A stretch of 64,000 nt of DNA from contig NW_006768771.1 of assembly GCF_000204055.1 (NCBI RefSeq), positions 871,766-935,765 of the forward strand, in the 5' to 3' direction. Of the stretch, positions 1 to 64,000 are shown in pieces (position 1 is the stretch's first letter; the number at the start of each line of letters is the position of its first letter). Both the position numbers and the translations under genes were made by a program. The notes below the pieces were generated by a model. The model was not told the origin of the DNA. It did not search any database and worked only from the letters and a program-made list of their open reading frames with translations. The DNA is from Melampsora larici-populina 98AG31. Taxonomy: Eukaryota > Basidiomycota > Pucciniomycetes > Pucciniales > Melampsoraceae.

Positions 1-718
1 AAAAAAGTTCTTGCCATGTCGAAGCGGTCCTTGCCGCTATATGTGCGCTTTATAGCGCGCTATAGCGCTATATAAAGGAACACACTTTCAGAGTATAGCT
101 TCACTCCAAGTTGTAGTCATTTTGGCACATCAAGATTAGATACAAAAAAGTATTAAGCTGACATACTGAACGGTTTATATTTGAATTGATAAATAATCGA
201 TTCAGATTAGGAACTTCAAGATGACACATCACTTCATCTTGATCATTCAGTTTTGATGATGATGATGGTTGTTGTTGAATCAATTGAAAATAAGAAGTCA
301 GAAGTAGAACCTAAACTATTTTGAATATGAATTCTGAGAGTATGATTAGATTTGAAGTTATTTGAAGTATGACTACGAATTGAAGTAATGTGATTGGCTG
401 TTGATGATTATCTTGTTGAAGTAAGATTGATTGAAATTGATAAGTTTTGATTGGTTTTCCGTTTAAGATTTGTTTTAAAATCGAAATTGGTTCAGTTTGA
501 AGAGATCCACTGTGATCGGTTCTGATCGGTTCATACCTTTGTACCATTTCATTTTGCTCCGCTATATAGCGGAGTGACACCTCCTGGGCCGGGTTGCGCA
601 GCGATTGCTCCGCTATGAGAAAACTCAGCCGTGGAGTGCGGTGCGCTGGCTGCGCTATGTGTTTCGGAGCCCATAGTGCACGCGAAAACCGCTGCGATAT
701 CGCTCCGCAACCGCTATA
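1..718. other. AT-rich stretch with GC-palindromic CGCTATA motifs
   Basis: No gene is supported here. Short palindromes built on TAGCGCGCTATAGCGCTATA lie near positions 50-75, and GCTCCGCTATATAGCGGAG near 556. A CGCTATATA motif at 711-720 sits exactly where the reading frame of the neighbouring transposase fragment loses similarity. The palindromes may be the remains of a small inverted-repeat element inserted in that fragment, but I could not define both ends. Confidence 0.4.
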
Positions 719-1051
719 TATGGCGATGCGGTTCGGGTATTGGATGAAGGTCCCGGTCTGGCGCAGAAGACGTTCGGCCACCTTGTCAAGATATAACGTG
801 GGGTCATCCTCAAGCATCTCCTCAATGAAATCACGCTCGATGGTTGAAAGGATTGTCGGTGGGCCTCGTGGTTCATAGAATTGTGGATTGGAAAGCACTG
901 ATCGGGTTGTTTCATAAGGATGGCGCCATCGACTGAGAGATTGGCGGGAGATGTTGATATCCATACGATCGTTGATTGAACCAAGGTCTACTCCAGCAAG
1001 GGCAAGACGGACGGCGATGACTTTGATGTCAGCTGAATATTTCACGTACAT
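719..1051 (-). pseudogene. Tc1/mariner-like transposase N-terminal fragment
   Basis: The frame opens at ATG 1051 and gives about 105 residues resembling the paired helix-turn-helix DNA-binding part of Tc1/IS630-type transposases. The pattern is a first helix set (YSADIKVIAVRLALAG), a second HTH with SRQSLSRWR, then IERDFIEEMLEDDPTLYLDKVAERL, which is typical of the region before the catalytic domain. Similarity stops near 720, where palindromic CGCTATA sequence begins; no DDE catalytic domain follows. I call it a broken copy. The family assignment rests on motif order only. Confidence 0.55.
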
Positions 1052-2088
1052 CAGAAAACGAAAGATAAGTGATGTGATGGTAGAGGTTTAGGAGGAAGTA
1101 GGGACTCGTTGAGTGGTGAACTGGTAGGTATGTAAAGTGAAACTGTCACATGTGTGACATAACTGCTGATAATTGTGCCTGCTGGTTACAGATGTGTGGT
1201 TTTATATAAAAAGATAACAACATTTACCGTGTATAAAAAATTGTTTTTTTCTCAAGAAATGGAATACAATGCTTCAGAATCATTTGAGCAAAAAAAAACA
1301 GCTGATAAAAGTCACTTTTGAACTTATGCAAAAGCAAATACAAAAATTACAAAGCGCAGAAACCAAAAGCAAAGTCCAAGGTTCATAGGACCAGCTGTAC
1401 TTGTCTTCTTTGATGTAAAGCTTCAATCTAGCAATGCTTGGCCACATAAATCTGACCGCAAAACTCAAGCAGTTTGGAGTGGGAATTTCGGAAACCTGCA
1501 ATGTGTTTGATAGGGTCATCAACTTCCTTTCCTTACGTTTTGTGATGCCAAGCTATGGTGAAAGCTGAATTTTGAACTAGCGTGGAAAGGATGCAAAATC
1601 CATGTGATGGAGTAAGTTGTAGTCTTGAATCATGCATTCGTCTCAAGCTGATCTATGTAGTCTGTTACTCATTTTGAGTCTGGTCTTGGCAACTGATCTC
1701 TTGTCCAAAATGTTAAGGAGATATACAAAACCAAAACCTGATAAATGGCATTGAAGATTACTCAAGGAACTGAACCTTTGTTCTCAAATTTCAATTTCCT
1801 CTGCCCAAAGCCCAAGCCCAAACCCCTCTGTGTTGTTTCCCTCTGTTATAATGACAACAAAATCCCCTTCATAATTCATCAGAATCATTGTCAATGTCAA
1901 CAGGTGAATGCCCAACAGAATGAAGAATTTGAAATATCAGTAAGATATGATACAAGTTGCAACAACCAATATAGGCATGAATGAAAAAGATGACAAAACA
2001 GAACATGGTAAGATATAATTCATTTTGAATAGAAATTTTATAGATTTGATGTGTTTTTTATAAGATCATAAAAGGTTCACAAAAAAAG
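1052..2088. other. Intergenic, no gene recognised
   Basis: I see only short random frames and AT-rich sequence between the transposase fragment and the first MITE. No RNA gene or clear repeat was found. Confidence 0.5.
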
Positions 2089-2294
2089 CACCACCAACAT
2101 ATTTACCTCGGATTTTGTAATCCGAGGTATCCTTGGATGCAAAACCTCGGACAGAAGCTTCCCAAGGTTTTGATCCGAGGTAATTCTCAGGGCAAAAAAA
2201 TACCTCAGGCAAATACCTCGGACAAGGTTTGTCCAAGGATTTGCCTCCGATGATGCCTTGGATTTCTCAACCCGAGGCATCTATGCTGGCAGTG
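2089..2294. mobile_element. CACTG-type MITE, copy 1 (206 bp)
   Basis: Starts CACCACCAACATA and ends with the inverse of CACTGCCAGCATAG, flanked by AAG at 2086-2088 and 2295-2297. Terminal CACYG plus a 3-bp target duplication is the CACTA (CMC) superfamily signature. The interior is built from many forward and inverted CCTCGG motifs, like the subterminal repeats CACTA transposases bind. There is no coding capacity. A second copy of exactly 206 bp lies at 55065-55270 with its own CAA duplication. Compared with that copy, many CG dinucleotides here have become TG or CA. Confidence 0.85.
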
Positions 2295-2398
2295 AAGTGA
2301 TGAAGAGAGAAATGTGAAAAGGCTGATTCAAAAGAATTAATGTTGAGCAGAAGCTCTGACCTTTGTACTATCGCCCATGGTATATTTAATGTGATATT

Positions 2399-2604
2399 AG
2401 GGGGTTTCAAGTTAGGTTTTTTTTGCGTATTTTTACGCTACAACAACTTGCCCGTTGTTGTAAAATATGCGTAAATTTTTTACAGCGGGACACCTTTTTA
2501 GGTGTCCCGAATTCAAAATATGTTGTTTGACAAAGATTTTTTTTACAAAAAACTTGTCCGAATTTAAAAACATTACACAAAAAAAATTGAACTTGAAACC
2601 CCCT
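2399..2604. mobile_element. AGGG-family MITE (206 bp), ATT target duplication
   Basis: Both ends carry the inverted repeat AGGGGGTTTCAAGTT, flanked by ATT at 2396-2398 and 2605-2607. The centre has the palindrome CGGGACACC...GGTGTCCCG at 2486-2509. Termini, 3-bp AWT duplication and internal palindrome relate it to the elements at 39789-59723. No coding capacity. Confidence 0.8.
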
Positions 2605-2945
2605 ATTTGATTCCTTCTTTTCTAAAGTCTTCAGGAAAGCCTTCCGGATTCAGTATCAGAAAACTCCATTAATTGAGGAGTAGGTCCATATTGAGGCCAT
2701 TGAACTGTTACTCCCTTTGGGTTAGGGTCTGTAATTTTAAATCAACGAGTTTGAAAATCGGCATTTCCTCCAGAACTGAAGGCCTTTAAGGCGCTCAGAG
2801 TGTTCACACCTGCGTATGAACCTGGAACACAGTTACGAGCATGTACAAAGACGAGCTGATCAAATCTACATTATTTATGCTTTTGTTCCAAACTGAAGAA
2901 TTACGATTATAGTGCAGTTATCAAACTTTAAATTATAAGAGAAAA
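2605..2945. other. Intergenic / 3' flank of the cupredoxin gene
   Basis: No gene seen. It probably includes the 3' untranslated region of the minus-strand cupredoxin gene. Confidence 0.4.
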
Positions 2946-3989
2946 TTAGCTGAACAAAGCTGATGCGGCTATCATTGATAGTATAATGATGCTACAAGCT
3001 CGTGTATGAAGTCTAAATCCAAAAATTCCTTCAAAACTTGTTCTCCTAGCATTACTGGTCTGATCACCTAGAATAAACACGATCAAATATCAACCCAAGT
3101 CGCGATTGATGCAATGCCACTTCAATTGAATTTGTACATATTTACGTGGAGAACATTGATGGTATCCGGGCTTACCTGTGGTTTTAGATACACCCAGGGA
3201 TCCTTTATTTTCCTTTGCTGATGCCTGAAATGCAGAAAATGTTTGAGGGCCTACTTTGGCAGGGTTGATGGCTCCGACCATTCCCTAGAGTTCAACAACA
3301 AAAAAAACATCATATAAATTAGATACAAATCATTTTTTTGAAGGTATGAGGTACTAGCTGATTTGTAACTCACCGGATTACAGTGTTTTGGTATATCACA
3401 GAAGAACCATAGTGGGGTATTAACTTTGATTCGGATTACAAATTTAGGTAACTTTGAATCAGGCGTGTTAGGTCTGATTGAAGTTTGAAATAGAATCATT
3501 TCAGTATCCTCTTCTTATCAAACTCATCAAGAGTACATCACTCAAATACTTACTTTACAGGTACAAGACCTGAACTAAATCCCTCACCGCCTGATCCAAA
3601 AGTGGCAGGTTTACAAGGAGATTCAAATAATGCTTGTGTGACTGTATGTGCTCCAGGCTATATATATTTAAATCAAATCATGATCATGAATAAAAATTAA
3701 TTAATTTTCATTCCAATGTAGCTAATGCCAATTGATTTGTAAATATTAGAGAATATTTTACCTTGAAGACAAAAGTCACAGTGTCCCCTATCTTAGCCTC
3801 TACAACGTTAGGTGTAAATAAGTCGCCTCCAGTTGGGCTTCCTACTTGCACAACGTGATTTTGAGCCGATTTGGTGGTGTTGGCTGCTGTAAAAACGACC
3901 TCCTTGGGGGGTGATTGCGGTGCCGCAAAATTGACGCTCATCATAGGGAAGATCATGAACGATATCCTTACGGCATTGCGAAACATCAT
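2946..3989 (-). CDS. Secreted cupredoxin-fold protein with GPI-type tail
   Basis: Five exons (3989-3762, 3657-3559, 3508-3374, 3284-3176, 3067-2946) join in phase to a 230-aa protein. It starts with a signal peptide (MMFRNAVRISFMIFPMMSV, cut near AAPQSPP). One cupredoxin domain follows, with strand motifs VVQVG and KIGDTVTFVFK. All four type-1 copper ligands are visible: His in GAHTVTQ, Cys in WFFC, His in PKHC and Met in GMVGAIN. After a short Ser/Thr/Lys linker the last exon ends in a hydrophobic tail (SIIILSMIAASALFS), as in GPI-anchored proteins. Fungal proteins of this layout are cell-surface or extracellular copper-binding proteins of poorly known function. Exons 2-5 are short; the last 3' splice site was chosen because it alone gives the hydrophobic tail. 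Fold and copper site are well supported; the GPI anchor is inference. Confidence 0.85.
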
Positions 3990-4967
3990 AGATTACTGAG
4001 ATACAAAATACGACTTGCTTACGTGCGCAGAGTGCAACGATTCCTGATCGCACAAGGTGATGATTAAGGGAAAGAAAAGGTAAAAAACAAAGCTTGGGTC
4101 GATAGGAAGGTTGATGAGGTATTCAAAGAATTTAATGAGTGTTATAATTGGACGAATAGTGCTCATTCAGTTTGATTGCACACAAATCACGGTATCTAAG
4201 TACCTTGGGTTTCACAAGCAACACGCTCGTGATAAGCCAATCAGCGAGTCTCGACAGCCACCGACACCTGCATGTGATGATTTTGGTGAACTTTTGCTGG
4301 CATCCATAGGTGATGTTGAACGGATCTTTGAGGTTCAAATGAATTTCGTGACTACCTGTAGGATCTCACTCTAATGTATATTTATTCATGGAAACCAGTG
4401 AGAGATTTCATATGTTGGACATGAAGGGGAACCAATGGGGGATATATACGCTCCTATATGAGCAAAAATTCATCCATCCATTGCACCAAACTGGTGCGAT
4501 ATTGAAATACTTTCACATCCAGCACAAAAACATGGTGTGCCACCTCGAAGAGAAAAGTGTAGCGAGGCCGCCAAGTAGGTACAACACTTCTATACTCCAC
4601 AGAAGATCATGACAACTTGACTATACCGCATAGTTGAGTCAGAAGCCTTGTTTCTTGGGATCTTTGGTCGACTCATATAACTGATGATCAACCTCTTGAA
4701 CATCTGCTGAGGTGGAAATCAAATGTCCTTTGTGAGTGCGACATGTAGATCAAAAGGTGGTGCATGCATGCACTTTCGTGTAGCGCCGGCCTATGCATGT
4801 CGGGCCTGCTGGCTACTTCCTCTGGACGGCATCCTCCATGGATCTCCTCCTCGCCATTCTTTTGGCTGTGATCACACACAATCCTCAATTTGCTGAAAGC
4901 TCTGATTAAAAACCGCACTCATCGATTCGATAGTCTTAAGCTGTTGTGATATTCACAGTGTCATCAA
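3990..4967. other. Divergent intergenic region
   Basis: Lies between the minus-strand cupredoxin gene and the plus-strand methyltransferase gene, so it should hold both promoters. I see no clear TATA box and no supported gene. Confidence 0.4.
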
Positions 4968-6140
4968 ATGAAGTCGTCTGACATCCAGCAACTTTCTCAA
5001 CCATTGCCGTCTCATCGGACGAAGCATCTCAAGCACTTACAGTATAACCTCTGGCCACCAGTTCTCAAGCCTTCGTACAACTCCGTCCAGTCACCCACGG
5101 TTCACATTTCACTTCTTCAAAATGATAACTGCGGCTTGTCGACTGGCTCAACCCTATGGCTAGGTGCTCAAGTTGAGTGAATGTTTTTGTTTGATGTTGA
5201 CACACCGCTACGCGAAGCATAGATTTAAGCCCAATCTTCAATCCCCAGAGCCGAAGGTCAATGTGAACTGCTGATCAAGGGTGTCGGTGTACTGACATTG
5301 AGATTTGATGTGTATGCTCGAATCCAGGTGCTGTCCGCCTATCTTTTGTCGCATGTGCCAAGCCGGACAACGAGGAAATGTCAATCCAGATGTGCTATAG
5401 AGATTGGAGCAGGAACAGGTATGATGCAGGCTTGAACTACTTAAAACAGATTTGTCACTTGTAATTTCTGACATGAAATCTTTTTCATTGCAATAACCTC
5501 TTGATCACCAGGTTTGATGTCGATTACTCTATCCGCCCTTGGGTACCACGTCCTGGCCACTGATATCGAGCCCTCGTTGACATCGATTTTGATGCCAAAC
5601 GTCAAGGGATGGGTATCAAGCAGCAGCGCTGAGAGTGGGCCACTGTGCGTCGGCCGACTGGACTGGAACCTTCCAATCAATTACCGCACAATTCAATCAT
5701 GTCTAAACTCTACCCTCGAACCTGGATACCTTCAAGATGTCCTTATTGACCTAAATCAAGATGATGATGAAAATGATCAAGACATAGGGCTTGAAAGCAA
5801 GATTGAATTTGATTTGATCGTCACAACCGATACCGTCTACACCTCCGAGCTTTTAAGACCACTACTCATGACTCTCAAAAACCTATCAGACTCATCAACT
5901 CGACCTCCACCTATCTATCTTGCTCTCGAGCGGCGGGATCCGGCTCTAGTAGAAAGTTTCTTCAAGATGGCAGATCAGTTGAATTTCAAGGCTGATCGGA
6001 TTGATCATAGCAGCCTGGTCAAACTCACTGAACAAATGGGGTGGGAATTGGATGATTGGGAAGGGGTTGAGGTGTGGAAGTTGCGTCAGAGAGTTCAAAA
6101 ACTCAAAGCTAGACACGTCTCTGGGACCACACCAAAATAA
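4968..6140 (+). CDS. METTL21-like protein lysine methyltransferase (Methyltransf_16)
   Basis: Exons 4968-5171, 5328-5418 and 5512-6140 encode 307 aa. The seven-beta-strand methyltransferase core is complete. The pre-motif GSTLWLGAQVLSAYLL spans the first intron, motif I is AIEIGAGTGLMS and spans the second, and motif II is LATDIEP. A post-II stretch DLIVTTDTVYTSELLRPLL matches the DxxY-type acceptor region of this family, and YLALERRD follows. Family members methylate lysines on translation elongation factors, chaperones and similar proteins using S-adenosylmethionine in the cytosol; the substrate here cannot be read from sequence. An acidic insert (QDDDENDQD) lies before the DLIV motif. The first 5' splice site is GTTGAGT, not GTRAGT, and recurs in two other genes of this window. 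The first ATG in the exon was used as start; the N-terminal 45 residues are not recognisable. Confidence 0.82.
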
Positions 6141-7580
6141 AATATCTTTGGTTGATGAGTTAAAGAGATAGATGAGTAAAGTGCAAAATTGCTTGCACAC
6201 CTTTCCCAATTGTTGTCTGACTACCAATAATTTGTTGAGCTATTTGTTGTTCTGGCAGCAAAAACCAAGCATGGCTATTTCTCCTTGAATTTACTGCTAG
6301 AGAATATCTTCCATCATAATAAGATGTTTGTAATCATGAACTCCAATTACGATATTTGCAAGCTGCATCATACCCCACTTCAAGAGAAAATATATAAAGG
6401 TCCTGTATGATGTATACTTTTCATTTACCAACCGTTTTTGTAGCACCACTCTTCACTGCATACCTCATTATTGTACTCGCAACCCCCATAACTCAATGCC
6501 GGTCAAATTCATTTGTTGCTTGAGATTCTTTCGAAGATGAAAAACAGCGCAGACATCATATGAACTACATTGGTGCTTTATGGCCCCTTTAAGAGTAATG
6601 TCAGGGCAGGATCTCATACTTCACACACACGATTCAATACCAACCACTCAGCTTACTCTAACATCACTTTGGTCAGGTTGTGTTCAGAGATTTTACCAGA
6701 CATGTGTTTTGGTACTCCACCCACACCATTTGTCTCCATTATCACATCTATTGTATCTCCCTTATTGAGGTACTTCTGGACTTTGAAGTGTAACCCTTAC
6801 ATAAACCACATCTCTGCTGTCCTTTTCATATCTTCTTTGGTTTCTTATGGTAGATAGTTGTTTTGGGCTTTCAACTATCTCCATTTTATTGTGTTAGAAA
6901 CATCTAGTTTCTTTTTCTGCACGTCAGGTAAGAACCAAGATATCTTGAGCTTATCGAAACTCAGATCATTTATTTTCCTTGCCCTTTATGATATTGATGA
7001 GATTAACTTGTGGCAAAATCTGCAACCTTGATGAATTTCTGTTCATGAGAGAGTGCAATCACACATCTTGATTCTGACCTCTAGGCCGTTCTTGAGGCCA
7101 GGTGTTCCAGAGTCCAGAGTCAGACTCCTCTTCTGCGTTGTACATATGTACATCAATACTAAACTTGAGAACTGTAATAAAAGAACACGGTCGGAACAAT
7201 CGGCGGCATATGCAGTACAAGTATAAGGCTACAGTCTAATAGCAAGAGCTGTATGATGACCCCATTCAAAAATCAATGAAGTCATCGGGTGAGCTGTGGT
7301 GTTACTGCTGCGATCGATCCGAGAAATATATCTTGGAAGAGTTTAAAAAGCAAAGACCTGTTTACCGATCATAATTACCAACTCACTCCAAACCACTATC
7401 TCCACGGAAAGAAACACTTGACTTCTTCTGATTGGGGTTTGATTATCATCATACCTAGTCAGTTTACTTCTTTCCTATCATCCCAGCTATGTCGGTCCAA
7501 TCCCATCACACACACATCCATCACTGGCTTCCGATCATCCTCACAGGTCTCCCTCTGCCACACGTAGTGCGAGTCGAGCG
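6141..7580. other. Intergenic, promoter region of GND1
   Basis: No gene supported; frames here are short and random. The last 100-200 bp are pyrimidine-rich (CTCTTTC, TCATCACACAC), as expected just upstream of a highly expressed fungal gene. Confidence 0.4.
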
Positions 7581-9788
7581 ATGTCCGAATCGGCTAACGG
7601 GACTCTCTCTTCTCTTTCTACCTCTAGACCTATCACTCAGCGTATATCTCAACTCACTTCCCACTTGACTAACTCCATTCGAGATACTATCAATATGTCG
7701 GTCTATCTTCATTTACTTAATCTCAAAGCAAACAGCTTACTGACTCGATCTTGTATCCACTCAGGTCTCCAAAGGGTGATATCGGTCTCATTGGCTTGGC
7801 GTGAGTAGGACTGAATTCACCTTTGTACATGACTTTGTCACTGACGTGGTTGCATTCGTATTTTTTACAGCGTCATGGGTAAGTCAACAGGTCACTCGAA
7901 TCGATGTGTACTTGTCAAGTGTCATACTTATCCGTTCGGCCTGTGCTTCCTTTTTGGCAGGCTGTAATTTGATCATGAACATGGTATGTCAGGATATTTT
8001 CATTCATACCCTCATTTCAGCCAGCTGACGTTTGTTTATAAATTGCAGAATGACAAGGGTTTTACTGTCGTGGCCTACAATCGTACAGTCTCTAAAGTTG
8101 ACGAGTTCCTAGCAGACCAAGCTAAGGGCTCCAACGTAATTGGAGCTCACTCCGTCGAAGAACTTTGCTCAAATCTCAAGACACCCAGGCGAATCATCCT
8201 CTTAGTCAAGGCCGGTGCGGCTGTTGATGCTTTCATCGAACAACTTTTGCCTCATCTCGAAAAGGGTGACATCATCATCGATGGTGGTAACTCTCTCTAC
8301 ACCGACTCGACTCGCCGTTGCAAAGAGTTAGAGGCCAAGGGTCTATTCTTCGTTGGATCGGGTGTTTCCGGTGGTGAAGAGGGCGCTAGATACGGACCTT
8401 CGCTCAGTGAGATGCTGTTTCTGATATTTCCATCTCAGTCCGTGACCAATCTCTCAATGTCTTGAACTTCCTTCAGTGCCCGGTGGTTCCGAAGGCGCAT
8501 GGCCGCACATCAAGGAGATTTTCCAAAAGACTGCTGCTCAATCCGAAGGTGAACCCTGCTGTGATTGGGTCGGTCAAGAAGGAGCCGGACATTACGTCAA
8601 GATGGTCCACAATGGTATCGAAGTACGCATTTTGTTTCTTTGTTGATTTTAGAAGACCGTGTATTGAAGCATGATTTCTGAACAGTACGGTGACATGCAA
8701 TTGATTTGCGAGGCGTATGATATCTTGAAGCGCGGTCTTGGTCTCTCGGAGGCTGAGATCGGAGACATTTTCACCACTTGGAACAAGGGTGTCCTTGACT
8801 CCTTCCTCATGGAGATCACTCGTGATATCCTTAAATTCAATGATACCGACGGTACTCCACTTGTGACCAAAATCCTTGACCAAGCTGGCCAAAAAGGAAC
8901 CGGCAAGTGGACTGCTATCAACGCTCTCGACCTTGGTATGCCTTTGACCCTCATCGGGGAAGCAGTGTTTGCTCGATGCCTCTCGGGTATCAAATCGGAA
9001 AGAGTAAAGGCTAGCAAGTTGCTAGGAGGTCCCCAAATTGAGCCCTTCAAAGGAGACAAAAAGCAATTCATTGATGATTTGGAGCAAGCGATGTATGCTA
9101 GTAAATTGATATCTTACGCTCAAGGATTCATGTTGATGCGCGAAGCTGCAAAAGAGTATGGCTGGACCTTGAACTAGTGAGTTATATCGGTTACTTTCGC
9201 GAAACCAACTTGAGCTGATGAGATCTTCTGTAGCCCCTCGATCGCTTTGATGTGGCGTGGTGGATGTATCATTCGATCAGTCTTTTTGGCCGAAGTCAGT
9301 ATCTCATCTTATTGATTTATTGTCATCTCCATGTCTAATCACTTTTTGCCAATGCTGTCCAGATCACCAAAGCTTTCAAGGCTGAGCCAGATCTTCAAAA
9401 CTTGTTGTTTAACGATTTCTTCAACCAAGCAATCCACAAAGCGCAACCAGGATGGCGTCGAATCATCGCTCAAACCTCACTCTGGGGCATCCCCACTCCT
9501 GCTTTTTCCACCGCACTAGCTTTCTTTGATGGATACAGATCTGAGAGACTTCCTGCTAGCTTGTTGCAAGCTCAGCGAGATTACTTTGGTGCCCATACCT
9601 TCAGAATCTTACCGGAACACGCCAGTGATAAATACCCTGAAGGCAAAGATCACCATGGTCAGTTTTTTTGCGCTGATTCTCTATTGTCCCTTGATAATAT
9701 CCGCTCATTGGCTCGTGTTTCTATTCCGCGTTTAGTGAACTGGACTGGCCGAGGTGGAAACATTTCAGCAACTACCTATGGAGCTTAA
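7581..9788 (+). CDS. GND1: 6-phosphogluconate dehydrogenase, decarboxylating
   Basis: Ten exons (7581-7696, 7765-7800, 7871-7878, 7961-7983, 8049-8406, 8477-8622, 8686-9176, 9234-9294, 9363-9657, 9736-9788) join in phase. The enzyme oxidises 6-phosphogluconate to ribulose-5-phosphate, CO2 and NADPH in the cytosolic pentose phosphate pathway. Landmarks are the NADP-binding loop GLIGLAVMG, IIDGGNS, the active-site stretch [32 protein letters not shown] with the catalytic Lys, [13 protein letters not shown], and the C-terminal [11 protein letters not shown]. From GDIGLIG onward the length (about 490 aa) matches the family. A 38-aa Ser/Thr/Arg-rich extension results if the ATG at 7581 is used; splicing AT|GTCGGT also rebuilds a Met at the usual start, so the true start is open. 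Exon 3 is only 8 nt. The loop after GLAVMG has Cys where Gln is usual (GCNLI). Confidence 0.93.
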
Positions 9789-11061
9789 ATTATTTTTGTA
9801 TTGTAACCTCAGGCACAAAATTGTAACTCAACAAGCCTTTTTTATCTAAATGTGTGATGCTGTCCACCTCGAATAAGTAAGGCATTCGAAGTCTCGACTT
9901 CCAAACATTGGGCTATCCTTATCCGCAAAAGCAGATCTCGACATATTTTCCTCTCGTCGATTGATCGGTCATATCATAGGTGCAAGGGACGTGATATTCG
10001 TTCCGATGTTCTAGAATTCAAACAGGAAACAGTGCAGTGCAATGTAATATAAAGAATGTTACATTTATGAATTCCTTCACATAAAGCCATTACCGTTCCC
10101 GGCCACTGGGCTGAGGGGTTGATCTTGGTACCTTGTGTATCTGGTAACTAGATACTTCAAGTGTGGTAGCGGTAGGGAAGCACGTAAAACCAACTACGCA
10201 ACTAAAAGCGCGTCTATCTCATGGTGGCAAGTCCTGGTAAGGGGTATCTCCAAAACACGGCTCTTATTTTGTGTCTATCTCTTGATCATCTTTTGTGACA
10301 CTGTCGGTGCCTTGTACCACTGATAAGTCTTGCCTCGCTATTTCCCCATGTGAGCTCATATCCACTTCTCGTCAACAAATAATCAAACTTTAAACACGAT
10401 GAGATCTTAGATTATCATCGTCATCATTTGGATTTTTCTAATATCTTTTGATGAGGGTTAGATCGACAGATCGATTAGAAGTTGGACGAAGTAAATCTCA
10501 AATTTCCAAAGGCTGCAAACTTTTCATGGTTGATAAGTAAGTAAGCTTTTGGTTTTGAACATTGGACTTTTGATGCAAAAGATGGGGCATGTAGAATGAT
10601 TTGAAGTACTTCATAAATTCACACTTGAGTAAAATTGGATATGATTTTGTATGAAATCAGAAGCTAGCAATCATTTTCCATTCACATTGTTTCTAAATTA
10701 TGTTGGGTGCAGATGTTTTACCTCGGTGTACCACCAAGCTTTCTGGCACCACTTTGCACCTATGACCGGAGGGACAACGTTACTTTGCTCATGTAGAATA
10801 TTGGAAGTGTTTGTGAACAGCCACATGATTCATGAGGGTGGGCATATCTAGTCATTTTGTCAACTATATGCGGGGTATCACAAATGGATACTTTCAACAT
10901 TGGGTCTCTTCAATATTTGGCCTAATTTCATGATAAGTATACCTTTGATTGATCTGCATCAAGTGAATGGACATCCAGCAATGATAATAGATATGTCTGA
11001 ACAGCTCAGTATAGAGGTCTACGATGAAGTCGAGTACCCATAACTCGGAGATTTGTCACGT
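9789..11061. other. Intergenic, no gene recognised
   Basis: AT-rich sequence between GND1 and the tRNA gene. Short frames only; nothing I can support. Confidence 0.5.
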
Positions 11062-11167
11062 GACAGGATGGCCGAGTGGTTAAGGCGGCAGTTTTGAATG
11101 ATTTCCACCTGTGAAATACATTAGCTGCTTCACTTTGTGAGCGTGAGTTCAAACCTCACTCCTGTCG
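11062..11167 (+). tRNA. tRNA-Ser(UGA) with an intron
   Basis: The acceptor arms GACAGGA and TCCTGTC pair fully and are followed by discriminator G, as in serine tRNAs. The D arm carries GGCCGAGTGGTTAAGGC (A box), and the T arm GTGAGTTCAAACCTCAC (B box). A long variable arm (CTTCACTTTGTGAGC) marks a class II tRNA. Anticodon loop TTTGAA reads UGA. About 24 nt after position 37 (roughly 11100-11123) do not fit the cloverleaf and form an intron; without it the tRNA is 82 nt. A T run (GTTTTT) right after 11167 is the pol III stop. Confidence 0.85.
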
Positions 11168-13127
11168 AGTTTTTGCTGCCTCAATGAGGCCTTGTATTCA
11201 CGTCAATGGGGGGAGTGTCAATCATTCTCATAAGGGGAAATTCTGATGTTGTACCACTACAGTTACCCTTTGTGCAGTGACTACAGATTTGTGTCTTGTT
11301 TTTTGTCAGTCATCCCTTCCTATCACTATCCTATCCATCTTTCAACAACTATCACTGACACCACATCCATTCCTCTATAGCATGTTGACATGCACACACA
11401 AATGCCTTGGTAGAACATTGATACATGCATCAAATAAGTCTTCAGACTGCCCTTTGTAAAGAAGACCAGACAGTGGGATGTTGATCAGACATAGGAGGTC
11501 TGATCATCCTTGTCCAAAGTTGGTTCACTGTAGTTTCTGAAAATGGATGTGCCACATGTAGAGGCCTCAATTGTCTTCTGCTAGAAACATCCTCTGCCAT
11601 CCTCAACAAGCCTAATGTGGAAAATGTCATCCAATCAAACTAAATCAACTTGATACAGCTGTCTTGTGCTTATTTTGTCATTTATTAAAGTTGTTGGGAT
11701 CAATTTTTGTGTTACCGACTTATCATGAGACACATAGCACTACACAATGCACATAGAAATCCAGAGAATGTTGCCCACATATCCACCTCATTGCACTACA
11801 AGAGATCTGTCACCATTTTTCACAAGCATTGAGGCTAATTTGTGCTCTCCTCAGGTTTCACAATGCCAAGATCACTGTGATACACTGCAACATCTGACTG
11901 GTTTTGGATATTGTAGTGTTAGTACAATATAATATAACCTTTCACTGCTGTGGTGTAATCCCTTGCCAATATCTACATCTTGTATCACAGTGACAGTCCA
12001 CTTTGAGGACGCTATATAATTGCTATAGCGGTGAAAGTCTCTGAAAGCCATTAAGGGTTAGGGGTCTCTTGCTGTGCAACACACGAGTTCAATATGTACA
12101 AAGAAATTTTTATTATCATCCAAAGAGTGAGCAAAGTGTTTTGGGTAAGGACAGACAATGAAATAGAAAAGTAGGACATCTATAAGGTGGAAGGAGAGAC
12201 AGAAAAGAAATTGAGTGTAAAAAAAACAGAGTATAACAAAAGAGACTGAAAATAACTTGAGGGTGAAATCAAAAGATAGCATAAAAAATGGACAGAATTC
12301 ATTTTCCTTATACTTGCACACCAATAAAAGAGACAGCAAAGAAAACACAAAGTAAAAGTGAGAGGAGTGGGGATAAACAAATTCAATGAGAGGTAAAGCA
12401 GTTAAAGAAAAAGTGAGGCTTGAGGGAAGAGGAATAAAAAATTATACAAAGTCATTTTTTGTTAGAATTATTGGGTATGTACAGCAGGACAAGGTGGTTT
12501 GGCACCTCAAATGATTGAGATGATAGTGAGAGGTCAGTTGTGGGTCTCAGAAGGTATACCTTTAAGTGGCAACTTTGCTGAAGTGAGTAAGGTGATGGGA
12601 TATGCCAAGAAGCCCATTCAAAAGGAATCAAGAAATACTCAATTTTGGTCAAGTTTACCATTACACTTTCAAATTATTTATCATTTCAATATGGTCTTTA
12701 CAATGATTTTTTATGATTTTTTATGATCTTTTTTTTTTTTTAAAATTTTTTTTTGTATGTTTTTGTTTTCTATTCCCTCTTTCCATCCCTTTTATTCTCT
12801 TTCTTTACTGTCTTTGCACAATAACACCCTTTACCCATTTTTTTTTATTTTCTCCAACTCATTGGATAGATAATAAAAACCTTTTTTGGCTTGAAACACT
12901 CCGAAACACTGCAAGGAAGCAGAGCGTTCTAAGTTACCAATTTTCCAAAGATCCCCCCCGCTTCCGCTAAAGTTACCTGCCTTTTGTCCTTCCCAAAGCC
13001 GTAGCGCTTCCCATTTCATGGTTTTCTGTGCTGCACTGCACTGCGAGCCAGACTTGATTGTGGCATGACCTTCAAGGTTGGATTGCCACCAGAAGTTCCA
13101 CACAGGAGTCTCTGAATAAGTAACACC
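11168..13127. other. Intergenic, low-complexity tracts
   Basis: No gene supported. 12090-12440 is purine-rich on the plus strand (GAAAG/AAGAG tracts) and 12700-12860 is T-rich. The frames here are products of this composition. Confidence 0.45.
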
Positions 13128-13693
13128 AGCACTGCCACAGTTACTATACTAGTACAGTATTGGGGATACCGAGATAGTATCTCCTTTGTGATACTGCAAA
13201 AAAAAAGTATCAGTATCATATCCTAAAAAGATACTATACTGGATACGGTATCCAAAACAAGGATACCTAAAACCCTCGGGGTCCAGTATAGTATCTACTG
13301 TGGATACTTCAGATACTCGCGGGTATCCTCAGGTATCTGCAGATACCCAATAGTATCTTGAGCAGATACCAAGGATCTTTAGTATCTACATTTGGAAGAG
13401 TATCAGATACTAGTATCCAATTTCAAGATACAGTCAACTCTCGATATAAGCAAGCCCCATGTATGCATATCGCGATGTAAGCAAGGGTTGCCGCGCAATT
13501 TTTTTTGGTATACGTGAGTGCTCCGCCAAAATCAAATTGCTTGATGCATAATGATTAAAGCATAAGATTGGCGAAAATATGCTCTTATCGCGAGTTTTTC
13601 TCTGTGTATACAAGCATAAATCTCACAGGAAAGGAAAAATATGCTTTTATGGTGATTATTTGTGTGGTAAGTCCGACTGCTGGGCGGTACCAT

Positions 13694-16600
13694 CAACAGT
13701 TGAAGCGCCCCGCCGCGCCCCGCTTTCGAGTCACTTTTTTGCAGCGGGACGTTGTCCCGCTACATGAGGGGACGCTCTTGCCCCGCTTTAAGTTGAGACC
13801 CGCTACGCGGGTTTAGCAGCGGTGCGCCATTTGGACCCGCTCTCGCCCCGCTTCATACTTTTCGAAGTCGAGAGAGTGGGACGAGGCGGTGACAAGTATA
13901 TTCACAATTTTTTTTAAATATTGACAGAGAAACAATATGTACATAGACAAGAATAAAGGATAAGAACGAGTGACTTGAAATTATAACATAGATGAAAAGA
14001 GGAAAAAAAAGAACTTAAAAAAATTAAGGAGCGAATCGAAACATAAAAAAGCAATCAAAACAGACAATCAAAGGAAACAATTCAAGGAAACAATCAGAAA
14101 AATCATAAAGTGGAACAAACAAAGAGTGACTTGAAGAATATAAAGGGTAACTCGAGAAGATAGAAGGGAGAAAAGTTGAAAAAACTTGATAACATTGCCT
14201 AGTTTCATTTTTGAGTGTGATTTTTGAAAGAGGCAAGATAAGCAATTGCTTCTGAAAAGGCGTCTTCGGTTGTAATTCCGTATCTTAACCATTCCCGACA
14301 GCCCACAGCACGAGAGATAGTTTTGGGTTTTAGAGAACCCCGGGCAGGAACGGCGACATCGGCTGCTGAGGAGAAGACACGTTCTTCAGCGCACGAGGTA
14401 GCTGAGATACTGAGATAATCTCGCGCAATCTTCGCAAGAACCGGGTAATGACACCAGTTATCCTATTAAACATAAGAAACATTATAATTAGGTCAGTTAA
14501 TAATCTTCATTTCTATATTGTGAGGAGAGATAACTTACACACCACCAAGACAGCTCGCTTTGGCCGGGGACAATTGGGTGGTTTCCCTGAAGGTATGAAT
14601 CGAGTTCGGCTGAACGGATAGAGTCAGAAGTTTGAAAGGATGCAGTCGATGTGAAAACATCAAACTGATCAATTAATTCACCAGATGAAGAAGGAAAAGG
14701 AGTTGGGGAAGGACTGGGGGCCGGAGTAACAGGCCAATGATCAAGAGTGGCTTGGAAAATTCCTTCGATACATGTCCTAGCACGCAAGGCTTATTCTGGA
14801 TAGTGCAGTTCAAAAAACTTGAGTCGATATCTTGGATTGAGGATGGTGACAACAACAATGACTTCGGCTGCCACAGCTTCGGTTCGGTATTTCTGAAGTT
14901 GGTGTGACATGGTATCAACCATGGTTCCTATGCTTGGGAAGTTGGTTGTGGCGCTGATATCAGAAAGGAGGTTCAATACTCGTAGATATTCGGCCAGAAG
15001 GATCGCACCCGTTGGGGTATTCCCCTCCATGCGCTTGGTCGAAAGACGAAAAACCTAGATGTTGACTTAACTGTCAGCTTTGTATTAAATCAATATGACA
15101 AAGATTGATGATGTTAGAAAGGCACTTACTTCAAGAACCTTGCATAGATTGTCCACTCCATCCCACTCATCCATTGTCATCATAAGACCTTGGTAGTACT
15201 TGGTTTTTCGATCAGCAATCAGAATCGAATCAACAACCTAGAAACATTTGTAGGTGAGTCAGTTCTATAAGAAAAAACAAAAAATGAGTATAAGACTAAG
15301 CGGACTTACATCTCGGCCAGCCACTAATCGAGAGAACATCTCCAAATCGATGTTCCATCGAACACCCCAGCCCGCAATTGGAGCTGGTCCATGGTAGCCC
15401 ATCTGGGCCGCTCGAGCTTGGAACTTGCCTCGCCTCGCATTACTGCGAGTGAGAAGAGAATTGAATTCCTTCAACTACATCAAAAACATATATGTCAGTT
15501 ATAAATATAAGTTAAATCGATGTTAGTAAAGAAAACTTAACATACCTTCAATGCACCTCGAACCACAACACAGCCATTGGTGGGAAGGTCTTCGTACGAT
15601 GGATCATCATCCTTCTCGTTGTCTCCGGATTTTTCATGTCTTGTTCCGAATTCAGCTGGATCATCGACAGGGTCATCTTCATCGTCAGAGTCGTCAAGTT
15701 CAAGTTTGTTTTCGGACATGTCATCGTTTAGAATGATGGTTGGGACTGGGACTGAGACATTGGCAGGGGTGGTAGGCTTGATATGCCCAGCAGATAAACC
15801 TAAGACCTTAAGACCCTTCTTGACTGCTAAGCCCAGCTTGTGGGCGTAGCATCTGACATGATTTAGCGAGGAATCCCACTCGATCGCATCGTTGCCTTCG
15901 GAAAACATGATTTCCAATTCTCGGGCCATTGTGTTGTTAGAACTACCTGAATCAGTCGTCTGGCCTAGAAGGTAAACAATGCAATAATAAAAAAAATTAA
16001 CTTATAAGAAAGAGAAAAGAAATAAGGAACAAGGTTGAAAGGGACCTATCTTTTTGTGCAAACTGTGTTTCATCAGGAACAGACCAACTGGTTTGGCTAA
16101 GAGGTAACCATACTTATTCCAGGCTATCAACTTCAAAGTGAGATGCAGCGTTCGAAATTGCCAGTTGTCATCGATGTAATTCGCCGATACACCAATGAAT
16201 GCATAGTGATTCTCTTTAGTGGTCCAAACGTCATGGATCAAAGAGAATTTGCTGTTGTTGTTCTGTTCAATAAAATGAATGCCAGTAGGTGATAGTTGAA
16301 CAGAAATGGAGGGAAATGTAGAGAGAAAAGAGACTGTACCTTGACCAGGGAGATAGCAGCCGAGCTTAAGCTACTGTACAAGTTCTTAGCCACCCCAGCA
16401 GCCCACGTTGGACTCCTCAAATTGGCTTGACGGTTGGCAAGCTTGAATGCGGCACGAAGAGGAGGATCGTAAAATTGATTGAAAGGGAGGGCGTGCAATA
16501 GGATCCACATCACCAGGACCGTATTGCACAGTTCTACATTGAAGGTGGTGCGACTTAAGAATGAATCAAGAGTTGGTTGACCGTTAGCCTCGTTTGATGC

Positions 16601-18259
16601 TGATTCAATGGCTCCTTGTTCTTGAGCCCACGAAGGAGGAAGTTGACAGCCAGCTTGGATGGCTCGTGATCGTCTAAGACAGGCAGATCGACCCTTGGCT
16701 CCGTCGCGGTGAGCATACAAGTTGTAGTGAGTGCGACAGCCACAGGTGAAGGTGACTTTGCACCACCGGCACTTGAACAAGCGAGGATCATCGCCATTCT
16801 ACAAAACGAGACAATCAAAGGAATCAATAACTTTTTTTTTAGTAAAGAAAGATGAAATTTAGAACTTACTTCACCCTTTACATGAGTAGGAGGGTAGAAG
16901 TATTCCAACAGCTTGGAGACCCGTCCCAGTTGGGCACGGCGAACCCCTTCTGTTTGGACCACTTCGACATCGGAATCCTGATCAATATCGATACAGTCTG
17001 GAACCCCAGTCTGTAATATGAATCGAACCATGATAGTATGAGAAAAACTAGAAAAAGAGAAAGAGGAAGTTGGAAGGTACTTACAGGTGCAGCCACGACC
17101 TTCTTGGTCTTTGCCTTTTTTCCTGGGCCTTGACTCACAGTGACTGACGCACCAGAACCTCGAGGACGACGCTTCGCACGAGTCTTGCTAACCTTCACAA
17201 TTTGAGTCGTATTCTTCTTTTTCTTGGGAATCTTCTCTAAGAAATCTTCAGCTTGATTAACCTCCACAACGGAGTCAGAGTCGGAACTGATGGTCTGAGC
17301 TGATTCGAAGGCACGACTATCAAAGTCGAGGTCGGAGTTGAGGCCATCGCTGGAAAGAGGACGTTGTACAGACACTCGTGAGTCAGGGGATTGGATGACA
17401 AAACCTGGCTTGGGACCAGTAGGACTGCGAGGGCGAAGAGTAGGACCTGTGTTGGTAGGAGGGACAAGAGTCAAGGTAGGAGGTGACATGGTATCAATGG
17501 AATCTATCAAAACTTCAAGACTACGAACAAAACCAGGAACAGTTGTAAGACGTGAGTTTTTTAAACGATTTAATGATGATATTCAAATTGAAAATAAGGA
17601 GACTTGAAAGTAAATATGGTGTATATTAATGTTACGATGATTTGATTGCTGATCGTGCGGGAAGGCGAGTTGAATGAAGATGGGTTCCTCTTATATGAAT
17701 ACGAAGCCTTGTTTTCACCGCTCCTGCTAAAAAAAAGACTCCAGAAGGTGAAATCCGGCGATCGGAAGGTCTGCATAAAAAGTTTGGGGTTGGTTGGGTT
17801 AGTTTGGTCTTCAAAGATGATATCAAGGTTAAAAAAAACTTACTAGATACTCCTTGAGTCGATGAGAAGGGCTAAGACATCGATTTGGGGTGTTTGTCGA
17901 GAATTTGGGTCCTCCAAATGTCGAGAAAATCTAGATTGAGGGGTTGAAAGGGTTCTTAGGCTCGTTCGATGTCGTCACGTTGGGTCGCAGGCGCCAAGAT
18001 ATGATCTGAGAGTGATGTCGCTGTCGGTATCTAGCATGATCATCTGACCATACCGCTACATACCGCTCTGAGCAAGGGCTGCGGGGCGTAAATGCACATC
18101 GCCCCGCCAATCTGACAACCCGCTACTACCCCAGTATTAGGGGTAGGGCGGTGGCGGGGCATTTTGACCCGCTACAAAAAAAATCCTCGAGCGGTGGCGG
18201 GGCGTACCGCCCCGCCACCGCCCCGCCACCGCTTTTTGGGGCGGATCGCTTCAACTGTT
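13694..18259. mobile_element. Core of nest: 4.6-kb hAT transposon
   Basis: Bounded by inverted repeats (C)AACAGTTGAAGCG and flanked by a perfect 8-bp duplication GGTACCAT (13686-13693 and 18260-18267), the hAT hallmark. Both subterminal regions (13701-13870 and about 18050-18245) are unusually GC-rich with repeated CCCGCTAC and GGCGGGGC motifs, likely transposase-binding repeats. It carries one transposase gene on the minus strand (14205-17489). It inserted in the pogo-type element, which itself sits in an older hAT-type MITE. Confidence 0.85.
14205..17489 (-). pseudogene. hAT transposase with BED finger and hATC domain, one in-frame stop
   Basis: Nine exons (17489-17085, 17010-16870, 16798-16340, 16262-16046, 15964-15546, 15474-15310, 15237-15130, 15054-14539, 14462-14205) join in phase to about 894 residues. 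Order: a low-complexity basic N-terminus (KKKKN, TRAKRRPRG); a BED-type zinc finger (CRWCKVTF, then THYNLYAHRDG); the RNase H-fold core with first Asp in SLIHDVWTT and second Asp in QTTDSGSSN; an acidic insert (ELDDSDDEDDPVDD); and a complete hATC dimerisation domain (YPVLAKIARDYLSISATS, EERVFSS). The only lesion seen is TAA at 14791-14793, between HYPE and ALRART in exon 8. The cut is before hATC, so this copy should be inactive unless read through. All splice sites are usable, so the copy looks young. Confidence 0.88.
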
Positions 18260-18863
18260 GGTACCATATTGACTCGGCGGGGCCGGGCTGGCTCCGCCCC
18301 GCTCAAAGCGGGGCTTATATTTGCGCGCCGGGGGCCCATTCTCACCATAAACGCATAATTCAAGCCAAAAAAGGGCAAAACTTGAATTATGCTTACTTTG
18401 TGATTATGCATCGCTCGATGTAAGCACAGCAAATCTGTCGACGGTCGATATGCTTACATTGAGAGTTGACTGTACTGTCTTTCAGCACCTGGGAGTATAG
18501 TATCTGGTTTCCAATACTAAGTATCTGGATACTATACTTTCAAAAAAGATACTATACTGCAAGATACTGATACTAGTATAGTAACTGTGGCAGTGTTGGT
18601 AAAACAGAGGCACATGATTTCTTGTTTTACACACATCATCACCTATCAAACCAAAAGCACAAGGCTAGGGCAAAATTCCACCTAAACATTCCGGTGTGTG
18701 TATCTCCCTGTCTTCAGACATTTTTCACAGCCTGAAAAGATTGTTGGAACATCAGCAACTTTTCTTGGAAATGTATCTCTACCAAATTAGGAAGCTGGAA
18801 AGTTGTAAAACTTTATAGCTCATGTTGAGAAGAAGAGTAAACCTCTGAAAAGAACTGGAATTA

Positions 18864-19591
18864 TCACTCACTTCGACTGTGGACATAATTCATATCAAGA
18901 TCATGTATTTTGTTGAAGCATTCATCAGTTTGGAAATAGCTCTTGCAGATTACATAGTGGATTGAGACATACATTGTTCCTGCGTTGAGAGCATTGCACC
19001 AATGAGTTGCAAACGAGTTTTCTTTTGGGGAACAAGCTGAAAAGGAAAATTTTAATGAGATGTTTTGCAAAAGCAATGGTGATCTATATATAGCTTACCA
19101 TATCCAATACTTTTACCCCCACGGTAAACTCTTTCGTAATTGGCGCAGGCTACGTTTGGTTTGGCGCGTTCACCGCGGAAAAGTGTTCTGTCATTGGGGA
19201 TGGCTATGTTTGGAAATGTTCCATTGGTGAACAGGCACCATTGCCCCGCTAATTTCCAGGAGATCATAAGAATTCAGTCAAGGAATTGCAGATGGCTAGT
19301 TTGAGACTTACTAGGTGGAACACCATGGCACTGGGAACATTGATGATTGATTTCAGTGCCTGGAACACCCCCAGAAACACATCCTAATTCAAGATGCAAG
19401 GCACTGTTAGATTGTAAATCTTAATAAAGCGGTTGCTCCTTTCAGCAATCTTACTCACGAGCTCTGTTGAGAGTCCCTGAATACAATTCTTGACATGTAC
19501 TCGGACTCTGGGTGTTTGCGGAGTTGACTTTAGCGGTAATTGTGGACTTGAATCCCAGGGTAAGCAACACAAAAGTAATTTTGACTAGCAT
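18864..19591 (-). CDS. Small cysteine-rich secreted protein, effector candidate
   Basis: Four exons (19591-19459, 19383-19312, 19248-19099, 19036-18864) join in phase to 175 aa. A signal peptide (MLVKITFVLLTLGFKSTITA) is followed by a mature chain of about 155 aa with ten cysteines, including a QCSQC motif and two WC pairs. No domain is recognisable. Small, Cys-rich, secreted and without known relatives is the usual profile of rust effector candidates; that role is inference. The gene lies only 265 bp from the right end of the nested transposon array, a common setting for such genes. A TATA-like box is 153 bp upstream of the ATG. The last exon ends at TGA 18864; a later 27-nt intron was rejected as too short. 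Confidence 0.75.
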
Positions 19592-19743
19592 TATCTTGAA
19601 AGATTAGAGATACGTGAGGAGAGGATGATTGAGAGGAATTCAGGAAGTGAACGTATTATTATGCAGAATTATTTCAAACTAATTGGTCAGGATGGCAAAT
19701 GAAATTAGGTGTTTAGATATCAAAGACAAAACAAAACAGGCAG

Positions 19744-19752
19744 CATTTATAG
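19744..19752 (-). promoter_or_regulatory. Probable TATA box of the Cys-rich secreted gene
   Basis: CTATAAATG on the minus strand, about 153 bp upstream of the ATG at 19591. Confidence 0.45.
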
Positions 19753-20571
19753 GAACAAGGGCTACTCCCCGAACATCACTTGCTCTACGATATCGGAGTC
19801 GGACGCCGACCGCCGGTGACCCTGCTCACAAGATTCACTGCCTACCTACAGACCTCGGCACGACATCACGCACGTGTACCTTGCATCAGTACGAGAGCAC
19901 TCATTCGACGACGACAATTGCTGACAGAAGCTTGCTCAGGAGTCATCGATTCAGGAAAGAGATTGAGTCTCTGAGCATAACACTCCAGGAATCAAACTAC
20001 ACCCGGCCGCAAGGCAACTTACGCTCAAGATCCCAACAACCAAGATCAACAGTAACAACGCTCATTTTTGACGAGAAGGATTTAATTTGCAGACCATAGC
20101 ATATTGGCTAGAACAAATTTTCATGGCCTTTACCTGAATCAGATGCATCCAAATGATACACTTTTTGAGATCATATGCCAGTGTTTCATAGCAAGAGTAC
20201 AGGAGGTGATGGTCAACAGCGTTTGTTGTAGGTTTGATAATTGCAGAAATCCAATTTCTCAAAAAATAAAAAAAACAGGATCCCGGTAAAAACCGTGCCG
20301 TTTGACGCACCCAACTGTACATGTTTCGGGTGCTCAACTTTATACACCAGAGTTATTGTAGAGGTTTGGTGTTCCATCAGTTCCATCATAACAACGAAGG
20401 GAATTATTTCACATTAGACATACGAAATTGGTCAGTGCGATAAGGTGCGATATGTGAACTTTACAATATTTAGATAAAAAAAATAAAAAATAAAAAAAGA
20501 AGGGACCTCAACTCTGATTTTGGCCGATCTCACTGACGAACTATCGACGAGTCGAATTCAAACAACTCACA
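19753..20571. other. Divergent intergenic region before SPT3
   Basis: No gene supported. Apart from the TATA-like box near its left edge I see no clear element; an A-rich tract (AAAAAAATAAAAAAT) lies near 20475. Confidence 0.4.
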
Positions 20572-22057
20572 ATGGCCGTACCATCATCTTCCAAAACATC
20601 AAAGTATGCTACTGAGATATCACAAATGGTATGCAGTTCTTGATCATCTTCTTGACTTATAACTTACTCATTTTTGCTTCTTGCTTTTCTAGTTGTTTGT
20701 CTTTGGGGAGGTCAAAGACCCCGATGAAGAAACAGTGAGATACATCGAGGATGTCGTACGATGTCAAGTAGCTGAACTTGTACGTTAACTTGAAAACTCA
20801 CTGTCAATGCTTGAAGATTCTATAGATATCAAGTTCGACTTATTGCTCTTTCTCAGGTCATTCAAGCTAGAGCTTTAGCTCAACGACGAGGTTTACGAGT
20901 TCCGACTACAGAAGATCTAATCTTTCTTATTCGACACGATCGAGCAAAAGTAAATCGATTGAGAAATTATCTTGGATGGAAAGATGTTAGAAAGAAAGCA
21001 AAAGAAGATGGAACAGATGAAAAAGATATTGAATCCTTCGAAGCTGAATCAAATGGCCAAACAAATCGAATGAAATCTCAAAAGTTGAAATTAAAGATAC
21101 CATGGGAACTCAGTACGATTTATACTGATATGTTGGTTGTAAATGAAGAAAACGAAGATGAAGAAGAAGATCAGGATGATAAGGAAGCCTATGAGGCTTC
21201 TGAAAAACGTTTACGAGTTGAGTCTTATAACTTTTTTTACTTACCTAGGCTTTCCAGATCTTAAGTACTCTTCATTGACGATGAACTCAACTTAGGAAGC
21301 CGATGAAATCACTCGACATATGACCAGGGAGGAATATCAGCACTATTCCGATTGTCGACAAGCTTCTTTTACGTATCGCAAAGGTTTGCTGAAACTTCCG
21401 CTCTTCACTTCACATCTGATGAACCTTCAATCGAAGTAGTTTCTGATAATCATGATTTTCCATTCAGCTAAACGTTTCCGAGAGTTTGTCGGTCTATCAA
21501 ATTACATTGAAGGTAATCCGAAAGATGAAGTAGTAGATGTTCTAGGATTTCTCTCGTACGAAATGGTCAGATCCCTCTGTGAAAGAGGATTAGCAGTAAA
21601 ACGTGATTACGAACTAGCAAGGATGGCAAGAGGTCAAGACTCAAAACCAAAACCAGAAATACACACAAGTCCATCAAAGAAAAAAAGAAGAGCGAACGGC
21701 ACAGATGGACATGATGATGATTATGATGGATCAGAAGCCTACAAAAGACCTAAACCAAGTGGACCATTCTCAGGTCCTAGTACACCTCAACCTAATTTAC
21801 CTTCATTTCTTACACCAAGTAGAGCTAGTTTCTTAGAAGATCCATTTGGAATCACAGATGAATCTACTGGAAAAGTCGCTGAGAAAGAAATTGAAGGAGG
21901 AAAAGTATCTGTACCCGAACCAACTCGTTCGCCTCTAAGAATTGCTGATGTAGAAGATGCTTATTCTATGATGCAGATGGGTAGAGTTAAAACAAAGACC
22001 AGTGCATTGAGAAATTTCACGGGTGGATTTGTAAGAAATAAAGTTAGCTTGATCTGA
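20572..22057 (+). CDS. SPT3: SAGA complex subunit Spt3 (histone-fold, TFIID-18kDa type)
   Basis: Five exons (20572-20628, 20693-20779, 20857-21216, 21296-21383, 21468-22057) encode 393 aa. The N-terminal histone fold (KYATEISQMLFVFGEVKDPD, then VRYIEDVVRCQVAELVIQAR, then RVPTTEDLIFLIRHD) matches Spt3/TAF13. The second half has the Spt3 C-terminal motif KRFREFVGLSNYIEG and EVVDVLGFLSYEMVRSLCE. Spt3 is the SAGA subunit that helps deliver TBP to promoters in the nucleus. An acidic run (EENEDEEEDQDDKEAYE) separates the halves, and a Lys/Arg-rich stretch (SPSKKKRRAN) near the C-terminus could be a nuclear signal. The 5' splice site after exon 3 is GTTGAGT. Confidence 0.93.
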
Positions 22058-23434
22058 GTCAAAAATGCACATTGGTTTCTTTCAGTCTCAAATCCGTACC
22101 TCAACATTCTATCTATGTTTCTCCACGTCTCTAAGTGTATTGTACTTTTGCTCTCTGCATCTTGATTTCCTCCATGTACTCTGTTTTGTTTGAATTTATC
22201 AGTCATATGTTTTGTAATAAGTTTCTTCTTGAAAATCATTATAAACATTGTTCCATAGCATACTATCCAGATATGGATATCAATCGGTGTATGATATTGC
22301 CTATTCTCTGCAGATATCCAACAGACATCACATGCATAAGCTCGAATCAAAAAATCAGCGGGTTTCAAGGAACACGGCAGTAAACTCTGACGGTGTCTAC
22401 AGTGAATTGGTGAAATGCTGCAAAAAACTTGAGAAAACATCACCGGCGTATGTGCGTACTGCATGTAAAATCGAGAGCCTTGAAGCTCCAACATTCATCT
22501 GTTCATCTTTGGAATGTACAAGCCCTATTGAGGAAGGGAATCGAGAATAAGTTAAAGTCTCACAACGTATAAAATACAAGTCTGCTCACACCACTTATAT
22601 TCTTACAGATTTGAGATTTTCTTGGATATATCTTGTAGTACATGAGCGTTTTGTTGAATAGCTGGTAGTGAAACGATAATTTTTGAGACTTTCAAATAGC
22701 AAGAAGGGAGGGAATGATCGAAGGCAACCGTAATTCATTTGATCAGCCTATTCTCAAGGAAAATGCTCAAGTTGAAAAGTCTACCAGAACAAAGAATACT
22801 TTAATGTGACTCATTTCTCAGTTTGGGTTTTATTACTTTTCTCCAACAGTTGTGCGAAGAAAAAAACTAGACCCTCAGATCTTGGCTTCTATTTCAGTTT
22901 GATATTTCACTTTGACAAGAAACAAACACAGATAATTTTGATTGCATAGCTACCTAACCCACGTTGAACATGTGAATTCAAACAACAATAGCACATCATC
23001 AACACAATTTATGAATCATGTGAGTACTCAATCAATTTTAAATCATGCACTGCTCTTTCAAGTACTTGATTGCCTTATATGATCGCAAGTCAAGCAGATA
23101 GAGACAATGCGTTTCAATCCCTATTCGGAACTCATCAATAAGAACTTTTCATAACAAGATTTCTTTTCGTGCATATATTAATTGGAAGGTTAAGAACGAC
23201 AACAAGATAGAAAATGAAGGTGGTTTTGTATGTTTTGGCATATGTTGTAAGGAGATACACGCAGTTATCAGATGAATGAGTCTACTTTTAGATCCCAATC
23301 ACGGGTAAGCCTGATAAGTTGTCATCAAGCTTGTGCCGAAAAAATGCCCTATTGGGGAATAAAAAGGAAATATTAGCGTTGCAGAACTTCATGAGGAATG
23401 ATAGAGATGATAAACGAGGAAAGATCAAGTACCA
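22058..23434. other. Intergenic between convergent genes
   Basis: Lies between the 3' ends of SPT3 and the 411-aa secreted gene. Only short frames, no repeat recognised. Confidence 0.5.
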
Positions 23435-24670
23435 TCATTGATGAACAGTCTCAGAGGCCGGAGCCGGAGCAGCTTTTTCGTTGCTTGGAGCGGGATGGGT
23501 GTTGACTGCTGGGCCGGCGGCCTGGGATTCTTCGGCTTTTCCTCGGTGTTCTGGAGTATTGTGTAATTCGGTTGGCTCATCTTCCCAGTCTTCCCAGTCT
23601 TCATTATCATAGTCGTCGTCGTAAAGGTCTTCGTCATCATATTCGTCATCAAACTCGTGTTCATCAGCCGAGTTGTGGTGAGACTCGGAAGTGGGAGCTG
23701 GTGCACCGTGCGGAGCATCAACGCCACTAGACTTAGTAGCAGCGTGTGGTTCTCGGCCGTAGATGCGTTCCGCTTCAGCTGAAGTTTGTTTGGTAACAGG
23801 ATGAGCCGGTGCAGTAGCATAGTGAGATTCGCCCTGAGGATACTTCTCAGCTCCGTTGACGTTGGCCCGGCGAAGTTCTTCTTCTTGTCTAAGACGGAAA
23901 GCTTCTCTATCGTGAGCTTGTTTCTCTTGAACGTGGCTCACAAGGGCTTTATGATCTTCTGGAGAAAGGATCGATATAAGACCCTCGAGTAGTCCTTCGG
24001 TTCGGTGAAGTCGTTGGTTAAGCATTTGGTTGTGCTCGCTGAGAACGTGGTTTTGATTCGCGAGATTTCGAATAGCATGGGTGACTTCTTGAGGCCAAAC
24101 TGCTCGTTGGGCATTGATTCTTTTGATGATGTCAACATACTTTTCACGGACGATAGGATGGGATTTGAAGTAGTTGTCGACAGCTTGTCCAAATCCGCGT
24201 CGGGTTTCCGGGGTCAACGTTCTCTTTTGCTCAACGACAGCCGCGATGAGGTTTAAGTGTTCACTTAGACTTTTGGCTGATGGGTCTTGTTCATTACCCT
24301 CAGATATCAATTCGGCGGTTTGTCGAACAATGTTAGAATTCAAAGATTCGGGCGTTGAATGGTGTACAAGAAGCATGGAAGCCAAGCGGTTGCTGATATC
24401 CTGAGCACGCTTCGAAGGGTCTTGGTATCTTTCCCTGTAAGCTGTTGTACTTTGGGCGAGGTTTTCGGGAACGCGAATTCGCTCGGAAGCAGCCGGAGAT
24501 TGTGCCATTAAGTGCGCAGGTGGTGGGTTACCCGATGCCCCTTGCACAAATTTCCCATCAGCGTAAGCAGAGTGAGGTGCCTCTGCGAGCTTTTCACCTT
24601 CCATCAAAGGGCTAGCTGCCGCCGCGGCGAACATGGCAGCAAGGGTGATAACAGCGACGTTGAGTTTCAT
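23435..24670 (-). CDS. Secreted protein with acidic C-terminal domain, unknown function
   Basis: A single uninterrupted frame of 411 aa. The signal peptide is clear (MKLNVAVITLAAMFAAAAAS). Residues about 20-75 are Ala/Pro-rich; about 75-285 are predicted helical and charged, with a likely coiled coil (NLANQNHVLSEHNQMLNQRL, then EKQAHDREAFRLRQEEELRR). From about 335 a very acidic tract (DEYDDEDLYDDDYDNED with WEDWEDE) is followed by an Ala/Pro-rich end. No domain family is recognised. Intron-free structure is unusual beside its multi-exon neighbours. Codon use is richer in G and C than the CSN3 region, in line with high expression. A TATA-like box lies about 205 bp upstream. An extracellular or cell-wall role is the most that can be inferred. 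Confidence 0.85.
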   Translation of the reverse strand: MKLNVAVITLAAMFAAAAASPLMEGEKLAEAPHSAYADGKFVQGASGNPPPAHLMAQSPAASERIRVPENLAQSTTAYRERYQDPSKRAQDISNRLASMLLVHHSTPESLNSNIVRQTAELISEGNEQDPSAKSLSEHLNLIAAVVEQKRTLTPETRRGFGQAVDNYFKSHPIVREKYVDIIKRINAQRAVWPQEVTHAIRNLANQNHVLSEHNQMLNQRLHRTEGLLEGLISILSPEDHKALVSHVQEKQAHDREAFRLRQEEELRRANVNGAEKYPQGESHYATAPAHPVTKQTSAEAERIYGREPHAATKSSGVDAPHGAPAPTSESHHNSADEHEFDDEYDDEDLYDDDYDNEDWEDWEDEPTELHNTPEHRGKAEESQAAGPAVNTHPAPSNEKAAPAPASETVHQ

Positions 24671-24876
24671 GATAGGCTTTCAGAAAATGATCACGGAAAG
24701 ATATTGAAGAATTTTACTCGAGAGAAGCGAGTGAGATATAACGAGGGTGTGAATATCAACGATAGTAAAGCTTTGAACGAAAGAGTGGTTGATTGTTTGC
24801 TCTAATCGAAATTGTGCGAATCTCAAGAAGGAAATTTTGAGCTGGAGAAACAAGTGTGGGCCTACCAGGCGATGTG

Positions 24877-24885
24877 TTTTTATAG
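24877..24885 (-). promoter_or_regulatory. Probable TATA box of the 411-aa secreted gene
   Basis: CTATAAAAA on the minus strand about 205 bp upstream of the ATG at 24670. Confidence 0.45.
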
Positions 24886-27800
24886 TCACCAAGAAACACT
24901 TCATTGAGCTTCATTGCCACTAAATCTATAATCTGACGCTATCTTTCACGCTTGATGATTTGTCAGAGAAATTGAACATCAAGGCCGATCGCCAATCTTG
25001 TTTCAAGTCAGAACCTACCCCTGTATAGAAAAACTTTTATGCCGTGTTGTGCCGTGCTGCAGGCAATTGCGATCAAGCATCAAACTCAGTCATGATGATG
25101 ATTACCGTTATACATACGCGCTGAAAACGCTTTCCAGCCGTTCAGTGGCAAACTCTGATTTCAGGCCAATTTGGAGATGGCACGAGTCAGGAATAAAGAT
25201 AATGGCATATCTGGACCTCATACCCAATGAATCATGATTCAAAACCAGAAACTTGAAATGACTATACTTCCAATGCTGCAAAGATGAATGATAATACTAT
25301 CAATTCAGTATGTTGCCTTCGAGGTAGCATAAGAGGTATATAATTGAAATTGTGTGTTTGCCAGATAGCATACGCAGAAATGTAAGAACGACGATCGATT
25401 GAGGCGGGTCCAGTCTACACGAGTAAGTAGGTGAGATCTCCACGTAGACATCTTGAAGTTTAATCTCAGCGAAGATGCTTGCGCAAAATGGTTGTTCTCA
25501 TCATCAATTCAACAGTACAAATTATATCATGCCGCAAAACACCGCAAGAAAGACTTGTCATGATCTTTCTGCGGGCTCCTGAAATGCTGATAGCAATGGT
25601 TGAGTCACGATCGTGTTAAGATCTTTGAAAGTGTCCACCTCTTCATCATAACACTTCATTGGTGATAACAGTTGACGTGAACTATATCAGTCTAAAACGT
25701 GTGTAAGGAGATGTAAGGCATAGTACCACCGCTGGAAGGGCTCTTCTTGATGGCCCACCGCTGACTACGCTGATTACAAGTCTCGCCGATGCTGCAGACT
25801 ACAATTGGGGGCTGTACCTACCGCTTCGGCTTGTGGTTAGACAAGCAGGCAGGTATATTGAATACTTAGTTTCACCTGCGTGTAAGTAATTTGAAGAAGA
25901 AAGCTAACGATAAAATCGAATTTTGCGTTACACCATACCTGCGTGTCCGTATTAGACGACAAGAGGTCTGTCGCACCACTTGGAACTCAAAGTTGTAGCT
26001 TGACATAGATCTCGAAGAAATTGCTAGAATCTTCACGCGAGATGCAGCGTCCTATGTATGCTGGATAGCTCTCAAGCTCAAATTACGTGAGGCGGCCACA
26101 CAAGAGTAAGACACCTGACTCAAGAATCGACTGGCTTTGCGACCATTACTCTGTATGCATCATTATCACCTAGGTACAACTATAGAATGCTGATGGTTTT
26201 CCATCTGATAGGCAAAAAGACATTGAAATGTGCAAAGATTATGATCACAAAGAAACTACTGCAACAAAAGGCAACAAATGATTCTGAACAATCTCATTTG
26301 TTTTGACTATAATTTCCTCTTATTGCATTTTCCTCCCTGAACACTTGCCTGTATCATCTACCCTGAACTCAGCAGTGTGTTGTTGTTTCTGCTAAATCAC
26401 GAGTATCTCATTAGTTGGTCTCCTCTTCTCCTATATATTCAATCTATAATTTTACAGAGGAGACTATGATGTGGGATTGTGCTTTGTAGATCAGGTTTTG
26501 TTGACATCATGGATGCTATGACAGTTGGTGTGGACCTTGTCAATAACACGGAGAGTTTTTAGACAAACCTCAACATATTTTAGCTGTATTCAGACTGAGA
26601 CTGTTATTGAGCACCCTTTATGAACAATGATTGAGTTACAGGATTTGTGGAACCCTTTGTCAGAAGCTGGGGTCAACTGAGTGTCAATGTCCCAGGTGAT
26701 AGGGGGAAGATGTGCCCATTATGGAACCTCTTCAAAGCTTCTTTTGAGGGTCTAAGAAAAGTCCTTTGTATGTGCACATTGATGTGCTACAAGGATACTG
26801 ACATGGTGGTAACTTATGGCAAGTTGTTCCTTGTGGAATGTTAGTGATTAAACAACTACACACCACCCATCACTTGCCCCAAAGCCATCTGTAAAAGGCC
26901 TTAAAATGGTCTTTTAAGCAAGGCAATACACTGCCTATTGCTTGCCCCAAACCCCTCTGCAACTGGTCTGCAGATTGTCTTTAAAGGATGTTTGTTACCC
27001 AAGCCTGCCCTCAAACTTTCTGCAGGAGGTCTGGACTGTGCAGATGGTCATTCGGTGATTAGACATTTCCAGCAGAAGATCAGATTGTATCACCCTCAAA
27101 AACTCAATAGAAGGCTGAGACATCAATAGCTTTATATCAGTGCTTGGTCTTTTGATCTTTGAGGACAATTGTGACTTGCCAATTCCTCATGACCAACTCA
27201 TCAATCTCATCTTTCCTTCTGACACCTTCATCCCACCTCAAATTTATTTCTACATATCAGGCAATTTTCAACAGCTTTGGTGTGAGAAGCTCAACAATCT
27301 GGTAACATGGGTAGTTTTAAATGTCTTCCTCTACTTACCTTCCATAAGCTGACCACTACCAATTATGACCATCAAGTCATCTTCTTATCTGTTTTGAAAC
27401 AATTAATTGTCCCCCAGGGCATATGATTTCAAATGTGCTTAAATCTTGATGTCATCAATTCTGACTTGATATTATTTTGACTTGTTAAAATCATAAAAGT
27501 TTGAAAAATCAAGATGTGAGATGTGTTTATTTTTAATTTCTCTTTACTTTGCCTTTTACCACTGCCTTTTACTCATGACATCATAGTTTTACTTTTTCTC
27601 AATTGCTGTTGACCACAACTCACTCTATCTAGCATTTTGCTGACCATTCTCCATAAATTTCAATACTTCAATATCCTCTTCTCTAGCTGCTCATTGATCT
27701 ATTCTTCTGAAATCTAGCTGCCAATTGGTCTACTCTTTGCCATCTAACATCTGTCTACAGAGTCCAGACCATACTTTCTAAACAGCCTATAGGCCAACAT

Positions 27801-28726
27801 CCCACTGCTGTGCAATAGTCTGTCAGTCTTTTAACCCACCACCAGATCTTCTGTTACAAGAAAAGAGAAAAAAAGTTCTCAAAGCAAGTACAAAATCTCA
27901 AAAAAAGTAAATCATATTCTACTCTTATGTGTTCAACAAGAAAGAAGCAAGAAAAGACCAACCATTAGTGAACCCCCTCAAAAAAACTTACAAGGCTTCT
28001 CTTGGGTATATAATAGATTTGATCTGCAAAGCAGAATGAAAAGAATTGGTTTCTGATTTGTTTAAAGTTTAAAGTTAAGTAAGATTGGATCAGATTATTT
28101 TAAACATTAAGTAATCACTATCTTTTCTTGTAATAATCTTTTACCACTTTCTAGGTCTGATAATCTTTTTTACTTCCTTCCACTCTACTCAAGTAACTTC
28201 TTAAAGCTGGTATAATTTCATTCTTTTCACTTTCAATTTATACTGTTCTCTGTGTTTGGTTTGTGGTCAAATATTTCATCCAAGCTTTTTCACTCCCATC
28301 AAACAAACAAACCCACAAAACAAACCCTATATAGACTCATTCACTCCTTTTTTCTAATAAGTATGATATAAAACCTAAATCATAAATTGTACAAAATCAA
28401 AATATACTCAAAAAAAATCAAATCTTAGTACCCTAAGAAACTCTTTATAAGAACACGTCTTGAGTTTAAAAACCAAAAAAAAACCTTCAATCAATAATTT
28501 ATAACATTTTAATTAATTTTCTTCATAATCCAACCAAAAGAATCAATCATTCCTAGTTTTTTTGGTTGATTGTACAAACCCTTTCAAAGATAAAATTTAC
28601 AAGTTTTAAAGAGTTTTAGAATTTCCTTTTTCTCTTTCTTCACATCACTCTTTTTACAATCAAACCCCCCTGCCAAAAAAGAACCCCGCTTCCGCTTTCT
28701 TCTTTTGCTCTTGATTTCAATCTTCT
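24886..28726. other. Long intergenic stretch, no gene recognised
   Basis: About 3.8 kb with only short frames. 26550-27350 is less AT-rich and has several short frames in a row, which might be an old retroelement or gene relic, but I recognise no domain. 27850-28680 is strongly AT-rich and includes the 3' flank of CSN3. Confidence 0.4.
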
Positions 28727-30858
28727 TCATTTAAAATCATCTTGTTCATCCCATCCATTTTCCATACCTATACTCACACCTAAATCTTCTTCTCCAACTG
28801 GTACCATTTGCATCGAATATTGAATTTGTTGTTGATGAAGAAACTGTTGTTGAGCCGATCCAGAATGAGTATCTAAATTCCCACCTACTCCTACACCTAC
28901 TCCAGATCCAATCGGTTTTTCCATCTCTTTTAATTCTTTTAAAGTTTTCTTTAAATAATCTGGATTCCTTTCAATACTAAATTCGATTTCTTTCATCTGA
29001 CTTTCAAATCTTTTAATCCTTTGAATGATTAAATTCAAATTCATTAAACTCTTTTCAGAATCATTTATGAATTCTAAGATTCCTTCTTCTTGATTTTCAG
29101 TTTCAGTTGGGATGATTCTAGCATGAATTTCTCGATTCGTAATCATAGATTGAATTAATTCAATCGTTTTGAATTCTTCAGAAGTTTGGTTTAAGATCTT
29201 ACTGATCGTTTTGATCGGAATCGATTTATAAATCGGAATTAAATTTAAGATTTTCTTACGTGGTAAAACTTCAATACAAAGTTTAACCAATCCATAATTC
29301 CGATCCTATTGCCCGTCCCACCAAAAGAAAAATCAATCAGTACCCCCTCCCCCGACGAAAAAGAAAAAATCATTCAACTAACCTGTAAAAAAACATTAAG
29401 ATTCTTTTCCACAAACCCCAACAATTTCTCATCTTCAAAACCACCAGTTGTACTATTGTTAATAGAAGAATGAATAGACTGTAAAAAAAGATGAACAAAT
29501 TCGAAATAAAGTTTTCCGATTTTTGAAAAATAAGACTTAAATTGAGAATTCAAATATTTAGGTAATTCAGGTGATTTAGCTTCGGATAATAAACTGATTA
29601 AAATTAATTTTTTGTAAGCTTCGATTTGGATTTGAGAAATAAATGAACCTGGTGCTGAAACCGTCTTGAAGAAAACATCAAAACAAAATCAAAACAAAAT
29701 CAGTTTGTTTGGTGTTGTTTTGTTTTAATTTGATCGTTTTGGAGGGATTTCTGTTGAAGGATTTCTCTTTTTTTCGTGATGGATGAAAACTTACGATTGT
29801 AAGTAATTGAATCGAACGTTTATAATTTCGATTTAAAGCTTGAATAATCCCAGCAAAATAATGATAAATCAAATGATCTTGATAATCAATTGGATGATTC
29901 TTAAAACCGCCCCAAAAAAAAACTCAATAAGTAAAAAGAAATGATTTGATCTTATCAACAACAAAGAAAGAATGAAAAAAACGTACCTTACGATTAACCT
30001 TAACCAAATCAACACCAGAAACCTCAATAGCTCTCCTCCACTCACCACAAAACAAACAAACCTATTCAAAAAAAAAATCAGAAAAAGCTTGTCTGAAAAG
30101 AATCGAAAGAAGAGGAAGGAAATAACCTTCATAAACAAAGAATGTAAAGCACTCAAAACCTCTTGATCTTCATTCTTTTTAATTAACCAATAAATCGGTT
30201 CTACACTTTTCCAAAGTAATTTATATCGATCATAAAAATCAATTAAACTTTTAACAAAACTTTTAACTTGTTAACAAACCCCCCCAAAAAAGAAAACCAT
30301 ATCAACTTTTATATAGGGTGGTGGTTTTTTTTAGTTTTGGGGAGAAGGCTCTTACGATCGAGTGATAGTTTGGTTAATTGGTCTTCAGGTATCTTGGAAC
30401 AAAACTTATTTATATGATCCAACATACTTTCTAAAGATTTAAATTTACCAAAAACAAGTCTCATAGACCTATATATACAACCCAAAAAAACAAAAAAAGA
30501 AGTAAAAAAAAACACGTGAAGTTTAATCAGTGATCTCGAATTCTCAAAATCTCAAAGAACTTTTGCAAACTTACAGTATTACAAAATACCCAAACCCATG
30601 AATCTCAGCGTCCAAAACCTCATCTAAAACATCTACTTCTCCTTCTGGACTATCTTCAGATAAACAAATCAAAACCTCTGGTTTAATTTTTTTAAGTGTT
30701 TCTAAATAATTTATATCTATTGAATTTTCTTTAGATAAAATTAATTCGATTAAAGAAGATGTTGATGATCTTGGTATAGGTTGGTTTGGATTTGGTGTGG
30801 TTTGATTGTTTTGGTTGTTTGATTCGTTGGTCATGTTGGGATTGGTTTCATTGGTCAT
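28727..30858 (-). CDS. CSN3: COP9 signalosome subunit 3 (PCI domain)
   Basis: Seven exons (30858-30575, 30468-30356, 30266-30127, 30061-29987, 29899-29795, 29664-29383, 29305-28727) join in phase to 525 aa. The N-terminus is Asn/Thr/Gln-rich, followed by helical TPR-like repeats (for example YHYFAGIIQALNRNYKRSIQ), then a PCI winged-helix region. In that region IPIKTISKILNQTSEEFKTI, QSMITNREIHARI, and a final helix with NPDYLKKTLKE follow the CSN3 pattern. CSN removes Nedd8 from cullin-RING ubiquitin ligases; subunit 3 is a scaffold. The tail adds a Gly/Gln-rich segment (GSGVGVGVGG) and ends acidic. Other PCI scaffold proteins are possible, but the end helix fits CSN3 best. The start is the first ATG in frame; the upstream open stretch lacks one. 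Confidence 0.75.
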
Positions 30859-31500
30859 TTTGAAGTTGAAAGTTAAAGTTGAAAGTTGTTGAAAGTGGAA
30901 CGAGGCCTTGAGTTCAAAGGTAATTTCAACACTTTCCTGTATTCTCACACCCCCTTAAGATAACTTAAACAGACCTTATGACTTAAGCTCAAAGTCTTAC
31001 CCTGTGAAAATCCAATCTTACCAACCTTATCATCCATCCAAACACTCACTTCTGATCCTTTCATTCTTAATCATTCAAAGAATAATAAATACCATTCACA
31101 AAATCAAAAACTTTTTGTTTCAATAAAAAAGTTGTTTTTTCATTTTTCATTTTTTTTTCTTACTTTTCTCTTAACGATTAACTCAAAAAAACACAAAACA
31201 GTATAAAACCAAAGAAAAAAAAATGTCATTATCATCTTCTTTTCATCTTTTTCATTTTTAGTGTTTGTAAATAATAAATGAGAAAAAAAAATCAAAAAAA
31301 AAAAATCAAAAGAAAAAGAAGGGTGATATTGAATTTCACTTCTACTTCTTCTTCACTTCTAAAGAATCTAAAATCTAAAACCCTTTCACTCATCACTCAA
31401 AAAAAAGTCAGAGACCCAAACCCAACTCTTAGAACCAAACCCATCTTCTCCCATTCTCCCATCCCATCACATCTCCAAAAAACCCAAGCCAAAGAATCTC

Positions 31501-34500
31501 TCAAACAATCCATAAATCAACCACCAAACTCAAGAAGCGTTTAACAACCCCAACTTCTTCAGTAGAAACAATACATTCAAACCTTTCCACAATCTCCTGA
31601 GCCTGATCCAATCCAATCCAATCTTGTAAAAAAAATCTTCCACTTCCCTGATTCTTCATCCGACGATCATCATTCTTTTCACTTTCTTCTTCAATAATCT
31701 TTTCGATTTCTTCTTCTTCAATCTTTAAGATTCCAATCAAAGAAGGTAAACTATTAAACAAAAGAAAACACCAAAAATCAATCACTTGAACTTTTTTTAA
31801 ATGACTTTTTTTGGAAGAGAAGAAAAAGAACTCAACTGAACCAAATCATCTTCAATCCTTCTAATCAAAACCCAATCATTCCCAAACTTACGTGTCCTAA
31901 ACGGTTTAAAATCCATCATCAAACTCAACTTCAAAACATAAACCTCACCAATCTGAGAATCCAAAACAGATTTCCAAATCTTCATCATCTTTAAACTTGT
32001 TGTCGTCCTACTACTTGATTCTTCTGAAATCATAAACTTTTTAGGTTTAGATGCTGAAGTCAAGAATTCTGATGAACTTAATGATGATGATAAACCAGTA
32101 ATGGTAGTCATGGGTTCTTCTTCTTTGATTTGAATGTCGGATTCTTTTGGATTACTTGTGGGTTTAAGGTCTGGTTCAATATGATTAGTTTGATTCCATA
32201 CCTCATCTAATTCTTCTAATGCAATATCATCCTCTCCTTCAACAACCACCAATTCTTCATCGGATTCGATTCCATCAAATGAAAAAGCATGTTCATGATG
32301 ATGTGAGACATCAAATGATAATAAAGGTGAAAGTGGTGAAGACATCATAGGTGGTAATGAACAACTTCGAATAGATGATGATGATAATGATGATGATCTA
32401 TGATCCAAGTTTTCAACCAAATCAAGTTTAAGTCGTTTAAGAATCCTTTCTTGTCCTTCTTCATCTAATTCATACGTCTTTCGAATTCGATTTCGATTCA
32501 AATCGGATTCAGATTCACTTTCAGATCCACTACTTAACATCGGTTTACATTCACTTTCATCTTCTGATAAACTTTCTTCAAGTTCATCAAACGATGATTC
32601 TCCTCGGGTTTCACAAAGTGATGTGAAGCCTAGTTTATCAGCTAAAGAAGTTAAGGATTGATCTAATGCTGCTTGGGGTCGGTCTGGTGGTCTTTCAACC
32701 ATGATGGGTTCTTCATTCAAGTCATCAAAGATTGATGGTACTTGCTCGATCAACGTGATAGGTTCTGTCAACATCATCCAAGAAAAATGTCAGAGCAATG
32801 AATCCAAAAAAAATCTGGCTGATGAAAAATGACGTACCGGTGATGATAGAAGAATCCAAATCAACCAAAGCTTGTGGATCATCACGAAAGTTGATCAAAC
32901 TAGGACCACCCATTCCAATCCTCTGATCTTCATTCGAAACAATCCTTTCAACTTCTGAATTCCCCATCTCAACTTCATCCTCTAATAGCGTCACATTCAA
33001 ATCTTGATTCGAACCAAATCCCATCTGATTCGAAACCCATTTACCACTCTTGGTCCTTTCTCTTCTCCAATGATGAGTTTCATCTTCTTTGGAATAAGAC
33101 AGATTGGCTTCTCCCTCAAGGATTCCAACTCCTGAGACTCGACGAGAATGAATCAAAGAAAAAGATCTAGGCGTATTGAAATTCGAATCCTCACCTCCTT
33201 CATCACTCTTCCTTCTTTCCCGCCATCGATCCCATTCATCTGTCCTACTGACCATCATCTCGGCATAATCTTCCGGTTCGGCTGAGAGCCTACTATCACT
33301 ATCTTCTTCTTCATCTGATTCGATTTCTTCAATCTCTTCAATTTCCTTTTCTTCCCTTCTAACCATCAGAATTCCAGATTCTCGACTACTACTCTTCACA
33401 GCCGGCCAAAGCTCATGATCTACCAACATTCCATCTTCTTCGGTGGTAGTCTTGTTGTTAGCTTTCAAATCTTCTTCTCTCGAATGATTCGGTTCATCTG
33501 TTTTATTAAAACTTCCAAACAAGGGTGGATAAAAAGTTGAAAAGATGGATGATAATCTTTGAGTTCTTGGATTAGTCTTGTAACACAAATTCTTGGGTTT
33601 TCGTCGATGGATCGATGAAGGTCTGATCAAACCTTGAAAAACTTCGATTGATTTTGTATGATCATCTGATGATTCACTTGATTGATCTGAATCTGATGTA
33701 TGACCACAAGAAGCCGGAGAGAGTGATAACAGATTAGGTTTCTCTTCTTCAATTGTTTCTGGTGTGAGTGAGGTTCGATTAGGATTAAGTTTAATGTTCA
33801 CTCGAAGATTAGAGGATCGATAAGGTGTGGTTGAAGTGGAAGGGATCGGTTCATGAGACGAGTTTGTAGAAGTATCATTCTGAAGTGAAGCACCACTCCA
33901 TTTCAATTTGATCTTCATTCCGGTAGATTGAGTATGATTAGAAGGTTGAGGTGAAGTAGGCGTCAGATTAGGTGTGGCAAGAGGAGTCGGATTAGAACTG
34001 GTAGGAATCGAGATCGGATTCAAGGTGTTGGTGTTTGGATTCTTGGGTTTACGTTTGACACCTTTTTCGGGTACACCTTCAAAAGGATCAAGGAAACCGG
34101 TAGAGAGAGGATTCAAGAACCAAAGTGTCGAACGTTTAACGGTTGGTTTAGCTTCTGATTTGATTCCCATACATCTTCCCTCAGCCAAAGAGGGAGCCGA
34201 GACAAGATGATAGAAAGCCAATAAAGGAACTTTTTCACTAAGTTTTGAACGACGTAAATGATTCCTGATCGAAGCTGAGACAGCACCAAAAGGCTGACTG
34301 GTACTGTGAATTGAATTGGATTTAGGGAAACCAAAGAGAGAGAGAAACAAAAGATGAAGATAAGTTTGAGTGATTCAAGAAAGAGTGTTTGATATGAGAT
34401 TATAAAAGAAGTTGAACAGAACAGTTTGATGTGTATGATCGTAAGTAATTGGTTTTATAGAGATGGATAAAGAAGAGTTTTAGTGGGATTGGGGTTAGTT

Positions 34501-35300
34501 TGTAATTTTTAAAAAATAAAGACTCAGGTTTTAGAATCTGTATAAAACACACAGAGAGAGAGAGAGAGAGATACGAAAGAGTGTTTGATGGATTAAATTG
34601 GGTGTGAAGGTGTCTGTGTGGGGTGTTAATGGAAAGAAGAAAGATGAAGAATTGTGAAAGAGAAGATAGGGAAAATGAAAAAAAAAAAAAATCAAGATGA
34701 AATGAAAACTGTATGTAGAGTAGATTGAATGAATCCTTGAAATGAATATACAATGTAGAATTGTATGTAAGGGGTGTTTCTTCTTTCTTAGTTCATCTCG
34801 TGTTTTGTTTACCTAAATTAAACTGGTGGTCTAGTAAATCGCTTTAAAATCAATCAATAGTATACAATCACATATAGAATACGAAATCGAAGTAAAATAA
34901 AATAGAAAATGGAATAAAATGTAAAATGTAGAGAAAAAGGAAGGAAGAAAAGAGAGAGAAAGATTACATACGAAGGAGGAATAGCCCAATGTTGAAGATG
35001 AAAGATGACTTGAGCGATTTCTTTTGGACAAAGTGCTCTATTCTTAACGGAGATGAAGGCAGCACAGATAGCCATGAGTAGTGGATCAGATCGATCATCT
35101 TCTTGAATCAAAAGATCATTTGGTGGCCAAAATGATGAAAAGTGATTTGGATCGATTTTCGTAGTGGATTGGTGTTGTTGAGTTTGATGATGAGTAGGAT
35201 GAATCGAATGATGATGATCAAGAGATTGAATAGGATTGAATTGATTAAGAGTAGTAAGTGAATCAAATTCAATCAATGGATTATTACTACTTGAACTCAT
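31501..35300 (-). CDS. GDS1-like winged-helix transcription regulator, 990 aa
   Basis: Four exons (35300-34972, 34303-32838, 32764-31837, 31750-31501) join in phase to 990 aa. The recognisable domain spans the first junction: LLMAICAAFISVKNRALCPK, then EIAQVIFHLQHWAIPPSTSQ, then PFGAVSASIRNHLRR. This is the winged-helix fold of fungal GDS1-type regulators, in which short DNA-binding helices are followed by a PLLAFYHLVS strand. The rest is disordered and Ser/Asp/Glu-rich (ESDEEEDSDSR), typical of a nuclear regulator. The C-terminal part KIWKSVLDSQIGEVYVLKL looks folded but is not assigned. The 668-bp first intron is long for this region. The last 5' splice site is GTTGAGT and the 3' site TTTAATAG; reading on instead gives a stop 11 codons later. 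Targets are unknown. Confidence 0.7.
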
Positions 35301-36542
35301 CAAGAGTAAAGAATCAGATCACGAAAATGATAATAATAATAATAATAATAATAAGAATGGAAAGAAATAATCAAAGGTTTTTAAGGACTTGAAATCAAAT
35401 GGTGTTGTAAATGAAGTGTTTTAAATTACTTTTTTGATGGATGAAAGAAAGCTGATTGACTGATGATAAAGTAAACTAAATTTTGATTTTCTTTGAATAA
35501 CTAATCGATGGTAGAACTTAAAAGCTGACTTGATGATGATGAAGGAGATTTTCGAATTTGATTTTTAATTTTTTTAATTTTTTTCTAATTTTTTAGTGTG
35601 AATTTACCCATCCAATCAATTCAAGATTTACAATTCATCATCCATCAAGTTTCATCAAAACCCACTTCAACAACATTTTAATTTCAATTTCACACAATCT
35701 GTCACTCAATTCATTTCAAAATCAAACAAAAAGAAGTTTAAAGATTCCAAGGGAATTCAATACAATCTAGATAGAACTACCCACCACCACTTCACTTTTC
35801 ACTTTTCACTTCACTTTACAAATCATATGATCAGTCAATCTCTTCACACACTTTATTCATTCTTTTGGATTGTAAAGACCAAGAAGTTTCTGAATGTAAG
35901 CTCTTTTGAAGTTATTTTTAGTTCAATGACCATGAAAGATTTCATTTAGAATCAATCACATCCACCTTTCAAAAAACTTGTGTTTGTTTTGTTTACCATG
36001 TATATCAATTCTTGGACCTCTAGTCAAATGATCCTTGCTCAATATGTACATCATGAAAATGAGTATATTCCAAGTTCAAGGAATCTTTCTCAAACTGATT
36101 TTGGGTAAATCCGAATAGATCTTACGACAAAAAATCTATAAACCTTACATACTTATTCAAAGTCATTCAAGACTTTTTATATTCAAACAATCAACCACAA
36201 CAAAAAAAGGTTATGTTTAATAAAGGATTTCTGGTTAAAAGAAAAAGAATAAGTTATTTGATTTAAAAAAAATGAAGACTGGTTACATAATACTATTACA
36301 ACCATAGAATACGAAGTTAGAAAACAAGTTGGATGTGTATACAAGATGTATGGTCATCTTTTTTTTTGGTAAATGAGTAATACGAAAAGGAAGTAGGAAA
36401 ATCGTACTACAAGAATAGGTTACAAGAGGTTCCAATAGAGAATAAAATACATACAAATAATCCAACCTTTCAACTGTAAACCTTCCAAATTTGATTTTAA
36501 GTGAAAGAGAAAGAGTCAAGCAGAAGTCAAAAGCAACGAATC
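35301..36542. other. Intergenic, upstream of the GDS1-like gene
   Basis: No gene supported. A short (AAT)n run lies near 35330-35352 just upstream of the start, and 35560-35600 is T-rich. Confidence 0.45.
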
Positions 36543-37763
36543 CTAAGAATTAGTAGTCGGAAGAGACCAAGACCTAACCTTACAAAACCGAAGATGAGCC
36601 GAACCAGATAACCGTTTAACCAATTCAATACATACATCACATTTGATATCATTAAGGGTACTCAAAGTTCGGTTAAAAGTATTTGGTTTAGGTTTAGATT
36701 AGCTCTTGAATTCCATACAATTCTTTTGAGTCGGGTTAAGGATCGGTTCCAAAACTTGATCAGTTCGGTGGGGTTACAGTGGGTCGGATGGTGTGGTTCG
36801 TAGATCGGAAGGGTTAGGGTGTCTAGGATATCACGAGCTTGGATTCTTCGAAACGAATGAAGTTCGTTCTAGAGATTTTCGAAACCACAAAGCCAAAATG
36901 GTCAATTGATTGATTATATGATTGAAAGGAATGGAATGGAAAATTGATTTATTTACTAATGCGTTGAAAGCTTCAATGGAAAGAAGACATTTATGGATAG
37001 GTAAATTGATGTCTAATGATAATGTATATTCAGATGCTAATCTAGCCATCCAATCATATTCATAAATTTCTGCTAGAGCGAAAACTTGAATAGGTTTGGT
37101 TTTGTAGTATGTTCTGGATAGGAAGATAGAAAATTGTAAAGTCAAATGGTGATCGTCATCAGTGAGGAGATCATCAGTCTGATTCTGACTCTGATTCTGA
37201 CTTTGAGGGACGATGAAGAATTGTTCTGCTTACCCTATTGCAAGTAAACAAAGTCGTTCAACCTTGGCGAGTTCTTCTCTGCTTGCCACAGCTTCTAATG
37301 CACTCACTGTAAGAAAAGTAAACAAACAAGTTTCAGTTCAAGAAGAAGATCAGAAGACGTCCTAGACAAAGCCAAGAAAAAGATCAAACATACCTAGCTG
37401 ATCAAATGTATAAATAGTCAAATCAGGTTTCATCTTCAAATCAAGACACAATAAAATAATTTCAATCACTTCTTTAGTTTGATTAAGTTTGATTAAAGGA
37501 AATTCAAAATCGATTGAGATAGGATGATGAGATGAGATAAGTTCATGAGCTTGTAATGAATCAAATCGACTTGAACAAATTGCAAATCTACATGAAATTA
37601 AATCAGATGAGCATAAGATTATATCTACGCCTGGTGTGGTGAGTGGATAGGATGGATGATAGTATGGTGCTTGGATGGGTGGTAATGTATGGGTTGGTTC
37701 GGTTTGTGGGTTTGGGGGTTGGGTTGAGTTGTTCATTGAGGTCATTAATGTGATAGAAGACAT
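36543..37763 (-). CDS. BTB/POZ-type domain protein (basidiomycete family)
   Basis: ATG at 37763 opens an exon with a Pro/Thr-rich leader, then a BTB core: PGVDIILCSSD (the DxxLxSSD entry strand), SRFDSLQAHELISS, and PDLTIYTFDQL. The next exon continues VSALEAVASREELAKVERLC, the one after PIQVFALAEIYEYDWMARLA, both following the fungal BTB pattern. Junctions CTAG|GTATGT to CTTACAG and GG|GTAAGC to CTATCCAG keep the frame. BTB domains mediate dimer and complex formation, often as cullin-3 adaptors; nothing here shows the partner. The 3' end is uncertain. Reading on gives TGA at 36662, but a second frame (TLNDIKCDVCIELVKRL, stop 36543) looks coding and probably follows another intron. Confidence 0.6.
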
Positions 37764-38128
37764 TTTTGAGGTTTCAATGATTTGATTTGAGAATGTTATT
37801 CCGAGAATCGATTTTAAAGATTTATTAATCTGTTAATCAAGATGAAGAATCAAGACTGGAGGGGAAAGACGAGAACAGGTTTATAAGATCAAAAGTGATG
37901 AGGTCATCAAGCTTCACACATCCACGCGAATCGAGTGTATCGTCGTATCCTTGTCAAGAAGCCAATTGAGAAACTTTTCTCCGCCCTTGAACCTGAAAAT
38001 TCATCAAGAGTACTCATACCAAAGTGTTGAATCGATCAGTTTGATACAACCTTTTGGAATGTGATCAATTGAACTTCAAAATGACCTGAATTCTTTACTT
38101 TGGCCTGATGAACTTTTACACAAAAAAA
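37764..38128. other. Intergenic, no gene recognised
   Basis: Short spacer between the BTB gene and the broken gene to its right. Nothing supported. Confidence 0.45.
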
Positions 38129-38871
38129 TCACGCGATACTTTGTAAATGAGTCGGAAGCATATATCGATATGTATCTAGATGGACTGTGTTAGGCTTTTG
38201 AGGACCCTTTTTGAAGAGCTTGATCGTCGCGATGGAATTTCTTTGTATGCGCTTAAACTCATCACATTCATGGATTGACAATTCGAGAGCTTTGTTCATC
38301 TTGGCCGATAAGGATCCATCAAAAAGATCAATCACTTCATCAGACCCTTCATATAGAATGATAGAATTGGGATCAATCAAATCTGACCAGTACAAAATGG
38401 GTACATTATTCTAGGCACAATCTTCATTGGAGGTGATGTTAAAGTCTTGCAACCATCACCAAAATTCAAACTCCAGACAACTTTCATCTTCGGCAAGTCA
38501 AATTCATATGGCCCCATGATCATCACTATGTAAACAAAGCCATGTGGATCTAAAGTAATCAATCTTCTGTGTACAGCCCTTTGCAGAATTGATGACTTTG
38601 GAAAAAGAGAAAACACTTGAGTTTTCAAAAAAAACCTGCGAGTTTTTTTCAAAAACTCATCGAGTTTTTCAAAAACTCATCGAGCTCTTTCTCTTTTAGA
38701 ATTACTGGGCCAGGTTTCCAAAAAAAACTCACTGACTTTTTGACAAAACTCGGTCACTTTCCAAAAAAACTCGAGGTTTTTTATTCGAAAACTCGAGGTT
38801 TTTTTTCTTCAAAGTCATCAATTATGCAAAGGGCTGTATGTTTATGTAGGTTTTTCTCCAGTTAGTAGGAC
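38129..38871 (-). pseudogene. Broken gene split by a MITE, F-box-type fungal protein family (tentative)
   Basis: An exon begins at a 3' splice site near 38872 (TCTCTAG) and reads PTNWRKTYINI up to 38839. Skipping the MITE and one TA, the same frame goes on as HRRLITLDPHGFVYIVMIMG and then FDLPKMKVVWSLNFGDG. Near 38400 the frame shifts, and a second frame (YWSDLIDPNSIILYEGSD, DEVIDLFDGSLSAKM) runs to TAA at 38129. The parts look like one protein, so the gene carries two lesions. The W-K-x-Y-I plus H-R-R-L-I pattern recalls fungal F-box proteins, but no F-box is visible. The MITE could lie in a new intron; I see no splice sites at its edges. Confidence 0.55.
38574..38836. mobile_element. Tc1/mariner-type MITE (263 bp) inserted in a coding exon
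   Basis: Inverted termini CAGCCCTTTGCA(G/T)AATTGAT are flanked by TA on both sides (38572-38573 and 38837-38838). The interior consists of repeated palindromic AAAACTCGAGTTTTT-like motifs. Removing it plus one TA restores the reading frame of the surrounding exon. Confidence 0.85.
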
Positions 38872-39788
38872 CTAGAGAAGTCTGAGTGTTATGATTTCAA
38901 ATGGTGTCTACAAACAGTGGATGTTCTTACCCTTTATTTAGCTAATTCTAAAGCTCAAGTCAAATCTGAAAGGTTTGATATTCACTTCTTTTGATAGGTC
39001 TCCTTTCACAAAGCTCTAATGTCAATAGATTGCTTGAAGATTAGAAATTCAAATATCATAGGAAATTGACAGAAATCAAGATGATCAATGGTTCAATATC
39101 TCATTCACTTCATCATCACTTGTAATGTAAGCATGGTCAAAAAGCTCAAATGTCCAGTTAACTTCAATCCCAGAAGTCTATCCCAAAGGAACCTGCTCAT
39201 GACCATGTTGAAAAACTTGGTGTGAATCATTGAGAATGGATTGTCATCAACAATTATCAAGAGGATCATACATATGTGAAGTAGTGAAAAATGTTGTAAC
39301 TGAAAATTGTTTGGGAGTAAGTTCAACTGTATTTAATTTAAACCTCTCTTCTCAAAGTATCTTTCTGATTTCTTTCTTCTTTTATTTGTTTTTTTAAATG
39401 ACTGAAAATAAAACTAAAAATAACAAAGATATGTATTGTGATCAATCAACCAAAAAAAGTATTAACTTGATTTTTAAAATGTGCTAATGACTCTGATTGT
39501 AATGAAAAAATGTAGAGAATAATATGTAATTTGATATGTATTTCAATTTAAGAATTATAATAATGGTTCTAGAATTTTAATAAGAGGTTTGGGTTTAATA
39601 TTTGTTTGTATTTTTTTTGATTGTTCTAATTAAAACATAAAAAAATTAATCCAAATGGTGAATCTAAACCTATGTGTACTATAATGAAAATGATGAAAAA
39701 TTGATTTTTGGCTTTAAAAATGAACTAAATGAAAAATTAAATGAGTCATAAAATTGATTTAAGATATGTTGGAGTGTGAAGTTATAAT
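38872..39788. other. AT-rich intergenic stretch
   Basis: No gene supported. Composition drops to very AT-rich from 39340 to the left end of the large transposon. Confidence 0.45.
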
Positions 39789-40152
39789 AGGGCAGTTCAA
39801 GTTTGAGATTCCGAGCAGTTGAAAAAAAGGAAGCGAGCAGGTTTTTAAAGACACAAGCACGCGTAAAAAGCCTGCTCGAATTCCTTAAAATGTCGTAAAT
39901 ATAAGTTACAACACCTTTGAGACAAAGGCACAAATGAGTCCAACAGACATTTTTTTTTGCCAATGCTCAATGATCAACCATGAAACCTCAATCTCTCTCC
40001 ACTGGTACAGGGATCGGACTCAGAGCCAACTTGATTTCTGAGTGAAGAGGCTCCACATCTCAGCCTTACATCATCATCATCATCATCTTGGACCAGAACA
40101 CCAATCGAAGTAAATCAAACCTCTCCTACCTGAACCATCTCGAATCAGTTCG

Positions 40153-41556
40153 ATGCCTCGAATGTCAGAACGAGCAAAGACGCTCCGTGATCTCACTGAC
40201 CTGTGTATCTTTGCACACGCGGAATCGCCCCTTTCACTACCTGGGATAGATGGAGCCGAAGACACGGAAGATTTTCCCACTGATGGCAGTTTGTTCTACC
40301 CCGACAATCCTGAGATGGCTGAACTCTACGATCACCTGTTTGACAGCGAAGATGAATGGGCCGAATGCCTTATGTTGGTTTCAAACACAAGATATCTGGT
40401 CCCACGATTTCGCGCTCCTCTAGCCAGTCCCTTCAATTTAAACGACATGTTATGCGATAGACGTACTGATTTTCAACAGGCTATGAGAACATCTCCTGAG
40501 GGCTTCAACGCCCTTCTTGCGTTGATAGAAGACCACCCAGCTTTCTTTTCATCTAGCCGGAATCCACCACCACCTATTGAACAACAGCTTGCGATCACCT
40601 TGGAGCGCTTAGGCAGCAACGGAAATGGTGCCTCCGTCGGTAGATTTGCTCGAAACTATAAAGTCAGCCGTGGAGCTATCATCAACTGTACACGCCGGGT
40701 CATCAAAGCAATCTTAGATCGAGGCAAATCTTACCTTCAATGGCCAAACAGCAAAAGGCGTAAGGCCATCTCTCATGTACTCGACGCCAAAGGCTTTCCG
40801 GGATGTGTTGGGTTTGTTGATGGGACAACTATCCCCTTATTTCAAAGACCTGGAGTTGATGGAGAGGTGTTCTTCGATCGGAAGCATAGATATTCCATCA
40901 ATGTCCAAATTATCTGTGATTGTGATCGAAGAATCACTTACGTCTATGCTGGGTGGCCAGGATCATGTTGTGATAGTACAGTGTACAACAAAACCAACAT
41001 TGCCAACAATCCAGATAAATACTTTGATGAAGGTAGGTTTTTTGACCTCCTATCCGCGTGATTCATACTGACTCATTCCTATTCATGTGTTTCAGGCCAG
41101 TACCTCATCGCCGACTCTGCGTATACACCAACCAAGACAGTTGTCCCATCTTACAAAGGGCAAGCTGCAGAGGTTAGCAGGAATCGCGACTTCAACTGGT
41201 GCGTAGCCAAAGTACGAGTATGTAACGAGCACTCCATTGGGGTTTGTAAGATCCGCTGGGCCTCACTACAGTGCTTACGCCTAGCATTGAACAATCCGGA
41301 AGACATGGCACACATTCTAGATTGGATTCGGGTTTGTGTGATACTTAATAACATGCTCGCAAACCTGGGAAATGCGTGGGATGATATTGCACAAGAAATC
41401 ATCAATAATGAAATTGATCAGCCAGCTGTCACAAATTTGGAAGACATGGATTTAGATGCTGATGTGGTGGAGCGCGGAAGAGCAATGAGGGAATTTGTGC
41501 GTGATCATGCTGTTGCTTACAGCTGGCAAAGTGGCGTCCTTCCCATTATCGATTAA
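40153..41556 (+). CDS. PIF/Harbinger-like DDE transposase
   Basis: Exons 40153-41032 and 41096-41556 encode 446 aa without lesions. The N-terminal half holds a helix-turn-helix (QQLAITLERLGSNGNGASVG, then RFARNYKVSRGAIINCTRRV). The catalytic domain has the first Asp in GFVDGTTIPL, the second in LIADSAYTPTK, and a Glu in CNEHSIGVCKIRW, the order and spacing of Harbinger nucleases. The first exon ends GAT GAA G and the intron is 63 nt. The start is an in-frame ATG 364 bp inside the left terminus of element A. A fragment homologous to residues about 55-120 survives at 58570-58848 in element C. Harbinger nucleases usually need a Myb-like partner; candidates are at 42825-43481 and 51791-53086. Confidence 0.9.
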
Positions 41557-42095
41557 AATTGTAGCTCCTTTTTGTTTTCATGTTGAAGATGTGTGTGGGA
41601 ATTCCAATTAATTGCACTTTTTGTTTGTTCAATAAAATTTTATTAAACTTTGAAGCGGATTATTGAATAGTTCTCTCTCAAAAAACTTTAGTAACTGATG
41701 ATACCTATTGAATAGTTCTCTCTCGAAAAACTTTTGTTTAATGCTTCTCAATCTCGAAGTTCATGCAAACAAAAAAGATTCATTTCGAAACGTTTTTTTG
41801 ATTTACAAAAGAGTCCACTCACAAAAGAAGAAAGGAAATATACATTTGTTTTATTTTTTAATGAAGTAGAATTTTTTTATGTTTCAAAGTTTTTGTAATG
41901 AAGCAGAAGATTTTTTTTCGGATTTTTAAACTTTTTGCACTCTACACTAAGTGAAGGAGAAAAAAAGTGGGCGTCTATGGAGTAAAAATTTGTGCATTAT
42001 TCTAAAATATCCTTGAATAATGACCCTGAGCAATCAGATTAACTAGGTGGTGGTGATTTCAGATGGTGATTGGATGTTGTAACATAACACATGTT

Positions 42096-42660
42096 TGATT
42101 TGAAAAGTGGTGATTGGCTGATTTTGATTGATTGCTTGACTTGAAAGTTTGAAAAGTGGTGATTGGGTGATTTTGATCGATTACTTGACTTGAAAGATGA
42201 GACCGAAAACGAAATGGTTTTGCAGCAACTAGAAGAGGAGGGTGAATGTTGTATGAATTCGCTTTTTTGACTTGATAGATAGGTTGAAACAGTGATGTGA
42301 TTTCTAGAATCACTAAGGAATTCGATAACTTTGATTTGATGTTTCAGTAGGTTGATTGTTTTGAAAACTTTGATTTTTGTTGTGATTTGTCTTGAATTGA
42401 TGAAATACCGGTAAGGAAATAATGAAATTGATGATTGGAAGATATTAAAATTGACTGATTGAATTCGAAAAACAACACCGGTAAGGAAGATACTGCAAAG
42501 TACGAATGCGGGTTGAAGTCTTGAATTGATGAAATACCGGTAAGGAAATAATGAAACTGACTGATTAAATAATAAAATCGACGATTGAAAGATAATAAGG
42601 TTGACTGATTGAATTCGAAAAACAACGCCGGTAAGGAAGATACTGTAATAAATAAACTGA
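42096..42660. repeat. Duplicated blocks in element A
   Basis: Two tandem copies of a block of about 50 bp (TGAAAAGTGGTGATTGG...TTGACTTGAAAG) lie at about 42096-42200. A second block (CTTGAATTGATGAAATACCG with GTAAGGAAATAATGAAA) occurs at about 42391 and 42520, and another (GAATTCGAAAAACAAC(A/G)CCG) at about 42462 and 42611. The copies differ by a few bases. They lie between convergent genes. Confidence 0.75.
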
Positions 42661-42824
42661 TATACTGTGATAAATAAACTGATTGATGACTAATGAATGA
42701 GAGCAAAAATAATAGTTAAAATCTTGAAGTGATGAAATAAATAAAAAACGATTGAAGACTTTGACAGGAGAATCAAATCAAAACTGTTCAAATGAAATAA
42801 AAGTATCAAAATCAGAAAAGGACA

Positions 42825-43481
42825 TCATCTGGATATAAAGAAGTTCGGCAAACCTTGGCCATTGGGCTCTTTGGGAGATATCTCGCTATCAGGCTTCGGG
42901 GGAAAGATGATATTTAAATAATCTAGAACTTCTTGTGGTGTCTTGCCTGCTAAAGCGAGGTCTTTTGCTAGTTGGTTTCTCTCACGTCGTTCAAGGGCAA
43001 TGGCCTCTGCAGCAGCTGTTTCCTTGGCTTCTTGGCGCTCGAGGTGAAACTTCTCTCTGCTCCAGTCCAATTCGGTCCTTAATTCGAGTTTGGCTTGCAT
43101 TTCCTTATCTTTCGCTTCATTGTACTTCTTGTCCTCGAATTCGTGTCGCCAGTCTGAATTTTCCTTCAGGATATCCATCTTCTGTTGGCTTCCACTTTGA
43201 AGAGCTGATGCTAGAGGATGCTTGAAATCCCTGGTTCGAACGTTTGCCGGATCAATTGATGGTAGAGGATCCAAGCCGCGAGCAGCCAAAGTTTTAGTAG
43301 ATGACTTTTGGCGACTTGAAGCGGCAGAAGGTTTGCGATCTTTGCTGGTTGATTCAGCCTTCGCACTCGGGCCCTTTCTGCGGCGTACAGGCTTTTTTTC
43401 AGTGGTCTCATCGTTATCAGTGCTGTCTAATGCTATTTCAGCTGCTGTGAGGCCTTTTTCCTTAATACACCACGAACCCAT
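42825..43481 (-). CDS. Transposon-encoded basic coiled-coil protein
   Basis: A frame of 218 aa from ATG 43481 to 42825. The first third is basic and disordered (KKPVRRRKGPSAKAE); residues about 95-175 form a charged helix (MDILKENSDWRHEFEDKKYN, then ALERRERNQLAKDLALAGKT); the end is IIFPPKPDSEISPKEP. This is the layout of the C-terminal half of Myb/NAM-type partner proteins in Harbinger elements; no Myb domain is visible. The gene probably has an upstream exon in 43490-43770, where a minus-strand frame (NPRADWPPTGVQ, GPAEVWGVIG) looks coding, but I could not fix the junction. Confidence 0.6.
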   Translation of the reverse strand: MGSWCIKEKGLTAAEIALDSTDNDETTEKKPVRRRKGPSAKAESTSKDRKPSAASSRQKSSTKTLAARGLDPLPSIDPANVRTRDFKHPLASALQSGSQQKMDILKENSDWRHEFEDKKYNEAKDKEMQAKLELRTELDWSREKFHLERQEAKETAAAEAIALERRERNQLAKDLALAGKTPQEVLDYLNIIFPPKPDSEISPKEPNGQGLPNFFISR

Positions 43482-44283
43482 GAAACTGGTTGCCCAACCT
43501 GGGTGGAATCACAGTTGTGTAACCGTTATTGCTGGCAGGCATGCAGCGTTGAGAAAACGTGGAGGTCCACTACCGAGTCTGACCCGCTGCTATTGGTTCT
43601 GGTTGCAGAGCAGCTTATTGATGGTCACTGTGCCGATCACTCCCCAAACTTCAGCAGGACCAGGGATTGCAAGCCCTGTGTTAGAGCCTCTGACCACGGG
43701 TTGCACTCCGGTTGGTGGCCAGTCTGCACGTGGGTTTATTCTGAAAGAAAGCAATCTTCACTGTGGATATTGAATTTCTATCCCCGTTTGCTTGCAGCTT
43801 GCATTTAGAAAGCGATAAAACACAACTAATTGCACATGTCTGATTTTCAAACAAACAGATACAAAGAATTCAAAGACAAAACGTAAATAAAGGACAAGAT
43901 TCAAAAGAGAGAAACGTCAACATAGAGTCAATGTGGGAGTAATTGAGAAAAACAAATGAAAGTAAATGGAAGACAGTAAAAACACAGGCTACTTGAGGAA
44001 AGCATACAAGAAAGGAAAGAAAATGAGTGACAAACAAAGAGCAGATAGCTTAAAAACAAGATTCAAAAAAGAGAGACTTGTACAGAAATTTGATGTGAGC
44101 AAAATCAAGCCAATCCTGAGAGAGGAGACAGTAAAAACGCAGGCTACTTGATACTTTAAATGAACGTAGAGAAAGAAGACAATCAAAATAAGGGAGACAG
44201 AAAATTCAAAAGTCGATAAGAAAACAAGTGACAGACAGGATAGGATGACACAAGATCACATGCAATACAAATCTAACACTACC

Positions 44284-46570
44284 TCAAGCATTGAAATCTT
44301 GATAGTCCTCTTCATCCTCTCCTAATGCATCCCCAAAACTGTCTTCCATTTCGTACATGATGGCCTCAATTTGCTCCTCAGTAGGAAGTGCAAAGGAAGT
44401 TGCTTCCTGGAGTTGACCAAAGCTCAGCTCCCCATCAATTCGATCGTAATCAGATTGCAATGCTGCCAGGAAAAACCTATTTGGAGCAATAGAATAAATC
44501 AAAATGATGAAAATAGAACAAACAGGAAAAACCCACGCGTATCGATAACGTGTGGACTTGGTACGTAGATATTCCAAACGGCCGTCCACAACATTCCAAA
44601 AGGTCTTATTATGGTAGTCACCGCGATTTAAGCCCCAATGGATTGCCTGCATTCTCTGAGGTAATCAAAAAGGCACATACAATCCGCATACATCAGCACT
44701 CATTCATTTTGAAGCGGAAATGTATGTAGATGTACTCACAAGCCACGCATATCGACATTTTTGGAGCTCACTGACAGCTTGGACAATCTCCTCCCTGAAC
44801 CGGAACCGACCTCCAATGAGACCTTTCTCTTTCTTCTTAAGCTACCAAAAAATAACGTCAGATGTCTCAGCTCATATTCAACAAACAAGCGTACTCACTT
44901 TGACAATTATGATTTCAAGTTTTGGGACTTTTGCGCTAGAGCGTGTGGCAACTCGGTTTGGGAGGTTGATGCCAGTGAGCAACTTGAAGATGTCAGAGAA
45001 ATCCAAAAGATCAATAATAAGTTGAACTGGCCAACTTACTATCTTTTCAAATGATTTTCTAATTTCCTTCAATGCGGTGTTGATCAATGAGCGGAGTGCT
45101 GTAGGAGCTCCGGGGTCTGGATCTTTACCGTAACCTGGGGGCAAGAGTCTGTTTTTCCACTCAGAGGGACTTGAGAGGATCTCAGACTATCACTGGGGTT
45201 AGTAGCGTATTAAATCGGGTTGAGACGTCTGTGGAGATAGATCACATACCAAGACTTTTGCATATAGGGAGTGAGGGAGCTCATCTTGATTCCCATCTTC
45301 ATCCTTATCTTCCTTTGCAGTATAAGCTTGCACATCACCAGCCAAAATACACGAATATGCGATCTGTTTAACACATTGCTGCAAATACTTGATCAGTTCC
45401 AGAAATTGAATTTTCCACAGAAGAAGCCGTACTTTAAGCTCAGTTCCTCCCTTCCAGACTCCTAAATTCGATTTTGGAATCATATTCTTCAGCTCTTCAG
45501 TGGCGTGCAAGATTTCATCTCGGGCCACGTCAATTTCTTGGCGAGCACACAGGACAGATACCATGGTTGCAAGGAACTGGTCTTGTGCATCCGTTGCCTG
45601 GTCACAAGTCCAAAGAAGAAAATGAATTCTGAGTAATGTATTACAAACCAAACATGTGAGGGAGGAATTTAATGAACACTTACGTTACATAACTTACGGC
45701 CGAGTGTTGTATGCTCTGCATCAAGATTTGCACGGTACGCCAATGCATTGAAAGACTGGACCAAACTACCAGCCATGTGGCTTGAAGGGCGGGTTTCCAA
45801 TGATCCTGACACAGGTGGACGAGCAGTAGGACGAATGGCTGAGAGTTGACCTAAGGCTAAGGCAGATTGGCGATTTGAACCTAAGCCGGACTGGTGATTC
45901 CGAGTCGACCTGTAGTTGTGGCCATTGTCTCGATTGCTGTTGCTGTCATTTTTGTGGCCGTCATTGTGGTTGATGTTTTCGCAATCATTGCTCTCATCAT
46001 CGGATTCGGGTTTGGCAATATAATCATCATCATCTTCATTCGCATCATCCTCATGGTCAGAAGACTCAATGTGATCGTCTTGGTTGTTAGCAAAGAGTTC
46101 ACCATCATCTTCTTCAACTGTTTGATCAGAGTTACCATCAGCTACTGTTGTAAATTGTGCAGAAAGAGGAACATACAGGGAGACTTGGGTTTGATAAACT
46201 GTTCAAGATCAGTTTTTCTCAAATGAACGCTGTTTGTACTCGGACCAATTTCTTTTCTTTGCGGTCGGATGTTTGTTGTGCTGCTGCGCAGTCGACGTAA
46301 AGTAGGCCTTGGAGGCTCTTTTGGAGGTGGGGTAGGCCGTGCTGTGGTTCTAGCCTGTGTTGGAGGTGGGGTAGGTCGTGCTGTGGTTCTAGCCTGTGTG
46401 GGAGTTGGGGTAGGTCTTCTCAAAGGTCGTTTGCTGGTTTGAGAACTGGGGTTTTGATCGCGAGGAGGAGCAGGAGTCGGACGTTTGCAGGGTCTGGAGA
46501 CTTCAGGACTGGTTGGTGGATTTGGGTTTTGTTCTTTAGGTGGAGCTTTAGCTTTGCGTTTTTTCATCAT
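44284..46570 (-). CDS. Transposon-encoded 606-aa protein, unknown function
   Basis: Eight exons (46570-46177, 46117-45684, 45597-45250, 45186-45040, 44982-44899, 44841-44740, 44655-44537, 44476-44284) join in phase. The N-terminus is Pro/Arg/Lys-rich with short near-repeats (PTPPPTQARTTARPTPPP). An acidic and Asn/Asp-rich zone follows (DHEDDANEDDDDYIAKPESD). The second half looks folded and helical (ATDAQDQFLATMVSVLCARQ; LRSLINTALKEIRKSFEKI) and ends LEYLRTKSTRYRYAFFLAAL with an acidic tail. I do not recognise a domain. Basic, acidic and helical parts in a row suggest a DNA- or transposase-binding accessory protein; that is inference. Its gene has the same orientation as the CMC-like transposase upstream, 600 bp away. 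The first intron is 56 nt; a 32-nt alternative was rejected. Confidence 0.7.
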
Positions 46571-46780
46571 GGAATGCAATGAGTGATTGGGCGTTGGTGA
46601 AGTGAAGAGTTTGAAGTTGAAGGTTGGATTCAAGCCACAAGACGATCATCCAAAGACTCATTTGGAGATGTCACTCCTTTGTGACAGCTGATGTGTGACA
46701 TCATTTTGTCACACCTCATGTTGTTTGAATATTTCGAGTTTTAACATGTTGTGATTGATTTACAGTATTTTGCTTTTATC

Positions 46781-46855
46781 TCAAGCGGTCGTAGTTTAGT
46801 GGTATAAGCTAGTGACTAAGAAGAATGTCCCTGGGTTCGAATCCTGGGCTTGGAG
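46781..46855 (+). other. tRNA-like sequence with pol III A and B boxes
   Basis: TAGTTTAGTGG at 46792-46802 matches the A box and GGTTCGAATCC at 46834-46844 the B box, at tRNA-like spacing. The D arm (GTTT/AAGC) and T arm (two G-U pairs) can form, and TCAAGC near the start can pair with GCTTGG near the end. No anticodon stem forms in the middle (CTAGTGACTAAGAAGAATG). It is a decayed tRNA or the head of a tRNA-derived SINE inside element A, not a functional tRNA. Confidence 0.55.
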
Positions 46856-47177
46856 CATTTGGATTGAAAGGAAAACTGGAGTCCCCGGACTTGTCTCAGA
46901 CCACATCAGCTCACATGCGCCAGGGTATCATGGATAGCATCTGCATAACTTGAAGTGTACTCCATTCTTTTGTTGATGTTTTATTAAATCGCTCTTCTTA
47001 TTGCAAGTTGTGTGCTTTACACTTTGAATTTTTTACTAATTTTATACTTTTTTCAGCGGGCTTGGTTAAAAAATACTTGTGTTTTTTTATTAAATCACTC
47101 TTCTTATTGCAAATTCATGTATGGAGTTTAGGCAAAAGCATACACCCAATTAATCACAAAAATACAAAAGGAAATAT

Positions 47178-50100
47178 TTATGCAGAGGGGCCAGCAACCG
47201 GAAGATCAGGTGAGGATGGTGCTGGTGAGGGTGTGGCGGACAGAGAAGCCTCTGAATGTTCTGCTTGAAGCTTTCGTTTCTTTATTCCTCGCTGCAAGAG
47301 TCCTGTGCGAAAAAGTCTAGCCTTTTGTTTTTCTCGCTTTTTCTTATTCAAGTCTGCTTTTTCCAGGTTAGATTCTGCCCAAGTGTCAATTCCCACCTTA
47401 ACTGCATCCGCCCATTCACGAGGGGAGATCTGATGAATTGGCAACTGTGCCCAATACCGATGCAGCTCGGCTGAATAGAACGCTGCAGAATTAAGGACAT
47501 ATTGATCGTTTTGGACATGGACCACAGCAAAGTCCATGACTTTGGATACCTGCCTTTCAATTACGGTTGGTCGAGTCTTTTCAACAGAACATTGGCTCTT
47601 ATTGCAATTGTGTTGCACGTTGAGTAGTCCTTCGATATCCTAGACAGGGCAAAAGGGATTCAAGTGTGAGTTATATCACGGTCAACAGTTAAAAAAACTT
47701 GTCAATTTACCTCAGGACGGATCCAGATAACCTTGTCAGTCTCCTCAATCTCTCGCATATTATAGAAACTACTGATATCTCCTGAACAGCATTTGGTTGC
47801 CTCAACTCTGGTTTGGCGTAAATCACAAGCTCCAACACCCCAGACCCTTTTAACACGAGCTATTGTCCTTCGGTTTGCTGTTTTCACAGAGACAAAGACA
47901 CCTTTTTCAACTTTTTGTTTGTTTTTCAAAGTGAGTCCAGTGAGAAGATGCCAATCCTTCTGTGTAAACGAATTGTATATTGTGTCTGGCACAATATTAT
48001 CTGGATTTGATGGTTGATCCGCAACAATATCTATTGAATTAAAACCATTAAAAATAGATTGATTGAAAACATGAAAGAATCTTGTTGTGGAGTTGACTCA
48101 CTTCCAACTTCAATATTGTGCTCGTCATTCCATGATGAGTTATATCCCAAGGCTCTTTGAAATAGAACATTAGTTTCAAAAATCTTTCGAACTTTTACAC
48201 TGGCTCGTAAGTATGTTCGTGATCGCTTGTCGTACAAGATTGTCCCTGCTGTGACTGCTCGCATGAGGCCGGTGTTGTTGAATGAATTCGAAATATCTCG
48301 ACTTGGACTGAGATGATTCGAATGAATTGAAGAGTAGCGGGTATTACCATTAAAACTTTCGAAATTTTCAGTACCAAATAAGAGCGCCGGGCCAAATCGA
48401 TCAATTGAATCACACAGGTGGATGAGCATATGATACTTAGGTTTATTGCACCATTGAGCCGACATCCTCACAATTGATGTAAGAAATGATTCAATATGCT
48501 GTTGAAGTTCGCGGAGATATAAATTCATATTACTGATCTCTGTCTGAAATATGTAAGGCGCCAGTAGAGAAATTGAGCTCCAGGTAGCACGCTCTTCCTC
48601 TGACAAGTCACATTCAAAAAATATAAATGGAGCCGCTTGAAGGACAGTGCGAAACTCTTTCCCATTGAGACTTAGAAAGTGTTGGATCATGGTCTTTGGT
48701 TGTATTGAAGGGATGTTGAGGCCAGAGGTATTAAAGGATCTCCAACGGCCACGTACACTGTCCTTTTCGCGAGCCGAGAGCTTCTTCATCTGATGTCTTA
48801 GGAGATACTTTACAACTCCCAATAGCACGACATGCAAGATCTCAACAGGGGTATCCTTGTGGCCGTCGAAGCCTGCTCAAGGTAATATTGAAAAATGATT
48901 AGTTATTTCTAAAAAAGAGAAAGAGAACATGATAAATAACAGAAAACTAACCATTCAACCGCAAAAATGGATTGAACAGACGTTCTCCAAAATCCTTGTT
49001 CAATTTCTCGCAGAAAACAGAAATTTCGTCATGTGAGAGCGAGGAGTCACGTAGCGCAGCCTGAACCTGCTTGACAAAGCACATGTTCAGTGTGTCTTTT
49101 AAACCTAATCTAGCTGATTCGGTTTCAAATAATCCAAAAGTTCCTGGACGCTGAGCAATTGCCCAGAGGTCTTTGGAACCCTTGATTGTTTGTTCCCAGT
49201 TGCGGCGGGGTAGTGAGAACTGTATGAAACAGACAAGAATCCATTAATTGCGCATGTAAATCGTTGCAGAAAACTTCAAACCAAGCTGACTTTATGACCA
49301 GACTCATCAATTCCAAGGAAGTTGCAAACATATTTCTCGGATTTTTTGTCAACCATTGCATGAACCTTCAAGTTACAAACTCTGCAAGGTGTAAGAGAGC
49401 TTGTTGGATTCAAAGTATTTGTGACCTCTGCGTGCATTGGAGAATCTCCTAAGTGACAGAGTACTACAGGGACTACAAGAACTTCGTTTTGGATCTTGTG
49501 ATCATATGCCACAAAACCTTCCGTACTTAGATGGCTATCATTTACTCAACAGACACATCAGCTAAATGCAGTTGGTTCAAGATGTTCTACTGTATCCTTA
49601 CTTACTTCAAAGATTCAATCAACGGATCAGCAAGTTCTAGTGCACCAGCCCTGTTTGAGGTTGTCAAGAAATGACAATTATATTCTTGGTTTGCCAGTTT
49701 TGGTGGCAACCCAGCTAAAGTGAAATAAAATGCTATATGTTTGTTCCATCTTTTGGAAATATTTCCAGAGAGATCATCACAGTATAGTACCAAAGGAACA
49801 TGGCAGATGATACGCCCACCTGCTTTTTCGCGCCATGGGTTCTTCAAGGGAACTCGGGTGAAATTTTCTCCAGATTGCTCTGGAAAAAGGTGAATTATGA
49901 ACAATAACCATGAAAATTGCCCAACATCGATGAATACAACATACCAAACATTTCATGTCCACAATGATCCTTCAATAGATCATCCTGATTTACTTCAATC
50001 TTATCAAACTCCCTCCAAAAATCTTTGACATTGATTGAGGATGAAAGATCAGAATCAAAGGTCGAAACCAAGGGGAACTCGATTCGAACCTCAGGTGAAC

Positions 50101-51179
50101 CAGCAGCATGGTTGTCTTGATATACCGGATTTGCAAAGACACACTTTGCAAATATGTCGGCACCACAACGGTAGAAGAAGACAGGAACAACAATCAGCTT
50201 TGATTGTAGTTGAACCGGCTCAAAAAGGTAAAAGTGCCCATGTGGTTGTTCCACCATTTGAACACGTTGGTCTCGATTCATTTCCTCACGCCATCTCTTT
50301 GATTGCGCTAAACGATCCAATTTCTCGTTTGGAGTAGGGAGAACTGGGATGAATTCCAGAAATTCTCTGACAAATGGATTTCCAAGTTCCTGCTCACGAT
50401 GGAGGTCATTATCAGGAACCACTCTCAACAGTAATTCAAACTGAAACTACTGGATGACTTGCCTGTTTCAGAATTTGCTCCACTTGCCGAGAATAGCACA
50501 GGGTACCAAGTGGACTTGAGGTCTCCGAAATGTTGAAATCATAGGTCTTCTTCAGCTTACGGCGACAGTTCTGTAAGCTTTTGTATCCGGGAAGCTTCAC
50601 ATCAAGGAGTGCGACAAAGGATCGCACTCTTTCGTATTGAAGCATGGACATCAGTGTCCTCGCAGAGCCCAAAATCAACAGGCCAACAAGTTGCTAAAAA
50701 ATGATAAGAGCAAGTCAGAACAAGGTCAGACAAAGTGCAAAGCGTACACACACCTCAAGACTCGAAAACGGAGCCCAGGTGGAGGCATCTGCGTCGATGA
50801 CTTCGTCAGAGTTGTCTCCGTCTGACTCTGATGCTTGGCTCTCAGAGTCTGGACCAATTGGGGCGTCTTGGCTGCTGTTGTCGCTCAAGGATGGTGTTTT
50901 AAACAAAGATGTATGGTCTTTTGTCCACATTTCAATCAATGTGCGACGGCGGCGTTCATCCTCAAGTGGATCGGCGGCAATTTCCACAGCTGCATTGTTG
51001 TAAGCTTCCTGATCGGCCATTTCGTCAGTCATATTTACGTTGTCATCGATATTGGGGCTTGGTCGCAAAGGTGAATGATTGGAAGTTTGGGTGATGGCCT
51101 TTTTGCGTGCGAGCCATTGATTGAAGTGTCGCTTATGTGATGGTCTGTTGCGATGATTGCGGATCGATGTGAACTTCAT
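47178..51179 (-). CDS. CMC/CACTA-like fungal transposase, 1146 aa
   Basis: Nine exons (51179-50754, 50693-50463, 50389-49945, 49879-49606, 49525-49282, 49219-48952, 48872-48102, 48030-47711, 47639-47178) join in phase with no lesion. I recognise a large family common in basidiomycete genomes. Likely catalytic motifs are VLYCDDLSGNISKRWNKH, VVLCHLGDSPMHAEV and GTENFESFNG, each with a conserved acidic residue, comparable to the Asp/Asp/Glu of Tnp2-type CMC transposases. LTPCRVCNLKVHAMV may form a zinc knuckle, and EILHVVLLGVVKYL and WCNKPKYHMLIHLCDSI lie before the last motif. The N-terminus is acidic. The last 250 aa hold two further conserved blocks and a basic stretch (KKKREKQKARLF). Intron 2 has a GC donor (CAG|GCAAGT), chosen because it restores the family reading QILKQ-ELGNPFVREF. 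Superfamily placement is by motif only. Confidence 0.78.
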
Positions 51180-51790
51180 CTTCTTGCCACCAGGACAAGC
51201 GGTACAAGAGAAGAAAGTCTCGTCTTCTTCTCCTCCAGGAGAACACTCGACAAAGCCTTCCTCAAGGATTCAAAATCAGCCTGCTGTCGATAATGCGAAT
51301 GAATCAAGAGTTGAATTGTTTACATTGTTCTACCATTGCTGATGGATTATAAGTTGATTCTGAGTCAGGCAGTGAGTTGAATGTAATAAATTTAAAAATA
51401 AAATGACTGATTGGAAAAATGAGCGCTCATCCTTTGGTCGAGGGTACTTTTAACGCACCAGGACTTAGCCCGCGGGCAGCTGAAAGCTAGCGGTTGTGGA
51501 CCACCAATCCATCCGCTGTTCAGAAAACTAGCGGGAACGTTTAGCATCATCGCGGCTTTGCACATGATGTGGTGAAATCAAGTTGTACATATGGAAATCC
51601 AATGGTTGAGGTGCGGAGTCTTATAGCCCGTCTGTACAGCCGGTACTCCGATTGGACTGTCGCGGGGTTTCACCTGGGTTTCACTGGTTAACTTTCACAA
51701 CCCCTTGACAGCGGGTTTTCAACAAAAAGTGACTTCGTGGTGTAAATGGAATCAAACAAAGAGAAGAATATAAATATATAAATGAAAATA
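51180..51790. other. Spacer between two minus-strand transposon genes
   Basis: No gene supported. It should hold the promoter of the CMC-like transposase and the 3' end of the Myb/SANT-like gene. Confidence 0.4.
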
Positions 51791-53086
51791 TTAGTAATGA
51801 AAAAAATCAAAAGGGATTGAAAGGATGAATGTGTATCTTACCATTCTACTGCGTTTCTTTTGTGAAGAACGTGGTGGCCCTTTGCCTTTGATATCTTCAA
51901 CATCTGATTCTTTGTCCTTATCTGAATAGGGAGTAAGAGGGGGTGGGAGGCCATCATCAGAGCTATCGTCATGGTTGCTTTCGATAGTTTGATGTTTTTG
52001 ATTGTCTTCAGAATCCGAAATGACAACCTCCTTTTGACAACCATGATTTCGAGATTTTTGACCATCTTCAGAATCTGAGACAATTATTTGCTTTCCAGCT
52101 CCAAAATCTTCATCTTCCTCGTCATCTTCATCTTCATCTTCCTCGTCATCTTCATCTTCCTTGTCATCGTCATCTTCCTCTTCATCGTCATCACCGTTGT
52201 CTTCATATTCAAAAAGTCCACTATCCATGATGCCAAATGCGTTGATGTTTCCTTTATCTTTGAAGAGGGCGTCCAGCTGGGCAAAACAAGGACATATAGA
52301 ATCCAGCTTTTCGGGCAAAGTCCAAATACCATGTTTATTGTCCTTTTCGTTAGTTCCAGAACCGGTACCCTTGTTCTTACGCTTAGCTAACATATACTTT
52401 CCTTTCCACCGCTCCACTCGCAGCTTGAGTTGACGACCAGTAAGTCTCATTCTTGTGTTGTTGTTTTGACGATTGTAATTGTTATTGATAGTACTTGCTA
52501 AATCATTTAAGAGTGTTTTCGGAGACATTGACTGTCCGGTGATCTTAGTTTTGCTACCACCACCAAAAAGTGCATTCCGGAAACTAGGACGATCGAGATG
52601 AGCTAGAATTTCTTCGTAGTCGGGTTTTTCCAAAGGCGGGCCTTTGTACATTGGGGGTTTTTGAGTTCCTCCTGAACCAGGAGTCGATTTCGATTTGGAA
52701 ATGCGTTTGGCACGAGGTTTTTGAGGTTTTCTAGTTGTCGATCCTGACTGATTTGGTGCTTTGGCGGCCGCAAGTGTTCTTTTAACTTCGTCAGGAGTAG
52801 TGGCACGAGGTATTTGAGCTTTTTTAGTTGTCGATCCTGAACCAATTGGCTGACCCGATTGATTTCGGGCTTTGGCGGCCGCAAGTGATCTTTTAACTTC
52901 GGCAGGCGTAGGCTTGCCCTTGCCTGTGTGTCCAGTGGCGGCAAGATCTGCCTGAAGCTGAAGTTGAGTCCGGCGAGGTGCACGGGCAACCTGGTGATGT
53001 TTCTGATGTCAGCGATCCATATCTGAGATTTGATTTGGGAAGATTGGAGGACTTACTGAACTAGCACGATTCTCTGATGTGGCCAT
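51791..53086 (-). CDS. Transposon-encoded Myb/SANT-like DNA-binding protein
   Basis: Exon 1 (53086-53057) reads MATSENRASS; exon 2 starts at 52990. Residues about 45-110 hold an internal duplication, VKRSLAAAKARNQSG and VKRTLAAAKAPNQSG, with identical GCGGCCGCC codons. Residues about 140-260 form a Myb/SANT-like domain (DYEEILAHLDRPSFRNALFG, then RQLKLRVERWKGKYMLAKRK, then GIWTLPEKLDSICPCF), followed by a long acidic run (EEEDDDDKEDEDDEEDEDED) and two SDSED boxes. Such proteins bind subterminal repeats and bring in the transposase. A strong donor GTAAGA follows SRM at 51842, so a last exon may exist; read through, the frame ends at 51791. Confidence 0.7.
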
Positions 53087-53200
53087 TGTTCAGAATGATG
53101 TTTTGATTCGATTGATTTCACTTAAATGAATTGAATGAAATGATTCAGATTGATTGATTGAGATTCGGATTGAGATTGAGATTCGGATTGAAATAAATGA

Positions 53201-53487
53201 ATTGAGATTGATCGAAAACAATTTGGTTGTAACTGGCTGATCAAGGATGATTCGGAAAGAGTTGGTGTGAAGAGGATGTTTTGAATGAATTGATTTGAAT
53301 GAATTGATTTGAATGAATTGATTTGAATGAAATGATTTGAAATAAATGGATTGAGATTTGGATTGAGATTTGGATTGAGATTTGGATTGAGATTCGGATT
53401 GAGATTCGGATTGAGATTGATCGAAAACAATTTGGTTGTAACTGGCTGATCAAGGATGATTCGGAAAGAGTTGGTGTGAAGAGGATG
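53201..53487. repeat. 78-bp direct repeat around a 12-bp tandem array
   Basis: 53201-53278 and 53410-53487 are identical (ATTGAGATTGATCGAAAAC...GAAGAGGATG). Between them lie tandem TTGATTTGAATGAA units and then GATTTGGATTGA units (about 53341-53410). The region is upstream of the Myb/SANT-like gene in the right subterminal zone of element A, where transposase-binding repeats are expected. Confidence 0.85.
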
Positions 53488-53559
53488 ATGATGGATGGAT
53501 TTGTAGAGTAGAGATTTGTAGATATGAGGATGGGATTTGAGGAGAATCAAAGGGATGAA

Positions 53560-53765
53560 GATAGGTAAGCGATGAGGATGGGATGAGGATGGGATGAGGA
53601 TAAGATGAGGTGATCGAAAGGGATACAGGTGATTGAGACAGGATATGAGAGGGTATGAGAGAGAAAGAGAGAGAAAAAGAGAGAGAGAGGTGATCGAGAG
53701 AGGGTATGGGAGAGAGAGAGGTGATCGAGAGAGGGTATGGGAGAGAAAGAGGTGATTGAAAAGGG
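53560..53765. repeat. Simple-sequence tract
   Basis: GGATGGGATGA units give way to a GA-rich microsatellite with repeated GTGATCGAGAGAGGGTATGG. Confidence 0.8.
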
Positions 53766-53992
53766 GTATGGGAGTCTCACCTGCTCCTACTTGCTCTCAC
53801 CGGATTTTTTTGAGTATGGGCCAAAGTACTTATAAATTATAAGATGGGCCAAAGTACTTATAAATTATAAATCATCGAGCCACCTCTAGAGATGGCTCGA
53901 TGGTCTTAAAACATAAGTTTTGTTTTAAGGACATCGAGCATGTCTTAAAACCTAAAAAAGTGCCTTAAAATTCAAACTTGAACTGCCCTAAT

Positions 53993-54519
53993 AGGGTGGT
54001 TCAAGAAGGGCTTTTACAGCCCTTTTTTATATTTTACATCATGTTCGGGGTCTGTAAATTTTGAGTAAAATTTTAAGGTTGTGAACCACCTTTAGAGGTG
54101 GTTCACGGTTTGGCGATCTTGTAATCAGCCTTAAATTTTTTAAATTCTGTCCCTGAATTTCCAAAAGACAGGGACAATTGAGCCAAAAAAAAAGAATTAC
54201 TTCCATTCTTTCTTTTTTTTGTTCCTGGATTCTGACAATTTTTGATCAAGAAAGGACCTCGTTTTCTTGTGTTTTTTTTTCTTGATGGCTTCCTCTTTCA
54301 TTAACAAAAAGTCTGTACAAAAACACAAGAAAACAAAAAAGAAAACAAAGCCAAAAAAAGAACGGTTGGGACTGTGTTCCTGAATTTACAAAGCTGTAAA
54401 ATGTAAGTTTACAGCATTCGCCGCTTTGCAATCAAGCTTTTTAAGGATTGAGCAACCTTAAAAAGACTGATCGCGACTCGGCGACCACGTGGCTCACGGT
54501 TCTCTTCTTGAACCACCCT
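53993..54519. mobile_element. AGGG-family MITE (element B, 527 bp)
   Basis: Inverted termini AGGGTGGTTCAAGAAG, flanked by AAT at 53990-53992 and 54520-54522. The left AAT is also the right flank of element A, so the two abut. A central palindrome GTGAACCACC...GGTGGTTCAC lies at 54081-54106. No coding capacity. Confidence 0.85.
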
Positions 54520-55064
54520 AATGTATTCAATATGTAATAAAAACTCCTGTTCAAATAATGGTTATCAATAATTTTCAATAATTGTGATTTTTTTTGATTG
54601 GTAGTAGGTACCATAATCTACTCAGCACAATAGGGCGGTTCAAGTAGAAAGTTGCGGACACGTGTGAAGAAACATCCCGAACAGTTTTTTTAGGTTGACA
54701 CTTCCTAAATTCCTTGTCTGCACTTTGACAGATGCTGTAAAGTTATGTTGTATGTCAGGGTGGCACTTACTTCAGGAGTTCTACTGGTAGACTTGAAGAG
54801 TAACTCTGACAAGGAATCCTATTGGGTACGTAGGATTATAGTAATGTATTTACTAGTAACGTAATAAACAACAGATTGGGTGTTAATTTATGAGTATATC
54901 CTCTACTAATTTATGTGAAAGGAAGAAGATAGCATCCACGGCCTACTGCAATTAAAGCAGGTCAAACTGGTCAGGTTCTAGGCCGGGGAAATTCTCAAAG
55001 TTATAATAAACCCCGAGTAGCCTGGGTATGTAACCGTAGGGATCTTGACAACTTCACATTGCAA

Positions 55065-55270
55065 CACCGCCAACATATTTACCTCGGATTACAAAATCCG
55101 AGGTATCCTTGGATGCAAAACCTCGGACAGAAGCTTCCCGAGGTTTTGATCCGAGGTTATTTCCAGGGCAAAAAGATACCTCGGGCGAAAACCTCGGACA
55201 AGGTCTGTCCGAGGATTTGCCTCCGATGATGCCTCGGATTTCTCAACCCGAGGCATCTATGCTGGCAGTG
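55065..55270. mobile_element. CACTG-type MITE, copy 2 (206 bp)
   Basis: Starts CACCGCCAACATA, ends with the inverse of CACTGCCAGCATAG, flanked by CAA (55062-55064 and 55271-55273). It is better preserved than copy 1: more of its CCTCGG/CCGAGG motifs are intact. The first hairpin (55081-55104) is in the opposite orientation to that of copy 1. Confidence 0.88.
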
Positions 55271-58082
55271 CAAGAACAATCGTACCTGACCAAGTAGAGT
55301 TTTACTGACTCAAATCAGGGACAGTAAAAGGAAAGGAAGTAGGACTGAAAGAATCCTTACTCACAAGGTGTAGGTGATGTTTCAAGGGTTGACACTTCTT
55401 ATAAGACTTTGATTAAAACTTTTTTAAATGGTGGAATCAACTCAGGATTAGAGAGATGATTGGACTGGGTAAAAATTGTTCTAAGATTGGTGTTGGTTTA
55501 AGAAGGTACCTTTTGTTCCTTGGTTGGGAAAGGTCCTCCTTCTTATACCTGCAGAAGCTTGATGGCCAGCTTGTGGGTGGTTGCTTACCTTCTAAACTCT
55601 TTGGCTCGTTCTCTGTCTTTCTATATCAAAAGACAGATGCAGTTTATTTAGTAGAGAGGTTTCTTTTTTAGTATCCTCTTTTTTGGGGTCTCAAGGTGAG
55701 TCCTTATTCATTTCCTCTTGGTACCGCGTTACTGCTCATGCTCATGTTTTATACTTTCATGTATTCATTCCCTTTTGGGAATCCTGGCGTTTGGTAGTCT
55801 TTTGGTTTCTCCTAGAAACTTCCAATATCAAATGTAAGGCTATCTGTCTTTCAATCTATCATCAGAATAACTGTATGTGGGTTTCTTTGTTCTAAACTGT
55901 TAATTTTTTCAGAAGCTTATTTTCTGTTGTCTTTGAAACTAAACACACAATGTTGGTTATTCTCTTTTTTATTTTGGTATTTTTAAGATTATTGTTTTTG
56001 TCTTTGAAACTAGACTCACGATGTCAATGTGACTTCAAAATAGTGAAATGAATATGTTTTTTCTTTCTATATATCTTACATTTTATGTCTCTATTGCGTG
56101 TAGCTTCTGTGGCTTTGGCTATGCCAAAGCTCAGGAGCTGACATTTTAAGTCCATGTATAATCAGGGCCACTAGTGTGTCCCAACATCTTTTTTTCCCCA
56201 TTTTTTTCCATTTGTTGTGCGCTCATTTTTTTTTCATTGTCACAACTGTTTCACTTTTTCATTTACTTGTCAAGGAATGACACCAGCCGAAGGGCCATCA
56301 CAGATAGTCCAGGATTTTGATCCCTTTTGTCGCACCTTGCAGCTCATCATCCTCAAACAAGCCTCATATTTCCTCATTTTCAACCTATCAAGATGCCCCG
56401 TGTGTCATACAGAGTCACTGTGATACGTTGTGGTGATCTATTTATGATATCAAGCAAGAAAAGTAAATCATCTTTCACTTTACTAATTTATTAGCAAACT
56501 TCAATATAGCAGAGAATTCAAAATTCAGGTTTTCAGATCAATTGAAGCTCTTAGAGGCTTATGTATACTTATTAGCTCATTATTATGTCATCTTATTTCA
56601 AAATTATTATTAAGATCAACATAGTTTACTTACAAAGTTATTACAAAAAGACAGAAAAAGAAAAGATAAGAAAAATTCGAAAATATAGGTGTAAAAGTTG
56701 GAAAATGGTTTTTAGCTTATTTATAATTAAGTTATGGGTTTTATGAGGTTAGAATATGAAAGAACAACAGTTTATTATACAGTAACAATTTTAATCTTCA
56801 AGGTTGATAAGGGAAAACAGAAGTTATTAGCAGAAAGGTACTTTTTTGAAGTTGGTAAACAAGGGTTATGCGTGTAGTTTACATATGTAATGGTAGTAGT
56901 AGTGGAAATTAAGGTTGCCAAGAGGATTTTCCGGGATTTTTAAGGTTATAGAAGATGATGTCATATTACATGAGCAAGAAAAAGAGAGTAGCAGCTGTGA
57001 AAAGTGAAGAAAATGGGTGAAAATCGTCGAAAATGGAGGTTTTCAGCTAATTACATATGTCAAATGACGTCAGATAAAGTTGGTAGATGGCTCATTCAAC
57101 GCAGAAGAGTGGATTACATAATGTACGACCTTTAAATCATGAGTAAAGGAGGTGTATGTAAAAAGTTATAAGGGAAATAAGAAATTGGTGTGAATCTCGA
57201 ATTTACAGTCACAAGTCACATGTAACACCAAAAACCTTAACTTCACAACTCAATATCTTACTCATCACTCATCAGAAGTAGGTCATGTAGGTGTCAGAAA
57301 TGATCAGTAACACGTGGGCTACAAGATGCACTTTAGTAATCAAAAATTGGAGCACATCTGAAAAAATTTGTAATCTCAAAAATTGGGTTTCAGCTAGTTT
57401 ACAAGGAAAAAATCACCTGTATTCATCTTAAGAAGTGCTGTACATCATATTATTGCGTCATTGATCACTTTTGGCTGTGAAAATTACATCATACATTAGT
57501 AACAAGATCATTACATTGCGTCATTACATGGTTTTTAGGGTTATTTAGGCGGATTTGACTGGTTTGTGAAGCTGTTGACTGTTTTAAAAGTTGTTACATG
57601 TGGATATAAGTACTCCTTGATGATTTTAGGATTGTAGTGCCCTTTTCTGCATCTTATACCTTTGTTGTAGTGTTATAAATCATCATTTATTTACTATATT
57701 TGTACTAAGATCACTTAAATCCGCCCCTTCAAAGCAAGGAGAAATTTATTTACGTGTGTTAAAGACTACAAGTCAAATTGGGAATAATACTTACAACAGT
57801 ATTGCTAGTAATAAACATAGTGTGTGACTTTTTGCGCTTAAAATCTGGGAATAATACTACACAACAGTATTGCTTTATTTTCTCTGGTGCTTTATCTATT
57901 TCTCTGTTATCACAAAGTGGTCAGCAAGTGCCCTTGTGCTGGTTTCTTTGAAGAAGGCAGTCTTTAGGCAACTTCTACTATATTACACGTAGTAGATTAT
58001 CCCTTCTTAGGTGTTGTAAAGCTCTTGTTGAGCTTTAAATACTACAACGCGAGCTAATCAACCTCTGTGTTGTCGCTCACAT

Positions 58083-58563
58083 CAACGCTGCCACAAATAC
58101 AATACTGGTATTGTATTGACAATACTCAGTAAAGTAACGGGTCTACAATACTCAGGAATCCAAGCCTCAGTAACATACCTGTATCCACAATACAATACTC
58201 AGTAAAGTACCTGTACCCACAATACAATACTCAGTAAATTATTGCAATGGCAATACTGTGCCGCCCATTACCTAGTAGCGTATCTTGTCACAATACCAAT
58301 CAGATACTGATACTGTATTGTAGTATTGCACTCCCAGACACAAAAACACCAGAGATTGTATACTCAATACCTCCCTGGGCCCATTGCGGTATTGTAATTG
58401 GGGTACAATACAATACTCAGTAAAGTAACGCCATACACAATACTGCCAGGAGGATTGGGCAGTAACGTATTGTGGCTGCAATACTGATACTGACAATACA
58501 ATACTAAAAATAACTACAATACCGTTGCAATACCAATACTGGTAAAGTAATTGTGGCAGTGTT
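58083..58563. mobile_element. hAT-type MITE (481 bp)
   Basis: A perfect 8-bp duplication GCTCACAT (58075-58082 and 58564-58571) flanks inverted termini (C)AAC(G/A)CTGCCACAA. The inside is many copies of CAATACTCAGTAAAGTA and its inverse. Termini and layout relate it to the outer layer of the nest at 13128-18598. It landed directly at the start of the Harbinger fragment. Confidence 0.9.
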
Positions 58564-58569
58564 GCTCAC

Positions 58570-58848
58570 ATGGACTCCAACCTACGTCTCCCAGGCCAAG
58601 AACCCAATCCCAACAATCCCACTGAAGGGGAGCTTCTTTTTGGCTACAATCCTGCATTGGCCATTTTGTATGATGAGCATTTCTATGAACAAGCACAGTG
58701 GGGCCAGTGGCTTGCCCAAGTGACCGCAAGACGCTATCTCAACAACCGTATCAGTGCCCCTTTACCTACACCATTTGACTTATGTGACATGCTCAGAACT
58801 CAACAAACTGATTTCTGCCAAGCCACCATTTTGAGTCACCACCTTTAA
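58570..58848 (+). pseudogene. Harbinger transposase N-terminal fragment
   Basis: A 92-aa frame aligns with residues about 50-125 of the transposase at 40153: GELLFGYNPALAILYDEHF against GSLFYPDNPEMAELYDHLF, and ISAPLPTPFDLCDMLRTQQT against FRAPLASPFNLNDMLCDRRT. The catalytic domain is absent. The apparent ATG at 58570 overlaps the MITE target duplication, so the original start is lost. Confidence 0.8.
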
Positions 58849-60157
58849 ATTTTGGTGAAATCTGATTACACACCTTCCTGGTTGGTTGTGATTTAGGTGC
58901 CATTGCGATAGGTAGAACCAATAGAAAATGTCAAGTTTGAGAGGTAAAGCAAAAGGTGAAACCAATAGAAAAGGTAATCCAAGAAGTCAAAGGAGTAATA
59001 GATGAGACAAAGGAGTCACAACAGGGAATTCAGACTGAAGAGCAAACAGGGAAGGGATCTGATCCAAAACAGATATATTTGAAGTAAACTTGAGAGATAG
59101 ATCACCTGCACAATAAACAATTTATGGAGATTTTGAGGATCCAAGGTGTGTATCCTTTGCAGCTTCATCCAGAGGTGTTCCCGGTTTACGTTGTGGGATG
59201 TGGGATGTGGGAAGATAACAAACCAATTTCTTGATCACTTGTGATGACGCACCTGCTGGTATGATATCCACCAAGTACTTGCCTGACCTAGGTTTGAAAC
59301 CCAGTCACTCTCACAATCGGGATCAAAGTCCTGGGCACAATTTTGATGAAGACCGCACATGACCTTGGCCGGGGTCAAAGAGTTTGGACCCTTGATCAAT
59401 TATCCTGCATTGAATTGTATGTTAATGAAAGAGGCAAAGATTTTTTGTTTTTCAGAAAAAACATTGTACAAAAAAAACTTTGTATCCAGGCACACTCAAT
59501 GAGAAAAAAAGAACAGAAACTTTTCTTTTAATACGCTTGATATGTGCCTTTCTTTTTTTTGAACTTGTGATGTTGAAAATTTTAAGGAAAATTAAGTGAC
59601 CGCCAAAGGGTGAACCACCTTTAGAGGTGGCTCACCGACTTATAATTTAAGTCAAGATTTTAAGGACCCAGACAAACTGTAAAATTTCAAAAATGGTTGT
59701 AAAATCTCTACTTGAACCGCCCTAATGACTCTTATCTTTCCATGTAGGTTGGATTGAACTTGATTTCAACATCTTTGGTAAGGAAAGGAATGTGAAGGTC
59801 ACATCCACAGTTTATAATGATAGAGATGAGTCAATTGATGTTAAGGAATTGAATTGTCTTATAATCGAATTCAATGAGGGTTTGAAGTAGAGAACTTCAT
59901 GAATCAACCAGATTTGCTCAAGAGTTGCTTTTATTAATGTTGAAAATTAATGGAGCTCTAAAGAGACAAATATTTGAAGCCAAAGCTCAGAGCTGACACC
60001 AAATTGGGCTCTATTTGGCTGTAAATTCAAATCTTGTGGCCAGATCTTTGGCCAGAAAATCTAAGTTTACAGCCAAATGAAATCTGGCCAAAGATCCGGC
60101 TGCATGGCCAGATTCAACTTTGTATCCCCTAACTGTACAAGAGTTCCGCCGGAAATC

Positions 60158-60480
60158 TTCAAAACAGTGTATACCCACTTTACAGCGGGAAATACTTACT
60201 TCACAGCAGTGCGGAAAGCTTCAAAACAGTGTATGCCCACTTCACAGTGGGAAATACTTACTTCACAGCAGTGCAGAAAGATTCAAAACATTGTATGCCC
60301 ACTTCACAGTGGGAAATACTTACTTCACAGCAGTGTGGAAAGCTTCAAAACAGTCTAGACCAACTTCACAGCGGGAAATATTAAGTTCACAGCAGTTCAG
60401 AAACCTTCAAAACAGTGTATACCCACTTCACAGCAGTGCAGAAACCTTCAGTACAGTGTATACCCACTTCTTATTTCACA
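60158..60480. repeat. 62-bp tandem repeat, about five units
   Basis: Units start with TTCAAAACAGTGTAT at 60158, 60220, 60282, 60344 and 60406, spaced exactly 62 bp; a sixth, shortened unit begins at 60447. Core text includes CCCACTTCACAG(C/T)GGGAAATA and CTTCACAGCAGTGCGGAAAG. 62 is not a multiple of three, so the frames across it are not a repeat protein. Confidence 0.92.
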
Positions 60481-60924
60481 TTTCATACTTCAGAGTGCTG
60501 ACACACTATACAGTCTATTTGTGCTTCATCAATATAGCAGCAAAATACAACCTGAGTGCTGGGTACAGGGAGGTGCCAATGATTCTGCTTCCAGATCTCC
60601 CACACCAGATCACACAGTTCTACCAGCCCCCTTGAACAATCAACTTGGTATTTTTTCTTCAAATTTAGCTGTTTTTTTATTTGTCTTGCCTCATAGCGCA
60701 CTATATAGTGGAAACGGTGGAAATCCATTATTTTTGCCAGGTGGGCGGGGTTAAATGCAAAATTACTTTCACACTATTGGTGGTGTCACAATTGTGATGA
60801 CTTGCTGTATTTGTCAAGGTTCACTGATGTGATTGGCTGGGAGAGAAATTTTTGCTGTACCTGCGAGAATTTTGCCTCTCCGCCTGCATGCCTTCCATGT
60901 CCCGCCTTTCACAGGTCCTGCAAG

Positions 60925-61282
60925 TCAGGTTGGGGGTGCGCTAGTTTTTGAGTGGGCGCGCCAAGGCGTGTTTTTTTACATTTTTTTGTGCCTAGGTGGG
61001 CGCGTTTTTTTTCAGAAAAAAAACTGCTGCGAGCTGAAATGCCGGTTTTTCATCAAATTTTATTCTACATTTGCATTGCTGGAGATATTGACCATAGCAG
61101 CTTTGCATTTAAAGGCAAGACAGATTAAAATTAGTTGTCATCAAAGTCCTACTACTGTTGTTGACAACTCCAACATTGGTGCTTGCAAGTGGAACTCTTG
61201 AGATATGGCGTGATTTTCAAAAAGGCGCGCCGGCCCCATTTTTCCCCGATGGCGTGTTTTTCACACCGCGCCCACAACCTGA
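60925..61282. mobile_element. hAT-type MITE (358 bp) with GC-rich ends
   Basis: Inverted termini TCAGGTTG(G/T)GGG(T/C)GCG, flanked by a perfect 8-bp duplication CC+TGCAAG at 60917-60924 and 61283-61290. Subterminal GGGCGCGCC motifs are inverted at the two ends. No coding capacity. It is a different family from the other hAT-type elements here. Confidence 0.88.
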
Positions 61283-61523
61283 CCTGCAAGTCCATCACGG
61301 ACGAGTGAATGTTAAAGTGATTCTAGCTATCATATAATTTCTCCACTGCGATGCCCGGAAAGATTTTTTTTCATAGCGGGTAGCGATTCGTGCGCTGTGG
61401 TTCATGGCGCAGCCACCGCACCAAAACAAAACTGGGTCAAAATCCGTTGCGTTGCGGAGCGGTTCCGGCGTTGAATTCAGAGCAACTTGATGGTCATCTT
61501 GGGGCGAAGAGCCTTTCATTGTT

Positions 61524-63634
61524 CTAAAAATAACTCATCACACGTGACTTATAAGTCAAGTCTGAAGGACTTGGAAATTCGATATTGTGGTTGGGTTTAG
61601 ATAATAACAACTGTATGGTTTCTTCGAGCTTCTTGAGAGCTTTTGAGAACTCGCTGATTTGGCCATCAGCAACAAAATTAAGTACTTGTTTGCGAAGTGG
61701 TCCGAAGCCAAGAGTCTGACGAAGGGGAAGTTGTTCGGGGTCCTTTACAAGGTCGAGAAGATGATAGTGTAGCTCGGTACGGTCGTTTTTGAAGGCGATG
61801 AGGTGAAGGATGTATTCTACAAGTACGTCATCTGTGTGCGGGTTGTGCTTTTTGGCTTCCAACATCTTTTTGAATATCCCATGTAACATGCGATCAACCA
61901 TGACTTCTTTGGATTCTCCAGCGAAATATTGTCTAGCGGTCTCACTCTTTGTAAGCACACCTCTGGATACCAAGTCTTCTGCAAGATCATCTATATACTT
62001 CACTGCTACTATATCTTCGCCTTCAATCAATACAAACAGACATGGCCATAAGTGAATCATATCACATCCTCATTGAGCATTCAAATCGACTTACTTTTAA
62101 GTATGATCAAAGATTCTAGGTTTTCCCACAAAAAGGGCTTCGGACCCGGAATCACTCGACTCAAACGATAATCTAATAATTTATCTACGAGTTCTGGAAT
62201 CATCCTATAGTATCCATCCAGTTGGAGTATGAACGGCTTGACCATCTCGCGGTCGCTCTGGAATACCAAGTTGAGTGCTCTAAAAAATCTTCCTAGTTCA
62301 GGAACCGATATTTCTTCTTCTTTTAATACTTCTAAAATCTTGGGGATGTGATCTTCGTGTACGGATTTAATGTTTTGAAATTCTCTCAAAAGATTGATGG
62401 CACTTGGAGGTAGCTTTTCTCCATCAAGTTGAAAACTTATGTCATGGTCGAGTATTCTTTTCCGGATGTCATTATCTGCTTTGGTTAAGTCTCCGAATGC
62501 TTTATAACTTGTAGAATGATATTCCTCGAGATGTAATAGCAATCTCACGATGTTTGCTTCTTCATCAAATAGACTCCACCTTTGTCTTTCTGGGTGTTCC
62601 AAATTATTTATAATCAATGTCATCAGTGATGAGGCTTTCTGTGAATCTATCGGAGTTTCCAAGTTGATGAAGTCGAGAAAAAGTTTGTCAAACTCTATTG
62701 ATTGTTCACCGGGGACCTCGCTTATCCGTCGTTTGATAAGGTGCACTATTGCCTCCCTTTGAATTGCCTCCTGAGTGACTGGGATTGATAGAGAATGATC
62801 AGAATCCACAGGTGCACAAAATCCTTGTTAGTTTACTTACCTAGCTCTGATGTCTCTACTTTGGGAGGGACCTCTGACCACATCTCCTGAGCTACTTTTC
62901 CCAAGTCTTTGTCTTTTCAATGAAAATCGGTATCCAAACAATCCAAGGCTTAAGTTATCGCGAGTTCATTTCAATGAAACCATGAATAACTGACCTTTTA
63001 GAAAAAAGAGTAAAGAATTACTCCGAAACCTGCCCAAGGCGTTAGCTGTCCAGAAGCCGGGCATTTCTAAGGCTCTAGACCCCGGAACTCGAGATCTTAG
63101 GTATGAGAGTGCCCCAACGGCCCAAATCCTCTCCGCTGGGTTGAGAGAATCGACCTCAAGATACATAGAGAAAAGATTGATTGTAAATTTCAGATGTTGC
63201 ATTTCCTCTTGAGAATGATATTGATGAAGATCGAATTCAGGGCCGATTCTCAGGACAGCATTGGCCATTTCTTTTACTTCATTAGACTGGGATGATTCAA
63301 CGGCCTTTTGAGCGATATCATAACAGATTTCCCAGCTGGCCAAAACTTCATTTTCAGGATTTTGTGGTTGTTTGGTGAGAAGGTTCTTGAGGTTTCCTTT
63401 TGTGATTCCAAAGAAAGATGTTCGCTGGCCTCGATTTCCCGCCTGTTTCCCCGTCCGGAGTTTTGTGAAAGATTCACTTAAAACAAGATTCGCGGGATCT
63501 CCTTCGTCGATTTTAGCAACTTTCTGGTAACCGTAAGGAGTGTCCAGTAGCGGTTTAAGTAGAGGAAGGGAGTGAATTGCAGGCAGGAGTACCAAAGCCA
63601 GGTAGAATGAGAGGAAGTAAAGGTGAGCCATCAT
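61524..63634 (-). CDS. Large secreted protein, unknown function
   Basis: Four exons (63634-62995, 62912-62841, 62778-62095, 62020-61524) join in phase to 630 aa. A signal peptide (MAHLYFLSFYLALVLLPAIH) is clear. The mature chain is helical throughout with few cysteines; segments such as EVKEMANAVLRIGPEFDLHQ, HIPKILEVLKEEEISVPELG and YHLLDLVKDPEQLPLRQTLG look like repeated alpha-helical hairpins, but no repeat family is recognised. Exon 2 is only 72 nt. The third junction was set at CCCAG|TC because the nearer AG leaves a 17-nt intron. Secretion is well supported; a host-interaction role is inference. A TATATATT sequence lies about 90 bp upstream. Confidence 0.75.
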
Positions 63635-64000
63635 CCTTGTTCTGGCGCGTTGTGGTTAGGTGGTTTGATTCAGAAGACGTGCTGGCCGAAAACCTCGATC
63701 AACCAGTGCCTGACACCTCAATATATATTTCATCGCCGTCTGATCTAAAGAAGCAATACCTAAATCAGACAGTAACCCCAAACCTTTCTCAAACTTTGAC
63801 GCAATCTGCGACACGCGAACTGATAGTCGATGATCTGTAATGGAAAACTGCTAAACAGGATAATGTAGATTTTGTTGTTTGTGTGCACATGAGAAAATGA
63901 CTTTTGTAGCAAACTTGTCTCAGTCCCACGCTGGACCGTATGGACCGTATGGACCGTACCAGTCTGCTCCAGCGAGGGAGTAGAGTGCTTTTGGATAAAT
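63635..64000. other. Upstream flank, no gene recognised
   Basis: Contains the promoter of the 630-aa secreted gene. Near the window end TGGACCGTA is repeated in tandem (63936-63960). Confidence 0.5.

Follow-up and report, generated by a model that had tools for sequence, protein, structure and literature searches.

A 14.2-kb unit in the rust fungus Melampsora larici-populina (positions 39789-53989 of the window, the whole stretch of 64,000 nucleotides analysed here) carries two unrelated transposase genes between one pair of inverted termini, which raises the question of which transposase moves it. A sequence-only reading of the locus had treated the unit as a single transposon with two transposases, and had named two alternatives, the insertion of one autonomous element into another or a stable partnership. 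The analysis shows that the unit is a nested pair, one transposon within another, and not a two-transposase partnership (probability about 0.96). The nesting is directly visible in two sets of ends, two target duplications and a sister copy that lacks the inner element, and also in a relative of the outer site that is unoccupied, the gene content of related copies and a second inner right end elsewhere in the genome (98.3 Mb in 243 contigs were searched). The unit is an ordinary case of nesting, well documented by these data, and leaves no puzzle as to which transposase moves it.

The outer element and its relatives

The outer termini are 18-bp inverted repeats at 39789-39806 (+ strand, beginning AGGGCAG) and 53972-53989 (- strand). 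Their outermost bases are complementary at 18/18 positions and AAT flanks them on both sides (39786-39788 and 53990-53992), so that the matching termini and AAT duplications of the sequence-only reading were borne out. An unoccupied relative of the site was found on contig C19 (L050), where the left flank runs into a single AAT and from there into the sequence that is found, in the window, beyond a neighbouring MITE. The existence of this relative shows that the outer ends are not a product of chance. The 527-bp MITE (53993-54519) has ends AGGGTGGTTCAAG akin to those of the outer element, shares with it the AAT at 53990-53992 and is followed by AAT again at 54520-54522. As L050 reads through a single AAT, it follows that the outer element and the MITE both entered the same AAT. 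Counting the MITE itself and fragments, the genome has 53 matches to it, the best of the others being 96% identical, and matching AAT or ATT was seen at three of the four copies whose flanks were read (L056 is mismatched). Because its ends resemble the outer ends, the MITE may be mobilised by the outer transposase.

Further outer copies were sought by using each outer end as a query against the genome. Ten relatives with both ends read were counted (L021 to L032, of which two consist of two pieces); L033, L034 and L035 were excluded because each offers one end or a decayed piece only. When the window is included, matching AAT or ATT flanks 10 of the 11 copies with both ends. The exception, L027/L028 on C94, is flanked by ATT on its left side and by AAT on its right; its accessory-gene parts lie ∼ 5.4 kb apart, and it is perhaps a recombinant or the site of a further insertion.

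The outer transposase gene lies on the + strand (40153-41556, exons 40153-41032 and 41096-41556) and its splice model encodes 446 residues that match PF13359 (DDE_Tnp_4) with an E value of 5.4e-27, as expected of a DDE transposase of PIF/Harbinger type and in keeping with the Harbinger-like gene first noticed on this strand. A transposase of this type was detected in all ten other outer copies (tblastn, E up to 1e-4). The search for further copies had been proposed with the concern that they might always lack the Harbinger gene; the outcome was the opposite, since the Harbinger-type gene is kept in 10/10 and the CMC gene is found in 0/10. Beyond the right end of the unit, 58564-58824 holds a decayed relative of the outer transposase gene (44% over 90 amino acids).

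The duplications made by this element are not those of a canonical Harbinger. A Harbinger-specific 5'-TWA-3' duplication was looked for, and AAT or ATT was seen at every outer end read. In the parts of Han et al. (2015; PMC4482050) drawn on here, Pangu elements (PHIS) are reported in basidiomycetes and described with an ANT target duplication, terminal repeats of 11-40 bp beginning AG or GG, a DDE transposase together with a second ORF described as Myb/SANT, and an average length of ∼ 3.5 kb. The outer element agrees with that description in its 5'-ANT-3' duplication (AAT or ATT), in its 18-bp repeats beginning AG and in its DDE transposase, and it has a second, possibly Myb/SANT, ORF. It differs in being ∼ 5.9 kb long without the inner element, and in an accessory protein whose long C-terminal part is acidic and coiled-coil. 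Judged by its duplication and AG ends, the outer element thus fits the Pangu type rather than the canonical TWA Harbinger, and the lack of a TWA duplication is explained by the AAT/ATT duplications that this relative of Harbinger produces, as that source describes for Pangu.

The second ORF is encoded on the - strand in two places, a Myb/SANT-like part comprising the first two exons (51842-53086; exons 53086-53057 and 52990-51842) and a coiled-coil part of 211 amino acids that forms the last exon (42825-43460). Both parts are present in 10/10 other outer copies, with order and strand unchanged. They form a single stop-to-stop frame in L032 (626 aa) and L030 (576 aa), and the Melampsora americana protein P0121 aligns to both; a protein database search with the N-terminal part gave one match among the candidates scored, which were those sharing most words. 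Because a single frame joins them in two copies and P0121 spans both, the two reading frames are, on this comparison of frames, parts of one accessory gene. The Myb/SANT-like and coiled-coil frames of the sequence-only reading are therefore both present on this strand but not as separate proteins, and its five genes become four. The start codon at 43481, which gives the coiled-coil part the look of a gene of its own, falls within the end of the inner element. The Myb/SANT nature of the accessory protein has modest structural support.

The inner element

The intron between the accessory-gene parts measures 104 bp in the sister copy L021 and 8381 bp in the window, where it holds the inner element. 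L021 matches window positions 39788-43467 at 97% identity and 51743-53990 at 94-96% identity, and joins these two stretches directly, without the 8275 bases between them (43468-51742). At the junction L021 has a single TA, whereas in the window TA stands on each side of the 8275 bases (43466-43467 and 51743-51744). The stretch 43468-51742 is thus a separate insertion on the - strand with ends of its own, CACCACGAA and TTCGTGGTG, so that the first alternative, an autonomous element inserted in another, is upheld and the description as one 14.2-kb transposon with two transposases falls. L021 also carries an insertion of its own, unrelated and ∼ 1.6 kb long, in an accessory-gene exon (L021 about 4789-6414), with flanking duplications of ∼ 6 bp.

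The last 1001 bp of the inner element recur on contig C93 (L037, C93:180563-181563), identical at 1001/1001 positions and terminating at the same base. The flank beyond this right end is a different one, again starting with TA, and the inward side runs into N after 1001 bp. A second right end in a different flank indicates that the inner element moved on its own, and this movement was probably recent. The inner left end was not found a second time in the genome search; as there is no second full-length inner copy, the left boundary is placed by the comparison with L021 and by a 9-bp terminal repeat.

Two genes, both on the - strand, occupy the inner element, in agreement with the CMC-type transposase and second large gene first noticed there: the transposase gene (47178-51260) and a companion gene (44284-46570). 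Simple splice models, for the outer genes as for the inner, gave open frames, with splice sites checked in part; the freedom from lesions noted in the sequence-only reading is to that extent provisional. The spliced model of the transposase (1120 aa) wrongly skips an open stretch that holds the first catalytic D, and its length is therefore provisional. The companion gene accounts for the 606-aa unknown protein of the sequence-only reading, which has 625 residues in the simple splice model. Its recurrence beside CMC genes marks it as the inner family's second gene: in 29 of 39 CMC places (lower bounds) it lies downstream, on the CMC strand and no more than 10 kb away. In the remaining 10/39 of these lower-bound places the genome search gave no companion match within 10 kb. 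Between the two genes, a stretch at ∼ 46781-46973 recurs elsewhere at 81-84% identity. Its start looks tRNA-like by eye, and it is possibly a SINE, although ARAGORN calls no tRNA near 46790-46860.

At E up to 1, Pfam gave no family match for either inner gene model, and hence no TET/JBP gene was seen in these models. The affinity of the inner transposase was drawn from its homologues and their fold. Its closest relatives among proteins come from another rust fungus, Melampsora americana, with 69% identity at best. In an alignment of 24 homologues picked from 181 found, a C-x2-C motif is present in 24/24 and H-x3-H in 23/24; the second catalytic D is present in 24/24, the first D in 21/24, and E was counted in 20/24. 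Seven of the 24 have Transposase_21 matches in Pfam (best E 1.8e-05), which lie below the curated cut-off where this is shown. When the alignment was searched against the sequences of solved structures, a zinc-finger protein (E 0.027) was the sole match. The predicted structure of homologue P0001 (mean pLDDT 73.4) has the RAG1/Transib fold.

According to the portions of Kojima (2025; PMC12730594) used here, fungal EnSpm and ESTA elements belong to the CMCT clade, ESTA elements make TA duplications and rust EnSpm has a 3-bp target duplication. The inner element is like these fungal elements, as described there, in its CAC..GTG ends, its C(2)C and H(3-4)H signature and its RAG1-like catalytic fold. 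It has the TA duplication in common with ESTA, with the right side alone seen at C93, and differs from rust EnSpm in duplicating 2 bp (TA, at the L021 junction) and not 3 bp. On its TA duplication and CAC..GTG ends, the inner element fits the CMCT group (CACTA/Transib), with EnSpm and ESTA alike possible within it. Plavaka was considered and rejected, as it needs ends of TGT..ACA or CATCA..TGATG.

These observations are best explained by a simple order of events. A ∼ 5.9-kb Pangu-type relative of Harbinger, with its DDE transposase on the + strand and its Myb/SANT-like plus coiled-coil accessory protein on the - strand, first entered an AAT site. It was later invaded by a separate CMCT (CACTA/EnSpm-like) element of 8275 bp, which inserted at a TA dinucleotide, landing in the accessory-gene intron 7 bp from the 3' splice site and bringing its own transposase and companion gene. 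Each transposase presumably serves the ends of its own element. Splicing of the accessory gene over its 8.4-kb intron may still occur, and the outer ends could in principle still mobilise all 14.2 kb, with the inner part as passenger load. As in nested transposable elements generally, one element interrupts another with a target duplication of its own; there is no difference of principle, the insertion here being inside an intron.

Partnership or loss

The second alternative, a stable composite whose outer ends carry the Harbinger-type and CMC genes about as one unit, would agree with the presence of both gene sets within those ends and with outer ends and transposase frames that look largely intact, but it conflicts with the relatives, for neither the CMC nor the companion gene was detected in any of the ten other outer copies (tblastn, E up to 1e-4). 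It conflicts also with the inner element's own ends, with the TA duplication around it and with the recurrence of its right end elsewhere. The genome-wide distribution of the genes was examined by counting places, which number at least 52 for the companion gene, at least 39 for the CMC gene and at least 84 for the Harbinger-type gene. In these searches 70/215, 95/751 and 41/769 candidates were scored, and 102/102 companion, 114/128 CMC and 98/122 Harbinger-type matches were used, the rest being omitted by eye as further exons of places already included. By these lower-bound counts, a Harbinger-type place lies 15 kb or less from a CMC place in 2/84 cases, with ∼ 1 expected by chance, and such near-chance proximity therefore gives no sign of a partnership. 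Taken with the gene content of the relatives, this makes a stable composite highly improbable.

The two cases within 15 kb are the window itself and C8 at about 387102-391789; in the latter, the CMC and Harbinger-type places are 534 bp apart on the same strand. Elsewhere, on C12 (L033/L059, about 596360-606500), a related CMC gene, which has the companion gene too, directly adjoins with its N-terminal part the degraded right end of a Pangu-type element. This is a possible case of the reverse nesting, of which one side of the CMC gene is seen.

Transposons of this class can in principle excise by cut-and-paste, and the window copy might on that ground be ancestral, the inner element having been excised or deleted from L021; the single TA at the L021 junction, which bears no footprint, and the nine other relatives that likewise are without the CMC and companion genes and have both accessory parts in the same order, leave this with hardly any likelihood. 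The nested reading does not depend on whether L021 lost the inner element.

A predicted BAH-like region in the inner transposase

The inner transposase appears to carry an unexpected chromatin-reader-like domain in addition to its predicted RAG1/Transib-like catalytic part. In the predicted model of homologue P0001, the C-terminal region matches BAH chromatin-reader domains by structure and conforms to the BAH fold. The corresponding region of the window is encoded at ∼ 47400-48030 (- strand), and it is retained in 23 of the 24 aligned homologues, among them proteins of Melampsora, Puccinia and Phakopsora. The Pfam matches of the 24 homologues at E up to 10 include no BAH family. A search of the literature gave no report of a BAH-like domain in such a transposase, and the word BAH is absent from the main text of Kojima (2025; PMC12730594); by comparison with the elements as described in the portions of that paper used here, the C-terminal BAH-like domain sets the inner transposase apart.

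Tentatively, and with the odds against it, the predicted structure could point to a rust-fungus lineage of RAG1/Transib-like transposases with a built-in C-terminal BAH module, which would bind nucleosomes or methylated histones and so steer cutting or insertion, for example to silent, transposon-rich chromatin.

For the two families at this locus, the two unoccupied sites fix the target duplications as AAT/ATT for the outer element and TA for the inner. If it is real, steering by the BAH-like module would help to explain the insertion of the inner element within the intron of another transposon, and the presence of such a domain would make the chromatin targeting of a RAG1-like transposase directly testable.
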